A stretch of DNA of 64,000 nucleotides from Halogeometricum rufum (GTDB taxonomy: Archaea; Halobacteriota; Halobacteria; Halobacteriales; Haloferacaceae), in NCBI RefSeq assembly GCF_900112175.1, contig NZ_FOYT01000002.1:1-64000 (forward strand), written 5' to 3'. Below, piece by piece: positions 1 to 64,000 of the stretch; position 1 is the first letter of the stretch; each line of letters opens with the position of its first letter. Made by a program: the position numbers and the translations under genes. Below the pieces are notes generated by a model. It saw nothing but the letters and a program-made list of their open reading frames with translations, had not been told where the DNA came from and made no database searches.

Positions 1-98
1 ACGGACACTCGTAGAAGACGAGTTCGATAGACTCGGGATGTACGCGCCGAGGCAACGAGGCGTTCAGTCCACGAGCACTAACAGTCCATGCCACATTC
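1..98 (+). rRNA. 23S ribosomal RNA, 3' end (partial)
   Basis: The first ~98 bases match the conserved 3' terminal region of haloarchaeal 23S rRNA, with the closing segment around CACGAGCACTAACAG. The 5' part lies outside the window. The 3' end is approximate and was placed by resemblance to the known haloarchaeal terminus near GCCACATTCAT. The spacer from about 99 to 227 holds no tRNA gene that I can fold. Confidence 0.85.
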
Positions 99-227
99 AT
101 ACTGTTCATCGGACCAGTCCACTGGTCTCGGTGAACGGGTTCAGGCGTTAACTGGATTGCACGCGACACATACGGTTGCAGAACCACCAACAGTGGTCTT
201 ACGACGGTTCGATTCCGTCGGTTGGCG

Positions 228-350
228 TTAAGGCGGCCACAGCGGCGAGGCAACACCCGTACCCATCCCGAACACGGAAGTTAAGCTCGCCAGCGTGGCA
301 GTAAGTACTGGAGTGTGCGAACCTCTGGAAACGCTGCTTCGCCGCCTCCC
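228..350 (+). rRNA. 5S ribosomal RNA
   Basis: About 122 nt beginning TTAAGGCGGCC and ending with the complementary GCCGCCTCC, so the terminal stem closes. The universal 5S core CCCGAACACGGAAGTTAAG is present, as is the GTACTGGAGTG arm typical of haloarchaeal 5S rRNA. It sits ~130 nt after the 23S gene in the usual 16S-23S-5S order. A tRNA-Cys gene, which often follows 5S in haloarchaea, is not present here. Confidence 0.93.
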
Positions 351-366
351 ACTCATACGCAGATCC

Positions 367-400
367 GAACGCCCACACGGGCCGACCCGTGTGGGCGTTC
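367..400 (+). terminator. rRNA operon terminator hairpin
   Basis: A perfect 15-bp inverted repeat (GAACGCCCACACGGG and its complement) around a four-base CCGA loop, followed directly by the pyrimidine-rich TTCATTTC. It lies 17 nt after the 5S gene and is the strongest hairpin in this part of the window, so termination or 3' processing of the rRNA transcript is the natural reading. Confidence 0.7.
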
Positions 401-482
401 TTCATTTCGAACCATACCCTACAGCGACCGCTATCGCCACCATCCCGCGAAAAGGCCGTAAAACCGCTCAGACTCCCGATTA

Positions 483-501
483 AGCCGGATTAAATCCGGC
501 T
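483..501. repeat. Perfect 8-bp inverted repeat before the secreted protein gene
   Basis: AGCCGGAT, a TAA spacer, then ATCCGGCT. It lies between the rRNA terminator and the gene starting at 570, in an otherwise empty stretch. It could be an operator or a second terminator; nothing decides between them. Confidence 0.35.
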
Positions 502-569
502 AAAACGGAGGCGAGTCGGGTTCAGCGACGTTCTGAATTATGTGTATGTCGTGTCTCGGTGAGGATGCA

Positions 570-1901
570 ATGCGCATCAAATCGCTCACAGTCTTCGTCG
601 CAGTCCTCCTCGTGGCCGCCGCCGTCCCGGCGGCGAGTGCCGCGACGACGTTGGACGTGACGGTCGAACAGGACGGCGCGACGGGTGACGTGCTCGTCGC
701 AGTGACAGACAACGGGACCGCGGTCGAGAACGCGACGGTGACCGTGGACGGCGACGCCGGGTACGCGGACGAACGGACGTACCGGACGGACGCCAACGGC
801 ACCGTATCGCTCGCGCAACCCGAGGACACGCAGAACGTCACCGTCGTCGCGACGGACGGAAACCGGACCGCCGAGACGACAGTCCTGATCGAGGGTGACG
901 AGGACCTGTCGGTCGACGTGACGCAGGCATCCGACGGGAGCGTGACCGTGGACGTCGAACGGAACGGCTCCGCCGTGCCGAACGCGACGGTGGAAGTCAG
1001 CGTCGCGAACGACAGTTACGCGGCGGTCGGTAACTACACCACCGACGAGAACGGCACGGTCGGACTCGCCGCACCCGACGAGAACGTCACCGCGACGGTG
1101 ACCGTCGCCGAGGGCGACGACGAGACGACCCGGACGGTGACGCTCGTCGCGCCCGAGGCCGACCTCGGTCTCGACGTCGAACAGACGACGGGCGTCGAGG
1201 TCAGCGTCGAACGCGGCGACGAGGCCGTCGAGAACGCGACGGTGAACGTGACGAGCGACGGCGACTACGACGGGACGGGCACGTACGAGACGGACGCGGA
1301 CGGCACCGTCTCGCTGCCCGCACCGACGGAGAACGTCTCCGTCACGGTGACCGCGACGGCCGACGGCGACACCGTCTCCGAGACGGTCGGCCTGACGACC
1401 GAGTTCGTCGAAGCGGAGAAGAACTTCGGGAGCGCGGTGAAGCGATTCGTCGACGCACTCCGCGCCGCCGGGTTCAACGGCCCGCCGGGGCGCATCATCT
1501 CCGACTTCGTGACGGAGAACAACCCCGGGAACGCGGACGACGCCCCCGGCCGGTCGGGTGACGCACCCGGTCAGTCGGGTGACGCACCGGGGCAGGCGAA
1601 GCAGAACGCCGACGCGGACGACGAGGCAACCCAGAGCGAGGACGGAAAGCAGGGTCCGCCCGAACACGCCAAAGAGAAGAAGAACGAGAAGCGGGCGCAG
1701 AAGGACGCGGACGACGACTCGGCCGAGACTGAGGAAGACGACGCGGAGGAGGCAGAGTCCGAAGACGACTCCGACGACGAGAGCGGAGACGACTCCGACG
1801 ACGACGCTGATTCCGACGACGCCGACGAGTCTGACGACTCCGACGACGACGGGCAGGGACCGCCGGACCACGCGAAGGGTAACGGCAACGGTAAGAACTA
1901 G
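570..1901 (+). CDS. Secreted protein with three Ig-like repeats and an acidic tail
   Basis: 443 residues. Residues 1-24 are a Sec signal peptide (MRIKS, hydrophobic core, ASA cleavage). Start 570 was chosen over the longer frame at 540 because the signal peptide begins there. Three homologous beta-rich repeats follow (about 26-110, 113-195, 197-280), each with an NATVxV strand, a Y-x-TD-x-NGTV turn and a later NVxVTV strand; NxT sites are frequent, suggesting S-layer-type N-glycosylation. The last ~150 residues are low-complexity Asp/Glu/Ser with DAPGxSG repeats and two GPPxHAK motifs. No C-terminal membrane anchor or PGF sorting signal is visible. Binding or adhesion outside the cell is plausible; the function is unknown. 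Confidence 0.75.
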   Translation: MRIKSLTVFVAVLLVAAAVPAASAATTLDVTVEQDGATGDVLVAVTDNGTAVENATVTVDGDAGYADERTYRTDANGTVSLAQPEDTQNVTVVATDGNRTAETTVLIEGDEDLSVDVTQASDGSVTVDVERNGSAVPNATVEVSVANDSYAAVGNYTTDENGTVGLAAPDENVTATVTVAEGDDETTRTVTLVAPEADLGLDVEQTTGVEVSVERGDEAVENATVNVTSDGDYDGTGTYETDADGTVSLPAPTENVSVTVTATADGDTVSETVGLTTEFVEAEKNFGSAVKRFVDALRAAGFNGPPGRIISDFVTENNPGNADDAPGRSGDAPGQSGDAPGQAKQNADADDEATQSEDGKQGPPEHAKEKKNEKRAQKDADDDSAETEEDDAEEAESEDDSDDESGDDSDDDADSDDADESDDSDDDGQGPPDHAKGNGNGKN

Positions 1902-1973
1902 TCGGCCGGCGCAGTTCGGGTCGAGAGACTCGGCGACGAGCGTCCGTCGCCGTCGCGGATGCGCGAACGACGC

Positions 1974-2387
1974 TCAGAGTTGGTCTCCGCGGCGCTCTTT
2001 TTCGAGGCGTGCTCGAAGGTCCGAGAGCGGTAGCCCCGCCCGGGCGGCGACGCGGTCAGGGTCGGCGTCGAACCGCCGCGTCGCCCGAACCGCGCCGGCG
2101 GCGACGAGTTCGGTGCGCGCGTCCGGCGGCGACCACGTCGGTTCGGGAGGGACGGACTCCAACGCCGAGACGGCGGCGGTGCAGACCAGCGCCGCCGCGA
2201 GGGGGTCCGACGCCGCGTCGGCGTCCTCGCGGGCGCGTACGATGGCTCCGGCCAGCGCGAAGTAGCGCCGCGAGTCCGTCTCGTCCAGGAGCGCGCGTTC
2301 GAGAGCGCTGTCGACGACGGCGGCGAGTGCGTCCGCGTCGCCGTCCGCGCCGACACCGTCCGCAGTGGCGTCCACGTCGCGAGTCAC
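1974..2387 (-). CDS. Conserved-looking haloarchaeal protein of unknown function
   Basis: 137 residues starting with GTG at 2387, overlapping the stop of the upstream gene by 4 nt (GTGA), so the two are translationally coupled. It is mostly alpha-helical, Ala/Asp-rich and has no membrane segment. The C-terminal part contains an RVAARAGLPLSDLRARLEKE helix-turn-helix-like stretch. A much longer frame extends to 2579, but its first 64 codons are basic shadow sequence of the upstream gene. I do not recognise the family. A role with the partner gene or with the adjacent YchF is only suggested by position. Confidence 0.6.
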   Translation of the reverse strand: MTRDVDATADGVGADGDADALAAVVDSALERALLDETDSRRYFALAGAIVRAREDADAASDPLAAALVCTAAVSALESVPPEPTWSPPDARTELVAAGAVRATRRFDADPDRVAARAGLPLSDLRARLEKERRGDQL

Positions 2388-2698
2388 GCGTCGTCGTCGA
2401 CGGGCGAGGAGAGGTCGGTTTCGACGACGGTGCCGTCGGGGCTGAGCGTGACGCGGCCGAGAGTCACCGTCTCGCCCGCCGGCGTGTCGGCGGCGACGGC
2501 TTCGAGCACCCGCCGTCGGTCGAGTCGGTCCCAGACGACCCGTTCGACGAGTCGCTGGAACTCGTCGGGGTCGGTCCACCCCGAGTCGATGTTCGAGGGG
2601 ACGTGGACGACGAACTGGAGGTCGGCGTCAGTGACGTGGATGCCGACGCCGAAGGTGTCGGCGGCGTCGACGTCCGCACCGGCGTCGCTGTCGGTCAT
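2384..2698 (-). CDS. Small acidic protein of unknown function
   Basis: 104 residues, first gene of a two-gene minus-strand unit. The ATG at 2698 is preferred to the in-frame ATG at 2725, which would add the basic MSRRARGAG. The protein has a compact beta-alpha look: a DLQFVVHVPSNID strand, a helix around EFQRLVERVVWDRLDRR, then ETVTLGRVTLSPDGTVVETDL strands. There are no Cys residues and no membrane segment. I cannot name the family. It is transcribed divergently from ychF, sharing the 130-nt region 2699-2830. Confidence 0.6.
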   Translation of the reverse strand: MTDSDAGADVDAADTFGVGIHVTDADLQFVVHVPSNIDSGWTDPDEFQRLVERVVWDRLDRRRVLEAVAADTPAGETVTLGRVTLSPDGTVVETDLSSPVDDDA

Positions 2699-2830
2699 AC
2701 CCGCACCTCGGGCGCGGCGGGACAAATACCCGGTGGTGCGCGCGTCGCGGACCGCGTGCGAACTGGCAGCACGCCCCTGAGAGGCGGCAGATAGGACGCC
2801 TTTTGGCGAACGAGTAACTCCGAGAATTCA

Positions 2831-4021
2831 ATGAGCTACAAGATCGGACTCGTCGGCAAGCCCTCTGTCGGCAAGTCCTCCTTCTTCAACGCGGCGACGA
2901 TGAACGACGTGCCCGAGGGGGCGTACCCGTTCACCACTATCGACCCCTCCGTCGGCGAGGCGTACGTCCGCGTCGACTGCGCGGCCCCCGAGTTCGACGA
3001 GACGTGCACGCCCTCCGTCGGGTTCTGCGACCACGGCACGCGGTTCGTCCCGGTGAAACTCGTCGACGTGGCGGGTCTCATCCCCGGGGCGCACGAGGGG
3101 AAGGGCCTCGGCAACCAGTTCCTGACCGACCTGAACGAGGCGGACGTCCTCGTGCACGTCGTCGACTTCTCCGGCGAGACGGACATCGAGGGCGAGAAGA
3201 CGGAGGGGCACGACCCGCGCGACGACATCGACTTCCTCGAGGACGAACTCGACATGTGGTATCTCGACGTGCTGGAGAAGGGGTTAGAGCGCTACCGGTC
3301 GGGCTACCACGGCGAGGAGAAGAACGTCGAGGAGGACCTCGCGGAGCAGATGTCGGCGTTCAAGACGAACAAAGACGAGATAAAGCAGGTCGTGCTGAGC
3401 CTCGGACGCTCGCTGGACCCCGACGAGTGGGACGACGAGGACAAGGAGGCCATCGCCCGGGAGATTCGCAAGCGGACGAAACCGATGCTCATCGCGGCGA
3501 ACAAGATGGACAAGCCCGCCGCACAGGAGAACTTCGAGGAGATAACGTCGGACCCCGACTACGACCACCTGACGTTCGTCCCCGCGAGCGCGCACGCGGA
3601 GAAGGCGCTGAAGAAGGCCGAAGCCGGGGGCGTCGTCGACTACGAACCCGGCGCGGACGACTTCGACATCGTCGGCGACGTGAGCGAAGACCAGGAGGAG
3701 GGACTCGAACAGATTCGGGAGTTCCTCGACGCGTACGGCGGCGCGGGCGTCCAGCGGTCGCTGGAGGCGGCCCTGTTCGACGTGATGGGCGCGATAGCCA
3801 TCTTCCCGGGGAGCGCCAACGGGAGGTCCGACACGCAGGGCGTGTTCCGGGACTGCTTCATCCTCCCTGAGGGGTCGACGACGGAGGACTTCGCCTACCA
3901 CCTGCACTCGGACATCGGCGACGGACTCCTGCACGGCATCGACTGCCGGTCGGAGCGACAGGTCGGCTCCGACCACGAACTCGACCACCGCGACGTGTTG
4001 GAAATCGTGACCACTGGCTGA
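2831..4021 (+). CDS. ychF: Redox-regulated ATPase YchF (Obg-family P-loop NTPase)
   Basis: 396 residues, full length for archaeal YchF. P-loop GLVGKPSVGKSS at 6-17, switch II DVAGLIPGAHEGKGLG from 79, and NKMD (224-227) in place of the G4 motif. YchF/OLA1 prefers ATP because G4 is altered from the GTPase NKxD context. The C-terminal ~75 residues form the TGS domain (AIAIFPGSANGRSDTQGVFRDCFILPEGST). In other organisms it associates with ribosomes and stress responses. The start is clear; a CTTTTGG TATA-like box lies ~32 nt upstream. Confidence 0.95.
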   Translation: MSYKIGLVGKPSVGKSSFFNAATMNDVPEGAYPFTTIDPSVGEAYVRVDCAAPEFDETCTPSVGFCDHGTRFVPVKLVDVAGLIPGAHEGKGLGNQFLTDLNEADVLVHVVDFSGETDIEGEKTEGHDPRDDIDFLEDELDMWYLDVLEKGLERYRSGYHGEEKNVEEDLAEQMSAFKTNKDEIKQVVLSLGRSLDPDEWDDEDKEAIAREIRKRTKPMLIAANKMDKPAAQENFEEITSDPDYDHLTFVPASAHAEKALKKAEAGGVVDYEPGADDFDIVGDVSEDQEEGLEQIREFLDAYGGAGVQRSLEAALFDVMGAIAIFPGSANGRSDTQGVFRDCFILPEGSTTEDFAYHLHSDIGDGLLHGIDCRSERQVGSDHELDHRDVLEIVTTG

Positions 4022-4035
4022 GGCCGAAAAGTCGC

Positions 4036-4416
4036 ATGAGCTATCAAGGGGGAGCCGTTACGAAGGGTACGATGCGGGAGGAACACTCCGCGCTCGACGC
4101 CACCGTTTCGGGGGAAATCGGTGGTCTCGGGGGCGACGTGACGTTGGACGACCTCTTCGGGGACGACTGGATGGCGGCGCACACGGACAGCGAGTCCATC
4201 GCGGGGTTCATCGAGTCGTGCAGCCACGAGGTCGAAGGTCAGGAATCGTTCGAGAACATCCCGGAACGCGAGTGGGACGACCACGTCGCGGCCCACTCGG
4301 AGTTCGACGACTGGCGGTCGATGCTCTCTGCGGCCGTCGAGTCGTACGTCGGCGTCGCCCAGACGCCGACGCCCGAGGGAGGCGCAGAGGGACCGTCGGC
4401 GGAAGCCAGCGAGTAG
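4036..4416 (+). CDS. Hypothetical acidic protein
   Basis: 126 residues, 14 nt after ychF on the same strand and possibly co-transcribed. An internal ATG at 4072 (MREEHSALD) is a good alternative start, because the first 12 residues have neutral composition unlike the rest. It contains a Trp-containing helical core ([26 protein letters not shown] ending in [15 protein letters not shown]) and a disordered C-terminal tail. No catalytic signature or membrane segment is seen and the family is not recognised. Confidence 0.65.
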
Positions 4417-4420
4417 GTCG

Positions 4421-5104
4421 TCAGTCCGTCCGCCCGCCGCCGTGCCCGTGCCCGCGGCCGCGGAGGTGCGCGAACACGGCGGCGACCAGTTTGTTCTCCG
4501 CGCGCCGCAGGTGTTCTTCGGCCGTCCGTCGACTGACTCCGAGACGGTCGGCCAGTTCGGCCGTCGTCGTCCGGCGCGGTATCTCGTAGTAGCCGTCCTC
4601 GACGGCGAGTCTGAGGGCGTCGTACTGCCGCGGACTGAGGTCCGGAAGTGCCATCGCCGGCGAGAGCGGCGCGCCCTCCGAAACCACGTTCACGTGCCGT
4701 TTCGAGAGCACGTCCACCGTCGTCCCGTCGTCGACGAGTTCGCGGTAGAGGTCGGTCAGCGACGCGGAGTCGAGGGCGAGGACGCGACAGACCTTCGCGC
4801 CGCCCTCGTAGCGGAGGGGCGGGAGGAGGAGACAGTCGTTGCGGACGAGGTACGTCTCGATGGCGTCCGTCTCGCGCCGTCGGAGGCAGTCGTCGGTGAT
4901 GAGGAGCACCTCCGCCGAGCGGTCGAGTCGTTCGCGGACGCCGACGAGGCGTTCGACGCGTTCGACCACCGACTCGGCGTCGGGCCCGCGGACGTGCAAC
5001 AGGTCGCAGTGGTCGTTGCACCACAGTTCGACGGACGCCTCCGTCGCGGCCGTCGCCACCGAGTACCCCCCGTCGCCCGAAATCTCGAACGTCGCCTCGT
5101 ACAC
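4421..5104 (-). CDS. Bat-type (HTH_10) transcriptional regulator, candidate hut regulator
   Basis: 227 residues with a GTG start at 5104. The C-terminal ~60 residues are the bacterio-opsin-activator [55 protein letters not shown]. The N-terminal ~150 residues are a mixed alpha/beta sensing region without a recognisable PAS or GAF core. A TATA-like box ~26 nt before the GTG (minus strand) makes it leaderless. It is divergent from hutU with an 84-nt shared promoter region, so control of histidine degradation is a reasonable inference. A His/Gly-rich tail (GRGHGHGGG) could bind metal. Confidence 0.85.
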
Positions 5105-5126
5105 GCCGACACGTGCGCGCCGAGAG

Positions 5127-5134
5127 TATATAAA
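5127..5134. promoter_or_regulatory. Symmetric TATA box between the bat-type regulator and hutU
   Basis: TATATAAA reads as a TATA element on both strands. On the minus strand it is centred 26 nt before the regulator's GTG start. On the plus strand it would place transcription ~30 nt before the hutU ATG. It is the only AT-rich element in the divergent 5105-5188 gap. Confidence 0.55.
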
Positions 5135-5138
5135 CTAC

Positions 5139-5152
5139 CCTCCCAAAGGAGG
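5139..5152. promoter_or_regulatory. Palindrome at the hut operon promoter
   Basis: CCTCC-CAAA-GGAGG lies just downstream of the shared TATA box on the hutU side, where a bound regulator would block initiation. It also contains a Shine-Dalgarno-like GGAGG, but ~37 nt from the hutU start, too far to act as one. Confidence 0.4.
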
Positions 5153-5188
5153 TCTATTCGGTATGTGTGCGGCGCGTCAACGACCGGT

Positions 5189-7000
5189 ATGGACGACGCA
5201 GACGGCGCGGACGGCGGACGACACGCGGTCGGTGACCCCTCGGCGGAGTGGCGGCGGTATCAGGGGTCACCGACGGGCACGGACATCGAGTGCCGGGGGT
5301 GGCGACAGGAGGCGGTCCTCCGGATGCTCAACAACAACCTCGACCCCGAGGTGGCCGAACGGCCCGAGGACCTCGTGGTGTACGGCGGCACCGGCCGCGC
5401 CGCCCGGTCGTGGGACGCCTACGACGCCATCCTCGCGGAACTCCGGGAGTTGGCCGACGACGAGACCCTCCTGGTCCAGTCGGGCAAGCCGGTGGGCGTG
5501 TTCCGAACGCACGAACGCGCCCCGCGGGTGCTCATCGCCAATTCGAACCTCGTCGGCAAGTGGGACGACTGGGAGCACTTCCACGAACTGGAGGCCGAGG
5601 GGAAGACTATGTACGGCCAGATGACGGCCGGGTCGTGGGCGTACATCGGGACGCAGGGCATCCTGCAGGGGACGTACGAGACGCTGGCGGAACTCGGTCG
5701 TCAGCACTTCCCGGACGAGGAGGGCCTGCGCGGGCGAACGGTCGTCACCGGCGGACTCGGCGGGATGGGCGGCGCGCAACCCCTCGCGGTGACGATGAAC
5801 GGCGGCGTCTGCATCGCCGCCGAGGTGGACGAGGACAGGATCGACCGGCGCATCGAGACGGGGTACTGCATGGAGAAGACCGACTCGGTGGCCGAGGCCG
5901 TCGAACGCGCCGAGGCGGCCGCGGCGGCGGACGAGTCCTACAGCGTCGGCGTCCACGGCAACGCCGCGGACGTGTTGGAGGCGATGCTCGAACGCGGGTT
6001 CGTCCCCGACGCGGTGACCGACCAGACCAGCGCGCACGACGAACTCGAGGGCTACTACCCGAGCGGATACACCGTCGAAGCGGCCGACGAACTCCGCGAA
6101 CGCGACCCCGAGCGCTACGTCGAGGAGAGCGTCGACACGATGGAGCGACACGTGGACGCCATCCTGGAGATGCAGGACCGCGGGGCCGTCGCGTTCGAGT
6201 ACGGCAACAACATCCGCGGGCAGGTGCAGTCGTACACCGGCCGCGACGACGCCTTCGACTTCCCCGGGTTCGTCCCGGCGTACATCCGACCGCTGTTCTG
6301 CCGCGGGAAGGGTCCCTTCCGGTGGGTCGCCCTCTCGGGGGACCCCGAGGACATCCGCCGGACCGACGACGCCGTCCTCGACCTGTTCCCCGACGACGAC
6401 CGACTCGCCCGGTGGATTCGACTGGCCCGCGAGGAGGTGCAGTTCCAGGGCCTCCCCGCCCGCGTCTGTTGGCTCGGGTCCCGCACCGACGACGAGGGAG
6501 TGAGCGAACGCGCACGATTCGCCCTGAAGATAAACGAACTCGTCGCCGACGGCGAGATTTCGGCGCCGATAGTCGTCACCCGCGACCACCTCGACGCCGG
6601 GAGCGTCGCCAGCCCGAACCGCGAGACTGAGGCGATGCGCGACGGCACCGACGCCGTCGCGGACTGGCCCATCCTGAACGCGTTGGTGAACTGCGCGGCG
6701 GGCGCGGACGTCGTCAGCGTCCACGACGGCGGCGGCGTGGGCATCGGCAACGCCCTGCACGCGAACAACCACGTCGTCCTCGACGGCTCCGACCTGGCGG
6801 CCGAGAAGGCGCGCGCGGTGTTCACCACCGACCCCGGGATGGGCGTCGTGCGCCACGCCGATGCGGGCTACGAGGAGGCCCTCGACGAGGCGGCACGCTC
6901 TGGCGTCCGCGTTCCGATGCCGCCGGACGACACCGGCCCGGCGGCGCGGTCACCGGAGGAGAGCAACCGAGACGACGACGCGGGAGGCGAGACGCGATGA
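5189..7000 (+). CDS. hutU: Urocanate hydratase (EC 4.2.1.49)
   Basis: 603 residues. Converts urocanate to 4-imidazolone-5-propanoate, step 2 of histidine degradation, using tightly bound NAD+ as an electrophile. The NAD-binding signature [11 protein letters not shown] is at 188-198. The N-terminal [18 protein letters not shown] and [20 protein letters not shown] segments are diagnostic. The ATG at 5189 is used because the reading frame further upstream overlaps the divergent regulator and has antisense-type composition. First gene of hutUGIH; its last 4 nt overlap hutG. Length is slightly above the bacterial ~555. Confidence 0.96.
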
Positions 7001-7923
7001 CCGGTCCGGCCCCCGAGTGGTCCGGCACGTCCTCGGACCCGAACGACGAGCAGTTCGGGCACGTCGTCGACCGGGCGACGGTCGACGCGGCCGGCGAGTA
7101 CGCGGCCGTCCTCGTCGGCGAACCGTACGACGGCGCGGTCATCGGCCGCCCCGGCGCGCGCGACGGGCCGACGGCCATCCGCGACGCCCTCGCGGGCGTG
7201 AAGACCCACCACTTCGACGCTGGACCGGTCGCCCGAATCGGCGACGTCGGCGACGTGGACCTCGCCCGCGGGAGCGTCCGCGACGTGCAGTCGTCGCTCC
7301 GAGCGGAGACGGCCCGTCTGTACGACGCCGGGGCGGTGCCGGCGTTCCTCGGCGGCGACAACTCGCTGACGTACCCGAACGTCGCGCCACTCCTCGACCG
7401 AGACGACGCCGGCCGCGTCGGCGTCGTCAGTTTCGACGCGCACCTCGACTGCCGCGAGGTGCGGGCCGGGCCGACCAGCGGAACGCCCTACCGGCAACTG
7501 CACGACGCCGGACTCGACACCCTCTGCGTCGTCGGCGCGCGCCACTTCGAGACGACGACGGCGTACGCCGACTACCTCGACGCGCGCGGCGGGAGCGTCC
7601 TCACCGCCGAGTCGGTCGGCGCGGGCGTCGACGCGACCCTCGAACGGGTTCGAACGGCGCTCTCGGACGTGGACACGGTCTACGTCAGCGTGGACGTGGA
7701 CGTGCTGGACGCGACGGCCGCACCCGGCGTGAGTGCGCCGACGCCCGGCGGTCTCACCTCGCGGGAACTGTTCGCCCTCGTCCGCGGCGTCGCGGTCGAC
7801 GACAGGGTCCGCGGGTTCGAGGTGGTGGAGTGCGCGCCGTCGCTGGACCCGACGCCGACCGGGCGCACCGCGGCGACGGCCGCGCGCGCCGTCGCGCACT
7901 TCCTCGGAGGTGCGGGCGCGTGA
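6997..7923 (+). CDS. hutG: Formimidoylglutamase (ureohydrolase family)
   Basis: 308 residues. Hydrolyses N-formimidoyl-glutamate to glutamate and formamide, the last step of the four-enzyme route. Arginase-fold motifs: GGDN at 119-122, SFDAHLD at 145-151 and SVDVDVLD at 231-238. In classical ureohydrolases the first motif is GGDH and its His binds manganese; here it is Asn, which changes the first metal ligand. It overlaps hutU by 4 nt (ATGA) and hutI by 4 nt (GTGA), so translation is coupled. Assignment to formimidoylglutamate rather than agmatine or arginine rests on operon context. Confidence 0.92.
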
Positions 7924-9131
7924 CGGACCTGCTGCTGACCGACGCGGCGGAAGTCGTCACCTACGCCGACCACGAGCGATTCGAGCGAACCGAAGACGCC
8001 GCCGTCGCCGTCGACGACGGCCGCGTCGTCGCCGTCGGACCGACCGCGGCGGTGACCGACGACTACCCCGAGAGCGACGCGGACGCCGTCGTCGACTGCG
8101 CGGGGCGCGCCGTCGTGCCGGGGTTCGTCGACCCGCACACCCACGCCCTGTTCGCGGGCGACCGCTCGGACGAGTTCGAGGCCAAACTCCGCGGGCAGAC
8201 GTATCAGGAGATTCTCGAAGCGGGCGGCGGCATCCTCCGAACCGTCGAGGCCGTCCGCGCGGCGTCGACCGACGAACTGGTCGCGAACCTCCGCGACGAA
8301 CTCGACGTGATGTTGGCGCACGGGACGACGACCGCCGAGGTGAAGTCGGGCTACGGACTCGACGCGGAGACCGAACTGCGGATGCTCGACGCCATCGACC
8401 GCGCGGCCGCAGAGCACCCGGTCCGGGTCGTCCCGACGTTCATGGGCGCACACGCGGTGCCGACGGGGCGCGACGCCGACGACTACGTCGAGGAAGTCGT
8501 GACCGAGCAGATTCCCGCCGTCGCCGAGCAGGGAGTCGCGGCGTTCTGCGACGTGTTCTGCGAGGAGGGCGTCTTCGACGTGGCGCAGTCGCGTCGCGTG
8601 CTGGAGGCGGGGATAGAACACGGCCTGACGCCGAAGGTCCACGCCGAGGAGTTGAGCCACCTCGGCGGGACGCAGTTGGCCGCCGAGGTGGGCGCGGCCA
8701 GCGCGGACCACCTCCTGCACGCCACCGACGAGGACGTCGACGCCCTCGTCGCCGCCGACGTGACGCCCGTCCTCCTGCCGGGGACGGCGTTCGGTCTCGG
8801 CGCGGCGTACGCCGACGCCGAGGCGTTCCTCGACCGCGGCGCACCCCTGGCGCTCGCGACCGACCTCAACCCGAACTGCTACTCGCAGAGCATGCCGTTC
8901 GCCATGACGCTGGGGTGCGTCGAGATGGGACTGACGCCCGCGCAGGCCCTCGGCGCGGCGACGGCGAACGCCGCCCGCGCGGTGGACAGACCGGACGCCG
9001 GCCGACTCGAACCCGGGTCGCCCGCGGACCTCGCGGTGCTGGACGCGCCGAGTCACGTCCACCTGTCGTACAACTTCGGGGTGAACCCGGTCGACACCGT
9101 CGTCGTCGGCGGGGAGGTGGCGCATGAGTGA
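7920..9131 (+). CDS. hutI: Imidazolonepropionase (EC 3.5.2.7)
   Basis: 403 residues from a GTG at 7920 that overlaps the hutG stop (GTGA). Opens imidazolone-5-propanoate to N-formimidoyl-glutamate. Amidohydrolase-fold metal site [10 protein letters not shown] (HTH at 73-75). The substrate-loop [18 protein letters not shown] is diagnostic of HutI, and later metal-site blocks [12 protein letters not shown] and [15 protein letters not shown] are intact. A long in-frame extension upstream to 6861 is shadow sequence over hutG and is not used. Confidence 0.96.
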
Positions 9132-10758
9132 CGGCGCCTCGGACGCCGTGACTCCCGACACCGTCGTCGTCGACGGCGAGTCGCTCACCCCCGAGGACGT
9201 CGAGGCCGTCGCTCGCCGCGGCGCGCGAGTCGAAGTCGCCGAGGAGGCGCGGGCGGCCGTCGTCGCCGCCCGCGAACGCGTCGACGAAATCGTCGAGAGC
9301 GGACAGGCCGTCTACGGGCTGAACACCGGGTTCGGCGAACTGGTCGACACCCGCATCGAACCGTCCGAAGTCGAACAGCTCCAGACGAACCTGCTCCGGA
9401 GTCACGCCTCCGGCGCGGGGCGGACGCTCGACGCGGAGGAGGTCCGCGCGATGATTCTCACCCGGCTGAACGCCCTCGCGAAGGGCTACTCGGGCGTCCG
9501 CGAAGTCGTCGTCGACTACCTCGCGACGATGCTGAACGAGCGCATCCATCCGGTGGTTCGCTCGCGCGGGAGTCTCGGCGCGTCGGGTGACCTCGCCCCC
9601 CTCGCGCACCTCTCCGTGGTCCTCCTCGGCGAGGGCGAGGCGACGGTGGCCAGTGAAGCCGTCGGCGACGACGACTCCGCGCCGAACGGAGACGGCGGCC
9701 GAGAACGGCTCTCCGGCGCGGACGCGTTGGCGACGGCGGGGTTGACGCCGCTGACGCTCGCGCCGAAGGAGGGGCTGGCGCTCATCAACGGGACGCAGTT
9801 GACGACGGGCATCGCGGCGTTGCTCGTCGTGGACGCCGAACGACTCTGCGAGGCGGCCGACGCCGCCGGAGCTCTGACGACGGAGGTGACGATGGGGACG
9901 ACGGCAAACTGCGACCCGGCCGTCCACCGCGTCCGGCCCCACGGCGGGCAGGCCGCGGTGGCCGAGCACGTTCGGGCGCTCACGGCCGACTCCGAGATAG
10001 TCGAGTCGCACGCCAACTGCGACCGGGTGCAGGACGCCTACTCCGTCCGCTGTCTCCCGCAGGTCCACGGCGCGGTGCGCGACGCCGTCGCCCACCTCCG
10101 CGAGGCGGTCGCGGTCGAACTCAACAGCGCCACCGACAACCCCCTCGTGTTCGACGCGAGAGAGGCGGACAGCCGAGCCACCGGCACCGACGACGCCGTG
10201 GTCATCTCCGGCGGCAACTTCCACGGCGAACCGCTCGCCCTCCGCCTCGACTACCTCGTGAGCGCGCTGACCGAACTCGCGGCCATCTCGGAGCGTCGCG
10301 TGGACCGGACGGTGAACCCCAACCTGCAGGAGGACCACCTGCCGCCGTTCCTCGCCGCGGACCCCGGACTCGACTCGGGGTTCATGATTCCGCAGTACAC
10401 CGCGGCGTCGCTGATAAACGAGATGCGCGCGACCGGTCGCCCGTCGATGGACAACACGCCCGTCAGCGGGGGGCAGGAGGACCACGTGAGCATGAGTGCG
10501 ACGAGTGCGCTCGCGGCCAAATCCGCGCTGTCGAACGCCCGGACCGTCGTCGCCGTCGAACTGCTCACCGGGGCGCAGGCGTCGGAGTTCGTCGACGACG
10601 CCCTGTCGCACGGCCGGGGGACGGCCGCCGTCTACGAACTCGTCCGGGAGGTGTCGCCGCCGGTGACCGACGACCGGAGTCTCGACGACGACATCGAAGC
10701 CGTCGCAGACGCCGTCGCCGCGGGCCGCCTCGAAGAACGCCTCGCCGACGCCGTGTGA
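9124..10758 (+). CDS. hutH: Histidine ammonia-lyase (EC 4.3.1.3)
   Basis: 544 residues; bacterial HAL is ~510. Deaminates histidine to urocanate, step 1 of the pathway. The self-cyclising MIO tripeptide Ala-Ser-Gly is at 153-155 within GSLGASGDLAPLAHLS. Other HAL motifs: VYGLNTGFG near 63, a tyrosine-containing VQDAYSVRC block, SATDNPLVF, and GGNFHGEP. The ATG overlaps the hutI stop by 8 nt. Encoding the first enzyme last in the operon is unusual but does not prevent function. The insert around 178-195 (Asp/Asn/Gly-rich) is a halophilic loop. Confidence 0.97.
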   Translation: MSDGASDAVTPDTVVVDGESLTPEDVEAVARRGARVEVAEEARAAVVAARERVDEIVESGQAVYGLNTGFGELVDTRIEPSEVEQLQTNLLRSHASGAGRTLDAEEVRAMILTRLNALAKGYSGVREVVVDYLATMLNERIHPVVRSRGSLGASGDLAPLAHLSVVLLGEGEATVASEAVGDDDSAPNGDGGRERLSGADALATAGLTPLTLAPKEGLALINGTQLTTGIAALLVVDAERLCEAADAAGALTTEVTMGTTANCDPAVHRVRPHGGQAAVAEHVRALTADSEIVESHANCDRVQDAYSVRCLPQVHGAVRDAVAHLREAVAVELNSATDNPLVFDAREADSRATGTDDAVVISGGNFHGEPLALRLDYLVSALTELAAISERRVDRTVNPNLQEDHLPPFLAADPGLDSGFMIPQYTAASLINEMRATGRPSMDNTPVSGGQEDHVSMSATSALAAKSALSNARTVVAVELLTGAQASEFVDDALSHGRGTAAVYELVREVSPPVTDDRSLDDDIEAVADAVAAGRLEERLADAV

Positions 10759-10930
10759 GCGACGACGCCACGCGAGAGACGACGCCGTGTGGCGGCGACG
10801 ACGCTCCGAGGGGCGCGGACGCGCCGGTGACGTTCACGAACGATTCACCGGAAAGACGGTGTGTCCGGCCCCCGCGTCGCCGGGTGACACACAACCGTTT
10901 TCACCGTCACCACAATATCGGGCAATAGTG

Positions 10931-11677
10931 ATGCCCGAGGGTCGTAGCGAGACGCCGGACGACGGGCCGGCGGTCGACGAACACGTCGGCCGCGGACTGC
11001 TCGACGTGGACATGGGCCCGAGTTCGGCGATGGCCCACCTCTACCGCGGCGAGATACACCGGATGAAACTGTGGCGAGAGCGACTGGACCGGACGACCAA
11101 CTGGGCGGTCATCCTGATGGCCGCGGTGCTGACGTGGGCGTTCTCGCAACCGTCGCATCCGCACTACATCCTCCTCCTCGGCAACGCCGCCGTCGGCCTC
11201 TTCCTCTCCATCGAGGCCCGCCGGTACCGCGCGTACGACGTGTGGCGCTCTCGCGTTCGCTACCTGCAAGAACACGTCTGGGCGCCCGGACTGGACCCCG
11301 ACTCGCCCCTCCGCGACGAGGACTGGCGCTCCGAACTCGCCGAGGACTACCGCAACCCGACGCTGAAGATATCGTTCGAGGAGGCACTCGCCCACCGCCT
11401 CCGCCGGGTGTACCTCCCCCTGTTCGCCGTCCAGAACGGGGCGTGGTTGCTCCGCGTGACGGCGTTCTCCGCCGACCCGTGGCCCGAGAGCGCGGCCGTC
11501 GGGATGATTTCGGGCGTCGCCGTCACCGCTATCGTCGTCTCCCTGTTCGCCGCCGCGGCGGTCATCGCCTACCGCCCGCGGACGTGGCACACGCGGGGCG
11601 AACTGCTGTCCGAGGAACTCCGCGAGAACCGCACGGGGTCGGGTCCGACGGCGGGCGAGGACGAACGGCGCATCTGA
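10931..11677 (+). CDS. DUF2270-type integral membrane protein
   Basis: 248 residues. Hydrophobic segments at about 56-72, 79-95 and 187-214, with a weaker one near 162-178. The conserved amphipathic segment MAHLYRGEIHRMKLWRERLDRTTNW precedes the first membrane span, and this, with SIEARRYRAYDVWRSRVRYLQ, is what I associate with DUF2270 predicted membrane proteins. A CGTTTTC TATA-like box lies ~30 nt before the ATG at 10931; the frame upstream to 10787 is not used. Function unknown. Confidence 0.8.
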   Translation: MPEGRSETPDDGPAVDEHVGRGLLDVDMGPSSAMAHLYRGEIHRMKLWRERLDRTTNWAVILMAAVLTWAFSQPSHPHYILLLGNAAVGLFLSIEARRYRAYDVWRSRVRYLQEHVWAPGLDPDSPLRDEDWRSELAEDYRNPTLKISFEEALAHRLRRVYLPLFAVQNGAWLLRVTAFSADPWPESAAVGMISGVAVTAIVVSLFAAAAVIAYRPRTWHTRGELLSEELRENRTGSGPTAGEDERRI

Positions 11678-11702
11678 GACGGCGGCGCGGCCGACGCGGC
11701 GC

Positions 11703-11939
11703 TCAGAACCGGTACTCGTCGTTCGAGGGTCGCTCGGTGTAGTCCGCCTGCAGTCCGAGCGCTCCCCGAACGGCGTCCTGAAGCGTGACTTCGGATACCT
11801 CGACGCCGGCGTGAGCGCTGTAGACCGACATCATCGGCGTCCGCTGTCGACGACGGAGGCCGGCGAGGAGGCCGACGAACAGGGCGGCGGGGGCCACGCT
11901 GAGTACCGCCATGAACACGAGTGCCTGTAGCGCAGACAT
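11703..11939 (-). CDS. Small single-pass membrane protein
   Basis: 78 residues. One membrane segment at about 5-26 (LQALVFMAVLSVAPAALFVGLLAG) followed by positive residues (RRRQR), so the C-terminus is predicted cytoplasmic. The rest is a short tail ending SNDEYRF. It converges with the DUF2270 gene (25-nt gap). No family is recognised; a coding gene is likely because of the clean signal and composition. Confidence 0.55.
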   Translation of the reverse strand: MSALQALVFMAVLSVAPAALFVGLLAGLRRRQRTPMMSVYSAHAGVEVSEVTLQDAVRGALGLQADYTERPSNDEYRF

Positions 11940-12034
11940 GGGGTACCGTTCGCGGCCCGTGACGTGAGACTGGCAGCTAGAGAGCTAGCAGGTTCGCGGG
12001 GACGGGGCTAGCATGCGTAACCCGGGCGACGAGG

Positions 12035-12093
12035 CGGAGATGGAACTCCACGACGTGATTCAGCGAGAAAGTGCTCCGGCAGGGATTTGAACC
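12035..12093. repeat. tRNA-Glu tail repeat A1 (59 nt)
   Basis: First copy of a 59-nt unit whose final 22 nt (from 12072) are the antisense of the tRNA-Glu 3' end, TGCTCCGGCAGGGATTTGAACC. The preceding ~37 nt, beginning CGGAGATGGAACTCCACG, are shared with the copy at 12324. The tail is followed by an inverted TTCAAATCTC about 30 nt later, so the locus can form a T-arm-like hairpin. It is not a complete tRNA. Confidence 0.8.
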
Positions 12094-12159
12094 TCACTCG
12101 CGAATCGGAGATTCGCTCGCTGCTTCAAATCTCTTCGTACAGCATTCGTCTCGTAGAAC

Positions 12160-12232
12160 GTGCGAGCGACACGCTACGCGGTCGCTCGCGGGTCAGTACT
12201 TCGACAGAAATGCTCCGGCAGGGATTTGAACC
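12160..12232. repeat. Palindrome plus tRNA-Glu tail repeat B1
   Basis: Begins with a 32-nt palindromic block (GTGCGAGCGAC, ACGCTACGCG loop, GTCGCTCGCGG) at 12160-12191, then GACAGAAA, then a third-party copy of the 22-nt antisense tRNA-Glu tail at 12211-12232. The 32-nt block recurs identically at 12444. As in A1, the tail is mirrored downstream by GGTTCAAATTCCTG. No functional tRNA can be folded. Confidence 0.8.
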
Positions 12233-12323
12233 GATGCAAGACGGTCGCGCTCACTCCGTTCGCGCGCTGCGACTTGCAGGGTTCAAATTCCTGTGTGTCT
12301 CAGTTCTCTCGAATCGAGTGTCG

Positions 12324-12382
12324 CGGAGATGGAACTCCACGCCGTGATTCAGTGAGAAAGGGCTCCGGCAGGGATTTGAACC
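12324..12382. repeat. tRNA-Glu tail repeat A2 (59 nt)
   Basis: Second copy of the A unit, same 59-nt length as the one starting at 12035, with a few mismatches. The first base of the tail is G instead of T. It is mirrored downstream by GATTCAAATCCCT. The A1-to-A2 distance is 289 nt and the B1-to-B2 distance is 284 nt, so one block of about 285-289 nt has been duplicated in tandem. Confidence 0.8.
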
Positions 12383-12443
12383 ACGGTCGCAACGAGTTGC
12401 TCCCTGATTCAAATCCCTCCGTCGAAATTTCCTCTCACACGGT

Positions 12444-12515
12444 GTGCGAGCGACACGCTACGCGGTCGCTCGCGGATTCGTGTTCGAGAGAAATGCTCCG
12501 GCAGGGATTTGAACC
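12444..12515. repeat. Palindrome plus tRNA-Glu tail repeat B2 (inside the real tRNA)
   Basis: Second copy of the B unit. The 32-nt palindromic block at 12444-12475 is identical to 12160-12191. Its tail at 12494-12515 is the genuine 3' end of the tRNA-Glu gene. This shows the functional tRNA is the source and end point of the duplicated array. Confidence 0.8.
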
Positions 12516-12568
12516 CTGGTCATCACCGTGAGAGGGTGATATGATTGGCCGGACTACACCACCAGAGC
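12494..12568 (-). tRNA. tRNA-Glu (anticodon CUC)
   Basis: 75 nt on the minus strand. Acceptor stem GCTCTGG pairs with CCGGAGC (one G-U pair), discriminator A. The anticodon stem TCACC/GGTGA encloses CTCTCAC, giving anticodon CUC at 34-36. The T arm is CAGGG-TTCAAAT-CCCTG. The 3' CCA is not encoded. The gene is intact; tRNA 3' ends of this kind are common integration sites, which fits the partial tail copies on its 3' side. Confidence 0.93.
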
Positions 12569-12677
12569 GCATCCTATCGTATCGCACCGACGAATAAAAC
12601 CGTTCCGTTTCGGGACGGGTGTGTCGCGCCGTGGCGCATCACCGCGGCGGGCCGGGCGGTCGGTTACGGGCGTCCGC

Positions 12678-13862
12678 TCACGCCACCCGCTCGCCGTCGC
12701 GGTAGACGGCCGCGGCGTCGCGCCACGCGGTCACGTCCTCGTTCGGGTCGTCGTCGAGAACCAGCAGGTCGGCGCGATAGCCCTCGGCGACGCGCCCCAC
12801 GTCCGAGAGGCCGAGGAGTTCGGCGGCGGTGACGGTGGCGGCTTCCAGCGCCGCCGTCGACGTGAGTCCGTACTCGACCATCAGTTCCATCTCGCGGAGG
12901 GCGTTCTCGCCGTGGAAGTTGAACGGCGTCCCCGCGTCGGTGCCCATCGCGATGGTCACGCCCGCGTCGAGGGCGTGTTCCCACGCGCGTTCGAACCGCT
13001 CCTGTGCGTCCTCGGCCTTCTCGACGGCCTCTTCGGGGATTCCCGCCTCGACGCCGTTCTCGACGATGCCCTCCAACGCGCTGGCCGTCGGCACCCAGTA
13101 CGTCCCCTCGCGCGCCATCAGTTCGGCCGTGTCCTCGTCCATGAACGTGCCGTGTTCGACGCTCGTGATGCCCGCGCGGACGGCGTTTCGGATGCCCTCC
13201 CGCCCGTGTGCGTGCGCCGCCGTCGGGACGCCCTTCGCCGACGCCGCGTCCACGAGCGCTGACAGTTCCTGCTGCGTGAGTTCCGGCGCGCCGGTGACGG
13301 CTCCCTCGGTGAGGACGCCGCCCGTCGCCATCGTCTTGACCACGCCCGCGCCGCGCTTCAGTTGTTCGCGGGCGGCCTTCCGCACCTCGTCCGCGCCGTC
13401 GGCCTCGCGGCCGAACCAGTGGCCGTGTCCGCCCGTCATGACGACGTTCTCGCCGCAGGCGACGACGTTCGGACCGTCGAGGACGCCCTCGTCGACGGCG
13501 CGTCCGGCGTCGATGGCGAGACTCCCCGGCGCGCCGAGGTCCCGGACCGTCGTCACGCCCGCCTCGACGTTCGCGCGGAGGTTCGCCGCGGCGCGGTAAC
13601 TCAGCAGTTCCGGCCCCTCCTCCGCCGTCGTCGCCACGTCCGGTCGGGCGTCCATCATCAGGTGGACGTGCGAGTCGACGAGGCCCGGTGCGACCACCTG
13701 GCCCGACACGTCGACCGTCTCCACGTCCACGTCGCCGCCGTCGGCGTCGCCGTCTCCCGAGACGATTCGTCCGGTGTCGGCGTCCACGACCACGTCCGCG
13801 CGCCGCGTTCCGTCGGCGTCGGCGACGCGGCCGCCCTCGAACACGAGTCGGTCTGCGCTCAT
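12678..13862 (-). CDS. Metal-dependent amidohydrolase family protein
   Basis: 394 residues from the ATG at 13862; longer frames run into the divergent SDR gene. N-terminal beta-sandwich, then VDSHVHLMMDARPDV (metal HxH), a likely carboxylated lysine region KTMATGGVLTEGAV, AHAHGREGIRNAVRAGITSVEHG (His ligands) and MGTDAGTPFN (Asp ligand). This is the imidazolonepropionase-like/prolidase-like branch of the amidohydrolase superfamily, whose members act on dipeptides or small cyclic amides. The substrate cannot be deduced; it is not in the hut operon and is a paralogue of hutI rather than a duplicate. Confidence 0.85.
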   Translation of the reverse strand: MSADRLVFEGGRVADADGTRRADVVVDADTGRIVSGDGDADGGDVDVETVDVSGQVVAPGLVDSHVHLMMDARPDVATTAEEGPELLSYRAAANLRANVEAGVTTVRDLGAPGSLAIDAGRAVDEGVLDGPNVVACGENVVMTGGHGHWFGREADGADEVRKAAREQLKRGAGVVKTMATGGVLTEGAVTGAPELTQQELSALVDAASAKGVPTAAHAHGREGIRNAVRAGITSVEHGTFMDEDTAELMAREGTYWVPTASALEGIVENGVEAGIPEEAVEKAEDAQERFERAWEHALDAGVTIAMGTDAGTPFNFHGENALREMELMVEYGLTSTAALEAATVTAAELLGLSDVGRVAEGYRADLLVLDDDPNEDVTAWRDAAAVYRDGERVA

Positions 13863-13958
13863 GCTCCATCGGTTCTGCGTCCCACCGCCTAAACGTCCGG
13901 GTAGCGGTAGCGCGCGGCGGGGTACACCGCTAAGTGCGACCGGCGAGACGGGAGGGAC

Positions 13959-14693
13959 ATGTTGGAAGACCTGTCGGGACGGAGCGCACTCGTGACCGGC
14001 GCGAGTTCGGGCATCGGCGCGGCGACGGCGCGGCGACTGGCCGCCGAGGGCGCGGACGTCGCCCTCCTCGCCAGACGCGAGGCGCGACTGGAGTCGCTGG
14101 CGGCGGACGTCGAAGCCGAACACGGCGTCGAGACGGCCGTGGTGCCGGCGGACGTGCGCGACGAGGACGCCGTCACGGCGGCCGTCGAACGGACGCTCGA
14201 CTCGTTCGGCCGGGTGGACGTGGCCGTCGTCAACGCCGGCGTCGCCCGCGGGTCCGACGTGGCGTCGATGTCCACGGACGACTACCGGACGATGACCGAC
14301 ACCAACGTCGACGGCTCGTTCTTCCTCGCTCGCGCCGTCCTCCCGCACCTCGTCGAGACGGAGGGAACGCTGGTCTTCGTCGGCAGTTTCGCCGGGCAGT
14401 ACCCCCGACCGTTCAACCCCGTCTACGCCGCGACGAAGTGGTGGGTCCGGGGCTTCGCCCACAGCGTCGCCGCGCAGGTGGGCGACGACGGCGTCGCCGT
14501 CAGCGTCGTCAACCCCACCGAGGTCCGCTCTGAGTTCGCCGTCGAGGGGGAGACGTTCGAAGAGCGGTTCGACCCCGGCGAGGTGACCGAACCCGAGGAG
14601 GTGGCCGACGCTATCGCCTTCGCGGCCATGCAGGACAACTCCGCGGTGCAGGAACTGGACCTCTACCGCCGGGACAAGTTCGGCGGGTGGTGA
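13959..14693 (+). CDS. SDR-family oxidoreductase
   Basis: 244 residues, standard length for a classical short-chain dehydrogenase. Nucleotide-binding TGASSGIG near 14-21, NAG motif (VVNAGVA) near 91, and active-site Tyr-x-x-x-Lys in VYAATKWWVRGFAHSV. The Ser expected before the Tyr is in FVGSFAGQ. The ARREARL after the second strand suggests NADP preference. The C-terminal part lacks a membrane segment. The substrate is unknown. Divergent from the amidohydrolase gene with a 96-nt gap. Confidence 0.88.
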   Translation: MLEDLSGRSALVTGASSGIGAATARRLAAEGADVALLARREARLESLAADVEAEHGVETAVVPADVRDEDAVTAAVERTLDSFGRVDVAVVNAGVARGSDVASMSTDDYRTMTDTNVDGSFFLARAVLPHLVETEGTLVFVGSFAGQYPRPFNPVYAATKWWVRGFAHSVAAQVGDDGVAVSVVNPTEVRSEFAVEGETFEERFDPGEVTEPEEVADAIAFAAMQDNSAVQELDLYRRDKFGGW

Positions 14694-14800
14694 GGTGGTG
14701 GGGACGGGGTGAAGTGGTGCGGGATGCGGCGACGTGAGACGGGATGAGGTGAGGAGGGGTGAGACGAAGCGAGGAGGGGCGAGTGAAGTGCGGTGCGGGC
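14694..14800. repeat. G-rich degenerate repeat tract
   Basis: About 100 nt of plus-strand purine-rich sequence made of GGTGGGG-, GAGGTGAGG- and GGAGGGG-like words between the convergent SDR and MOSC genes. It has several G3-G4 runs that could fold as a quadruplex. No open frame is used. It may be a termination or mRNA-end region. Confidence 0.4.
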
Positions 14801-14807
14801 CCGCGCC

Positions 14808-15680
14808 TCACTCGGCGGCCGGCCGCGACGCGCCGACGCGCACCTCGTCGCCGACGGCGAGCGTCTCGCCCCACGAGGACTCGGGGACGCGCGTGTTCAC
14901 CATGAGGCGGAAGTCGTGGTCGAACCAGTCGCTCTTGGCCCAGTCGGGTTTCGTCTCCGCGCGCCGGCGGACGAACGTCTCCCGGAAGCCGTCGTACTCG
15001 TCGCCGGTATCCGGGTCTCGCGAGGGAACGACGCAGCGTTGGCACGGGTTGACGCCGGCGAACCGCACGCTCCCGACAGAGAACTCGACGACGCGCCCCC
15101 TGCGGTCGAACAGGCGGTCCTCCCAGAACGGCGGGAGTTCGCCGTCGCCGCGGGCGCCGAGTTCGACGTTCGCGCGGAGGCGACGGCGCATCCCGTCGAC
15201 CGTGATGCCGTCGAACCACGACGCCGTCTCGCGGAGCGTCGCCGTACTCACGACGGTCGGCCCCGACGCCTCGGTGTCGTCGGGGAACCCGCCCGCGCGG
15301 TTCTGGTCGAGGGACACCTCGTAGCCGAAGAACTCGGAGAGAAACGCCGTCATCGCCGCCCGGTCGTCGTCCACGTCGAACGCCGCCTCGCGGTCCGGGA
15401 CGACGAGGCGGAGGCGTCGCGTCGCCGGGTCGAAGTCGGCGCGGATTCGGTGGACCGCACGCTCGCGCTTCCCGTTCACGTAGTCGCCGTTCGAGTCGAA
15501 CAGGGCGAACTCCCGGTCGCCGTCCAGCCCGCCGTTCTCGACGAGTTCGACCGACTCGCGGTCACAGCCGTCCAGCGATTTCACCGGAAACGTCGTGAGG
15601 CGTCGGACGACGGCTGTGGGACCGTCCATCGGGTCGCCGGGTTCGGACCCCTCGTCACCGGGCGTCGAGTCTGCGGGCAT
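14808..15680 (-). CDS. MOSC domain-containing protein
   Basis: 290 residues. An N-terminal beta-barrel (VVRRLTTFPVKSLDGCDRESVELVENGGLDGDREFALFD) precedes a MOSC domain with the key FAGVNPCQRCVVPSRDPDTGDEYD block; the Cys in this block is the conserved MOSC residue implicated in molybdenum-cofactor sulphur transfer or mARC-type reductions. Typical of archaeal/bacterial mARC-like proteins. It starts 6 nt after psmA ends on the same strand and may be co-transcribed. An internal ATG 17 codons later is an alternative start. Confidence 0.9.
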   Translation of the reverse strand: MPADSTPGDEGSEPGDPMDGPTAVVRRLTTFPVKSLDGCDRESVELVENGGLDGDREFALFDSNGDYVNGKRERAVHRIRADFDPATRRLRLVVPDREAAFDVDDDRAAMTAFLSEFFGYEVSLDQNRAGGFPDDTEASGPTVVSTATLRETASWFDGITVDGMRRRLRANVELGARGDGELPPFWEDRLFDRRGRVVEFSVGSVRFAGVNPCQRCVVPSRDPDTGDEYDGFRETFVRRRAETKPDWAKSDWFDHDFRLMVNTRVPESSWGETLAVGDEVRVGASRPAAE

Positions 15681-15686
15681 CGCCGC

Positions 15687-16445
15687 CTACTCGGCGTCTT
15701 CGTCTTCGTCGTCGTCCGCGCCGGGGACGTGGTCGGAGAGGACGGCGTCTATCTCCTCGTTGTCGACGTCGCGGTAGCCCTCGGCGGAGACGGTGACGAC
15801 GCTGAGGTTCTCCGCTTCGAGTTCCTCGTCGGGGACGGTGAGCGCGCGGACGGCGAGTCCGACGCCGTCGGACAGCGACAGTTCCTCGCTCCACTCCTCT
15901 TCGAGGTACTCCTGGACGTCGCTGCGGTTCGCGCCGATGGCGACGGCCTTCCACTCCTGCGGCGCGCCGGAGGGGTCGGTCTGGAACAGTCGCGCGCGGG
16001 TCTCCTCGCCCTCGCCGTCCATGCCGCCGATGAGGAGGGACGCGCCGAACGGCCGCGTTCCGCCGCGCTGGGTGCTCTCCTGAATCATGTCCGAGAGCGA
16101 CTTCGTCAGCGTCTCGACGCCGATGGACTCGCCGTAGCGGAGGTGGTTCACCTGCGCCTCCTGTCGGGCGTCGTCGACGAGTTGCCGGGCGTCCGCGACG
16201 TGGCCCGACGTGGCGGCGCCGAGGTAGCTATCGAGCTTGTGAATCTTCTCGATGCTCTCGGTCTCCATGAGCGACGAACTCGTGCGGCGTTGGGCCGCGA
16301 GGACGACGCCGTCGTCGGTTCGGATGCCGACGCTCGGCGCGCCTCGCTTGACTGCTTCGCGGGCGTACTCGACCTGATAGATGCGGCCGTCGGGAGAGAA
16401 CAGCGACGTACCCCGGTCGTACGCCTGCTGGTCGTTTCGGTTCAT
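15687..16445 (-). CDS. psmA: 20S proteasome subunit alpha
   Basis: 252 residues. The N-terminal gate sequence MNRNDQQAYDRGTSLFSPDGRIYQVEYAREAVKRG is diagnostic of alpha subunits, and the catalytic Thr of beta subunits is absent. The C-terminus is an acidic tail (ADDDEDEDAE) common in haloarchaea. The alpha ring gates substrate entry and docks PAN-type ATPases. The ATG at 16445 is fixed by the N-terminal motif and by a TATA box 27 nt upstream. Confidence 0.97.
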   Translation of the reverse strand: MNRNDQQAYDRGTSLFSPDGRIYQVEYAREAVKRGAPSVGIRTDDGVVLAAQRRTSSSLMETESIEKIHKLDSYLGAATSGHVADARQLVDDARQEAQVNHLRYGESIGVETLTKSLSDMIQESTQRGGTRPFGASLLIGGMDGEGEETRARLFQTDPSGAPQEWKAVAIGANRSDVQEYLEEEWSEELSLSDGVGLAVRALTVPDEELEAENLSVVTVSAEGYRDVDNEEIDAVLSDHVPGADDDEDEDAE

Positions 16446-16469
16446 ACAGCCCCATCCGGTCCCCGGAGG

Positions 16470-16477
16470 TATAAAAG
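16470..16477 (-). promoter_or_regulatory. TATA box of psmA
   Basis: TATAAAAG on the plus strand, CTTTTATA on the transcribed strand, centred ~28 nt before the psmA ATG. This predicts a leaderless transcript starting at or next to the ATG. Confidence 0.65.
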
Positions 16478-16705
16478 CACCACCGGGGGAGGATAGTACC
16501 GCATCCCGGCGACGTTTACGTCTGCTCGCCCCGAGAGCGGACGGTTCGGTACCGCTGCGCGCGACAGCACGCCGTGTCAGAGAGGCCGCGCGCCGCGGAG
16601 CGACCAGTCGGAACGGGTGAACGTCCGCGTTCGGGGGCTCCCGCCGAACCGAGCGACGCCGCCCCGCGGCCCACACTTTTCTCGCTCGCCGTCGTCTCTC
16701 CGACC

Positions 16706-17197
16706 GTGTCCTACGACCTCCGAACCGTCGTCGCGGTGTTCGTCGTCGGCCTCCTCGTCGGCGGCGGCGGCGTCGCGTACGTCCTCCCCGCGGCGACGAC
16801 GACCGGCCCCACGTCCTCGACGGGCGTCGCCACGGGATGTACCGCCGACCCGCCCGCCGGACCGTCGTCGTACCTCGTCCGCGTCCCCGGCGGCGAGACG
16901 ACGACGTTCGTGTTCAACCGGACCTACGCGCACGAGGCGGCCGCGCTCGACTTCGATGCGACGGTCGAGAACCCCGCTCCCGGCGTCTACGTCTACCGAA
17001 TCGCGAGTTCGCCCGACGCCGACGCGGAGAAGACGCCGCCCGAGGACTGCACGCCAGTCTCCCGACTCGACGGCGTCGCGACGGTGCCGAGCGACTACGA
17101 GACGTTCCGCGTCGTCTTCGACGGCCGGACGGTGGCCTCCGTCGAGAACGACGGGTCGCACGTGATACTCCGACGACTGGAGAACGGTACCGCCTGA
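16706..17197 (+). CDS. Small membrane-anchored extracellular protein
   Basis: 163 residues from the GTG at 16706, which begins right before a transmembrane or signal-anchor segment (TVVAVFVVGLLVGGGGVAYVL, about 7-27). The longer frame from 16574 adds 44 basic, proline-rich residues and is unlikely. The rest is predicted outside: two Cys, a beta-rich ETTTFVFNRTY region with one NxT site, and GTVASVENDGSHVILRR-like strands. It converges with the gene ending at 17226. No family recognised. Confidence 0.6.
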   Translation: MSYDLRTVVAVFVVGLLVGGGGVAYVLPAATTTGPTSSTGVATGCTADPPAGPSSYLVRVPGGETTTFVFNRTYAHEAAALDFDATVENPAPGVYVYRIASSPDADAEKTPPEDCTPVSRLDGVATVPSDYETFRVVFDGRTVASVENDGSHVILRRLENGTA

Positions 17198-17225
17198 GCG
17201 TCGGTTCGCCGGACGGACCCCGTCG

Positions 17226-18635
17226 TCAGGGTGCGGTCGGCGTCGTATTTTCCGTCCCGGTCGCCGTCGCGTTCGAACCCTGCGTCGCGGTACGCGCCGC
17301 GGCCACCCACGCGGGTTCCGCGACCGGTTCGTCGCCGCGGTTCGTGTACTGGATGCGCACCGTCGCCGTCGCGTTCGGCGCGTCGGGCGTCTCGTACGTC
17401 CGTTCGAGGCGGAGGACGACGCCCTCTCCGGTGACGAGCGCCCACCCCGTCGAGTTCTCAACGCCGGGGTACGGGTCGGGACCGAGACTGAGCCAGAAGT
17501 AGGTGACGCCGTTCTGGTCGATGGCGTCGGTGATTGTCGAGTTCTCCACGGAGAGATACCAGCCGAGGTAGCGTTCGACTCGGTCGGCGTAGTAGCCGTG
17601 CCGGGACCGCGCGGTCCGCGTCGGCGTCGCCGAGTAGACGGTGTCGTTCGGCCCCTGCGGCCCGCTGACCTGCCGTTCCCAGCGGATTCCCCCGTCTGCG
17701 TACGCCTCAACGTCGGCGACGATGGGGGGGTCAGCCGAGGGGACGCCCCTGCCGGAGACGTTCGTGACGTAGTTGACCGGTGCGGCCACCTCGACGCGTT
17801 CGACCCGGCGGCTCCGCTCGGTCCCGTTCACCGCTTCCAGATACGTCAGTTGGAGTTCGTACGGTTGCGTGGTGACGGCGTCGGCGTGCGTCTCCGCGAG
17901 GCGGTAGGGGTCCCGTATCCCGTCCGGTCCGAGTCCGGGCGGGAACCCGCGACTTCGCTCGGCCGTCGGTGTCGGCGTCGGGGTGGGCGTCGGCGTGACC
18001 GTCGGCGCTGGCGTCGCCGTGCCGTCGGCGTCCTCGACGGGGTCCGCGGACGCGCCGAGACCGCCCACGCTCGCGCCGTCGGCGTCGGACCCGACGCCGA
18101 ACGGAGCGCCGTCCGCCCACAGTCCTCCGATCGACCCCGCGAGGACGAGGGCGACGAGCAGACCCACGACGACGACGGCCGACGAGGGGAGCGAGCCCAG
18201 CGACGCGGACGACACCGGGAGTCGGTCGCGGAGTGCGGGCGTCGGCTCCGCCGCCTCGGTCAGGAGGGGCCGACCGAGGTGGGTCGCGGCGATTTCGACG
18301 GCCCGTTCGCGCGGGAGGGCGTACAGCAGTTGCTCTCGCAGGTCGTCGGGTTCGACGACGTCGACGCCGGTCGGTCGGTCCGACACCGGCCTGTCGACCA
18401 CGACGGCGTCGACGTCCGCGGGGAGCGTCCGGCGGCCGAGACGGCGCGTCGCCCACGGGCCGCAGACGACCAGCATCCGGCGCGTTCCGTCGCGAGTCGA
18501 CACCGTCACCGCGTCGCCGTCGACCGTCGCCTCGGCGCCGCGCGCCCGCCACATCGCGGCGACGAGTCGCGCCAGCGACCGCTGGTCGAGGCGGCGGACC
18601 GACCGGCGAAACTGGCTCCGGTCGACGGGGCGCAT
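17226..18635 (-). CDS. Membrane protein with degenerate restriction-endonuclease-like N-terminus
   Basis: 469 residues. Residues ~17-125 look like an Mrr-type endonuclease fold (SLARLVAAMWRARGAEATV helix-strand, then DGTRRMLVVCGPW), but the expected Q-x-K catalytic pair is missing. A single membrane segment is at ~152-173, then a Thr-Pro linker (PTPTPTPTPT) and an extracellular C-terminal ~240 residues with many NxT/NxS sites and Tyr/Trp-rich beta strands (YLGWYLSVENST). The topology puts the dead nuclease-like domain in the cytoplasm and the sensor-like region outside. Function unknown; a membrane-linked sensor is possible. Confidence 0.7.
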   Translation of the reverse strand: MRPVDRSQFRRSVRRLDQRSLARLVAAMWRARGAEATVDGDAVTVSTRDGTRRMLVVCGPWATRRLGRRTLPADVDAVVVDRPVSDRPTGVDVVEPDDLREQLLYALPRERAVEIAATHLGRPLLTEAAEPTPALRDRLPVSSASLGSLPSSAVVVVGLLVALVLAGSIGGLWADGAPFGVGSDADGASVGGLGASADPVEDADGTATPAPTVTPTPTPTPTPTAERSRGFPPGLGPDGIRDPYRLAETHADAVTTQPYELQLTYLEAVNGTERSRRVERVEVAAPVNYVTNVSGRGVPSADPPIVADVEAYADGGIRWERQVSGPQGPNDTVYSATPTRTARSRHGYYADRVERYLGWYLSVENSTITDAIDQNGVTYFWLSLGPDPYPGVENSTGWALVTGEGVVLRLERTYETPDAPNATATVRIQYTNRGDEPVAEPAWVAAARTATQGSNATATGTENTTPTAP

Positions 18636-18706
18636 ACCGTCCGTTAGGACGACGACGGGTCAAGCGTTTCGGAGGGTGGGGTGGGCGGGCCGCCGTTCCG
18701 ACTGCG

Positions 18707-19228
18707 CTACTCGTCCCGCCGGACGTACGTCGCGAAGTCGAACCGCTCGCCCGTCTCGCGGTCCGTCTCCGCCCACGCCGAGGCGTCCCAGTCGGGGAAC
18801 CGAGTGTCGCCCTCGTACGACTCGTGAATCTCGGTCAGCACCATCCGCGTCGCTCGCGGGAGGAACTGCTCGTACACGCGCGCGCCGCCGACGACGTACA
18901 CCGTCTCGACGCCTCGCTCTGCGGCCGCCGCTTCGGCCCGTTCGACCGCCTCGGCGACCGAGTGCGCCAGCACCGCGCCGTCGGGGAGGTCCAACTCGCG
19001 CGAGGAGAGGACGACGCTGGTCCGGCCGGGGAACGGTTCGCCGAGGGCGTCGACGACGCTCTCGTACGTCTTCCGACCCAGAATCACGGGGTGGCCCGTC
19101 GTCGTCCGCTTGAAGTGCGCCATGTCCTCGGGGAAGTGCCACGGCATCCCGCCGTCGCGGCCGATGACGCCGTTGTCTGCGACGGCGGCGACGAGGGCGT
19201 ACTCGGTTTCGCTCGGTGACTCCGGCAT
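18707..19228 (-). CDS. folA: Dihydrofolate reductase
   Basis: 173 residues. Reduces dihydrofolate to tetrahydrofolate with NADPH. Motifs: VAAVADNGVIGRDGGMPWHFPEDMAHFKRTT (substrate and Met20-loop region), HPVILGRKTYES, and VVGGARVYEQFLPRATRMVLTEIHESYEGDTRFP. The ATG at 19228 overlaps the thyA stop by one nt (TGATG), so it is translated after thyA; the longer frame to 19516 is shadow. Pairing with thyA is functional, because thymidylate synthase produces the dihydrofolate this enzyme recycles. Haloarchaeal literature also uses the symbol hdrA/hdrB. Confidence 0.95.
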   Translation of the reverse strand: MPESPSETEYALVAAVADNGVIGRDGGMPWHFPEDMAHFKRTTTGHPVILGRKTYESVVDALGEPFPGRTSVVLSSRELDLPDGAVLAHSVAEAVERAEAAAAERGVETVYVVGGARVYEQFLPRATRMVLTEIHESYEGDTRFPDWDASAWAETDRETGERFDFATYVRRDE

Positions 19229-20229
19229 CACTCGGCCACCGCGAATCGAATCCCCTCGTCCGGGTCGTAGTCGTGCAGTTCGACGTCGTCGTACGTGAGT
19301 TCGTCGAGGGGAACGTCTGCCACCTCGATGGTCGGCCGGTCGCCCGGTTCGCGGGCGCACTGCCGCAGGAGGCCCGGAACGTGGTCGTAGTCCTCCTTGC
19401 CGTCGGGTTCGGGCGGTGCGGTCTCGACCAACCAGTCGCGCACGTCGAGGTAGTCCGCGCGCGACTCGACGTCGGCGAGGCGCGCCTGCAGGTCCGCGAG
19501 GTTGTCGGCGTACCACGCGCCGCGGTCACCCTCGCCGCAGTAGACGTGCGCGTCGACGACGGTGTGGGCGAACTTGCCGACCTCGAAGCCCGTCCGCTGG
19601 GCGACGGCGGTGGCGAGGAGGGCGTAGGCGGCGACGTTGAACGGGACGCCGAGGGCGATGTCGCCCGAACGCTGGGTGAGATGCAGGTTCAACTCGTCGC
19701 CCTGCACGTTGAACACGAACGAGTAGTGACACGGCGGGAGCGTGGAGACGGCGGCGTTCGCCGGGTGCCACGCGTTGACGACGATGCGCCGGGAGGTGGG
19801 GTTCTCGCGGAGGGTGTCGAGCACGTACTGAATCTGGTCGAACGTCCGTTCGTCCTCGTTCAGCCAGCGGTGGCCCTCCTCGGGCCACGCCTCGCCCGGC
19901 AACCCCTCGTCGGGGATGGGAAAGCGCCGCCAGAACCGACCGTAGGCGGTGTCGAGTCGCCCCTCGTCGTCGGCCCACGCGTCCCAGATGCCCGTCTCCT
20001 CGCGCAGCGTTCGGATGTGCTCCTCGCCGGAGAGATACCAGACGAACTCGTGAATCAGCGAGTTCCAGCGGAAGCCCGACAGGTCCTTGGTCGTGAGCAG
20101 TGGAAAGCCCTCCCGCAGGTCCACCTCGTAGTGGCGGCTGAACGCCGAAATCGTGTCTACGCCCGTGCGGTTCGGCTTGTGCTGCCCGTCCGACAGCACG
20201 TCGGTGACTAGGTCGAGATACTGGCGCAT
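19228..20229 (-). CDS. thyA: Thymidylate synthase (ThyA type)
   Basis: 333 residues, longer than the ~264 of E. coli ThyA, with the extra length spread in loops. Methylates dUMP to dTMP using methylene-tetrahydrofolate. NRTGVDTISAFSRHYEVDLREGFPLLTTKDL is the N-terminal signature, the catalytic Cys is in LPPCHYSFVFN, and the QRSGDIALGVPFNVAAYALL dUMP-binding block is intact. It is the first gene of the thyA-folA pair. The start is set by MRQYLDLVTDVLSDGQHKPNRTG. Confidence 0.96.
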   Translation of the reverse strand: MRQYLDLVTDVLSDGQHKPNRTGVDTISAFSRHYEVDLREGFPLLTTKDLSGFRWNSLIHEFVWYLSGEEHIRTLREETGIWDAWADDEGRLDTAYGRFWRRFPIPDEGLPGEAWPEEGHRWLNEDERTFDQIQYVLDTLRENPTSRRIVVNAWHPANAAVSTLPPCHYSFVFNVQGDELNLHLTQRSGDIALGVPFNVAAYALLATAVAQRTGFEVGKFAHTVVDAHVYCGEGDRGAWYADNLADLQARLADVESRADYLDVRDWLVETAPPEPDGKEDYDHVPGLLRQCAREPGDRPTIEVADVPLDELTYDDVELHDYDPDEGIRFAVAE

Positions 20230-20345
20230 GGTGGGCTCGGGGTTAGGATACTGTGCTCGGTACCGAGGTATGAACGTGACGCAATGGACGCTGTCGGGGG
20301 CGTCCGCCCGGTCCGTATTTACCGGCCTGCGCGGTAGACGGAGGC

Positions 20346-21008
20346 GTGACCGAAGACGGACCGGACCCGCGACCGAACCGACCGCCCGAGACCGAGGACG
20401 GCCGTTCGCTGCTAGCGCTCCTCGACGAACTCCGCGTCATCGCCCAGAACGGGCTGGAGTACGGCGACGACGGCCACGACGCCCACGACGAGGAGCGGTA
20501 CCGCCGCCTCCTCGACCTGACGAGCGAGTGGTACGGCGTCGCCCTCGACCTGCCGCCGGCGGAGGCCAGAGACCGCCTCGCGGCCGAACTCGGTCACGCG
20601 ACGGCGAAGGTGGGCGCGAACGCGGCCGTGTTCGACGACGACGGCCGGATACTGCTGGTCCGGCGAGCCGACAACGGCCGGTGGGACCTCCCCGGCGGCT
20701 TCGTCGAACCGAACGAGACGCCGCCCGAGGCGGCCGTCCGGGAGGCCCGAGAGGAGGCGGGCGTCGAGGTGTCCGTCGCGGAGTTGGTCGGCGTCTACGC
20801 CGTCGGCCCCGACGACGAGGGGTCGCCGCACGCCCACACCCACGTCCCCATCGTCTACCGCTGTGAGCGAATCGGTGGCGAACTCGACGGCTCGCACGAG
20901 AGCACTGAGGTCCGCTTCCGCCACGTCGACGACGTGTCGGCGTGGCACACGAAGAACGAGCAGTTCGCCCGCGACGCGCACGAACGGTGGGTCCGCCGGG
21001 ACGAGTGA
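20346..21008 (+). CDS. Nudix hydrolase
   Basis: 220 residues with a GTG start. The Nudix box at 118-140 reads GGFVEPNETPPEAAVREAREEAG, with the REAREEAG catalytic core intact. The N-terminal ~80 residues form an alpha-helical extension (LLALLDELRVIAQNGLEYG, DEERYRRLLDLTSEWYGVAL) like the Nudix-N domain found on ADP-ribose pyrophosphatase-like enzymes. The substrate is a nucleoside diphosphate linked to another moiety; which one cannot be told. Divergent from thyA (116-nt gap). Confidence 0.9.
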   Translation: MTEDGPDPRPNRPPETEDGRSLLALLDELRVIAQNGLEYGDDGHDAHDEERYRRLLDLTSEWYGVALDLPPAEARDRLAAELGHATAKVGANAAVFDDDGRILLVRRADNGRWDLPGGFVEPNETPPEAAVREAREEAGVEVSVAELVGVYAVGPDDEGSPHAHTHVPIVYRCERIGGELDGSHESTEVRFRHVDDVSAWHTKNEQFARDAHERWVRRDE

Positions 21009-21041
21009 GTCTGCACCGCGAGGGTGGCTCCGCGTCGGGAC

Positions 21042-21117
21042 GGGTGGCTCCTCGCCGAGCGAGTGGTTCAGCGTCGGGCGGGTGGTTCCTCGCCGAGCGA
21101 GTGGTTCAGCGTCGGGA
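21042..21117. repeat. Two tandem 38-bp repeats
   Basis: Two adjacent copies (21042-21079 and 21080-21117) of GGGTGGYTCCTCGCCGAGCG followed by AGTGGTTCAGCGTCGGG, differing at two positions. A shorter partial copy precedes them at 21023-21041. They fill most of the gap between the Nudix gene and the lipoprotein gene and are likely a slippage product. Confidence 0.75.
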
Positions 21118-21225
21118 CGGGCGACTCCGCCGCGGCCCCGGACGACCGAGCGGACCCCCTCTCGCCGCCCGCGCCGTCGCAGTCGAGACAACATACTTAC
21201 AACTCTCGACCGAATCGTTCGACCG

Positions 21226-22227
21226 ATGCCCTCCCGCCGCGACGTTCTCGCCCTCCTCGCCACCGCTCCGCTCGCCGGGTGTAGCGCCGACCCAGACGCC
21301 TCGTCCGCGACGGACGACCCGCCGCTCTCGGGTCGGACCGTCACCGTCGTCGGCGACGTGCCCCTCCCCGACGACGCCGGGGCCAGACGCACCGGTGCCG
21401 TCGGCGACGCCGACGTGGTGCTCGTCCCCCCGGGCGCGCAGTTCTACGACACCGCCCTCTACGCGCTCGAAGCCGGCACGCCCGTCGTCGTCGCCGGCGA
21501 GGACGCTCCGGGAACCGTTCTCCGCCTCTGCGAACGGGCCGGGGAGCGGTACGGCGTCCCCAGCGACTCGTGGACGCCGAGCGAACGCGTCGCCGCCGTC
21601 GTCCCCGTGGCGGACCGCCTCCTCGTCCAGTACGTCGAACCGATACGCGGCGCGGACCTCCCGGCCCGACTCCCGTGGGCCGTCGGACAGGTCCTCGACG
21701 GCCGTCCGCCCGCGTTCCCCGTCGAGGGCCCGTCGCGTCCGGACGGCGGCGTCGAACTCGGGCGCGTCCGGGTCCGCGGCCGCGTCGACGTCGGCGACTA
21801 CGACCGCTGGGACCGCGCGACGCTGTTTCCGGACCGCGAACGCGCCGTCGTCGAGACGGTGGCGACGGTGACCGCCGCGGACGCTCCGTTCCCGGAGCGG
21901 TACCGCGTCGACGAGGTGTCGGTTCGGACGGGATTCACCGACGCGACGGTGAAGGCGACCGGACCCGCGGCCGGCACGGACGCGTTCGCCGTCGAGCAGT
22001 CGGTGAGCGACGGCGGCGAGGTTACGCACGGCTTTACGCCAGCGAAACGGGCGTCGCGCCGGTCGCTGACCGTCGGTGCGCGGACCGTCGTCGCCCTCGA
22101 CGACCCCACCCCGCCGTTCTCCTACCTCGGCAACGTGCGCTGCCGGTGGCGCGACCCGCGACTCCTGCGCGACGACGGGACGTGGGTCGCCCACACGCCC
22201 GGTCGCGCCGTCTGGCGCGGGTTCTGA
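21226..22227 (+). CDS. Lipoprotein of unknown function
   Basis: 333 residues. N-terminus MPSRRDVLALLATAPLAGCS has twin arginines, a short hydrophobic core and the lipobox LAGC (lipidated Cys19), so Tat export and membrane anchoring are predicted. The mature part is beta-rich with repeated RVRGRVDVGDYDRW-like strands and no enzyme signature. The start is fixed by the signal sequence; the frame further upstream to 20863 is shadow of the Nudix gene and repeats. Confidence 0.75.
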   Translation: MPSRRDVLALLATAPLAGCSADPDASSATDDPPLSGRTVTVVGDVPLPDDAGARRTGAVGDADVVLVPPGAQFYDTALYALEAGTPVVVAGEDAPGTVLRLCERAGERYGVPSDSWTPSERVAAVVPVADRLLVQYVEPIRGADLPARLPWAVGQVLDGRPPAFPVEGPSRPDGGVELGRVRVRGRVDVGDYDRWDRATLFPDRERAVVETVATVTAADAPFPERYRVDEVSVRTGFTDATVKATGPAAGTDAFAVEQSVSDGGEVTHGFTPAKRASRRSLTVGARTVVALDDPTPPFSYLGNVRCRWRDPRLLRDDGTWVAHTPGRAVWRGF

Positions 22228-22255
22228 GGTCGGGCGGACGGCTCCGACGGCCGCC

Positions 22256-22870
22256 ATGGAAAGAGGAAAGGCCCGTTCGCGTCTACTCTCGGGCGTGATA
22301 TCTAACCTCGCGCACGACGTGCAAGCGTTCACCAGCAACGCCTTCCTCGTCACTGGCGAGACGACGGCTCTCGTGGACACCGGCGCGAACTTCGACGTGG
22401 TGTCGCGCGTCCGCGACCGGGTGGACGGACTCGACCGGGTGTACCTCACGCACACGCACACCGACCACGTCGGCAACGTCGCGGCGGTCCGCGAGGCGTT
22501 CGACGTGGAGACGTGGGGGTTCGACCCCGACCGGCCGGAAGTCGACCACGCCGTCGAAGACGGAGAGACGGTCCGCATCGGCGACGACGACTACGAAGCG
22601 CTCCACACGCCGGGACACAAGGACGACCACCTCTGCTTCTACTCGCGCGACGCGAGCGTCCTGTTCGCCGGTGACCTGGTGTTCGCCGACGGCGCGTTCG
22701 GGCGCACCGACCTCGAAGAGGGCGACCGGGCGGCGCTGACGGCGAGCATCGACCGCGTCCGGGAGACGGTGGGGGAGGACCTCTCGGAGATGCACACCGG
22801 CCACGGGCCGAGCGTCACGCAGCGACCGTTCGAGGACGTCGAACTCGCCGGGCGCGCCGCCCGGATGTGA
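22256..22870 (+). CDS. MBL-fold metallohydrolase
   Basis: 204 residues from ATG 22256; an in-frame GTG at 22295 (VISNLAHDVQAFTSNAFLV) may be the true start because the fold begins there. Metallo-beta-lactamase motifs: THTHTDHVGN (THxHxDH), HTPGHKDDHLCFYSRDASVLFAGDLVF and a late HTGHGPS. Glyoxalase II-like arrangement binding two metal ions. The substrate is unknown. It follows the lipoprotein gene by 28 nt on the same strand. Confidence 0.88.
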   Translation: MERGKARSRLLSGVISNLAHDVQAFTSNAFLVTGETTALVDTGANFDVVSRVRDRVDGLDRVYLTHTHTDHVGNVAAVREAFDVETWGFDPDRPEVDHAVEDGETVRIGDDDYEALHTPGHKDDHLCFYSRDASVLFAGDLVFADGAFGRTDLEEGDRAALTASIDRVRETVGEDLSEMHTGHGPSVTQRPFEDVELAGRAARM

Positions 22871-22937
22871 CCCGCTTCGACGGTCTCACCGGCCATTCAG
22901 ACGGGAATCACTCGTCCGCGGGCCACTCGGCCGCGGA

Positions 22938-23243
22938 TTACTCGTCGGCGCCCTCGGGAATCTCGTCGGCCGGCCGGGACTCCGACTGGATGCCGAAGTA
23001 GCCCGGTTCGTCGCCCTCCGGGTCGTTGATGACGAACTCGTCGGCGTGCGACATCAGCCACGGCACCGTCCACGTGACGATGCGGTCCTCCGTGTCCGCG
23101 TCGAGTTCCGTCTCCGGGTCGAGTCCCTGCAGGAGGCGCGAGATTTCGGGGACGGTGTACATCATCTCGTCGTCGAGCACTTCCGCGGGTTCGTACAGTC
23201 GGTACGGGTAGAGCGTGTCGAACTCGTCTTTCGGTCGAGGCAT
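22938..23243 (-). CDS. Small conserved haloarchaeal protein (DUF5827-like)
   Basis: 101 residues from the ATG at 23243 (MPRPKDEFDTLYPYRLYEPAEVLDD). The pattern MYTVPEISRLLQGLDPETELDADTEDRI and the acidic tail GDEPGYFGIQSESR resemble, from memory, the haloarchaeal DUF5827 family. No cofactor site or membrane segment. The first 8 codons of the longer frame (to 23267) are basic and are not used. Function unknown. Confidence 0.7.
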   Translation of the reverse strand: MPRPKDEFDTLYPYRLYEPAEVLDDEMMYTVPEISRLLQGLDPETELDADTEDRIVTWTVPWLMSHADEFVINDPEGDEPGYFGIQSESRPADEIPEGADE

Positions 23244-23304
23244 ACCGAACAGTCGCCGCCGGCGCACGTAAACGCCCTGACTCCGGGAGAACGAATCACA
23301 ATGG

Positions 23305-23312
23305 TTATCAAA
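23305..23312 (+). promoter_or_regulatory. TATA box fixing the start at 23333
   Basis: TTATCAAA is centred about 25 nt before the ATG at 23333 and overlaps the alternative ATG at 23312, so transcription should begin at 23333 and the shorter protein is correct. Confidence 0.5.
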
Positions 23313-23332
23313 TGGCTTCGAAGTGTGAACGT

Positions 23333-23761
23333 ATGGAATCGCCGTCCGAACGGCTGCTGGGCGTCTTTCGCGACTTCGGCGGACGGGCGCTCAGAGACGT
23401 GTGGCTCTTCGACGAACGGGCGTTCGAGCGCGTGTACGTCCGCGACGACGTCGCCGAGGCGATCGCGGACGGCGACCTGGACGTCGAGCGCTTCGTCGAC
23501 AACGAGCGCTACGGCTTCGTCACGCGACAGACGTACGAGTCGCTCTACTACGCCGATTACGGCTACACCGTCCGCGGGCTCTCCTCCTTCGAGCAGTTCC
23601 GGACGTTCCTCTGCGACCAACCCATCGGCGTCTTCGCCAGTTTCGACCTCGCCGACGACGGCTACGACTACCGGCAACTCGACGAGTCCGTGCAGGAACT
23701 CGCGCTCGAACTCGGCCCGGAGACGTTCGCGCCCGAGGCGGACCCGACGGTGACCGACTGA
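23333..23761 (+). CDS. Conserved haloarchaeal protein of unknown function
   Basis: 142 residues from MESPSERLLGVFRDFGG. The start at 23333 was chosen from the TATA box at 23305 (leaderless transcript). Alpha/beta content, with tyrosine-rich RYGFVTRQTYESLYYADYGYTVRGLSSFEQFRTFL in the middle and a helical acidic end. No motif for catalysis or DNA binding. It converges with the superoxide dismutase gene. Confidence 0.65.
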   Translation: MESPSERLLGVFRDFGGRALRDVWLFDERAFERVYVRDDVAEAIADGDLDVERFVDNERYGFVTRQTYESLYYADYGYTVRGLSSFEQFRTFLCDQPIGVFASFDLADDGYDYRQLDESVQELALELGPETFAPEADPTVTD

Positions 23762-23804
23762 ACGACGCGCTCGGCGGGCGGTGCGGCCGCTCTGCGGCGT
23801 GCGC

Positions 23805-23814
23805 AAAGAAAAAA
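23805..23814 (-). terminator. Oligo-T terminator of the superoxide dismutase gene
   Basis: TTTTTTCTTT on the minus strand, 42 nt after the sod stop codon. T-runs of this kind are the usual archaeal intrinsic terminator, and few other such runs occur in this GC-rich stretch. Confidence 0.5.
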
Positions 23815-23856
23815 TCGGGGTGTACGCGGCGTCGTCTCCGACGCCGCACTCGTCGC

Positions 23857-24456
23857 TTACTCGAACAGTTCGACGGCCTGCTCGTAGCGGCTGCTGGGTT
23901 CGTCCCAGTCGACGACCTCGAAGAAGGCGTCGACGAAGTCGCCGCGGGCCGGGCCGTAGTCGTAGTAGTACGAGTGCTCCCAGACGTCCAGCGCCAGAAT
24001 CGGATGCCAGCCCCAGAGCGCGCCCTGGTCGTGCTTGTCCACCACGACGTTGCGGAGCTGGTTCGAGAACGAGTCGTAGACGAGGAGCGCCCAGCCGCTC
24101 GCGTTGCCCGCGGCGGCCTCGAACTCGCCCTTCCACGCCTCGTAGGAGCCGAAGTCCTCGGCGATACGGTCGGCGAGGTCACCCGAGGGTTCGGAACCGC
24201 CTTCGGGCGACATGTTCTGCCAGAAGAGGTCGTGGAGGATGTGTCCGCAGCCGTTGTGCGTGACGTTGCGAATCGCGCCGGCCGACGACGAGAAGTCGCC
24301 CTGCTCGCGGTTCGACTCCAGCGTCTCCTCCGCACTGTTCCAGCCGTTCACGTAGCCCTGATGATGGGTGTCGTGATGCCACGTGAGCACCTGTTCGGAG
24401 ATGTGCGGTTCGAGTGCGTCGTAATCGTACGGCAGGGGGTCGAGTTCGTAGCTCAT
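23857..24456 (-). CDS. sod: Superoxide dismutase (Mn/Fe family)
   Basis: 199 residues. Converts superoxide to oxygen and peroxide. Metal ligands: His in LEPHISEQVLTWHHDTHHQGY, His in NGCGHILHDLFW, and Asp/His in LALDVWEHSYYYDYG. The haloarchaeal Mn form is expected from GGSEPSGDLADRI and the QGALWGWHPI region. The ATG at 24456 is preceded 6 nt upstream by GGAGG (Shine-Dalgarno-like), so unlike most genes here it has a leader with a ribosome site. The frame to 24534 adds unrelated residues. Confidence 0.95.
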   Translation of the reverse strand: MSYELDPLPYDYDALEPHISEQVLTWHHDTHHQGYVNGWNSAEETLESNREQGDFSSSAGAIRNVTHNGCGHILHDLFWQNMSPEGGSEPSGDLADRIAEDFGSYEAWKGEFEAAAGNASGWALLVYDSFSNQLRNVVVDKHDQGALWGWHPILALDVWEHSYYYDYGPARGDFVDAFFEVVDWDEPSSRYEQAVELFE

Positions 24457-24558
24457 GGTAGATTCCTCCACCCCTTCCTTGTCTTGGAATGCTGTTAAAC
24501 GTTGAGGAGAGGCATGATAACATTTGACTGTCACTTCCGGTGACCGTCTCGCGGGCGG

Positions 24559-25179
24559 TCAGTTTTCGACCGGTCCGGTCTCGCGGTCGTACTCGATTTC
24601 CTCCGCCACGCGTTCGGCGACGTCGCGTCCGCACTCGCGTTCGACCAGGTGGAGGGCGAGGTCCAAGCCGGAGGTGACGCCGCCCGCCGTGAGGACGTCG
24701 CCGTCGTCGACGAACCGCGCGTCCTGCACGGCCGCGTCCATCGCCCGCAGGTCGTCGAGTGCGCTCGCGTGCGTGACGGCCGGGCGGCCGTCGAGGACGC
24801 CGGCGTGTGCGAGGAGCATCCCGCCGGTGCAGACGCCGGCGACGACGCCGCCCCGTTCGGCGTGTTCGGCGACGGCGTCCGGGACGGCACCGCGTTCGGC
24901 CTCCATCCCCGCACCCGGTCGCGAGGGGTCGCTCCACCCGCCGCCGGGCACGAGGAGGACGGGCGGGGAGTCGCCGCCGTCGACTGCGCCGCCGGCGTAG
25001 AACGTCCCGTCGACGCCCACGCGCAGGCCGTGACTCGCGGTGACCGACTCGCTCGGTTCGAGCGTGACGAGTCGCGCGCCGCAGTCGGCACCGAAGGCAC
25101 CCGCCGTCTCGAACACCTCGTACGGGCCGACGGCGTCGAGTTCGTCGAAGCCGTCGTACAGGAGAATCTCGACGTGCAT
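24559..25179 (-). CDS. DJ-1/PfpI family protein
   Basis: 206 residues from MHVEILLYDGFDELDAVGPYEVF, the standard DJ-1/ThiJ opening. The nucleophile elbow is VAGVCTGGMLLAHAG (Cys), with the upstream acidic partner in the DGFDELD region. This group includes isonitrile hydratases, glyoxalase III-type enzymes and HTH-less relatives of GlxA regulators. The VTAGGVTSGLDLALHLVE block is typical of the isonitrile-hydratase-like/GlxA N-domain branch. Substrate unassigned. Confidence 0.88.
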   Translation of the reverse strand: MHVEILLYDGFDELDAVGPYEVFETAGAFGADCGARLVTLEPSESVTASHGLRVGVDGTFYAGGAVDGGDSPPVLLVPGGGWSDPSRPGAGMEAERGAVPDAVAEHAERGGVVAGVCTGGMLLAHAGVLDGRPAVTHASALDDLRAMDAAVQDARFVDDGDVLTAGGVTSGLDLALHLVERECGRDVAERVAEEIEYDRETGPVEN

Positions 25180-25232
25180 GGGCCGAGATGGGGTCGCCAC
25201 CGAGAAAACGGTTGCCTAACGGTCGGTTCTCA

Positions 25233-25293
25233 CCGTCGGCGAACGCCGCGTTCTCCCCGCAATCTCCGTCGCCGAACGCCGCGTTCTCCCCGC
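25233..25293. repeat. Short direct repeat upstream of the DJ-1 gene
   Basis: Two copies of a 28-nt sequence beginning CCGTCGSCGAACGCCGCG (25233-25260 and 25266-25293), differing at one base and separated by 5 nt. They lie just past the photolyase stop, in the gap between the two minus-strand genes. Confidence 0.6.
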
Positions 25294-25297
25294 GCCG

Positions 25298-26701
25298 TCA
25301 GTCGTCGTCGCCGCGGGCCGCCTCGAACGCCGCGATGGCCTCCTCGCGCCGGTCGGCGTGGTCGACGATAGGGGCCGGATAGTCGGGGGCGACCCGTTCG
25401 CGTTCGGTCGGCGAGAGGTTCGGCCAGTCGTGAATCGCGTCGGCGTCGGCGTCGCGGAGTTCGGGGACGTACTCTTTGATGTACGTCGCGTCGGGGTCGT
25501 AGCGCTCCCCCTGCGTCGTCGGGTTGAAGATGCGGAAGTACGGTTGCGCGTCCGTCCCGGTGGAGGCGGCCCACTGCCACCCGCCGTTGTCGTTGGCGGT
25601 GTCGTGGTCGGCGAGGTACTCGCGGAAGTGGGCGTACCCCTCGCGCCAGTCGAGGAGGAGGTCCTTCGTGAGGAAGGCGGCCACGATCATCCGCACGCGG
25701 TTGTGCATGTACGCCTCCGCGCGCAACTGCCGCATCCCGGCGTCGACGATGGGATAACCCGTGCGGCCCTCCTTCCACGCGGTCAACGCCTCGTCGTCGT
25801 CGCGCCACGCGATGTCGTTCTCGTACTCCTTGTAGTTCTCCGTCACCACCTCGGGATTGAAGAAGAGGACGTGCGCGTAGAACTCCCGCCACGCCAACTG
25901 CGACTGGAACTCCTCGACGGACTCGGCCTCGTCGCCGCCGTCGGCTTCCGCGGCGGCGTCTTCGGTCGCCGCGTACACCTCGCGGACGCCTATCGTCCCC
26001 CACTTGAGGTCCGTCGAGAGGCGGGAGGTGGCGTCGCGTTCGGGGTAGTCGCGGTCCTCGGCGTAGCGGAAGATGCCGTCCGCGCAGAACGCCCCCAGAC
26101 GCTCCCGCGCGGCCTCGGTCCCGGCCGCCTGCACCGCCGCCTCCGGTTCCGCGAACCCGAGGTCCTCGATGCTCGGCAGGGCCGCGCCCGACACGTCGGC
26201 CAACGAGTCCGCGTCCGGCGACGCGAACGGGTCCGCCTTCTCCCTGTCGCGCCACTTCTTCCAGAAGTAGGTGTAGACGGAGTAGGGGTCGCCCGCGTTC
26301 GTCGTTATCGACCCGGGTTCGTGGTGGATGGCGTCGTGAACCGCCTCGCGGGGCACGTCCGCGTCGTTCAGCGCCCGCCGCACGGCGGCGTCGCGAGTGC
26401 GGGCGAGGCCCGAGTAGTCCCTGTTCCAGACCACCCGGTCGGCGTCGTACTCGGCGGCCAGTCGGGGCAGTTCCTCGGCGGGGTCCCCGCGGACGACCAC
26501 GAGGTCCGAGTCGCGTTCGCGGTACGCCTCGCGCAACGCCGCGAGAGCGTCGAGCATGAACCGAACGCGGGGGGCACCGGCGTGCGCCAACACGTCGTCG
26601 TCGAAGACGAACACGGGGACCACCGCGCCCGACTCGGCCGCCGTCGCGAGGCCGCGGTTGTCCGCCACCCGCAGGTCGCGTCGGTGCCAGAATATCTGCA
26701 T
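25298..26701 (-). CDS. phr: Deoxyribodipyrimidine photolyase (class I CPD type)
   Basis: 467 residues, the usual length. FAD-dependent, light-driven repair of cyclobutane pyrimidine dimers. N-terminal antenna domain MQIFWHRRDLRVADNRGL; FAD-binding domain with SRLSTDLKWGTIGVREVY, EGRTGYPIVDAGMRQL, NRVRMIVAAFLTKDLLLDWR and GGWQWAASTGTDAQPYFRIFNP. The Trp-rich block near WQWAASTGTDAQP matches CPD photolyase rather than cryptochrome. High sun exposure of halophiles makes this a core gene. Confidence 0.94.
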   Translation of the reverse strand: MQIFWHRRDLRVADNRGLATAAESGAVVPVFVFDDDVLAHAGAPRVRFMLDALAALREAYRERDSDLVVVRGDPAEELPRLAAEYDADRVVWNRDYSGLARTRDAAVRRALNDADVPREAVHDAIHHEPGSITTNAGDPYSVYTYFWKKWRDREKADPFASPDADSLADVSGAALPSIEDLGFAEPEAAVQAAGTEAARERLGAFCADGIFRYAEDRDYPERDATSRLSTDLKWGTIGVREVYAATEDAAAEADGGDEAESVEEFQSQLAWREFYAHVLFFNPEVVTENYKEYENDIAWRDDDEALTAWKEGRTGYPIVDAGMRQLRAEAYMHNRVRMIVAAFLTKDLLLDWREGYAHFREYLADHDTANDNGGWQWAASTGTDAQPYFRIFNPTTQGERYDPDATYIKEYVPELRDADADAIHDWPNLSPTERERVAPDYPAPIVDHADRREEAIAAFEAARGDDD

Positions 26702-26944
26702 ACGGGGCGCAAGGACGAGACGACCCTCAAGCTATCGACGCGTCGTCCCCGACGTATCCGTTCGTCTGATTGTTTCGCGACTCTGTCCCGTTTGCGAGAG
26801 CTTTACGCGAGAGTATTCGGTGGTTAGCGGGCCGACGGCGTCGGCGTGCGAGAACTTAACGAACGATAGGGAGGGCGAAAAATCGGCCGACACGTCGGGA
26901 AACGGTAGTAAGTGCCGCATACCTAACCCCCGGGACCTACTGTA

Positions 26945-27841
26945 GTGTCGATAGTGACGAGAACGCTCGACCGCGTCGTCAAACGCGCAGTGACCGTCGG
27001 GTCGTCGGTCCGTTCGACAGCGCTCGCTATGCGACGCCGTCGCGACCCGCGCGTCGTCGTCCTCCTCGTCGCGGCGTTCGCCGTCCTCTCGGGCGTCGTC
27101 GTCGGCATGGCCGCCCGGTGGCCGACGGCCGGCGTCGTCGTCTCGTTCGTTCTCGTGAGTACGGCCGGCGTGGTCGTCGCCGACAGTCCGCGAGTGCGGC
27201 GACGGGTTCGGCGGTCCTGCCGGCGCGCCGTCGAGGCGGTTCGGCGGCGACTGCGGCGGGACGAGTCGCCGCGCCGCGACACGGCGGACGTCGAGTCCGT
27301 CGAGAGACACCTGCGGCGCGCGGGCGTCCTCGTCGACGAGGGGGAGAACCGGGTTCCGAGCGTCGAACCGTCGTTCGAACGCGCGTGGCGGCGCCGCATC
27401 CTCTCCGTCGGCGACAGGAGCGAGGACGAGGCGGTCCTCGCGGACCTACTGTCGGCCCCCAGTCGAGCGGTCGAACTCGGGTGGGTGGCCGAGGAGGGGG
27501 CCCTCGTCGCGACGGTCCGCGGGACGCGCGCCGGGCGGTGGCCCTCGCGCGCCGCGTTCGTCGCCGACGTGACCGCCGCCGAGGAGTTCCGCGAGAAGTA
27601 CCCCGAGTGGTGGGCGCTCTCGCCGCCGATGCGGACGCGCGCCCTCGCGGCGCTCAGACTGTGTCTGGACTGGTGTCCGACCTGCGACGGCGCGGTTCGA
27701 ATCACCCACGTCGACGGCCACACGCCCGACGCCGACTCGGTGCTCGCGGCCACCTGCGAGGGGTGCGCCGCCCACCTGTTCGAGGCCGAACTGGAACCGG
27801 TCCACTTCGACCGGCCCCGACCGCGGGACGCCGAGGTCTGA
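26945..27841 (+). CDS. Membrane protein with cytoplasmic zinc-ribbon-like C-terminus
   Basis: 298 residues, GTG start. Two membrane segments at about 37-56 and 60-79, flanked by many Arg (RRRRDPR before, RVRRRVRRSCRRAVEAVRRRLRR after), so the loops and tail are cytoplasmic. The C-terminal part has CPTC and CEGC pairs ~35 residues apart, likely a zinc ribbon. The middle (EKYPEWWALSPPMRTRALAALRLCLDW) is helical. The family is not recognised; homologues seem confined to haloarchaea. Confidence 0.75.
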   Translation: MSIVTRTLDRVVKRAVTVGSSVRSTALAMRRRRDPRVVVLLVAAFAVLSGVVVGMAARWPTAGVVVSFVLVSTAGVVVADSPRVRRRVRRSCRRAVEAVRRRLRRDESPRRDTADVESVERHLRRAGVLVDEGENRVPSVEPSFERAWRRRILSVGDRSEDEAVLADLLSAPSRAVELGWVAEEGALVATVRGTRAGRWPSRAAFVADVTAAEEFREKYPEWWALSPPMRTRALAALRLCLDWCPTCDGAVRITHVDGHTPDADSVLAATCEGCAAHLFEAELEPVHFDRPRPRDAEV

Positions 27842-27873
27842 CCGCGCGGCCGCGACGGCGGGACTCGCTCGGG

Positions 27874-28548
27874 TCACAGCGGTTCTATCGCGTCGCGTCG
27901 CCCGTCGAGCACCGCGAACCGGTCGCCGCGCCGTCGCTCCAGCCAGTAGAGCAGTCGTTCGGCCCACCGGAGTTTCTTCGCCTTCTCCGCGCCCACCGTC
28001 GGGTCGTCGAACTCCCAGCCGACGAACCGGAGGGAGGCCGCGCCGAACGCGTCGGCGAGGAACGCCGCCCGGTCGCCGTCGGTGAATCCGCCGTGGTTGA
28101 CGACGCCGTCGACCGGTTCCGCCTGCGTCGTCGCGAGGACGTGGTCGGCGTCGAACCGCGGGAACCACTCGCGTATCGCCGGCACGTTGTCGCCGTGGGC
28201 GTGCGCGGCGACCGGTCTGCCCGCCCGCGTCCGCCGGAGCGCCGTCTCCGGATTCTTGTCCAGGTCGGTCACCATCAGGTCCACCTCGTACCCCGCCTCG
28301 CGGACCACGTCCGCCGCCGTCGACGCCGCGAACACGAGGCCCGCGTCGGCGACGGCGTCCACCTCGTCAGAGAGCGACGGGGCCGCGCCGACGACGGCGA
28401 CGGTACGACCCGTACAGTCGAGTCTGTCGGCGTCGAACGGGCGGGCGTACGCGGCCATCACGTCGCGGGCGCGTTCGTCGCCCTCGCGTGGGTAGCCGAA
28501 GTCGTCCAGAATCAGTTCGTAGACGGGGTCCCAGTCGAGAAACTCCAT
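27874..28548 (-). CDS. mptE: 6-hydroxymethyl-7,8-dihydropterin pyrophosphokinase (MptE type)
   Basis: 224 residues from MEFLDWDPVYELILDDFGYPREGDERARDVM. The archaeal enzyme transfers pyrophosphate from ATP to 6-hydroxymethyldihydropterin, replacing bacterial FolK. DUF115-type motifs: VAVVGAAPSLSDEVDAV (nucleotide-binding Gly-rich), VDLMVTDLDKNPETALRRT, AHAHGDN, and NHGGFTDGDRAAFLADAFGA. Same strand as folP upstream (141-nt gap): the two enzymes catalyse consecutive steps of folate/pterin synthesis. The longer frame to 28596 is not used. Confidence 0.9.
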   Translation of the reverse strand: MEFLDWDPVYELILDDFGYPREGDERARDVMAAYARPFDADRLDCTGRTVAVVGAAPSLSDEVDAVADAGLVFAASTAADVVREAGYEVDLMVTDLDKNPETALRRTRAGRPVAAHAHGDNVPAIREWFPRFDADHVLATTQAEPVDGVVNHGGFTDGDRAAFLADAFGAASLRFVGWEFDDPTVGAEKAKKLRWAERLLYWLERRRGDRFAVLDGRRDAIEPL

Positions 28549-28689
28549 AGCTACGGCTCCTCGACTGTAGTACGGTGTGGACCGGAATGGCACCAAGTAC
28601 CCCTACCCGCGTGCCCTTCCGGCTTCCAGTCGGCCGATTCACGGTCGTCCGGCATAAGTTTTCTCTTACTCTGACGTGTTTCAGTTTAC

Positions 28690-29856
28690 TCACAGGACGC
28701 CGTCTTCGACCGCTTCGAGGGCCGAGTCGAGCGAACTCGACGCACCCGTCGCGAACGACGCCGTCTCCGTCAGGGCGCGCGGCGTCCCGACGAGGAGGAC
28801 CCGGTGTCCGTCGGCGTCGCCCTCGGTCGCACCGCGGGCCACCGTCGCACCCGCGTCGCCCGCCGCGGCGGCCAGCGTCCGCACGTCGTCGTCGGAGAGT
28901 CCCGCGAGTTCGAAGACGCGCACGACGGCCTCCGAGGCGACCGACTCGGGCGTCTCGACGCCGAGTCTGTCGAGGTGCCGTTCCGCCTCGCGGGGCGTCG
29001 TCACGTCGAGTTCCTCGACGCTCACGTCGCCCGTCGCCCGCGTCCGTCGGCGGGCGAACTCCTTGCCGACGAGGGCGGCGTCGCGCGTCTCGGCCACGTC
29101 GTGCGTCCGGACGACGTGCGCGCCGCGTTCGACGGCCATCGACGTGGCGGCGAGGGAGACGGGGAGGGCCGCCGCCGTATCCCGGCCGGCCACCTCCCGC
29201 AGGAAGTTCTTCCGGTTGATGGAGACGAGGATGGGGTAACCGTACCCGCGGAACTCCCGGAGGCGACGGAACGTCTCCCGGTCGTGGGCGAGGGTCTTCG
29301 TCTCCGACCACCCGCCGAACGCCGGGTCGACGATGGTCTTGTCGGTGAAGCCGTTCAGTTCGAGGGCGTCGTAGATGTCGTCCACTTCCTCGACGGCGCC
29401 CGGCCGTTCGAGGTCCGGGGGCGACGCCATCTTCGCGACGGCGGCGTCGTGGTCCGCACAGACCGTCGGCATCTCTGGGTCGGCGAACCCGCAGATGTCG
29501 TTGACCATGTCGAACCCGCGGGAGAGCGCCTCGTCGGCGACTTCGTGGTAGCGCGTCTCGATGGAGAAGACGGCGTCGCCGGCGACGCTCTCCAGCACCT
29601 CGACGGCGGTGTCGAGACGGTCCAGTTCCTGGTCCGCCGAGAGCACCTCGAACTTCTTGTTCGCGGACTCCAGCCCCACGTCCACGATGTCGGCCCCCTC
29701 GTCGACGAGTTCCGTCTCGACGTACTCGGCGGCCTCACCCGGGTCGTCGAACACGCTCGGGTCGTACGGCGACTCCTTCGAGACGTTCAGCACGCCCATG
29801 ATTCGCGGCGGGTGGTCGTCGCCGATTTCGAGTCCGGCAGCGTCGACGGTTCGCAT
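28690..29856 (-). CDS. folP: Dihydropteroate synthase with a C-terminal extension
   Basis: 388 residues; the bacterial enzyme is ~280. Condenses the pyrophosphorylated pterin with p-aminobenzoate. DHPS motifs: IMGVLNVSKESPYD near 19, ADIVDVGLESANKKFE, FDMVNDICGFADPEM and FLREVAGRDTA. Residues ~275-388 are an extra domain rich in EELDV and DDDVRTLAAAAGDAGATVARG, typical of haloarchaeal FolP and of unknown role. The ATG at 29856 follows a TATA box by 27 nt. The frame up to 29925 is not used. Confidence 0.9.
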   Translation of the reverse strand: MRTVDAAGLEIGDDHPPRIMGVLNVSKESPYDPSVFDDPGEAAEYVETELVDEGADIVDVGLESANKKFEVLSADQELDRLDTAVEVLESVAGDAVFSIETRYHEVADEALSRGFDMVNDICGFADPEMPTVCADHDAAVAKMASPPDLERPGAVEEVDDIYDALELNGFTDKTIVDPAFGGWSETKTLAHDRETFRRLREFRGYGYPILVSINRKNFLREVAGRDTAAALPVSLAATSMAVERGAHVVRTHDVAETRDAALVGKEFARRRTRATGDVSVEELDVTTPREAERHLDRLGVETPESVASEAVVRVFELAGLSDDDVRTLAAAAGDAGATVARGATEGDADGHRVLLVGTPRALTETASFATGASSSLDSALEAVEDGVL

Positions 29857-29878
29857 GCGCGGAGGGTAGGATTGTGTC

Positions 29879-29886
29879 GGTATATG
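29879..29886 (-). promoter_or_regulatory. TATA box of folP
   Basis: GCATATACC on the minus strand, centred 27 nt before the folP ATG, which predicts a leaderless transcript and supports start 29856 over the longer frame. Confidence 0.6.
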
Positions 29887-30069
29887 CAGTCCGGTCTCGG
29901 CGGGCGTCGCCGGGGACGCGGCCACGCGACTCCCGCTTCTCGAACTGTAATCTGAAGACGAATGTACCGCTCCGGAGACCTATTAGCACAGCTTATGGAC
30001 CGCTTCGAGTGACGTACGACCGAGTGCCGGCCGTCGTAGTGTGAGGCGACCGGTTGCCGACCACCACCC

Positions 30070-30630
30070 ATGACCGACGCGCCCCAGACCGTCTTGACCG
30101 TCGACGACGAACCGTCGCTGACCGAACTGTACGCCGCGTGGTTAGCCGACGCGTACGAGGTGCGGCAGGCGAACGACGCCGCGGCGGCACTCGACGCCGT
30201 CGCGTCGGACTTCGACCCCGACGTCGTCCTCCTCGACCGACAGATGCCGGAGACTACCGGCGACGAACTGCTCGATACTCTCCGCACCGAGGGCGTCGAC
30301 TGCCCGGTGGTGATGGTGACGGCGGTGGACCCCGAGTTCGACGTCGTCTCGATGCCGTTCGACGACTACCTCGTGAAACCGGTCGGCCGCGACGAGGTGA
30401 CGCGGACCGTCGAGGCGTCGCTGACGCGCGAGACGTACGACGAACAGGTGCGCGACTACTTCGCGCTCGCTCGAAAGCGGGCCGTACTGGAGGCGTCGAC
30501 GGCCGTCACGGAGGTACACGACCACCCCGCGTATCGGGAGTTACGGCGCGAACTCGACCGGGTCTCGCGGACCGCCGACCGGACCCGCGACGACCTGCTA
30601 CGCCGGGAGCGACCGTTCGAGCATGACTGA
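30070..30630 (+). CDS. HalX-type response regulator
   Basis: 186 residues. Receiver domain 1-~115: TVDDEPSL (acidic pocket), phosphoacceptor Asp in DVVLLDRQMPETTGDELL, Thr in MVTAVDP, Lys in DDYLVKPV. Residues ~120-186 are the HalX helical region (ARKRAVLEASTAV, HPAYRELRRELDRVSRTAD), common in haloarchaeal regulators and lacking a classic HTH. Its stop overlaps the kinase start (ATGACTGA, 8 nt), so regulator and kinase are made together and are very likely cognate. Confidence 0.93.
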   Translation: MTDAPQTVLTVDDEPSLTELYAAWLADAYEVRQANDAAAALDAVASDFDPDVVLLDRQMPETTGDELLDTLRTEGVDCPVVMVTAVDPEFDVVSMPFDDYLVKPVGRDEVTRTVEASLTRETYDEQVRDYFALARKRAVLEASTAVTEVHDHPAYRELRRELDRVSRTADRTRDDLLRRERPFEHD

Positions 30631-32710
30631 CGACGGCCGGTCCGCGTTCCACCGCCTCCTCCCGCGCCGGATACGGCGCAGTTACGCCGCGACGTTCGCC
30701 TTCGTCCTCGTCGGCGTCACGTTCTGTATCGTGCTCGTCGGCGGGGTGACGTACGTCCACGCCGGCGACGTCCTCGAACGGGACACCCAGCAGCAGGTGG
30801 TGACGAACGCGGAGATACAGGCGAACCAACTCGACGAGTGGGTGCGGCGGATGCGCGTGACGCTTCGCTCGACGGCGGAGTCGGCCGCGTTCCAGTCGGG
30901 CGACCGGGGGGAGATAGCCGTCTACCTCTGGGAAGTCGTCGAACGCGACGACGACGTGGCCGCCGCCTACTACGTGGACACGACGAACCACACGGTGCTG
31001 TCGAACGCCGGGTCGGCCGAGGTGTCGAGCGCCGTCTCGGTCACGACGGGCCGCGGCCGCGAGGCGTTCGTCGCCGCCGCCCGCGAGTCCTCGGGCGCGT
31101 CGGACGTGGTCGTCTCCGACCCGTTCCGCCCGACGCCCGACGGAGCGCCCGTCGTCCTGTTCGCGACGGCCGTCCCCAACACCGACGGCTCCCGGGCCGT
31201 CGTCGCCGTCGTGGACCTCGTGGAGGCGTCCGACCGGCACCTGCACCACACCGACGACGGCACGTTCGTCGTCCGCAACGACGCGGGCACCGTGGTCATG
31301 TCGCAGGACGAGTCGCGGATTCTCACCGCGGACGAACTGGCGACGGAGACGCTCACCGGCGCTCGCGGCCACGCGGCCACGACGCTCGACGGGCGGCCGA
31401 CGGAGGTGGGGTACGCCGCACTCGACGCCCGCCCGTGGACCGTCACGTCGCGCGTCCCGGCGGCGACGGCGTACGCGCTTCGCGGCGACATCCTCGCCGG
31501 TCTCGGCAGCATCCTCGCGGCCGTCCTCGTCGGTGCCGGCCTCATCGCCGTCACCCTCGGGCGCGACACGACACGCTCGGTCCGGACGCTCGCCGAACGC
31601 GCGCGGCGACTCACGGCGGGCGAGTTGGACGACCCGGTACGGACGGACCGCGAAGACGAGTTCGGCCACCTGTTCTCCGCGTTCGAGGCGATGCGGCAGT
31701 CGCTCAGGGCGCGCATCCGCGAGGCGGAAACCGCGCGTGAGGCCGCCGAAGACGCGCGGCGCGAAGCCCTCGAAGCGAAGGCGGAGTCCGAGGCGTTCAG
31801 CCGGCACCTCGAACGCACGGCCGCCGCGTACGGCGACGTGATGGCGTCGTGCGCGTCGGGTGACCTCGCGTCCCGCCTCGACCCCGACGACCGGAGCGAG
31901 GCGATGCGCACGGTCGCCGTCTCGTTCAACGCGATGATGGACGACGTGCAGGAACGCAACGAGCAACTGGCGACCATCTCGCACGTCCTCAGCCACGACC
32001 TGCGGAACCCGCTGAACGTCGCCACCGGCCGCGCGAACCTCCTCGCGGAGGACGTCGACTCGCCACACGTCGGACCGCTCTGCGACGCACTCGACCGCAT
32101 CGACACCATCATCGACGACGCCGTGGTCCTCGCTCTGCACTCGAACGTCGAGGAGACGATACCCGTCGACCTCCGCGCGCGGGCCACGTCGGCGTGGGCG
32201 CTCGTCGAGACGGAGGCGGCGACGCTCACGGTGACCGAGACGACCACGTTCGACGCCGACCGCGACCTCCTGAGCCACGTGTTCGAGAACCTGTTTCGGA
32301 ACTCGGTCGAGCACGGCGCTCGACGTGCCTCCGGTCGCTCCGCTCCCGGAGACAGCGTGGAGCACGGCGCCAGGAGCGACCGGACGGCGTCCGGCGACGA
32401 CCCACCACCGGACGCCGGCGTCCACGTCCGCGTCGGACCGCTGGCAGACGCCCGCGGCTTCTACGTCGAGGACGACGGCGACGGCATCCCGCCGGCGGAC
32501 AGAGACGCCGTCCTCGCGGCCGGGTACACGACGAACCGCGAGAACGGGGGGACCGGGTTCGGCCTCAGCATCGTCAAGACCGTCGCCGACGCCCACGACT
32601 GGACCGTGACCGTCACCGAGAGCGAGACGGGCGGCGCGCGCTTCGAGGTGGGCGTCGAACCGCAGTCGGAGCGCGAGTGTGCCACGGCCGACGCGCCGAC
32701 GGAGGTCTGA
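30623..32710 (+). CDS. Membrane sensor histidine kinase with MCP-like sensor domain
   Basis: 695 residues. Membrane segment ~22-45, extracellular double-Cache-like region ~46-288, second membrane segment ~292-315, HAMP, a coiled coil (~360-405), HisKA with phosphoacceptor His in SHVLSHDLRNPLNVA, and HATPase with N box HVFENLFRNSVEHG and G box GGTGFGLSIVK. Its sensor half resembles those of the transducers at 49350 and 53574. A ~40-residue low-complexity insert with a duplicated SVEHG follows the N box. Operon partners: the HalX regulator (overlap) and the PstS-like lipoprotein (1-nt gap). Confidence 0.92.
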   Translation: MTDDGRSAFHRLLPRRIRRSYAATFAFVLVGVTFCIVLVGGVTYVHAGDVLERDTQQQVVTNAEIQANQLDEWVRRMRVTLRSTAESAAFQSGDRGEIAVYLWEVVERDDDVAAAYYVDTTNHTVLSNAGSAEVSSAVSVTTGRGREAFVAAARESSGASDVVVSDPFRPTPDGAPVVLFATAVPNTDGSRAVVAVVDLVEASDRHLHHTDDGTFVVRNDAGTVVMSQDESRILTADELATETLTGARGHAATTLDGRPTEVGYAALDARPWTVTSRVPAATAYALRGDILAGLGSILAAVLVGAGLIAVTLGRDTTRSVRTLAERARRLTAGELDDPVRTDREDEFGHLFSAFEAMRQSLRARIREAETAREAAEDARREALEAKAESEAFSRHLERTAAAYGDVMASCASGDLASRLDPDDRSEAMRTVAVSFNAMMDDVQERNEQLATISHVLSHDLRNPLNVATGRANLLAEDVDSPHVGPLCDALDRIDTIIDDAVVLALHSNVEETIPVDLRARATSAWALVETEAATLTVTETTTFDADRDLLSHVFENLFRNSVEHGARRASGRSAPGDSVEHGARSDRTASGDDPPPDAGVHVRVGPLADARGFYVEDDGDGIPPADRDAVLAAGYTTNRENGGTGFGLSIVKTVADAHDWTVTVTESETGGARFEVGVEPQSERECATADAPTEV
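32280..32368. repeat. Hairpin-rich 89-nt segment shared with the kinase at 38315 (copy 1)
   Basis: This segment differs at one base (32327) from 39438-39526. It contains two inverted repeats: GTCGAGC/GCTCGAC at 32306-32324 and CTCCGG/CCGGAG at 32329-32351. It is in frame and encodes the N box plus the start of the SVEHG-containing insert. Confidence 0.85.
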
Positions 32711-32711
32711 C

Positions 32712-33710
32712 GTGCGGGGCAGTTCTTCGCGACCGGCCGCGTCGCGTCGGGCGGTGCTGCGGTCGCTCGGGGTCTGTACCGCCGCCGTCGGCGGGTGCCT
32801 CGGCTCCCCGAGGGGGAAGCAGACGGGGACGACGGACGCGGTGTCGTCGTCTCGACTCTCCGGGACCGTTCGCATCGCCGGGAGCAGCACCGTCTACCCG
32901 CTGACGCTCGAACTCGGCAACCGGTTCACCGAGGCGCATCCGGGCGTCGACGTGTCGCTCTCCTCGACGGGCACGGGCGACGGCTTCGCGAACTTCTTCT
33001 GTGCCGGGCGGACCGACCTCAACGACGCGAGTCGGGCGATTCGCGACGACGAACGGGCGGCCTGCGCCGCGGCGGGCGTCGAACCGCTCCGGTTCCAGGT
33101 CGCGACGGACGCCCTGACCGTCGTCGTGAACGAGGGCGCCGACTGGGTGTCCTGCGTGACGCTGTCGGAACTGGCGAGCGTGTGGCGCGAGGGCGGCGCG
33201 GACCGGTGGCGGGACGTGCGCCCCGCGTGGCCCGACGAACCCATCGAACTCCACGGCCCGACGTCGGCGTCGGGGACGCTCGACTACTTCTCGGAGGCGG
33301 TGCTCGGCGACCGCTCGCACCGGACCGACTACGCCGGCACCGAACAGGACGAGACCGTCGTCGAGGCGGTCCGTCGGTCGCGCTACGCGATGGGTTACTT
33401 CGGCTTCGCCTACTACGTCCGCAACCGCGACGCCGTGCGCGCACTCGCCACCGCGGCGGGCGGCGGCGCGTGCGTCCGGCCGTCGTTCGAGTCCGCGCGG
33501 ACCGGGCGGTACGTCCCCCTCTCCCGTCCGCTGTACGTCTACGTCGACCGGGCGGCGCTCTCTCGGCGCGTCGTTCGCGAGTTCGTCGCCTACTACCTCG
33601 ACCACGTCACCGGCGACGTCGTCCGCGACGTGGGGTACGTCCCCCTCTCCGAACGGACGGCCCGGCGGAACCGCGAGCGCCTGCGAAGCGCCGTCTCCGA
33701 AGTCGTCTGA
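32712..33710 (+). CDS. PstS-like phosphate-binding lipoprotein
   Basis: 332 residues, GTG start 1 nt after the kinase stop. N-terminus SRRAVLRSLG (Tat) and lipobox GGCLG (lipidated Cys29). The PBP signature IAGSSTVYPLTLELGNRF and TGTGDGFANFFCAGRTDLNDASR match PstS-type phosphate-binding proteins, with SGTLDYFSEAVLG and a late RPLYVYVDR block. No pstCAB genes lie beside it, unlike a transport operon, so a signalling role with the kinase is plausible: bound ligand could be reported to the extracellular Cache-like domain. Phosphate as ligand is inferred from family only. Confidence 0.85.
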   Translation: MRGSSSRPAASRRAVLRSLGVCTAAVGGCLGSPRGKQTGTTDAVSSSRLSGTVRIAGSSTVYPLTLELGNRFTEAHPGVDVSLSSTGTGDGFANFFCAGRTDLNDASRAIRDDERAACAAAGVEPLRFQVATDALTVVVNEGADWVSCVTLSELASVWREGGADRWRDVRPAWPDEPIELHGPTSASGTLDYFSEAVLGDRSHRTDYAGTEQDETVVEAVRRSRYAMGYFGFAYYVRNRDAVRALATAAGGGACVRPSFESARTGRYVPLSRPLYVYVDRAALSRRVVREFVAYYLDHVTGDVVRDVGYVPLSERTARRNRERLRSAVSEVV

Positions 33711-33737
33711 CCGCCGGGGCGCCCGGCGAGTCACGCT

Positions 33738-33747
33738 CTTTTTATCC
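33738..33747 (+). promoter_or_regulatory. TATA box of the gene at 33770
   Basis: CTTTTTATCC, centred ~27 nt before the ATG at 33770, predicts a leaderless transcript. The same T-run may also end transcription of the upstream PstS-like gene. Confidence 0.6.
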
Positions 33748-33769
33748 GCAGACGCGTTAGCTTCCGCTC

Positions 33770-34381
33770 ATGGCGAAGGTCAGTATCGGGCTCCGTGGGT
33801 GGCGCTTCGACGAGGACGAGGTGTTCACCGACGAGGGGGAGTTCCGCCCCCTCGACGAGGTTCCGGACGACACGCGACGACGACTCATCCGACTCACCTA
33901 CCTGCAGGGCAAGCCGTGCGACGCCTGCTACCTGATTCACGGCGAGGCGGAGAAGAAGCGCTGCAACCCGGCCGAGTTCGTCTACGGCGAACCGATGGAG
34001 GAGGTGCTCCTCTGCGCCGACCACGAGGCCGACTTCCTCTACTGGTACCGCGAGGCCGGCGGCTCCGACCACCGGGGCGAGGAGACGTTCCGCGACGAGT
34101 TCCACGAGTGGTTCGCCGCGGGCGAACGCGCCCCCGAGGGGTACGGCGGACTCGACCACGTCGACACGGGGACGGACGAACTGCCGACGCCGCCGGACCC
34201 CGCGGAACTGAACCGTCGGCTGAACGAGAACTACGAGGGCAAGCGCAAGCGCATCGACCTCCGCACCGGAGAGATACGGTACGAGGAGTGGGACGAACGG
34301 CGCGGCGACGACGAGGACGACGAGGACGCCGTCGACGACGTGGGTGACCTCGACCTCGGGCAGGACTACCCGACGAAGTGA
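33770..34381 (+). CDS. Conserved haloarchaeal protein with putative zinc site
   Basis: 203 residues. The N-terminal half contains CDACYLIHGEAEKKRCNPAEF and LLCADHEADF, a C-x2-C...C...C-x2-H set suitable for zinc. The middle is rich in Trp/Tyr (WYREAGG, FHEWFAAGERAP), and the end is acidic with a KRKRIDLRTGEIRYEEW segment. Start from the TATA box. The stop overlaps the ATG of the next gene by one nt (TGATG), so it is co-translated with the RNA methyltransferase. Unknown family; a role linked to RNA modification is suggested only by this coupling. Confidence 0.75.
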   Translation: MAKVSIGLRGWRFDEDEVFTDEGEFRPLDEVPDDTRRRLIRLTYLQGKPCDACYLIHGEAEKKRCNPAEFVYGEPMEEVLLCADHEADFLYWYREAGGSDHRGEETFRDEFHEWFAAGERAPEGYGGLDHVDTGTDELPTPPDPAELNRRLNENYEGKRKRIDLRTGEIRYEEWDERRGDDEDDEDAVDDVGDLDLGQDYPTK

Positions 34382-35130
34382 TGGCGCGCCGATTCACCCC
34401 CGTCGTCGTCGTGGTCGAACCCGAGACGCCGGGCAACGTGGGGACCATCGCCCGCGCGATGAAGAACTTCGGGCTGTCCGACCTCAAACTCGTGAACCCG
34501 CCGCCGCTGGAACCCGACGGCGAGGCGTACGGCTTCGCCGGACACGCCCGCGAGGACGTCCTCCCGAACGCCGAGGAGGTGACGTTCGAGGAGGTGGTCT
34601 CGGAGTACCACACCGTCGCGACGACGGCCATCACGAACGAGGACAGCCGAAAGCACGTCCGCTTCCCGTTCAAGACGCCCGCCGAGGTGCGCGAGAGTCT
34701 GGAGACGGTGGACACGAAGACGGCCCTCGTCTTCGGCCGCGAGGGTCGCGGCCTCAACAACGACGAACTCGCGCGGATGGACGAGGTGTGTTCCATCCCG
34801 GCGAGCGACGACTACCCCGTGTTGAACCTCGGACAGGCCGCGACGGTGCTGCTGTACGAACTCCGGTCGCTCACCGTCGCGGAGACGCAACTCCCCGACG
34901 TGGAACGCGAACGGGCCGAGGAGTCCGAGATAGAGCGCTTCTACGACAACTTCGAGTCGTTCGTCGAGCGCGTCGAACACCGCGACCACAAGCGCCCGAA
35001 GACGCTGCGGATGATGCGCCGCCTCGTCGGCCGGGCGCATCCGACCGACCGGGAGATAACGACGCTGACCGGCCTGTTCCGCCGAGCGTCGAACCGCATC
35101 GACCGGTTCGAGGACGAGACGCGCGACTGA
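34381..35130 (+). CDS. trmJ: SpoU/TrmH-family RNA 2'-O-methyltransferase (TrmJ-like)
   Basis: 249 residues. SPOUT-fold motifs: PETPGNVGTIARAMKNFGLSDLKLV (motif 1), ALVFGREGRGLNNDELARMD (motif 2) and IPASDDYPVLNLGQAATVLLYEL (motif 3, knot). The C-terminal ~70 residues (RRLVGRAHPTDREITTLTGLFRRASNRID) match the TrmJ extension, so tRNA Nm32 methylation with S-adenosylmethionine is most likely. Start ATG 34381; a GTG one codon before is possible. The upstream gene overlaps by 1 nt. Confidence 0.88.
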   Translation: MARRFTPVVVVVEPETPGNVGTIARAMKNFGLSDLKLVNPPPLEPDGEAYGFAGHAREDVLPNAEEVTFEEVVSEYHTVATTAITNEDSRKHVRFPFKTPAEVRESLETVDTKTALVFGREGRGLNNDELARMDEVCSIPASDDYPVLNLGQAATVLLYELRSLTVAETQLPDVERERAEESEIERFYDNFESFVERVEHRDHKRPKTLRMMRRLVGRAHPTDREITTLTGLFRRASNRIDRFEDETRD

Positions 35131-35277
35131 CCCCCGCCCGATTCTTCGACCCCCGAGTTCCGGCACTTCCCTCTGGCCGAAATATTGATATGTTCGATAA
35201 TCCAACGTGACGCCGAACACAAGCGCCCCCCGTCCCGACGGTGAGAGTCGTCCGACGGCGGGAGTCCGTTCGACACC

Positions 35278-36639
35278 ATGCCCGACACAGAGGCGTTCGC
35301 CGAACGTGAGGCGACCGGCGCCATCGTTCTCGACGCCGACAGCACCGTTCTGTACCTGAGCGCCGCCCTCTCCCGCGAGTGCGGCCACGGAGCGTCGGCG
35401 ATGGTCGGTGACGACGTCCGGAAGTACGTCCACCCCGACGACCGAGCGCGGTTCTCGTCGTTCGCCCGAACGTCCGACGACTGCCACCCGTTCCGGTACC
35501 GACTCCGCCACGCCGACGGGTCGTGGGTCTGGTTCGAGGCCACCGGCTGTCGTCGACTCGGCGACGACTGCGTCGTCAGGTCGAGGGCCGTCACCTCCCT
35601 CGACGGCCCGGCCCGGACGCTCGAACGGTTCGAGACCCTCCTCGAATCTCTCGACGACGCCGTCTACGCCATCGACTCGGAGGGGACGCTCGTCTACGTC
35701 AACGAGCGGTACGCGGCGATGAAGGGCGTCGAACGCGAGGCGATACTCGGAACCGATGTCTACAGTTGGGCGGACGGCGAAGCGATCGAGCGGATACGGG
35801 CGGCGCGCCGAGAGATGAACGCCCGCGGCGAGAGCGTCGGAACGGTCGAGTTCGGCTTCTCGACCGTCGACGGCGGGACCGTCCCGGTCGAGATGCGGTT
35901 CAGCACCGTCTCCGGGCCGGGCGCAGACCTCGAACGGGTCGGCGTCCTCCGTGACGTGACCGAGCGGAAGGCCCGAGAACGAGCCCTTCGTCGGAAGAAC
36001 GAGCGCTTAGAGGAGTTCGCCAGCGTCGTCTCCCACGACCTGCGGAACCCGCTGAACGTCGCCGAAGGGTGGCTGGAGCAGGTCCGCGCCGAGTGCGGCG
36101 GCGACGGAGACGACGCCGTCGACCGCGTCGCGGCGGCGCACGACCGGATGGGAGCGCTGATAGACGACCTCCTGACGCTGGCGCGCGAGGGGCGCGACGT
36201 GGACGACCCCGACGCCGTCGACCTCGCGGCGGCGCTTCGCCGGGCGTGGGAGACGGTCGAGACGGACGACGCGACGCTCGTCGTCGACGCCGAAGGCGTC
36301 GTCCGGGCCGACGAGTCGCGCCTCCGCCAACTGCTCGAGAACCTCGTTCGCAACGCCGTGGAACACGCGGGACCCGACGCGACGGTCACGTTGGGGGACC
36401 TCGAAGACGGCTTCTTCGTCGAGGACGACGGGCCCGGAATCCCGGTCGAGATGCGCGAGAAGGTGTTCGACCTCGGCTACTCGACGGCGACCGACGGAAC
36501 GGGATTCGGCCTCGGAATCGTCGAAGAGATAGCCGAGGCACACGGCTGGACGGTGTGCGTCGCGGAGGGGACCGCGGGCGGCGCGCGGTTCGAGATTACC
36601 GGCGTCGACGCCGCGACTGAGGCGGAAGCCGCGGAGTGA
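35278..36639 (+). CDS. PAS-domain sensor histidine kinase (soluble)
   Basis: 453 residues with no membrane segment. Two PAS domains: ~8-108 (VLDADSTVLYLSAALSRECGHGAS) and ~118-230 (YAIDSEGTLVYVNERYAAMKGVEREAILGTD...VTERKARERAL). HisKA follows with His in FASVVSHDLRNPLNVAEGWLEQV, and HATPase with ENLVRNAVEHAGPDATVT, FFVEDDGPGIP and GFGLGIVEEI. The region after the N box has no SVEHG insert, which makes it a clean reference for the two kinases that carry one. A response regulator partner is not adjacent. Confidence 0.93.
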   Translation: MPDTEAFAEREATGAIVLDADSTVLYLSAALSRECGHGASAMVGDDVRKYVHPDDRARFSSFARTSDDCHPFRYRLRHADGSWVWFEATGCRRLGDDCVVRSRAVTSLDGPARTLERFETLLESLDDAVYAIDSEGTLVYVNERYAAMKGVEREAILGTDVYSWADGEAIERIRAARREMNARGESVGTVEFGFSTVDGGTVPVEMRFSTVSGPGADLERVGVLRDVTERKARERALRRKNERLEEFASVVSHDLRNPLNVAEGWLEQVRAECGGDGDDAVDRVAAAHDRMGALIDDLLTLAREGRDVDDPDAVDLAAALRRAWETVETDDATLVVDAEGVVRADESRLRQLLENLVRNAVEHAGPDATVTLGDLEDGFFVEDDGPGIPVEMREKVFDLGYSTATDGTGFGLGIVEEIAEAHGWTVCVAEGTAGGARFEITGVDAATEAEAAE

Positions 36640-36651
36640 CGCGGGAGCGAC

Positions 36652-37149
36652 TCACTCCTCCCCGTCGCCGTCGCGCCGCCCGAACATCGTCAGCGCGACC
36701 ATCGAACAGACCACCTCGCCGCCGGCGTCTCCGTCGCTCTCGCCGTTCTCGCCGCCGTCCGCACCGTCGCGCACCACCTCGATTCGACTCTCGACGAGGC
36801 CGCGGTCCGGTCGTTCGGCCTCCTTCGACAGCACTTCGAGTCGGAGCGACAGCGTGTCGCCGGGACGGACCGGGCGTCGCCAGCGCAGTTCGTCGACGCC
36901 TTTCGCGCCGAGCGACGCCGTCTCCGAGAGGAACTCGTCGACGAGCATCCGCATCATCATCGCCGTGGTGTGCCAGCCGCTGGCGATGAGGCCGCCGTAC
37001 ATCGACTCCTCGCGCGCCCGGTCCGGGTCGGTGTGGAACCACTGCGGGTCGTACTGCTCGGCGAACGTCAGAACCTCCTCCTCGGTCACGTCGTACCGGC
37101 CGAACTCCTCGACCGAACCCACGGTGAAGTCCTCGAAGAACCTCGTCAT
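36652..37149 (-). CDS. MaoC-family hotdog-fold dehydratase
   Basis: 165 residues. MaoC signature FAEQYDPQWFHTDPDRAREESMYGGLIASGWHTTAMMMRM, with Asp and His of the hydratase motif (D-x4-H) and the GLIASGWHT turn. The basic segment VDELRWRRPVRPGDTL is typical of MaoC-like enoyl-CoA hydratases or related acyl-thioester enzymes. The end is an acidic glycine-rich loop. Substrate not deducible. Converges with the PAS kinase (12-nt gap) and diverges from the HtpX-like gene. Confidence 0.88.
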   Translation of the reverse strand: MTRFFEDFTVGSVEEFGRYDVTEEEVLTFAEQYDPQWFHTDPDRAREESMYGGLIASGWHTTAMMMRMLVDEFLSETASLGAKGVDELRWRRPVRPGDTLSLRLEVLSKEAERPDRGLVESRIEVVRDGADGGENGESDGDAGGEVVCSMVALTMFGRRDGDGEE

Positions 37150-37250
37150 ACGACGCGAGTCGGGTCGTCGGACAATGAGACTGTGGGTCCCGGAGACGCG
37201 TTCGGGGGGCGGACGAATCGTTTTGCCGCTGGCCGGCGTAGGTCGGGCCG

Positions 37251-38216
37251 ATGTCCGCGCCCACCCGGTCGCTCGGGACTCGACTCGTGATGGCGTTCGT
37301 GGGCGTCGTCGTCTTCGCCTTCTACGCCCTCCTCGCGTACGGGAGTTACGTCGCGCTCTCGCTCCTGTGGCGACTGCGGTTCGACCCGGTGACGACGCTC
37401 CTGCTCGTCGTCGGTCTCACGCTCGCGTTCGGCTATCTGGGGCTCCGCGTCGGCACCGCGCAACTGTACTCCCAACTCGACGCGCGCGAACTCCCGCGAG
37501 AGCGAGTGCCCGGCGCGTACCGGATACTGGACCGACTCGTCGAGCGGATGGACCTCGACGCGCCCCCGCGACTGATGGTCGTCTCGCTGCCGGCGCCGAA
37601 CGCCTTCGCCCTCGACACGACGGGACGCGACACCGTCGTCGTGGACGCGGCGCTGTTCCGACTCCTCGACCGCGATGAGTTCGAGAGCCTGCTGGCGCAC
37701 GAACTCGCACACCTCGAACGCAGGGACAGCCTCGTCCAGACGCTGGCGTTCAGCGTGCTCCAGACCGTCGTGAGCCTCGTCTACTTCGCCGTCGCGCCCG
37801 TCGTCTTCCTCGTCACGGGACTGGCGCTCTCGACGGCGTGGGTCCGCGGCGACCCCGCCTCGTGGCCCCGGACGGTTCCCGGCCGCATCCGCACGCGTCT
37901 CGAACGCGCCGCGTCGTTCGTGATGGGACTCGCGATGCTTCTGTCGCGCGCACACTCGCGCAGGCGGGAGTACGCGGCCGACGCGCGGGCGGCCGAGGTG
38001 ACGGGGCGACCGCTCGCTCTCGCGCGCGCCCTCGAGAAGATAGAGCGGGCGTCGACGACCGAGTTCGAGGTGTTCTCGCCGCTGTGGCTTCACGGCGAAG
38101 TCCCCTCCGAGGAGGAACGCCGCGCCCGCGAACTGTTCTCGACGCACCCGCGGACCGAGGAACGCATCGAGCGACTCCGACGCCGGGGCGGCGGAGACGG
38201 GGCGCGCCTCTCCTGA
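37251..38216 (+). CDS. htpX: M48-family membrane metalloprotease (HtpX-like)
   Basis: 321 residues. Membrane segments at about 12-38 and 45-62, catalytic zinc motif HELAHLE (HExxH) in LLAHELAHLERRDSL, further hydrophobic region ~165-195, and a third ligand Glu in RREYAADARAAEVTG (E-x3-D). This matches HtpX-type membrane quality-control proteases. A CGTTTTGC TATA-like box lies ~28 nt before the ATG. Ser/Arg-rich C-terminal tail. Substrates unknown. Confidence 0.9.
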   Translation: MSAPTRSLGTRLVMAFVGVVVFAFYALLAYGSYVALSLLWRLRFDPVTTLLLVVGLTLAFGYLGLRVGTAQLYSQLDARELPRERVPGAYRILDRLVERMDLDAPPRLMVVSLPAPNAFALDTTGRDTVVVDAALFRLLDRDEFESLLAHELAHLERRDSLVQTLAFSVLQTVVSLVYFAVAPVVFLVTGLALSTAWVRGDPASWPRTVPGRIRTRLERAASFVMGLAMLLSRAHSRRREYAADARAAEVTGRPLALARALEKIERASTTEFEVFSPLWLHGEVPSEEERRARELFSTHPRTEERIERLRRRGGGDGARLS

Positions 38217-38314
38217 CGGTCCGACCGGAACGCCCGTCCGGAGGGGCGTCGGAGACCGGGCAGATTCCATACAGTTATATCTGGTGGCAGAACGCACTAC
38301 GATTCGAGTCCGAG

Positions 38315-39880
38315 ATGAGCACGATACCGGGCGAGATTCGCGTCCTCCACGTGGACGACGACGACGCCTTCGCCGAGTTGGTCGCCACGTACCTCGAACG
38401 CGAGGACGACCGCATCGACGTGGTCACCACCACGGCCGTCGCCGACGCAGTCGCGGCACTCGACGACGACGTCGACTGCGTCCTCGCCGACTACGACATG
38501 CCCGACCGCACAGGTATCGAGTTTCTCGAAGTCGTCCAGGAGCGGTATCCCGACCTGCCGTTCGTCCTGTTCACCGGCAAGGGGTCCGAGGAGATAGCGA
38601 GCGAGGCCATCTCCGCGGGCGTCACCGACTACCTGCAGAAGGGAACCGGGACGGAGCAGTACACGCTCTTGGCGAACCGCATCGTCAACGCCGTCGAGAG
38701 CTACCGGTCGCGGCGCGTGCTCGAAGAGCGCAAGCGACGGCTGGAGACGCTCATCGACAACCTCCCCGGGTTCGTCTACCGGTGCGAGAACGACCCCGGG
38801 TGGCCGATGGAGTACGTCGAGGGCGACTGCGAGCAACTCACGGGGTACACCGCCGCCGAGTTGGAGTCCGACGACTCGCTGTGGGGCGAGGAGGTACTCC
38901 ACCCCGACGACAGGGACCGCGCGTGGGACGTGGTCCAGTCGGCGCTGGCGGACGACGGCCAGTTCGAGTTGACCTACCGAATCGTCACCCGGGCAGGCAA
39001 CATCGAGTGGATGTGGGAACGCGGGCAGGCCATCTACGAGGGGGACGAACTCGTCGCGCTGGAGGGGTTCGTCACCAGCATCACCGACCAGAAGGAGCAC
39101 CAGCGAGAACTCGAACGGAAGAACCGACGGCTGGACGAGTTCGCCACCATCGTCTCGCACGACCTACGAAACCCGCTCGCCGTCGCGAGCGGCCACACCG
39201 AAATCGCCCGCGAGGAGTGCGACAGCGACCACCTCGACCCCGTCGCCGACGCCCACGACCGGATGCGACGGCTCATCGAGGGGCTGTTGGACCTCGCCCG
39301 CGACGGCGAGACGACCGTCGAACCGGTCACACTCGCCTCCGCCGCAGAGTACTGCCGACAGAACGTCGGCGGCGTCGGCGAACTCGTCGTCGAAACCGAC
39401 CGCGTCGTTCGCGCCGACCGGAGCCGACTCCGCCAACTGTTCGAGAACCTGTTTCGGAACTCGGTCGAGCACGGCGCTCGACGTACCTCCGGTCGCTCCG
39501 CTCCCGGAGACAGCGTGGAGCACGGCTCCACGGGCAACCGGACGTCGTCCGGTGACAGCGTGGAACACGGGTCCACGAGCAGTCGCCCAGAGGCCGACGA
39601 CACCGCAGGCGACTTCGACCCCCCGACCATCACCGTCGGGGACGTCGACGGCGGGTTCTTCGTCGCCGACGACGGCCGGGGAATCGACGCCGACGCGGGG
39701 GACGTGTTCACGCCGGGCTACTCGACGAACCGGGGCGGGACGGGTCTCGGGTTGGCCATCGTCCGGCGAGTCGCGGAAGACCACGGGTGGGAGGTGACCC
39801 TGACCGACGGCGCGGACGGCGGGGCGCGGTTCGAGTTCACCGGCGTGGAGTTCGCCGACGGCGACGGTGACGGTGACTAG
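38315..39880 (+). CDS. Receiver-PAS-histidine kinase hybrid
   Basis: 521 residues from MSTIPGEIRVLHVDDDDAF. Receiver domain 1-~120 with phosphoacceptor Asp in CVLADYDMPDRTGIEFL, Thr in LFTGKGSEEI, Lys in YLQKGTG. PAS ~140-265 (NLPGFVYRCENDPGWPMEYVEGDCEQLTGYT, ...GFVTSITDQKEHQ). HisKA His in ATIVSHDLRNPLAVASG. HATPase N box FENLFRNSVEHG, followed by a ~45-residue insert with two more SVEHG copies, then FFVADDGRGID and GGTGLGLAIVRRV. A TTATATC box at 38275 precedes the ATG by ~37 nt. Long frames from 37838 are shadow. Confidence 0.93.
   Translation: MSTIPGEIRVLHVDDDDAFAELVATYLEREDDRIDVVTTTAVADAVAALDDDVDCVLADYDMPDRTGIEFLEVVQERYPDLPFVLFTGKGSEEIASEAISAGVTDYLQKGTGTEQYTLLANRIVNAVESYRSRRVLEERKRRLETLIDNLPGFVYRCENDPGWPMEYVEGDCEQLTGYTAAELESDDSLWGEEVLHPDDRDRAWDVVQSALADDGQFELTYRIVTRAGNIEWMWERGQAIYEGDELVALEGFVTSITDQKEHQRELERKNRRLDEFATIVSHDLRNPLAVASGHTEIAREECDSDHLDPVADAHDRMRRLIEGLLDLARDGETTVEPVTLASAAEYCRQNVGGVGELVVETDRVVRADRSRLRQLFENLFRNSVEHGARRTSGRSAPGDSVEHGSTGNRTSSGDSVEHGSTSSRPEADDTAGDFDPPTITVGDVDGGFFVADDGRGIDADAGDVFTPGYSTNRGGTGLGLAIVRRVAEDHGWEVTLTDGADGGARFEFTGVEFADGDGDGD
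39438..39526. repeat. Hairpin-rich 89-nt segment shared with the kinase at 30623 (copy 2)
   Basis: It differs at one base from 32280-32368. Further palindromes follow in the same insert: CGTGGAG/CTCCACG at 39514-39532 and CCGGACGTCGTCCGG at 39538-39552. They lie in frame between the N box and the G1 box of the HATPase domain. Confidence 0.85.
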
Positions 39881-39900
39881 CTTCTTGCCGCGTCGGCGAG

Positions 39901-40287
39901 ATGGCTCGACCGATGCCTCCACAGGAAGGTGACACGCACGTCGTCGAGCGCTCGTTCTCGCCGGAGACGGTTCGGCAGTTCGCCGACCTGTCCGGCGACG
40001 ACCAACCCCGGCACACCGAACCCGACCCGGACGGGCGGTTGCTCGTCCACGGTCTGCTGACGGCCACGCTGCCGACGGAAGTCGGCGGCGAACTCGGCGT
40101 CCTCGGCCGGACGTTCGAGTTCGAGTTCCACCGGCCGGTGTACACCGGACAGACCGTCCGCTGTGCGTGCGTGGTCGAAGCCGTCGAGGAGACGGACGAC
40201 CGGTACGACCTCACGGTCGGCGTGACGTGCACGCGCGACGGCGACGTGGTGATGACCGGGTCGGTGACGGGTATCGTCGAGGGGTAG
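39901..40287 (+). CDS. MaoC-like hotdog-fold protein
   Basis: 128 residues; an in-frame ATG at 39913 (MPPQEGD) is an alternative start. R-specific hydratase-like motif LSGDDQPRHTEPDPDGRLLVHGLLTATLPTEVGGELG, then FEFEFHRPVYTGQTVRCACVVEAV. The catalytic Asp/His spacing is preserved (D..P.H). It is shorter than the MaoC protein at 36652 and is a separate family member. Substrate unknown. It ends 44 nt before the convergent gatE stop. Confidence 0.82.
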   Translation: MARPMPPQEGDTHVVERSFSPETVRQFADLSGDDQPRHTEPDPDGRLLVHGLLTATLPTEVGGELGVLGRTFEFEFHRPVYTGQTVRCACVVEAVEETDDRYDLTVGVTCTRDGDVVMTGSVTGIVEG

Positions 40288-40331
40288 TCGAACGGAAAGC
40301 AGGAAGGAGAACGAGAACGGAACCGAGAGCC

Positions 40332-42200
40332 TCAGGCGCGCTTCTGTATCTCTTCGCGGAGCACGCTGCTGACGACTTCGCCGTCGGCCTTCCCGCGTAG
40401 TGCGCCCATCGCCTCGCCCATCAGCGCGGAGAACGCGCCCATGCCCTGTTCGTCGACCTGGTCGGCGTTGCGTTCGACGACGTCGGTCACGGCGTCTCGC
40501 ACCTCCGCCTCGGAGACGCCGGAGAGGCCGGCCGCCTCGACGGCTTCCTCGGCCGACAGCGACGGGTCCTCGGCGACGGCGGTCAGCACGTCGTTGACTC
40601 CCTCCTTCGCCAACTCGCCGTCCTCGACGAGGTGCATCAGGTCGAGGAGGTGGTCCTCCGAGAGGTTCTCGACGGCCACGTCGTCGCGGCGCAGTTCGGT
40701 CAGCGTCGACTCGAGCAGTCCGGCGGCGAACGTGGCGTCGATGCCCTCGTCGGTCGCCCGTTCGAAGAGCGGCATCCGGCGGCCGTAGGCGACCTGTTCG
40801 GCGAGGCCGGCGTCGAGACCGAACGCCGACTGGTAGCGCTCGACCTTCTCGGTGAGGAGTTCGGGCGTCTCCACGTCCGAGGGGTCGAGTTCGACGGGCG
40901 GCACGTCCGTCTCGGGGTACATCCGCGCCGCGCCGGGGAGGGGACGGAGGTAGCGCGTGGTGCCGTCCTCGTTCGCGCCGCGCGTCTCCTCGGGCACGCC
41001 CGCGAGGGCCGTCTCGGCGCGTTCCGCCACGGCGTCGATGGCGAGTTCGGCCGTCTCGGGGTCGGTGGCGACGATTGCGACGGCGTCCTCCTCGCCCGCG
41101 CCGACGGCGTCGCGGAGGGCGGCGACTTCCTCGTCGGTGACGCCGTAGGCGGGCAGTTCGTCGGTGTGGAAGATGCCGCCCGCGCCGTGTCGCTTGGCGT
41201 GGTCGGAGAACTCCGTCCCGAGGCGGCGGTCGGGCTGAATCTCCCGCCCGACGAGGCCGTCGAAGCCGAACAGGGGGACGGCCTGCACGACGCCGCCCGC
41301 GGAGAGGGCACCGCCGACGACGCCGCTGTCGGTGTCCTCGAACACGTCGGTCACGTCCCGCGTCTCGCCGACGGCGGCGTCTCTGGCTTCGAGTTCGTCG
41401 CGGATTTCGAGCAGTTCGACCTGTCGGCCCACCTCGTTGCGGACGATGTCGTCGATGGCGTCCAGCGCCTGCACGCCCTTTATCTCCACGCGCGCGCCGT
41501 CGGCGATGGAGACGTTCACGTCCTGTCGGATGGTGCCGAGGCCGCGCTTGACCTTCCCCGTCGAGCGCAGGAGCATCCCGATGGTCTCGGCGGCCTCGCG
41601 CGCCTGTTCGGGCGAGGAGATGTCCGGTCGGGTGCCGATTTCGACGAGGGGGATGCCGAGTCGGTCCAGCGAGAAGGTGACGCCGCCGTCGCGTTCCTCG
41701 ACGCGTTGGGCGGACTCCTCCTCCAGCATCAGGTCCTCGACGCCGACGGGACCGTCGCTGGTCTGAATCTCGCCGTTCTGGGCGACCAGCGAGGAGCGCT
41801 GGAACCCCGAGGTGTTCGACCCGTCGATGACGAGTTTGCGCATCACGTGCGCCTGGTCGACGGCGTCCATGTCGAGCAGGGAGGCGATCTGCATCACCAC
41901 GTCGCGCGCCTCCTCGTCGAGTCGGTGCGGCGGTTCGTCGTCCTCTTCGACCAGACAGGTCGTGTCGTAGGCGAGATACTCGAACTCGCGTTCGACGCGG
42001 CTCTCCTCTAGGGCCGCCTCGTCGAGTTCGCCGAGTTCGCTCTTCGTCGGGTGCAGAAAGCGGACGAACGTCCGTTCGGCGTCTTCGGGCTCGCGAATGT
42101 CGGTCGGACAGCCGCAGAACAGCTTCGTCGCGGTGTCGAGTTGCTGGTGAATCTCCAGCCCCGCGACGAGTCCGAGGTCCTCGTAGTCGTACGCGCTCAT
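40332..42200 (-). CDS. gatE: Glutamyl-tRNA(Gln) amidotransferase subunit E
   Basis: 622 residues, the length of archaeal GatE rather than GatB (~480). It works with GatD to convert Glu-tRNA(Gln) to Gln-tRNA(Gln). N-terminal GLVAGLEIHQQLDTATKLFCGCP (catalytic cradle) and a GAD-type insertion domain in the middle (~280-420) distinguish GatE. The C-terminal YqeY-like tail (ALMGEAMGALRGKADGEVVSSVLREEI) binds tRNA. ATG 42200 was chosen from the conserved MSAYDYEDLGL start and from a TATA box 27 nt upstream. Confidence 0.95.
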   Translation of the reverse strand: MSAYDYEDLGLVAGLEIHQQLDTATKLFCGCPTDIREPEDAERTFVRFLHPTKSELGELDEAALEESRVEREFEYLAYDTTCLVEEDDEPPHRLDEEARDVVMQIASLLDMDAVDQAHVMRKLVIDGSNTSGFQRSSLVAQNGEIQTSDGPVGVEDLMLEEESAQRVEERDGGVTFSLDRLGIPLVEIGTRPDISSPEQAREAAETIGMLLRSTGKVKRGLGTIRQDVNVSIADGARVEIKGVQALDAIDDIVRNEVGRQVELLEIRDELEARDAAVGETRDVTDVFEDTDSGVVGGALSAGGVVQAVPLFGFDGLVGREIQPDRRLGTEFSDHAKRHGAGGIFHTDELPAYGVTDEEVAALRDAVGAGEEDAVAIVATDPETAELAIDAVAERAETALAGVPEETRGANEDGTTRYLRPLPGAARMYPETDVPPVELDPSDVETPELLTEKVERYQSAFGLDAGLAEQVAYGRRMPLFERATDEGIDATFAAGLLESTLTELRRDDVAVENLSEDHLLDLMHLVEDGELAKEGVNDVLTAVAEDPSLSAEEAVEAAGLSGVSEAEVRDAVTDVVERNADQVDEQGMGAFSALMGEAMGALRGKADGEVVSSVLREEIQKRA

Positions 42201-42223
42201 TGGTTGCCCATGCGAGTCGGGGG

Positions 42224-42233
42224 AGTAAAAAGG
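42224..42233 (-). promoter_or_regulatory. TATA box of gatE
   Basis: CCTTTTTACT on the minus strand, centred ~28 nt before the gatE ATG at 42200; predicts a leaderless transcript. Confidence 0.6.
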
Positions 42234-42386
42234 ATTCACAACGGCGGCCGTCCTCCTCACTCGGCAATCACCCGCGAGAGCCGACGACCACCGGGACGAC
42301 GACGGGGGGACGCGATGACCGGGTCGCGCGTGCCCGCCCGGGTCGCGGCGTCCACCGCCCGCGGGGCGAAAATCTATCCCGCTCGT

Positions 42387-42551
42387 TCAGAGGCGACGCA
42401 GTCCCTCACCGATGCCGGTCGCCTCGTTGCACTCGGGGCACTCGTAGTGCCAGCCGTCGTTCGTCGCTTTGCCCTCGGGGAACGTCTCGCCACAGCTTCG
42501 ACATTCCAACAGGTCTCGGCCCCGGTCACGCTGGTACTGCAGGCTCGCCAT
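42387..42551 (-). CDS. Zinc-ribbon microprotein
   Basis: 54 residues from MASLQYQRDRGRDLLECRSCGETFPEGK. Two Cys pairs (C-x2-C at ECRSCG and ECPECN) are 20 residues apart, a treble-clef or zinc-ribbon layout. The ATG at 42551 is preferred to 42578 because the AT-rich promoter-like sequence around 42585-42600 would be too close to the longer start. Haloarchaea encode many such small zinc-finger proteins, some affecting swarming and biofilm; the role of this one is unknown. Confidence 0.75.
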   Translation of the reverse strand: MASLQYQRDRGRDLLECRSCGETFPEGKATNDGWHYECPECNEATGIGEGLRRL

Positions 42552-42746
42552 AGTCGGAGATTCTACGGATTCAGGCATGAAAATACCGATTTTCTACGGA
42601 GTTCGTGACTGTTCCCCACGGACGCGTCGCCGTCTCTCGATTGTCGCCTAGCGATTCACGAAACAAACTATCGAGACGGCGTCGGCGTCGTCGCCGTCGC
42701 CGTGGAGCGTCCGGTCGTCGCGGACGGTCCGGTCGCCGTCGTCGAC

Positions 42747-44153
42747 TCAGTCGTCGCCGAGGATGCCGCGGTGCGTCATCTTCTCGGGGTCCAGCACCTC
42801 GTCGGCCTCCTCCTCGGTGAGGTAGCCCTTCTCGAGGACGACTTCGCGGACGGTCTTGCCCTCTTTCAGCGCCGCCTTCGCCACCTCGCTGGCCTTGTCG
42901 TAGCCGATGGTGGGGTTCAGCGCCGTCGCCAGCGCCATCGAGCGCTCGACCTGTTCCTCGCAGACGTCCTCGTTGGCCTCCAGCTTTCGGACGAACTTCG
43001 TCCCGAACGTCTCGGCGGCGTTCGACAACATCTCGGCCGATTCGAGGAAGTTGTGCGCGAGGACGGGCTTGTAGAGGTTGAGGTCGATCTGACCCTCGGC
43101 GGCGCCGGCGGAGACGGCGGCGTCGTTGCCGACGACCTGCTTGTGGACCTGATTGACCGCCTCGGCGACGACGGGGTTTATCTTCCCCGGCATGATGGAA
43201 CTGCCCGGCTGGTTCTCGGGTTGCTCTATCTCGCCGAGCCCGTTGCGGGGGCCGGAGGCGAGGAGACGCAGGTCGTTCGCTATCTTGTTCAGCGACCCCG
43301 CGACGGTGCGAAGCGCGCCGTGGGCTTCGCTCATCGCGTCGTGGGCGGCCTGCGCCTCGAAGTGGTCGTCGGCCTCGCGGAACTCGACGCCCGTCTCCTC
43401 GGAGATGTACGCCGCGGCCTTCTCGGGGAACTCGGGGTGAGTGTTCAGGCCCGTCCCGACGGCGGTGCCGCCGAGGGCGAGTTCCGAGAGGTGCTCGCGC
43501 GTGTTGTCGAGGCGGGCGAGACCCTTCTCGACCTGCGTTCGGTAGCCGCCGAACTCCTGCCCGAGAGTGACGGGCGTCGCGTCCTGCAGGTGGGTCCGAC
43601 CCGTCTTGACGACGCCGGCGAACTCGTCCTCTTTCGCTTCGAGCGCTTCCCGGAGCGTGTCGAGTGCGGGCAGGAGGTCCTTCTCGACGGCTTCGAGCGC
43701 CGAGACGTGCATCGCGGTCGGAATCACGTCGTTCGAGGACTGGCCGTAGTTGACGTGGTCGTTCGGGTGGACCACTCGGTCGCCGATATCCTCGCCCAGC
43801 AGTTCCGCGGCGCGGTTGGCGATGACCTCGTTGGCGTTCATGTTCGAGGAGGTGCCCGACCCCGTCTGGAACACGTCCACCGGGAACTGGTCGTCGTGGT
43901 CGCCGGCGATGACCTCGTCCGCCGCCTCGACGATGGCGTCGGCCTTCTCCTCCTCGACGAGTCCGAGTTCGCGGTTCGCCTGCGCGGCCCCCTTCTTCAC
44001 CACGCCCAGCGCCCGGATGAACCGGCGACTGAACGTGATACCCGAGATGGGGAAGTTCTCCACGGCGCGCTGGGTCTGTGCCCCCCAGTACGCGTCCGCG
44101 GGCACCTGCATCTCACCGAGACTGTCCCGTTCGGTACGGAAGTCCTCGCTCAT
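42747..44153 (-). CDS. fumC: Fumarate hydratase, class II
   Basis: 468 residues. Catalyses fumarate/malate interconversion in the TCA cycle. The signature GSSIMPGKINPV (fumarase/aspartase lyase motif) is present, with KTGRTHLQDATPVTLGQEFGGY and the N-terminal YWGAQTQRAVENF. Residue choice favours fumarase over aspartase, and no aspartase-type C-terminal extension is seen. Its promoter region is the AT-rich 44154-44487 stretch, shared divergently with the ABC transporter operon. Confidence 0.95.
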   Translation of the reverse strand: MSEDFRTERDSLGEMQVPADAYWGAQTQRAVENFPISGITFSRRFIRALGVVKKGAAQANRELGLVEEEKADAIVEAADEVIAGDHDDQFPVDVFQTGSGTSSNMNANEVIANRAAELLGEDIGDRVVHPNDHVNYGQSSNDVIPTAMHVSALEAVEKDLLPALDTLREALEAKEDEFAGVVKTGRTHLQDATPVTLGQEFGGYRTQVEKGLARLDNTREHLSELALGGTAVGTGLNTHPEFPEKAAAYISEETGVEFREADDHFEAQAAHDAMSEAHGALRTVAGSLNKIANDLRLLASGPRNGLGEIEQPENQPGSSIMPGKINPVVAEAVNQVHKQVVGNDAAVSAGAAEGQIDLNLYKPVLAHNFLESAEMLSNAAETFGTKFVRKLEANEDVCEEQVERSMALATALNPTIGYDKASEVAKAALKEGKTVREVVLEKGYLTEEEADEVLDPEKMTHRGILGDD

Positions 44154-44487
44154 ATCTCGGGCGACGGCGGCGGTCCGCGTAAAACCCGTTGGTCCGCCTC
44201 TCCCACGGCCGCACCAACGTATCGTGAACTATCTCCCCACACGTTTGCGGCCGTTCGCGAATAGTCCCTTAATATACCGTAGAGAGTAGTAAAATGAACG
44301 TCTCTGCGCCCGGATTTTGAATGTAACGCAGATTACTAATTACTGGTGTAGTGCGATGCCGTCTTCTAATCGTATACCATAATGTATCTTTATTATAGTT
44401 ATTCACTCGAACCCGTGTAAACTATCTACAAAGATTTAAGTAAATCGTGTAGGATATTACACCCGCAACTGTCAGCGGTCAATTACC
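44154..44487. promoter_or_regulatory. AT-rich divergent promoter region of fumC and the sugar ABC operon
   Basis: 334 nt without a gene. Much lower GC than the surroundings, with AT-rich words such as TTAATATACC (44270), TATCTTTATTATAG and GATTTAAGTAAATC near 44434. Two expected promoters (fumC leftward, ABC operon rightward) would fit here. The inverted repeat GTGTA-GGATAT-TACAC at 44447-44462, 26 nt before the ABC start codon, is the best candidate operator. Confidence 0.5.
44447..44462. promoter_or_regulatory. Candidate operator before the carbohydrate ABC operon
   Basis: Perfect 5-bp inverted repeat GTGTA/TACAC with a 6-nt AT-rich spacer, overlapping where RNA polymerase would start for the gene at 44488. 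Position and symmetry suggest regulation, but no regulator gene is adjacent. Confidence 0.4.
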
Positions 44488-45876
44488 ATGAAAGACGAAA
44501 CCAACCAAGACGGTGTCTCTCGGCGGACGTATCTTCGCCTCAGCGGTCTCGCAAGCGCAGGAATGGCAGGGCTCGCGGGCTGTTCCGGCGGCGGGGGCGA
44601 GACGACGACGGCCGAGCAGACGGAGACGGAGGCCTCCGGCGGCAGCACGGGGACCGAGGAGACCGAGGCCGAGACGGAGACGAGCGGCGGCAGCGGGAAC
44701 GCGCTCGAACTCGTCCACTGGTGGACGGCCGGTGGGGAGAAGGACGCGCTCGACGCGCTCCTCGAAGGGTTCAGCGAGGAGTACCCCGACGTCTCGATAA
44801 ACAACAACCCGGCGCCGGGCGGCGCGGGGTCGGCGCTCGACACGGTCATCAAGAACCGCGTGCTCAACCAGAACCCCCCGAGCACGTTCCAAATCTGGCC
44901 GGGCAAGGCGCTCACGCAGTACGTCGAGGGCGACGTCCTCAACGACATCGGCGACTCCGTCTGGAGTCAGGAGATGCGCGACGCCTACCGACAGGGCGTC
45001 CAGAACCTCGCCCAGCCGGCCGGGAACTACGTCGCGGTGCCGCTCAACATCCACCGCCTCAACAACCTGTTCTACAACGCGGCGGTTCTCGAGGATGCGG
45101 GCGTCGACCCCGCGAGCATCTCGGACCCCGGTGCGCTCACCGACGCGCTCGAAACCGTCGCGAGCGAGACGGACGCGGTGCCGATGGCCCATCAGGTGCA
45201 GTCGCCGTGGTCGTCGGTTCAGCTGTGGGAGACCATCTTCCTCGGCTACAACGGCGCCGACACGTACAACGCGGCCATCGTCGAGGGGAACATCGGCGAC
45301 CACGAGGACGCGGTCAAGGAGTCCCTGCAGACGCTGAAGGACTACCACGAGTACTTCAACGGGGACGCGGGCTCGGTCACGTGGGACCAGGCGAACAGCA
45401 AGGTGGTCAACGGCAACGCGGCGTTCATCCACCAGGGCGACTGGGCGGCCGGCCAGTACAAGTCGGCATCCGACTTCGAGTACGACTCCGACTGGGGGAT
45501 GACCGCGTTCCCGGGCACCGAGGGGATGTACTCCGTCGTCACGGACTCGTTCGTCTTCCCGAAGAACAACCCGTCGCCCGAGGCGACGCGGAAGTTCCTC
45601 AGCTACTGCGGCACCGTCGACGCCCAAGAGCGGTTCAACCCCGTCAAGGGGTCCATCCCGCCGCGGACCGACGTGCCGACGGACGCCTTCGGCCCATTCC
45701 TCTCCTCGCAGATAGAGGAGTTCAAGAACTCCGACGCCCAGCCGCCGACCATCGCGCACGGGACGGCGGTCACGCCGGACGTCCACGGCAACATCGACGA
45801 AGCGTTCGCCAGCTTCAACGAGCAGTGGAACGTCGACGGGGCGTACAACGCCCTCGTGAACGCCTTCCCCAACTGA
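44488..45876 (+). CDS. Carbohydrate ABC transporter substrate-binding lipoprotein
   Basis: 462 residues. Tat motif SRRTYLRLSG, lipobox LAGC (lipidated Cys32), then a Gly/Thr/Glu-rich linker (~33-70). The mature part is a family 1 solute-binding protein: LELVHWWTAGGEKDALDALLEGFSEEYPDV, NQNPPSTFQIWPGKALTQYV, QGDWAAGQYKSASDFEYDSDWGMTAFPGTEGM. It binds sugar and delivers it to the two permeases downstream. Spacing to the first permease is 13 nt. Which sugar is not decidable; haloarchaeal relatives are often glucose/TsgA-type. Confidence 0.92.
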   Translation: MKDETNQDGVSRRTYLRLSGLASAGMAGLAGCSGGGGETTTAEQTETEASGGSTGTEETEAETETSGGSGNALELVHWWTAGGEKDALDALLEGFSEEYPDVSINNNPAPGGAGSALDTVIKNRVLNQNPPSTFQIWPGKALTQYVEGDVLNDIGDSVWSQEMRDAYRQGVQNLAQPAGNYVAVPLNIHRLNNLFYNAAVLEDAGVDPASISDPGALTDALETVASETDAVPMAHQVQSPWSSVQLWETIFLGYNGADTYNAAIVEGNIGDHEDAVKESLQTLKDYHEYFNGDAGSVTWDQANSKVVNGNAAFIHQGDWAAGQYKSASDFEYDSDWGMTAFPGTEGMYSVVTDSFVFPKNNPSPEATRKFLSYCGTVDAQERFNPVKGSIPPRTDVPTDAFGPFLSSQIEEFKNSDAQPPTIAHGTAVTPDVHGNIDEAFASFNEQWNVDGAYNALVNAFPN

Positions 45877-45889
45877 CGGGGTCTCACGC

Positions 45890-46897
45890 ATGCTTCACTC
45901 CATCTTTCGACGACTCGTGAGCCTCGGGTGGGGCGACGAGGGCGACGACGAACTGCGCACGGACGGCGGCACCGCGACGGCGACGGCGTCCGCCTCGACT
46001 GGGCAGTCCAACCGGTCGTGGCGCGACAGCGAGTTCGTCCGGTCGCTCCCGTTCTGGCTCCCGCCGGCGCTGCTCATGGGACTGTTCGTCTACGGAGCCA
46101 TCGGCTGGAACGCCGTCATCTCGCTGACCGAGTGGTCCGGGTTCGGCAGTCCGGACTACGGCGACCTGGACTTCTCGATGTACGCGCAGATGCTCGGCGA
46201 CCCGACGTTCGTCGCCGCCGCGCGCAACACCGTCGTGTTGCTCGTGGTGTTCACGGTTGCGTCGCTCGTCGTCGGCCTCCTGTTGGCCATCCTCGTGGAC
46301 CGCGGTATCCGGTTCGAGAACACGTTCCGAACCGTCTACCTCCTGCCGATGAGCCTCTCGTTCGTCGTGACGGCCATCTTCTGGGCGTGGATGTACAACC
46401 CCGAAATCGGCCTCATCAACGTCGTCCTCCGCGGGACGGGCCTCGGCTTCCTCGCGAACGACTGGATAAGCGACCCGCAGACCAAACTCGGCGCGGTCAT
46501 CTTCGCGCTGATGTGGCAGTTCAGCGGCTACTGCATGGTCGTGTACCTCGCCGGCCTGCGCGCCATCCCCTCGGACCAGTTCGAGGCGGCGCGCATCGAC
46601 GGCGCGTCCACGGTGCGGATGTACTGGCGCGTCGTCATCCCGCAACTGCGCGCCTCCACCATGAGCGCCGCCGTCGTGCTGATGGTGTTCGCGCTGAAGG
46701 CGTTCGACTTCCTGTTCGTCATGTTCGGCGACACGCCCGGCCCCTCGACGGACATCCTCGCGACGATGATGTTCCGCGAGGCGTTCAGTTCCTCGAACTG
46801 GGCGTACGGCGCCGCCATCGCCACGGTGCTGTTCCTCTTGGCGCTGGTGGTCATCGGTCCGTACCTCTACGTGCAGTACCAGCGGGGTGACCTATGA
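45890..46897 (+). CDS. Carbohydrate ABC transporter permease (MalF type)
   Basis: 335 residues. An acidic cytoplasmic N-terminal ~50 residues, then about six membrane segments starting PFWLPPALLMGLFVYGAIGWNAVISLTEW. The binding-protein-dependent EAA motif is FEAARIDGASTVRMYWRVVIPQLR (EAA---G), which contacts the ATPase. Its stop overlaps the next permease by 4 nt (ATGA). Works with the permease at 46894 and the ATPase at 47790. Confidence 0.93.
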   Translation: MLHSIFRRLVSLGWGDEGDDELRTDGGTATATASASTGQSNRSWRDSEFVRSLPFWLPPALLMGLFVYGAIGWNAVISLTEWSGFGSPDYGDLDFSMYAQMLGDPTFVAAARNTVVLLVVFTVASLVVGLLLAILVDRGIRFENTFRTVYLLPMSLSFVVTAIFWAWMYNPEIGLINVVLRGTGLGFLANDWISDPQTKLGAVIFALMWQFSGYCMVVYLAGLRAIPSDQFEAARIDGASTVRMYWRVVIPQLRASTMSAAVVLMVFALKAFDFLFVMFGDTPGPSTDILATMMFREAFSSSNWAYGAAIATVLFLLALVVIGPYLYVQYQRGDL

Positions 46898-47790
46898 GCC
46901 TCGCCGACGACGTGCGTTCGAGCGCGCTCGGTCGGTACGCGCTGTACGCCGTCCTCCTCGCGATGGCGGCGTTCTACCTCGCACCGCTTGAGAGCGGCCT
47001 GATGACGTCCATCAAGACGCAGGACGCGTTCTTCCGGACGACGCCGTTCGTCCCGCCGTTCGGCGACGGCTTCACGCTCGACGCGTGGGCCGAGGCGTGG
47101 GCGCAGATGCAGGGGCCGCTATCGGACTTCTCCGGCGCGCTGTACAACAGCGCGTTCGTCGCCATCCCGGCGACGGTGCTGTCGGGGCTCATCGGCTCCG
47201 TCGCGGCGTACGGACTCACGAACCTCGACTGGCGCGGGCAGGCGGGCGTGCTGATGCTGTTCGTCGCGGGGATGTTCGTCCCCTACCAGTCCGTGCTCGT
47301 CCCGCTGACGCGCTTTTGGACCATCGTCGGCCTGCAGAACTACCTCGCGGGCGTGCCGTTCCTCGCCCAGCGCGTCGGACTCATCGAACTAATCGTCACG
47401 CACACCGCGTACGGGATTCCCATCTGCACCATCCTGTTCCGGTCGTACTACGCGAGTTTCGACGACTCGATGCTGGAGGCGGCGCGCATCGACGGCGCGA
47501 CGTTCTCGCGCATCTACCGCCGCATCGTCTTCCCCCTCTCGAAGCCGATGTTCGCGGTGGTGCTCATCTACCAGTTCACGCAGGTGTGGAACGACTTCCT
47601 GTTCGCCCTCGTGCTGGTGTCGTCGCCGACGAGCGAAGTCGCGACGATAGCGCTCAACAAACTCCAGGGGTCGATGGTGCAGCAGTACAACGTTCAGATG
47701 GCCGCCGCGTTCGTCGCGGCACTCCCGACGCTCCTCGTGTACGTGCTGTTCGGCGAACAGTTCGCCGAGGGCGTGGCAGGTGAAACATAA
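46894..47790 (+). CDS. Carbohydrate ABC transporter permease (MalG type)
   Basis: 298 residues, six predicted membrane segments from YALYAVLLAMAAFYLAPLESGLMTS. EAA loop MLEAARIDGATFSRIYRRIVFPLSKP. The MalG-type LQNYLAGVPF and FLFALVLVSSPTSEVATIALNKLQG blocks are present. Overlaps the previous permease by 4 nt and the ATPase gene by one nt (TAATG), which indicates tight translational coupling. Confidence 0.93.
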   Translation: MSLADDVRSSALGRYALYAVLLAMAAFYLAPLESGLMTSIKTQDAFFRTTPFVPPFGDGFTLDAWAEAWAQMQGPLSDFSGALYNSAFVAIPATVLSGLIGSVAAYGLTNLDWRGQAGVLMLFVAGMFVPYQSVLVPLTRFWTIVGLQNYLAGVPFLAQRVGLIELIVTHTAYGIPICTILFRSYYASFDDSMLEAARIDGATFSRIYRRIVFPLSKPMFAVVLIYQFTQVWNDFLFALVLVSSPTSEVATIALNKLQGSMVQQYNVQMAAAFVAALPTLLVYVLFGEQFAEGVAGET

Positions 47791-48929
47791 TGGCAGAACT
47801 CACACTCGACAACGTCACGAAGGTATTCGACGACGACGGCTCGGAGATAGTCGCGGTAGACGACGTCTCGATAGACATCGCGGACGGGGAGTTCCTCGTC
47901 CTGGTCGGCCCGTCCGGGTGCGGCAAGTCGACGACGCTCCGGATGATAGCGGGCCTCGAAACCGTCTCCAGCGGGGACATCACGCTCGGCGGCGACGTTG
48001 TGACGGGACAACCGCCGCGCGAACGGGACATCGCGATGGTGTTCCAGTCGTACGCGCTGTACCCGCACATGACCGTCAAGCAGAACATGTCGTTCGGGCT
48101 GGAGGAGTCCACCGACATGGCTGACAGCGAGATATCCTCGCTCGTCGAGGATACCGCCGAGATGCTCGGTATCGCCGACTTGCTCGGCCGGAAGCCCGGC
48201 GAACTCTCCGGCGGACAACAGCAACGCGTCGCCCTCGGCCGCGCCATCGTGCGCGACCCGAAGGTGTTCCTGATGGACGAACCGCTCTCCAATCTGGACG
48301 CCAAACTCCGCTCGCAGATGCGCACGGAACTCCAGCGCCTGCAGGAGGAGTTGGGCGTCACCACCGTCTACGTCACGCACGACCAGACGGAGGCGATGAC
48401 GATGGGCGACCGCATCGCCATCCTGAACGACGGCGTCCTCCAGCAGGTGGCGACGCCGCTCGAGGCGTACCACCAGCCCGAGAACCTGTTCGTCGCGGGG
48501 TTCATCGGCGAACCCTCGATGAACTTCTTCGAGATGGAGGTGCAGGGCGACCGGTTGACCGGCGACCGGTTCGATTACTCGCTGTCGCAGGAGACGCGCG
48601 AGGCTGTCGGCGACGCCACACACGTCACGCTCGGCATCCGCCCCGAAGACGTCGAAATCGTCGGCGAGAGCGCCGGCGACCACGACTTCGGCGCGGTGGT
48701 GGACGTGGTCGAACCGATGGGCAACGAGAACAACGTCTACCTGTCGTTCGAGACGGACGGCGACGCCGACGTGGTGGCGACGATAGACGGGATGCGTAGC
48801 CTCGACGCCGGGCAACCGGTCGTCGCGCGCTTCCCCGAGTCGGCGATTCACCTGTTCGACACGCGGACCGGCGCGGCGCTGAAGAACCGGTCGCTCGACG
48901 AACTCGAGGAGACCGAACCGCAGTTGTAG
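47790..48929 (+). CDS. Carbohydrate ABC transporter ATP-binding protein (MalK/UgpC type)
   Basis: 379 residues. Walker A GPSGCGKST at 40-48, Q loop VFQSYALYPHMTVKQN, signature LSGGQQQR at 139-146, Walker B VFLMDEPLSNLD at 159-170, and His in THDQTEAMTMGDR. The C-terminal ~140 residues form the MalK/UgpC OB-fold regulatory domain (TLGIRPEDVEIV). One ATPase would form the homodimer energising the two permeases. Last gene of the operon. Confidence 0.95.
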   Translation: MAELTLDNVTKVFDDDGSEIVAVDDVSIDIADGEFLVLVGPSGCGKSTTLRMIAGLETVSSGDITLGGDVVTGQPPRERDIAMVFQSYALYPHMTVKQNMSFGLEESTDMADSEISSLVEDTAEMLGIADLLGRKPGELSGGQQQRVALGRAIVRDPKVFLMDEPLSNLDAKLRSQMRTELQRLQEELGVTTVYVTHDQTEAMTMGDRIAILNDGVLQQVATPLEAYHQPENLFVAGFIGEPSMNFFEMEVQGDRLTGDRFDYSLSQETREAVGDATHVTLGIRPEDVEIVGESAGDHDFGAVVDVVEPMGNENNVYLSFETDGDADVVATIDGMRSLDAGQPVVARFPESAIHLFDTRTGAALKNRSLDELEETEPQL

Positions 48930-48968
48930 CGGGGCGGCCGAACCGTCCGGTTTCGCTCCGCGACCGAA

Positions 48969-49232
48969 CTACTCGCCGGCGGCCTCGTACGCCTCCGGCG
49001 TGTAGGTCTTCAGTTCCATCGCGTGGATGTCCGTCGTCATCGACTCGCCGAGCGCGTCGTACACCATCTGGTGCTGCTGGACGAGGCTCTTCCCCTCGAA
49101 GGCGGGGGAGACGACGACGGCGGCGAAGTGCGCGTCCTCGTGGTCCTCGTCGGGCACGCGCGGCAGCGTCACCGACGCCTCCGCGCCCTCGATTCCGTCC
49201 TCGATGAGGCGTTCGACTTCAGAAGTCTCCAT
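48969..49232 (-). CDS. bolA: BolA-family protein
   Basis: 87 residues, ATG 49232, leaderless with a TATA box 27 nt upstream. BolA fold: METSEVERLIEDGIEGAEASVTL, HFAAVVVSPAFEGKSLVQQHQMVYDALGESMTTDIHAMELKTYTPE. The KSLVQQHQMVYDAL and HAMELKT segments are the hallmark. BolA proteins work with monothiol glutaredoxins in iron-sulphur trafficking elsewhere; the Cys sometimes used as a ligand is absent here. Converges with the ABC operon. Confidence 0.9.
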   Translation of the reverse strand: METSEVERLIEDGIEGAEASVTLPRVPDEDHEDAHFAAVVVSPAFEGKSLVQQHQMVYDALGESMTTDIHAMELKTYTPEAYEAAGE

Positions 49233-49254
49233 ACCCGTCGGTGGGTCGGCGTCG

Positions 49255-49263
49255 GATAAAAGG
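49255..49263 (-). promoter_or_regulatory. TATA box of bolA
   Basis: CCTTTTATC on the minus strand, centred 27 nt before the bolA ATG; predicts a leaderless transcript and supports the short start at 49232. Confidence 0.6.
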
Positions 49264-49317
49264 CTCCGGGACGGGTCGCGACCGCTGTTATCGAACGTGA
49301 TTTTCAGACGGACAGTT

Positions 49318-49328
49318 CTAAATAATTT
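49318..49328 (+). promoter_or_regulatory. TATA box of the first transducer
   Basis: CTAAATAATTT centred 28 nt before the GTG at 49350. This selects GTG 49350 over the TTG at 49335 as the start. Confidence 0.6.
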
Positions 49329-49349
49329 CACGAATTGGTCTGCGCAAAC

Positions 49350-51620
49350 GTGTCATCCGATAATCTATTCGAGGCGGTTCGACACCGGCTCTCTCGGAGT
49401 TACATCGCGAAACTGCTCGCGGCGTTCGTCGCCGCCGTCGTCCTGCTCTCGGTGACCGGCGGCGTCACGTACGTCGCCGTCGCCGAGGAACTCCGCGCGG
49501 ACGCGCGACACGAGGTGGAAACGCTGAGCGAACAGCAGGCGGTCGAGACGAGCGAGTGGGTCGCGACCCGGTCGCAGACGGCCCGGATGCTCTCGGAGTA
49601 CCGGGTGTTCGCCCGGAACGACGTCGACGCGGTGTCGTCGTACCTCCGGGAGGAGGTAGACAGGCAGACCGACGACGTGTCCGCCATCCACTACGTAGAC
49701 CGGTCCGAGGGGGTGATACTCGCCTCTTCGAACGAGTCGATGAACGGTCAGTTCCTCGGCGGCGACGGCGACCTGCCGTTCATGATGGGTGGGCTGACCG
49801 ACGGCGACGCCGACTCCGTGGCGATGACGGAGGTGTACACGACGAGCGAAGACGTGATAGCGTTCGTCAGTCCCGTCCCGGAACGGCCGACTCGCGCCGT
49901 CGTACTCGTCGTCTCGACGGCGGCCGTCGAGTCGGAGTTGCAGACGCCCATCGACGGGAGTTTCTCGCAGGTCGTCGCGCCGGGCGGCGTCGTCCACTTC
50001 GACGGGGCGGACCACGCGGACGGTACCGGTGCGACGGACGACGCGGTCGGAGCGCCGTATCCGGTCGACGACGCGCCCGCGGTGCAGGCGGGTCTCGACG
50101 GCGAGTCGGGCGTGTACACCGCGGCGGCGAACGCGGCCCTCGGCGAACGGCACCTCGTCGGGTACGCGCCGATACCGGGGACGAAGATGGCCGTCGTGAC
50201 GCACGCGCCGACGAACGCCGCGTACGGCGTGGTGACCCTCGTCGCGGGCGGGTTCGTCGCGCTCTCTCTCGTCGCCCTCTTCTCGTTGGGCGCGTTCACG
50301 GCCGTCATCCACTACCGAACGGCGCGTCCGTTGCGCCACCTCGCGGGGACCGTCGAACGACTCCGCGACGGCGAGTTGGACGCCGACCTCTCGACGGCGC
50401 GCCGCGACGAACTCGGACGCGTGTACGAGGGCGTCTCGCACCTCCGAGACGACCTGCGGGACCAGCGACGGGACGCGGAGGCGTACAGCGAACAGATGGT
50501 GCGGGCCGCCGAGGGGGACCTGACGGTCCGTCTGGACCCGGACTCGAACTCCGAGGACATGCGGACCGTCGCCGCGGCCTACAACGAGATGATGCGCGAG
50601 GTGGCGAAGACGATGCGGACCGTCCGCGCGTTCGGCGACGACGTGACCCGACGCTCGGCCTCCGTGGCCGACGGCGTCGGGGAAGTCGAACGGGCCAGCG
50701 AGGAGGTGGCGGAGTCGGTCGAACAGATATCGTCCGGCGCGCGCGAGCAGTCCGAGCGACTCGACTCGCTGACCGACGAGATGGACACGCTGTCGGCGTC
50801 GATTCAACAGGTGGCCTCGGCCGCCGCGGAACTCTCGGATCTGTCGGGGGAAGCGGCGACCCGCGGCGAGGAGGGGCGCGAGGCGGCCGGCGAAGCGATG
50901 TCGGAGATGGAGGCGGTCGAACGGGAGGCCGAACGCACCGCCGAAGCGATTCGGGAACTCGACGCCCGACTCGACGAGATAAGCGACGTCGTCGAGATGA
51001 TAACCGACGTCGCGGAGCAGACGAACATCCTCGCGCTGAACGCCTCCATCGAGGCGTCGCGGGCGGGCGAGGCCGGCGAGGGGTTCGCCGTCGTCGCCGA
51101 GGAGGTCAAGTCGCTCGCCGAGGAGACGCACGACTCCGCGACGGACATCGCGGACCTCGTCGAAGCGGTCGAGACGCGGCGCGACGAGGTCATCGAGGGC
51201 GTCGAACGGATGCGCGAACAGGTCGACGACGGGGCCGACGCCGTGGCGGCGACGCTCGATTCGCTCGACGAGACGGTCGCCAGCATCGAGGCGACGGACG
51301 ACCGCACCGACGAGATAACGGACGCCGCCGCGGCGCAAGCCGAGGCCGCGGACGAGGTGACCGGAACGGCCGACGAGGTGGCCGGCATCGCCGCGGCGGC
51401 GACGGCGGAGGCGGAGAACGTCTCGGCGGCCGCGGAGGAGCAGACGGCCTCGCTCTCCGAGGTCACGCAGAGCACGGCCGAACTGGCCGACGAAGCCTCC
51501 GAACTCGGGGAACGGCTGGACGAGTTCGAGGTCGGGGCGGCGGAAGGCGACGCGTCGGCCGACGCCGACCGTCGGCGGCCGGTCGAGGGCGCCGCGACGA
51601 CGACGGACTCCGAACCGTAA
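49350..51620 (+). CDS. Chemotaxis transducer (Htr/MCP) with extracellular sensor domain
   Basis: 756 residues, GTG start. Membrane segment ~18-40 ([23 protein letters not shown]), double-Cache-like extracellular region ~41-290, second membrane segment ~293-318, two HAMP units, then a ~350-residue methyl-accepting signalling coil with tip [34 protein letters not shown]. Signals to a CheA kinase at the flagellar (archaellar) system, which lies outside the window. The ligand is unknown. First of three transducers on this strand. Confidence 0.94.
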
Positions 51621-51882
51621 CCCCGGCTTCGACCCGGTCGGGTTCGCCGACCCGCTCTTCGATATCACGGGCGAGAACGACACCTACAGTTATGTTCGTT
51701 CGGTCCAACTGTTTACTACGCGGTGAGTGGACGATATCGCTCGCCGGCGGCAACGGGTTCGGTCGCGTTCGCCGACCGCTTCTATCGACATCTCTGCGAG
51801 CAAATCCGCCGTCCGAGACTCACTGCCGATAACTGGTAACTAAATCATAAGTTCTGGTGAACGGTAGTAAGAGTCGCACACA

Positions 51883-53484
51883 ATGTTCGAAGGTTCGGAA
51901 GGCGTCCTCGACTGGGTGACCGGAAGCCTCACGAGGACTCTCAGAACGTTTTTCTTCGCCGTCGTGCTGTTCGGCGGCGGCGTCAGCATCTACACCTATC
52001 TCAGTCTGGCCGCGGAGATAGAGCGGCACGCCTCCGAGGAGGCCGCGCGAAGCATCGAAACGGCTCTCGTGACCGACCTCGGCGTCCTCGTCGGCGGGAC
52101 GACTCTCGCACTCGCCGGCATCGCCCTCTTCTTCGGTCGGCACGTCGTCGCTCCCCTGGAGTCGCTCGAACGCCGCGTCGAGCGCATCCGCGCGGGTGAC
52201 CTCGACGAACGCGCCGACCTCGGCCGCGACGACGAACTCGGCACCGTCGCCGACTGCATCGACGGCGTCCGCCGGGACCTCAGAGACCAACGCGACGACG
52301 CGGAGGCCCACCTCGCGTCGATGCGAGCAGGGGCCGACGGCGACCTGACGGTGCGGATGGACACCGACTGCAGCAGTCGGGACATGCGCCGCATCGCCGA
52401 GTCGTTCAACGGGATGATGGACGAGTTGGAGACGACGGTGCTGGCCGTCAGCGGCTTCACTACCGAGGTGGCCGCCCAGAGCGAGGAGGTGGCGTCGAGC
52501 GCGACGGAGGTGAACCACGCCAGCCAGGAAGTCGCCGAGTCCGTCGAACAGATCTCGGCCGGCGCGCGCGAGCAGTCCGACAGCGTCGGCACACTCTCCG
52601 ACGAGGTGGAGACGCTGTCGGCCGCCATCGAACAGGTCGCCGCCGAGTCCGACGAGGTTTCCGACCAGGCCGACGAGGCGTCGAACCGGAGCGAACGCGG
52701 GCAGCGCTACGCCGAAGACGCACTCGAGGGCATCGAGGACATCGAGCGACAGACCAGAGAGACGGTGGAGTCGGTGGAGACGCTGGACGAGAAACTGGTC
52801 GAAGTGGGCGAGATAACCGACCGCATCTCCGCCATCGCAGAACAGACGAACATCCTCGCGCTGAACGCGAACATCGAGGCCGCCCGCGCGGGCGAGGCCG
52901 GCGAGGGCTTCGCCGTCGTCTCCAACGAGGTCAAGTCCCTCGCGGAGGAGACCCAGCAGTTCGCCGGCAACATCTCGGAACTCGTCGAGGACGTCCGCGA
53001 GCAACGCGAGGAGGTGACCGACGGTATCGAACGGATGCGCTCGTCGGTCGACGACGGCTCCGACGCCGTTTCGAGCGCGCTCAGAACGCTAGACGACATC
53101 GACAAGGCGGTCTCTGAGACGAACGACAGCGTCGCCGAGATATCGACCGTCACCTCCGAACAGGCGTCGGCGGCCCAGGCGGTCAGGTCGATGACCGACG
53201 AGGTTGCCAGCGTCGTCGAGGAGACGACCAGCGAGGCCGAGAACGTCTCCGCCGCCGCCGAGGAGCAGGCCGCGTCGCTCGGCGAGGTGACCGACAGCGC
53301 GACCCGCCTCGCCCAGCAGGTGGACGCACTGCAGGAACACCTCTCGGAGTTCGACGTGGACCGCTCGGACGGCACCACCGAGGCGATGGACGACGTCCTC
53401 GACGACGACTCAGTCGCCGCCGGTGCCACAGACGCCGGGGACGGGGAACGCGTCACCGCGGTCGCGCCGGACGCCACGAGGTAA
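51883..53484 (+). CDS. Chemotaxis transducer without an extracellular sensor domain
   Basis: 533 residues. Two membrane segments close together (~24-44 and ~66-88, [18 protein letters not shown]), leaving only ~20 residues outside, then two HAMP units ([43 protein letters not shown]) and a signalling coil with tip [28 protein letters not shown]. This HtrI/HtrII-like topology is what transducers that pair with sensory rhodopsins use, but no rhodopsin gene is adjacent. A cytoplasmic or membrane-partner signal is likely. A CTAAATCATAAG box precedes the ATG. Confidence 0.92.
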
Positions 53485-53573
53485 CAGTCCGCACGACGTC
53501 GGGCGGTTTCGAGAATCAACTCTGATACTCGGCAGCGAAGTATTTTGAACCGAAACACCTTCGGCGCGAGTAG

Positions 53574-55874
53574 ATGAAGGTCGCCCGACGACTCGACGAA
53601 CTCCTCCCGGAATCGCTTCGGCGCAACTACCTCGCGAAGTTGGCCCTGCTGTTCGCCGTCGTGACGGTCGGCGTGGTCGCCATCGGCGGGTACACCTACG
53701 TCACCGTCGCCGAGGAGGTGAGCGACTCCGCCGAGCGTGACCTCCAGACGACCGCCAACCTCCAGTCCGAACAGCTCTCGGGGTGGGTCACCTCACAGCA
53801 GCAGACCGCCCGGATGGTCTCCCGGTACAACGTGTTCCAGACCGCCGAGGACTCCGTCGTCTCGCAGTATCTCAGACGCGAGAAGGCGGTCCTGCCGACG
53901 GCCGTGACCGAGGTCCACTACGTGGACACCGAGAACAGGAACATCGTCGCCAGTTCGAACAGCGACGCCGTGGGCACCGACCCGCTCCCCGAGGGCACCG
54001 CGTTCGTGGAGGGGTCGATGGAGATGCCCGTCGCCGACCAGGTGTCCTACACGCGCCCGTACCACCGCGACAACAAGACGTTCATGGCGTTCGTCAGCCC
54101 GGTACAGCTCAAATCCGACCGCGTGGTGATGGTCGTCGCCGACCTCAGCTACGTCGAACTCACGCTCGACACCGCCACCGAGGGAAGCTTCGCACAGGTC
54201 GTCACCGCCGACGGGCGGGTGCAGTTCGACGCCTCCGGCCGCGGGAACTACGGCGACTACGGCGTGGCGAACGCGACGGCCGTGACCGACGGCGCGGCCG
54301 GCAACCCCGGCGTCTACGAGGACGGCGCGAACGCGCTGATGGACGAGCGACACCTCGTCGCCTACGCCCCCGTCGCCGGCACCGACTTCGTCACCGTGGT
54401 CCACGCGCCGGCCTCGGCGGTGTACAGCGTCGAGAACTCCGTCGCCGGCAAACTCGTGGCCCTGTTGGCCGCCGTCGTCGTCGGCTTCGTCGTCCTCGGC
54501 GGTCTCATCCACGGCACCACCGTCTCCCCGCTGTCGAGGCTCGCGAATCGCGTCGAACGCCTGCGCGAGGGCGACCTGAACGTGTCGCTGCCCGGCGGCC
54601 GCGTCGACGAGTTCGGCTCCGTCGTGGACGGCGTGGCTGCGCTTCGGGACGACCTGAAAGCCCAGCGTGCGGACGCGCGCCGCTACAGCGACGTGATGAG
54701 CGAGGCGGCCGACGGCGACCTGACCGTCCGCATGGACCGCGACTCCGACTCGGCGGACATGCGGACCATCGCCGACGCGTTCAACGAGATGGTCGACGAG
54801 TTGGAGACCACCGTCGTCGCACTCACCGCGTTCGGCGAGACGGTGGCCGACCGGAGTTCCGGCGTCGCCGCGGGCGCGTCGGAGGTCAGCGCCGCCAGCG
54901 ACGAGATAGCGCGGTCGGTCGAGCAGATTTCGGCGGGCGCGCGCGAACAGGCCGACCACCTCGCGGACCTCTCCGAGGAGATGGGCGACCTCTCGGCGTC
55001 CGTCGAAGAGGTGTCGGCGACGGCCGACGACTTAGCGACGGGGTCGGCAGAGGTGGCCGACCGCGCCGACGAGGGACGCGAGGCCGCCAACGACGCGCTC
55101 ACCGGCGTCGAGGCCATCGAGTCGGAGACGCACGAGGCCGTCGCGTCGGTCGAGGAACTGGACGAGGAGATAGCGCGCATCAGCAACGTCACCGGCGTCA
55201 TCGCCGACCTCGCCGAGCAGACGAACATCCTCGCGCTGAACGCCTCCATCGAGGCGTCGCGGGCGGGCGAGGCCGGCGAGGGGTTCGCCGTCGTCGCCGA
55301 GGAGGTGAAACACCTCGCCGAGGAGACGGCGACGTACGCCGAGACCATCGAGGACCACGTCACGACGCTGCAGGACAAGCGCGCGGAGGTCGTCGAGGGT
55401 ATCGAGGAGATGCGCGAGCAGGTCGAAGCCGGCGCCACGCAGGTCGACGAGGCACTGTCGTCGTTCGACGAGATAGCCGACGAGGTGAGCCAGAACAGCG
55501 CGAGCGTCGAGGAAGTCGCGGCCGCGACGGGTCAGCAGGCCGGGACGGCCGAGGACGTGCTGTCGATGGCCGACGAACTCGCGGGTATCGGCGAGGAGAC
55601 GACCAGCGAGGCCGAGAACGTCTCCGCCGCCGCCGAGGAACAGACCGCCACGCTGGACGAAGTCTCGGACGGCGCGACCCGCCTCGCCGACCAGGCGAGC
55701 GACCTGAGCGAACTCCTCGACGAGTTCGACGTCTCCGCCGACGGCGTCGACTTCGAGTCGACGCTCTCCCTCGACGGCGAGACGGCCGCCCGACTGGCCG
55801 ACGTGGTCGCCGACGGCGCGTCCGACGCGGGCGGCGAGTCCGCCCCGACGCCCGCCGCGTCCGACGACGACTGA
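53574..55874 (+). CDS. Chemotaxis transducer (Htr/MCP) with extracellular sensor domain
   Basis: 766 residues. Membrane segment ~20-41 ([21 protein letters not shown]), extracellular double-Cache-like region to ~290, second membrane segment ~296-317 ([21 protein letters not shown]), two HAMP units and the signalling coil. The tip [34 protein letters not shown] is encoded by DNA identical over 92 nt to the first transducer. Its sensor region is homologous to, but diverged from, that of the first. A GTATTTTGA box lies ~30 nt before the ATG. Confidence 0.94.
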
Positions 55875-55928
55875 CCCGAGAGCGGCGACTCGGGAGCCTT
55901 TTTGACCGCGAGTCGACAACGAGCCTCC

Positions 55929-56399
55929 GTGTCAGACCCGACAGACCGCGTCGAACGGCGGGTGTTCGAGGACCACGGCGACGTGGTCGAGGCCATCGGA
56001 CGGTGCGCCGACGCCGTCGCCGCCGAGTGGGACGAGTCGCCGACGGACGCCGCGTGGACGACCGACCGCGACGCCGTCGTCCCCGCGTTCGAACGGGCAC
56101 TGGACGCGGCGGGCGTCCTCGCGCACCTCCCGCGCGTCCTCTCGGACCTGGTGACGGCCACCGGACACCCGATGCCCGCCCCGCCCGTCGCCGCCCCGCC
56201 GTACGTCGTCGTCACGAGCGAGGGCGTCGTCCTCCGGGCGTCGTTGGGCGAGGAACGACTCGTCGTCTCGTTCGACGCGTTCCGCATCGAACGCGGCGAC
56301 GACGTGCGGTACGTCCGTCGCGACGACGCGACGGCAGGGGCCGGCACGGGCCGTCAGACGGCGTCCGGCGGCGTGCGCGTGCGCGTCGAACGGCGCTGA
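55929..56399 (+). CDS. Hypothetical protein downstream of the transducers
   Basis: 156 residues from GTG 55929 (VSDPTDRVERRVFEDHGDVVEAIGRCADAV). The alternative frame start at 55902 adds nine residues of low quality. Helical N-terminal half, then beta strands PPYVVVTSEGVVLRASLGEERLVVSFDAFRIERGDDVRYV. No membrane segment or known motif. It follows the third transducer by 54 nt on the same strand, but a link with chemotaxis is only positional. Confidence 0.65.
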   Translation: MSDPTDRVERRVFEDHGDVVEAIGRCADAVAAEWDESPTDAAWTTDRDAVVPAFERALDAAGVLAHLPRVLSDLVTATGHPMPAPPVAAPPYVVVTSEGVVLRASLGEERLVVSFDAFRIERGDDVRYVRRDDATAGAGTGRQTASGGVRVRVERR

Positions 56400-56430
56400 C
56401 GGGCCGCACCGCGCGAACGCCGACGGGGCG

Positions 56431-56754
56431 TCACATCTGGTAGCGGCGTTCGTCGTCGCGTTGCGGGTACTGGTCCTGTCCGGTCATCTCGTCGTACGTC
56501 ATCCCCGAGAGGTACTCGTCGTACGTCACGTCGTAGCCCTGCCGGAGGTGGAAGTCGAGCGTCCCCCTGTCGACGGTGGTCTGAAACAGCAGGTGGACCG
56601 CCCGGCGGACCAGTTCGTCCACCTCGTCCGTCTCGAACGCCGCCGACAGCATCGCCAACTCGTGTCGCGTCTCTCGGTCGAACGACACCGCCGACTCCTC
56701 GTCGAGTTCGGCGTACGCGGCCTCTACGTCTTCGGTGAGTTCGTCGAGTCCCAT
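56431..56754 (-). CDS. Conserved helical protein of unknown function
   Basis: 107 residues from MGLDELTEDVEAAYAELDEESAVSFDRETRHELAMLSAAFETD. Mostly amphipathic helices (DELVRRAVHLLFQTTVDRGTLDFHLRQGYDVTYDEYLSGMTYDEM), acidic, no Cys. Frames extending to 57567 run antisense through mutY and are rejected. Divergent from mutY with a 93-nt gap. Family not recognised. Confidence 0.7.
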   Translation of the reverse strand: MGLDELTEDVEAAYAELDEESAVSFDRETRHELAMLSAAFETDEVDELVRRAVHLLFQTTVDRGTLDFHLRQGYDVTYDEYLSGMTYDEMTGQDQYPQRDDERRYQM

Positions 56755-56847
56755 ACCGTCGCCCGAGGCGTGCCGGCGGTAAGGGTTCTCCGACTCGGGC
56801 GCGTGCGAATCAGCACCCATAACTTCGCTCCGTCCAACTCCGGGACG

Positions 56848-57798
56848 ATGACCGACGGCCACGCCCCGTCGCCCGACGACGGCGACGCGCCCGCCCTTCC
56901 CGACGACTGCGACGCGGTGCGGGACGCCCTCGTCTCGTGGTACGAGGCGGACCACCGCGACTTCCCGTGGCGGCGGACCGACGACCCCTACGAGATTCTC
57001 GTGAGCGAGGTGATGAGCCAGCAGACGCAACTCGGCCGCGTCGTCGAGGCGTGGGCGGACTTCCTCGCGGAGTGGCCCACCGCCGCGGCCCTCGCGGCCG
57101 CCGACCGGAGCGACGTCGTCTCCTTCTGGAGTTCGCACAGTCTCGGCTACAACAACCGCGCGAAGTACCTGCACGAGGCGGCCCGGCAGGTGACCGAGGA
57201 GTTCGACGGCGAGTTCCCGCGGACGCCCGACGAACTGTCCGAACTGATGGGCGTCGGGCCGTACACCGCGAACGCCGTCGCGTCGTTCGCGTTTAACGAG
57301 GGCGACGCGGTGGTGGACACGAACGTGAAGCGGGTGCTGCACCGCGCGTTTGACGAAATCCATAATGCGGAGGATCCGGATTACGAAACCCTCGCGAACG
57401 CGCTCATGCCGCCTGGAGAGTCGCGTGTGTGGAACAATGCGATCATGGAATTGGGCGGCGTGGCGTGTCAGAAGACGCCGAAGTGTGACGAGGAAGGGTG
57501 TCCGTGGCGGAAATGGTGCTACGCGTACGAGACGGGTGACTTTACTGCGCCTGACGTACCGACGCAACCCGAGTTCGAAGGGAGTCGACGGCAGTTCCGA
57601 GGTCGGGTCGTTCGTGTGCTTGGTGAATACGACGAACTGATGCTGGACGAGTTAGGGCCGAAAATCCGTGTTGACTACACCCCCGAGGGAAATCATGGAC
57701 GTGAGTGGCTTCGAGGATTGCTTTCGGACTTATCCGATGATGGGCTCGTCGAAGTTGATGAAGACGACAGCGGTACTTCAGTCCGACTTCAACAATAA
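56848..57798 (+). CDS. mutY: A/G-specific adenine glycosylase (MutY), chimeric 3' half
   Basis: 316 residues. HRDFPWRRTDDPYEILVSEVMSQQTQL holds the catalytic Glu54; the HhH motif MGVGPYTANA is at 134-143 and the catalytic Asp157 in VVDTNVKR. Iron-sulphur Cys are at 207, 213, 218 and 224 in CQKTPKCDEEGCPWRKWC. It excises A opposite 8-oxoG. From about 57290-57350 onward, codon choice and GC fall sharply: GATC, GTT and TTG codons appear that are rare before. The gene is intact, so this looks like recombination within mutY that brought in the island to its right. Confidence 0.93.
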   Translation: MTDGHAPSPDDGDAPALPDDCDAVRDALVSWYEADHRDFPWRRTDDPYEILVSEVMSQQTQLGRVVEAWADFLAEWPTAAALAAADRSDVVSFWSSHSLGYNNRAKYLHEAARQVTEEFDGEFPRTPDELSELMGVGPYTANAVASFAFNEGDAVVDTNVKRVLHRAFDEIHNAEDPDYETLANALMPPGESRVWNNAIMELGGVACQKTPKCDEEGCPWRKWCYAYETGDFTAPDVPTQPEFEGSRRQFRGRVVRVLGEYDELMLDELGPKIRVDYTPEGNHGREWLRGLLSDLSDDGLVEVDEDDSGTSVRLQQ

Positions 57799-57940
57799 AC
57801 CGGTTCTTAGCCGTGGCGACCCCTGATTGTCGTTTGATATCCTACTCGGAATTTGCTGTCCTCCATTCTCTGAGTCAGAAATAAACGAGGGCAGATAGAG
57901 GGCCGCCAATAACAATTCAACGAGAGATACAATCGCACAT
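57799..57940. other. AT-rich gap at the island's left side
   Basis: No gene is visible between mutY and the operon promoter. The sequence is AT-rich (for example GAAATAAACGAGGG and CCAATAACAATTCAACG) and unlike the other intergenic regions in the window. No integrase, att repeat or insertion-sequence end can be seen here. Confidence 0.4.
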
Positions 57941-57949
57941 TTTTATATT
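57941..57949 (+). promoter_or_regulatory. TATA box of the GHKL-ATPase operon
   Basis: TTTTATATT within CACATTTTTATATTGGGG, centred 37 nt before the ATG at 57982. It predicts a start near 57970 and a very short leader. It is one of the strongest TATA elements in the window. Confidence 0.65.
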
Positions 57950-57981
57950 GGGGTCGTCCACGTGAGAGACAGAGACTCCCC

Positions 57982-59922
57982 ATGCCATCTGACTCCATCC
58001 GGCCCGAGGACTGGTGGTTCAAAAAACAACCACCGGGACAATCTCACAGTCCGGGTCTCCTCCAGAAGAAGACTCTCGACAGAAGCCTCGAAACCTTCGT
58101 GAGAGAGGTCCTTCAGAACATCAACGACGCAGGTCTCGACAACGACGAACCCGTAGAGGTCACTTTCCGCCTCCACGAACTCGAAGAGACGAGGAAGAGC
58201 TTCGAGGACGCTATCTGTTGGAACTCTCTAATAGAACACGTACGTGCGGCCGCCGAAGAACAAGACGGCCCGGGTCTACAGGACTATGTCGACTACTTGG
58301 ACGACGGGGGGACGCTACGAGTCCTCGTCGCAGAGGAGAAGAACACGAGCGGTATCCAAGGTGACGAGGTGTCCACAGACGGGGATTACGCTGCACTAGT
58401 GAGAGACCCCGGGAGCAGTAACAAGAGCGGAGACACCGGCGGTAGACACGGGTTGGGGAGTTCCGTCCTCTGGGTCGCTAGTGGTCTTCAGACGGTCCTG
58501 TTCGACTCGTATCTAAACGAGGAACTTCCCGAACAGGAGTCTCCTCGTCTAGTGGGACGCTCGTTCGTCCCGACGCACCAGACTCCAGACGGTCAGTGGT
58601 ACGACAACGAAGGGTGGTTCGGTTCTCCGACAGGTCTGGAAGATCCAGACTTAGAACGGCCCGAGTCGATGTGGGCCGACGTCGCAGAGGAGTTGGCCGA
58701 AGAACTCTCACTAAGTCGGCCGAACGAGGCGGGGACTAGCACGATGATCGTCGGATTCCGGGACCCGTCAGATCCCTCGATGGAGGATCAACCGTCGCCG
58801 TCCGACGTAGCGGACACTTTCGAGCGGACGGCGGCCGATTACTTCTGGCCCGCCATCAGTCGTGGCGACCTCAAGGTCCACCTCAATATGGAGGGTGACG
58901 AGCGTCACATCACCGGGGAGACTATCCGAGACCACGACAGCGTCGCACCGTTCATCGAGTGCTACGAGAGCAGGGCAGACGCGTCAAAATCCCTCGGAGG
59001 GCCGGGCGACGTCGCGAGCCGAGAGTTCGAGTACGAGATCAGGAGCCGGAAGGACGAAGAAACCCCGAGTGAAGGATCGGTTTCACTCGCTGCACGCCGA
59101 GCGTATCCATACGAAGAAGACCGCGTCGGCGAGATCGCTCTCTTCCGTGGTTCGGGGATGGTGGTGCAGTACAAACCCGGTCACCACTTGGGCTTCTCTG
59201 AGAAGTTCCACGGAGTACTCGCGTGTGGGAACGCTCGGCCGGTAGGCGACGACGAGCCCACAGACGAGGACAGCGCGATCGACAAGTTCCTCGCGATGGC
59301 GGAGCCTCCTGCCCACGACGACTGGGTCGGAGAAAAGAACGACGAACTCAAAGGGACGTACGAGTCGGGATGCGTCAAGTGCGTCAAGCGGTTGAAGAAG
59401 GAACTCCTGCGGACTCATCTGTCGAAGCTCCTCTACGGGACTCGCGAACGCTCGGGAGAGTCGATCCGGCCGGACCGAGACATAGTGCCGAAGACCAAAC
59501 GTTCTCGTGGCCGAGAGACGGAAACGTCGACACCGACAGTCGCTACACCGTTCGATTGGGAAGTGACCGCGTCGAACGTCGACGGGAACCGATGGGCGTT
59601 CGAGGGCTGGGTGGAACCGGACGTCGACGAACAGGGAGAGGTCGTCGAATGGAGCGTCACCGTGGAGATGGCAGCGATGTTCGAGGACAACCGCGAAGCG
59701 TCCAAGATCCCAGTCGAAGAGATCGACGTCGGTGGAACCAGTAGCGACGGTCGTGTCGAAGACGGCCGTGGAGTGATCGAGGTCGAAGAGAACCCAGAGA
59801 AGGCTACCTTCGAGATTCGATCCGAGGCGTTCTCCGACAGTGATCCACGGCTAGGCGACGTCGGGGAGACGAAGTTCAAGATCGTCGACGGCTCGATCGG
59901 TATCGAGGAGGTGTCGTCGTGA
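57982..59922 (+). CDS. GHKL (MORC/MutL-like) ATPase of a candidate defence system
   Basis: 646 residues. The GHKL fold is read from three boxes: N box FVREVLQNINDAG (39-51, E42, N46, D49-A50), a G1-like VAEEKNTSGIQG (117-128) and a G2 box GGRHGLGSSVLW (153-164). The N box wording is that of HATPase proteins found in restriction-type gene clusters, not of histidine kinases; there is no HisKA. Residues ~200-500 are of unknown fold. Residues ~520-646 look like a beta-sandwich ending FEIRSEAFSDSD, related to a segment of the next protein. First gene of the operon; the GTG of gene 2 overlaps its stop by 4 nt. Function inferred: ATP-dependent conformational motor of a DNA-targeting complex. Confidence 0.8.
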   Translation: MPSDSIRPEDWWFKKQPPGQSHSPGLLQKKTLDRSLETFVREVLQNINDAGLDNDEPVEVTFRLHELEETRKSFEDAICWNSLIEHVRAAAEEQDGPGLQDYVDYLDDGGTLRVLVAEEKNTSGIQGDEVSTDGDYAALVRDPGSSNKSGDTGGRHGLGSSVLWVASGLQTVLFDSYLNEELPEQESPRLVGRSFVPTHQTPDGQWYDNEGWFGSPTGLEDPDLERPESMWADVAEELAEELSLSRPNEAGTSTMIVGFRDPSDPSMEDQPSPSDVADTFERTAADYFWPAISRGDLKVHLNMEGDERHITGETIRDHDSVAPFIECYESRADASKSLGGPGDVASREFEYEIRSRKDEETPSEGSVSLAARRAYPYEEDRVGEIALFRGSGMVVQYKPGHHLGFSEKFHGVLACGNARPVGDDEPTDEDSAIDKFLAMAEPPAHDDWVGEKNDELKGTYESGCVKCVKRLKKELLRTHLSKLLYGTRERSGESIRPDRDIVPKTKRSRGRETETSTPTVATPFDWEVTASNVDGNRWAFEGWVEPDVDEQGEVVEWSVTVEMAAMFEDNREASKIPVEEIDVGGTSSDGRVEDGRGVIEVEENPEKATFEIRSEAFSDSDPRLGDVGETKFKIVDGSIGIEEVSS

Positions 59923-60938
59923 AAGAGATACGTCTGAACAAGAGCCTGTCGTACCGGACCTATCCGCACAAGTGTGAACCCGGTTCGCTGGACTTCGCTG
60001 TGATTGGATACTCGCTCAACGGCGAATCGTCGAGCGAGCCGGAGACCGAGCAACTAGTCGACGTGACCGAGTACGAAGGCTGGGACACGCTCAAGCTAGA
60101 ACTCGAAGTGACGATACCGGAGGGTCTCTTAGGGAAGGTGTTCCCCGAGTTCGGGAAGATACCGGGGATGCTGGTAGTCGCCGCTCACTGCCGCAGCACG
60201 TACCTACGAGAACGGTTCGTCCTCGCTCGGGACCCGATCAGTTCGGGGACGTACTCGGGGACGTGGGAGTTCGACGCACAGGACGTCACCGGGAGCTTAG
60301 ACCTACGTCCAGTCCTCGTGCGGACGACGGACAGAAGAGACTCTACAGACTCGGTGAACTACGCTACCGACGCCGGTGTGTTCGTAGCGGACGGTCCAGA
60401 GTGGCGTGTAGAGATCAGCGACGACGAGGGCGAGGGAGAGGACCTGTTCGAGATCCGCGCCAAGGAGTTCAGCGACGAACACGAGTCGAACCCAGACAGT
60501 CGCTTCCCTCCAGCAGACCATATGTACTACTTGGACCTCGAGTCCGACGCAGAGCGTCCAGTTCTGTGGCTCAACGAAGACCACGAGAGGGTCCTCCCCC
60601 TACTGAGGGATCCCGAGGGACGGTACGAGAAGTTGACTTCCGAATTGGCTTGGAACCAAGTAATGACACCGGTGTGGACTCGTCTCGTGACTATCGCGGC
60701 GAAAGAGTACGACCCAGACGAGGAAGAGTGGCTGTACGAATGGCAAGGAGCGGTGTTCGACGAGTTGAACGACGAACTGTACGAGGATCACACGCCAGAG
60801 AAAGCTGCGGAGCGACTGCAGGAGGACCTCTCCGACTCGGTCGAACAAGCGACTAAGCGGATAGACGACAGCGTACAAGCACTCCTCGAACCGGCGAAAT
60901 ACTACACGAAACACGTGCAGACGTTATCCGAAAGATGA
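59919..60938 (+). CDS. Second protein of the candidate defence operon (beta-rich with helical tail)
   Basis: 339 residues, GTG start overlapping the ATPase stop (GTGA), preceded by GGAGGTGTC, which can act as a ribosome site. The N-terminal ~150 residues are beta-rich (DFAVIGYSLNGESSSEPET, LKLELEVTIPEGLL), the middle has FEIRAKEFSDEHESN echoing the ATPase C-terminus, and the C-terminal ~70 residues are helical (ERLQEDLSDSVEQATKRIDDSVQALLEPAKYYTKHVQ). No nuclease motif is visible. Likely a partner or adaptor of the ATPase. It overlaps gene 3 by 4 nt. Confidence 0.7.
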   Translation: MKEIRLNKSLSYRTYPHKCEPGSLDFAVIGYSLNGESSSEPETEQLVDVTEYEGWDTLKLELEVTIPEGLLGKVFPEFGKIPGMLVVAAHCRSTYLRERFVLARDPISSGTYSGTWEFDAQDVTGSLDLRPVLVRTTDRRDSTDSVNYATDAGVFVADGPEWRVEISDDEGEGEDLFEIRAKEFSDEHESNPDSRFPPADHMYYLDLESDAERPVLWLNEDHERVLPLLRDPEGRYEKLTSELAWNQVMTPVWTRLVTIAAKEYDPDEEEWLYEWQGAVFDELNDELYEDHTPEKAAERLQEDLSDSVEQATKRIDDSVQALLEPAKYYTKHVQTLSER

Positions 60939-61666
60939 CCCAGACGACCCTGACGAGAGTGACTCCCGAGGCGAAGCGACTGTTAGACGACGAGGCGTTC
61001 CTCCGAGGCGAGGAGGGCCGAGAGTTCCTCAAAGACGAAGAACTCGAACGGTACACCCAGTCTACGGAATACACAGCCGACTTAAACGTCTTGGAGGATC
61101 GTCTAAAGGCGGTGATGGACGAGTACGGGGAGTACAAGGGGGGGATGGACGCCGAGGCGGCCGTCGCCGTCCACGAGGAGATCGACCTCAGCCGTAGCGC
61201 GGCTAGCGACTCCGGGATCTGGAACGACCTCGCGATGAGACACTACCCCTGGTTCGTCCGCCACAGGTGGAGTTACGAGAGCGAGACAGGTATGAAGAAG
61301 AAGTTCTGGACGTACGGTGCAGCACTTGATTCTGCTTCGAGTACCTTCGAGCGACTCTGGTGGATCGCCGAGATGACTCACGAAGATGGCGGCTACGAGA
61401 ATACGAGGAGAGTGTTCCAGAACCGACGGTTCTGTTTCCGTGTGTTCGACATCCAACTCGGCCGGTACAAGCCTGCAGCTCTCGCGTGTCTCGACGTCCT
61501 CTACGACGACAACGAGGAGTCGTTCGCGGTCAACGACGTGATAGACGAGACGGTCCAACGACTCCGTCGTGCGGGTAGTACGATACCTCTCGAAGGTCGG
61601 ACCCGGTCCGAGCTGGTAGACATCGTACAGAGTATCCGCGACGACGTCGAGTCAGACCGTTCTTAG
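60935..61666 (+). CDS. Third protein of the candidate defence operon (DUF6339-like?)
   Basis: 243 residues, ATG overlapping the previous stop (ATGA). Helical, with a distinctive aromatic block: WNDLAMRHYPWFVRHRW then FWTYGAALDSASSTFERLWWIAEMTHEDGGYENTRRVFQNRRF. From memory this pattern resembles DUF6339, but I am not certain. No catalytic residues can be assigned. It ends 13 nt from the convergent methyltransferase gene. Absolute linkage with the ATPase operon by overlaps suggests a complex. Confidence 0.7.
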   Translation: MTQTTLTRVTPEAKRLLDDEAFLRGEEGREFLKDEELERYTQSTEYTADLNVLEDRLKAVMDEYGEYKGGMDAEAAVAVHEEIDLSRSAASDSGIWNDLAMRHYPWFVRHRWSYESETGMKKKFWTYGAALDSASSTFERLWWIAEMTHEDGGYENTRRVFQNRRFCFRVFDIQLGRYKPAALACLDVLYDDNEESFAVNDVIDETVQRLRRAGSTIPLEGRTRSELVDIVQSIRDDVESDRS

Positions 61667-61679
61667 GTACATCTCACGG

Positions 61680-62774
61680 TCAGTAATCGGTGATCGTAGT
61701 CTGACGATCTTCTCCTCGCAAGAATTCCAGCACTCGGCGACCGATGATCTCTCCGAGGTCCGGTGGGACCGCGTTCCCGATTAACTGGCCGTACTTCGTT
61801 ATGCCGAGGTCGTCGTACTCGGCCGCGAACTCGTAATCCTCGGGGAACGTCTGGAGCAACGCACCTTCTCTGAGCGAGATCGCACGGTTCTGATCCGTGT
61901 CATAGTGTCCGAACCGTCCAGAACCCAAGTTGTAAAATTGGGTCGTTATCGTCGGTGCTGGTTCGTCTGGTTCCATACGGCCATACACGGAGTCGAAGGT
62001 ACTTCCACTATCTTGCTTGTGGCATTCCAGCAGAAGATCGTCATCCCAGTCTCGCCACGTTCTCCCGGGTTTGGACTGCTTCACTCGCTCAAGATTCTCT
62101 TCCGAAAGCTCTCGGGCAGTATGGAGCCAATCGTTTGGGTGATGCTCGCCATCTGCCTTAATTTTCGGAAGGTGACCGATAGCCTCCTTTACGGTAGGAT
62201 AGTCACTCTCATCTGTAATCGGGGGGGTGCCGAGATCTAACCGTCCCTCCTTAGAACCGGTCACGACCCATCTACGACGTTTCTGAGGGATACCGTACTC
62301 TGGGCAGTAGACACGTTTGTCGTCCCTGGGATTTAGGTTGTAACCGAGATTCTGAACCTTATCTATGAACTGTTCGTAGACTTCGGCTCGCCTCACCTCA
62401 TATACGTTCTCCATCACGACGAAGTCGGGATCTACCACCTCAATGATCGCAGCGAGGTGAGAGAGGAGACCATACATCGCATGATCACTGCTCTCTTTTC
62501 CGTGGTTTAATGGAGAAAACGGCTGACAAGGTGCACAAGCTGCGATGAGCGTCGCATCTGCGTCGTCGTCCAGATACTCTCCGATGAGAGTAGGCTCATC
62601 ACGAGCAACTTTGGCTAAGTTTTTGTGGACGAACTCTGCGTCGTTGTTCTCCTCGTAGGCGTATTCGCAGTCCTCGTCGTTATCAAAACCCGCCTCGACC
62701 GAGATACCTGCGGCTTCGAGCCCGTTGGTGAGGCCCCCAGCGCCACAGAACAAGTCGACGGCGGATACCTTCAT
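61680..62774 (-). CDS. DNA (cytosine-5-)-methyltransferase
   Basis: 364 residues with all key m5C motifs: I VDLFCGAGG (6-14), IV PCQPFSP with catalytic Cys83 (82-88), VI MENV (121-124), VIII QKRRRW (164-169), then a ~150-residue target-recognition region, and IX/X ending GQLIGNAVPPDLGEIIGRRV. The target sequence cannot be read from the protein. Downstream, on the same strand, of a glycosylase suited to repairing its deaminated product. It sits opposite the ATPase operon: a modification enzyme protecting self DNA is the likely role. Confidence 0.93.
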   Translation of the reverse strand: MKVSAVDLFCGAGGLTNGLEAAGISVEAGFDNDEDCEYAYEENNDAEFVHKNLAKVARDEPTLIGEYLDDDADATLIAACAPCQPFSPLNHGKESSDHAMYGLLSHLAAIIEVVDPDFVVMENVYEVRRAEVYEQFIDKVQNLGYNLNPRDDKRVYCPEYGIPQKRRRWVVTGSKEGRLDLGTPPITDESDYPTVKEAIGHLPKIKADGEHHPNDWLHTARELSEENLERVKQSKPGRTWRDWDDDLLLECHKQDSGSTFDSVYGRMEPDEPAPTITTQFYNLGSGRFGHYDTDQNRAISLREGALLQTFPEDYEFAAEYDDLGITKYGQLIGNAVPPDLGEIIGRRVLEFLRGEDRQTTITDY

Positions 62775-62899
62775 CTTTTCACGCGGAAAGTGTTCGAGGT
62801 GAGGGATAAACTATTCGTATTCGGAAGTCTCTGTCGGGCGTCATCGGCGGACGAGGTCTTCGGTCGAATTGATGGATCTAGAGAACAGAGGTTGATTCA

Positions 62900-63544
62900 C
62901 TAACCATCAACTCCGGCGTACTGTGTCTCGTAGTAGTCACAGAACCTGTTCGCGAAGCACTCAGGACACTTCGGTGTCGGAGTACAGACGGCCGCCCCGA
63001 GATCCAAGAGAGCAAGGTTATACGTCCTCGCTTGCTCAGGTGGGAGGACCTTGTCTGCAAATTCGAGTTGTTCCCGCTTCGTGTCTGGCCAATCGTCGCC
63101 GAACACTCGGCCGTACACTCTGTCGACGTTCCGGTCGAGTATCGGTACCTGTCGATCGAGTGCAAAACACACCGTCGCGTTGGCGACGTAGTCGCCGACG
63201 CGAGTTAACTCCGTGAGTTCGTCCGCATCACGAGGCAGAGAGTCGTAAGACGTAGCAATTTCGTCTAATGCCTCTACCCGCATGTTGTAGAAGCCGAGTG
63301 GTTCGATGACTTCGACGAGCGATTCGACGTCCGAACAGCGGATCGCGTCTAACGATGGGAACTCGGACAAGAATCGCGGGTAGACTCGCGCGACGTTCGC
63401 TGCAGGCGTCTGTGTGAGGAAGAACTCTGCGACGAACACTTCGTAGAGTGAAGCGTCTAGGTCTCTCCACGGGAACTGACGGAGGTTGTCCTCGGCCCAA
63501 TCGAGGAGACCGGCTCTGAACGGTTCGATACGCGACTCGTCCAC
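62900..63544 (-). CDS. HhH-GPD DNA glycosylase, probable T:G mismatch-specific (Mig.Mth-like)
   Basis: 214 residues. HhH-GPD fold: FPWRDLDASLYEVFVAEFFLTQTP with Glu40, HhH ELTRVGDYVANATVCFALD (112-130) with Tyr119 where EndoIII has its catalytic Lys, Asp137 in PILDRNVDRVYG, and iron-sulphur Cys at 187, 193, 196, 202. The Lys-to-Tyr change rules out an EndoIII-type lyase. It lacks the C-terminal Nudix-like domain by which MutY reads 8-oxoG and is close to the ~221-residue length of Mig.Mth, the thymine glycosylase encoded beside an m5C methylase on an archaeal plasmid. Placement directly upstream of the m5C methyltransferase supports this. Divergence from mutY at 56848 is large. Confidence 0.8.
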   Translation of the reverse strand: MDESRIEPFRAGLLDWAEDNLRQFPWRDLDASLYEVFVAEFFLTQTPAANVARVYPRFLSEFPSLDAIRCSDVESLVEVIEPLGFYNMRVEALDEIATSYDSLPRDADELTELTRVGDYVANATVCFALDRQVPILDRNVDRVYGRVFGDDWPDTKREQLEFADKVLPPEQARTYNLALLDLGAAVCTPTPKCPECFANRFCDYYETQYAGVDG

Positions 63545-63597
63545 GATAAGGGACGTTGGTTCCCTATTGGTACAAATAGTTCGGCGTGAGGTGAACG

Positions 63598-64000
63598 TCA
63601 GTCGAACACGTTACCGTCGTCGATCTGATCCAAGAGACGGGAGACGCGCCCGGCGCGAGAGTCGTCCGAGATACGTGCCTCGTAGGTGTCTGCAGTCTCC
63701 TCTAGGAGGTCGTGGTACTTCCTCACGACGATACCTTGTCTCTTGAGCATCCCCTCCAAGTCGTTCCACGCGTCGGTGTCCGGAACGACGAAGACGATGT
63801 TCGTCGACTGTGCGTCCCGGTCTCGTTCTTCGATTTCGACGTCGAGTGCCCGTTGGAACGTGCCGACGAGTTCGAGGAGTCCAGTTCCCGCAGGCTCGGT
63901 CGGATGGCGAAGCGAGACCAGTGTGAACCCTACTGCGGTCCGGACGCATCGAACTCCGGATCCGTCGTCGCCGGTCACCTCCCGCAACCGCCTCTGAACA
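63598..64000 (-). CDS. Unidentified protein, C-terminal part (gene cut by the window end)
   Basis: Open on the minus strand from the stop at 63598 to the window edge; upstream codons beyond the TTG at 63987 remain open (VQRRLREVTGD), so the start lies outside. 134 residues seen. The end, STNIVFVVPDTDAWNDLEGMLKRQGIVVRKYHDLLEETADTYEARISDDSRAGRV, reads as alpha/beta with a late helical tail. No nuclease or helicase signature is recognisable in this piece. It is 53 nt upstream of the glycosylase on the same strand and likely belongs to the same operon. Confidence 0.6.
   Translation of the reverse strand, partial: VQRRLREVTGDDGSGVRCVRTAVGFTLVSLRHPTEPAGTGLLELVGTFQRALDVEIEERDRDAQSTNIVFVVPDTDAWNDLEGMLKRQGIVVRKYHDLLEETADTYEARISDDSRAGRVSRLLDQIDDGNVFD

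Follow-up and report, generated by a model that had tools for sequence, protein, structure and literature searches.

In-frame arrays of a probable mobile palindromic element at the N box of haloarchaeal histidine kinases

The hairpin-rich insert that follows the N box of two histidine kinases in the window (the whole 64,000-nt stretch of Halogeometricum rufum DNA analysed here) is, with a probability of about 0.8, an array formed by a mobile palindromic element of haloarchaea, one that enters coding sequences. The element is restricted to Halobacteria, lies in one orientation and one frame, is present or absent as exactly 45 nt and is spread over unrelated genes. Each usual 45-nt insert lengthens the protein by a short, flexible 15-residue loop and leaves the gene unbroken. 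In-frame palindromic inserts were so far an oddity of Rickettsia and of a small number of other bacteria; a comparable element with its own architecture is now found across an entire class of archaea, with valyl-tRNA synthetase and RNase P p30 among the enzymes that carry it. It also accounts for a recurrent run of low complexity that follows the N box in haloarchaeal kinases and can be mistaken for a functional motif.

An earlier note on this DNA had singled out a nearly identical segment in two otherwise diverged kinases, and we recovered it: 32280-32368 and 39438-39526 match at 88 of 89 bases (sole mismatch at 32327), whereas the two genes are 68% identical over the 300 nt upstream and 71% in the downstream parts. 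With flanks at 68-71% identity, kinases 1 and 2 are thus not recent duplicates throughout. The segment starts at the end of the N-box helix (FENLFRNSVEHG) and extends into the insert. HisKA and HATPase_c were found by Pfam in both insert-bearing genes of the window (Table 1). SVEHG is indeed present twice in kinase 1 and three times in kinase 2, and the PAS kinase between them (35278-36639) lacks the insert, its HATPase_c match covering 97 residues versus 133 and 142 in the insert-bearing kinases. The arrays span 32303-32398 (51 + 45 nt) and 39461-39601 (51 + 45 + 45 nt). The short palindromes described in that note are real: when the 141-nt array of kinase 2 was folded as single-stranded DNA, 2 of 200 shuffles folded as well. 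The single-stranded fold of 66 nt taken from the start of the 51-nt unit alone was not significant (z -0.71).

Table 1. Kinases, near-identical segments and double-hairpin units in the window.
Feature	Positions	Strand	Basis
Histidine kinase 1, insert-bearing	30623..32710	+	Open reading frame; Pfam HATPase_c 546-678, HAMP, HisKA; dCache_1 weak, below cut-off
89-nt segment, identical to 39438-39526 save base 32327	32280..32368	+	Pairwise comparison
Kinase 1 first unit, 51 nt, encodes SVEHGARRASGRSAPGD	32303..32353	+	Direct reading; weak R1 match, 17.8 bits
Hairpins of this 51-nt unit: GTCGAGC-ACGGC-GCTCGAC and CTCCGG-N11-CCGGAG	32303..32353	+	Direct reading
Kinase 1 double-hairpin unit, 45 nt, encodes SVEHGARSDRTASGD	32354..32398	+	R1 58.5 bits, E 1.8e-15
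PAS histidine kinase, empty N box NAVEHAGPD, without insert	35278..36639	+	Open reading frame; Pfam
Histidine kinase 2, insert-bearing (response regulator, PAS, HisKA, HATPase_c)	38315..39880	+	Open reading frame from sequence; Pfam
89-nt segment, partner of 32280-32368	39438..39526	+	Pairwise comparison
Kinase 2 first unit, 51 nt, encodes SVEHGARRTSGRSAPGD	39461..39511	+	Direct reading; two hairpins when array folded
Kinase 2 double-hairpin unit, 45 nt, encodes SVEHGSTGNRTSSGD	39512..39556	+	R1 70.9 bits, E 3.5e-19; DNA fold z -3.6
Kinase 2 double-hairpin unit, 45 nt, encodes SVEHGSTSSRPEADD	39557..39601	+	R1 54.2 bits, E 3.8e-14

The architecture of the 45-nt unit was obtained from a gapless alignment of 52 distinct units: AG, an 8-bp hairpin, RGCA, a 7-bp hairpin and GAC, each loop being of 3 nt. 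Despite divergent stem letters the arms covary in these 52 units, with 96.9% of the cells paired versus 81.3% when shuffled, and 105 doubly changed cells versus 28.6 in the shuffles; slid registers gave 28-48% pairing, none above 48%. Over the 8 + 7 pairs of 127 units we counted 267 doubly changed Watson-Crick cells and just 36 G-U cells, a scarcity that would favour pairing as DNA, or joint change of the two arms, over ordinary RNA drift. Units are usually 45 nt long, with forms of 48-51 nt as well, and the 51-nt unit scores weakly with the covariance model R1. A structured RNA element of the mRNA (for processing, pausing or regulation) might likewise display two conserved, covarying stems that within genes invariably lie on the sense strand, but the rarity of G-U pairs makes such an element very improbable, as do the lack of any Rfam match at gathering score in 11 loci (the window not among them) and the differences in unit presence between sister species in unrelated genes.

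The sense frame of the unit is hydrophilic and follows the pattern S-x-E-x-x-S-x-S-x-N-R-T-x-S-G-D. Nearly all kinase units keep VEHG, and their tandem number varies, with up to five VEHG-type units. If the insert had been retained for protein function, the VEHG repeats serving as spare N boxes or as a regulatory ATP-lid loop, such conservation would be expected. We hold this to be improbable: units outside the kinases encode other residues in the same first stem (AERRSAS, AEGTSAG, DGRGPSG), the stem changes are compensatory at the DNA level, and sister-species and paralogous kinases manage without the insert. Translational bypassing was rejected, every insert being open and a multiple of three in length, and copies with a stop in the loop truncate the gene (L208, L218). 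The first of these is a unit in an alcohol dehydrogenase gene of a sister species (G002, L208:1581-1625, + strand), where a TAG in the second loop ends the frame; the gene has apparently been disrupted by this insertion.

A search of 60 family genomes gave matches in 37, mostly N-box arrays in the loci read. The scans with R1 gave 6-23 matches per genome in the genus of the window (E 0.01) and matches in 67 of 116 genomes of the class Halobacteria at 1e-10. Of 148 genomes sampled across the phylum, 15 had matches at 1e-8, and all 15 belong to the order of the window. Within the genus, at least 23 Pfam-recognised non-kinase genes carry the unit on the sense strand and in one shared frame, among them those of valyl-tRNA synthetase (ValRS), RNase P p30, ThiD, TrpG, threonine aldolase and thioredoxin reductase (TrxB); no antisense or out-of-frame copy was found in Pfam-recognised genes of the genus, and the Pfam domains are intact in the non-kinase insert-bearing genes. 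The non-kinase units of the window's own genome lie in ValRS, an XPD/DinG-like helicase, a DUF402 protein, a thioredoxin-reductase-like protein, a HerA-like helicase and two C-terminal tails. The family search added in-frame units in acyl-CoA synthetase, glutamine amidotransferase, metallo-beta-lactamase-fold proteins and others. Units with unlike stems occupy the same site in three GH13 alpha-amylase-family paralogues from a single genome (L221:1504-1548, L224:1592-1636, L232:1530-1574).

Exact empty sites were recovered for the single-unit genes. ValRS and TrxB were compared first, and orthologues of the further genes were retrieved with a concatenated query; in 12 cases out of 12 (ValRS, TrxB, ACS, ThiD, ABC, TrpG, p30, DUF402 protein, molybdopterin oxidoreductase, XPD-like helicase, HerA-like protein and Thr aldolase), the orthologues in sister species were shorter by exactly 15 codons (45 nt). 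The ValRS insert, VV[DSEERSSSDSRTESD]DSQEEF, is missing from all four sister species, and VD[VAEGTSAGNQTQSGD]ASERPF in TrxB, whose nearest named relative is that of Halogeometricum pallidum (89% identity), compares with an empty VDASERPF in Haloferax. The HerA site is filled in two species, and the TrpA insert, larger and in two parts, is not among the single-unit 12. The in-frame mobile palindrome suggested in the earlier note is thus well supported, by dozens of unrelated in-frame host proteins and by the exact 45-nt absence in sister-species orthologues; its link to the N box was not upheld, the element being found in many unrelated non-kinase genes. Such clean presence and absence makes movement without gene damage, and the gain of short flexible loops in proteins, testable. 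The insertions were seen between species and no within-species insertion is among the comparisons, so that current activity is unproven.

The codon GAC precedes 17 of 25 non-kinase units, against a codon use of 8.9% (P 8e-13), and forms the end of 20 of the 25. A filled site has a GAC-like codon on each side and an empty site has it once; duplication of GAC and a shared end are indistinguishable here, and both the insertion boundary and the target are ambiguous over the repeated GAC. Since the right end changes with divergent native sites (GAG in TrpG and the DUF402 protein, GTCGAC in ThiD), the terminal GAC is probably target sequence. A model in which target sequence supplies the 5' arm of stem 1, with the 3' arm as its inverted copy, was rejected for TrxB, whose empty site is devoid of such an arm; for the kinase copies the model is possible.

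A nucleotide-level search across all 7 contigs of the genome (4.19 Mb) placed a 121-nt segment in five kinases, at 89-100% identity and always at the N box. Three of them lie beyond the window pair and were absent from the earlier note; two further kinases of the genome have the N-box DNA alone in common. With 39 HATPase_c matches in this genome, most kinases lack the insert. The 51-nt unit is common to the five kinases here and to four kinases of the sister species G004, which fits a recent spread within kinases. Because the identity block of the kinase copies includes native N-box codons, the ongoing gene conversion at the N box that the earlier note suggested is plausible as a second layer for the five kinases. 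An ancestral tandem duplication at the N box followed by slippage and gene conversion, with no mobile element, would explain why all kinase copies sit at one position, with VEHG and shared native N-box DNA, and why their copy number varies. We nevertheless give this little credence, and it is refuted as a full account by the occurrence of the structured unit in many non-kinase genes that have neither an N box nor kinase homology; it survives as the second step in the kinases.

Two observations concern the N-box DNA itself. The sequence TTCGAGAACCTGTTTCGGAAC, with its rare TTT codon, is conserved among diverged kinases even without the insert (window 32281-32303 and 39439-39461; L006, L007) and is a possible recombination hot spot. 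In G049, a kinase N box has three near-identical 48-nt tandem repeats of a different palindrome, VEHGSTSPRANAPED (L122:1513-1656).

How the mobile element would move can be sketched as follows. It would join a GAC-like site, in most cases an Asp codon in frame, and this site would afterwards flank it on both sides. Since the unit length is a multiple of three and the sense frame open and hydrophilic, copies in surface turns would be tolerated and others purged. The form recognised and moved may be a folded single-stranded hairpin, acted on by a factor supplied in trans. In the kinases, settlement at the N box would have begun with an element that encodes VEHG in its first stem. It would have grown there in tandem, as every unit provides a further GAC site at its end; homologous recombination within the conserved N-box DNA would then have carried the array from one paralogous kinase to another, leaving the 89-nt near-identity behind. 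The kinase copies thus probably spread among paralogues through N-box recombination and tandem growth, and most of them could stem from one event and then recombination alone. The loop after the N box would have been lengthened in this way; we claim no signalling function for it. More tentatively, the element may inherit structure and not sequence, the stem arms changing jointly while the element is copied or shortly afterwards (hairpin-templated synthesis). The preferred GAC site, which in these GC-rich genomes is mostly an Asp codon, would itself fix the reading frame, and the element would thus be made for life within proteins.

As to the source of the movement, the unit could be a minimal PATE, that is, a terminal-only IS200/IS605 derivative moved by TnpA. 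PATEs and the ends of IS605-type elements are the closest described haloarchaeal elements, with palindromes near their ends, no internal transposase, no target duplication and terminal-only forms of about 52 bp (PMC3119063); moreover, a tnpB element of about 1475 bp, present in several copies, contains a full unit within its 3' part. This origin appears rather unlikely to us, as that unit is about 190 nt inside the tnpB element and not terminal, TnpA is absent from the window's own genome, and the TnpA loci of sister species show no clear unit. The Y1 transposase (PF01797) has no match in the own genome and 1-2 in the sisters, with no correspondence between its presence and element number. TnpA dependence in the own genome is not supported. 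For PATEs, residence in frame within housekeeping genes is not described in the passages of PMC3119063 consulted. In the locus read (L151:248-1722), the unit (1486-1530, - strand) is antisense just past the tnpB of this IS200/IS605-type element, which occurs in two genera at about three copies per genome; L156 is a core-deleted copy and L154 consists of the last 230 nt.

We read the element as an archaeal, independently built counterpart of the Rickettsia palindromic elements (RPEs) and of intragenic REPs. Mitochondrial double-hairpin elements also have two short hairpins per mobile unit, like the haloarchaeal one, but are mitochondrial. RPEs are palindromic DNA inserted in frame, in one frame and with a conserved peptide, in many unrelated protein genes (PMC10969869). 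Our unit is of the same kind, being in frame in unrelated protein genes with empty sites in related species, but not of the same family: RPEs are of about 150 bp and found in Rickettsia, and they differ from the 45-51-nt unit of Halobacteria by this length, by the freely varying stems of the latter, by its tandem arrays and by its GAC site. Intragenic GTAG- or CGTC-tagged REPs are likewise short palindromes, some of which fall within coding sequence, frequently that of DNA-repair and tRNA-related genes (PMC3733652). Unlike REPs, which are mostly intergenic and often head-to-head dimers, the unit is mostly coding in the genus of the window, has two unlike hairpins in direct order and carries AG, RGCA and GAC in place of the GTAG/CGTC foot; the RAYT/Y1 transposase of GTAG-type REPs has no PF01797 counterpart in the own genome. 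PARCEL repeats, also palindromic, with a repeated peptide and tandem copies, and thought to be mobile (PMC2996958), encode 25 amphipathic residues in proteins of unknown function, whereas the unit encodes 15 hydrophilic residues in known enzymes. The coding palindromes of nematomorphs are perfect inverted repeats inside translated genes (PMC6649704); they are long and mitochondrial, both arms encode conserved protein and they are not dispersed, unlike the unit. No prior report of a haloarchaeal in-frame palindromic element was found in the open-access literature.

Relatives of the unit were also recovered outside genes. They form intergenic arrays in one genus, which we infer to be probably Halorubrum. 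In genus g14, several copies of a multi-hairpin repeat about 300 nt long lie between genes in each genome (L329-L346, e.g., L330:1790-2082); these repeats enclose the 45-nt unit between the common flanks GAGGCTGGGGAGGCGTGAGG and GCTTTGGCGGTG. In G004, a longer unit has two intergenic copies (L225:756-806 and 2547-2597), the second adjoining what appears, by eye, to be the end of a tRNA gene.

The turn of TrxB is a recurrent site, with different relatives of the element in Natrinema thermotolerans, Halobiforma and Halegenticoccus and apparent remnants elsewhere. The hairpins in N. thermotolerans and Halobiforma are GTCGAGC-AAA-GCTCGAC and CCAGAACGC-GTC-GCGTTCTGG. In the AlphaFold model of the Natrinema TrxB (mean pLDDT 75.6, shallow alignment), residues 98-112, between two strands, have a pLDDT below 50, as would be expected of a loose surface loop.
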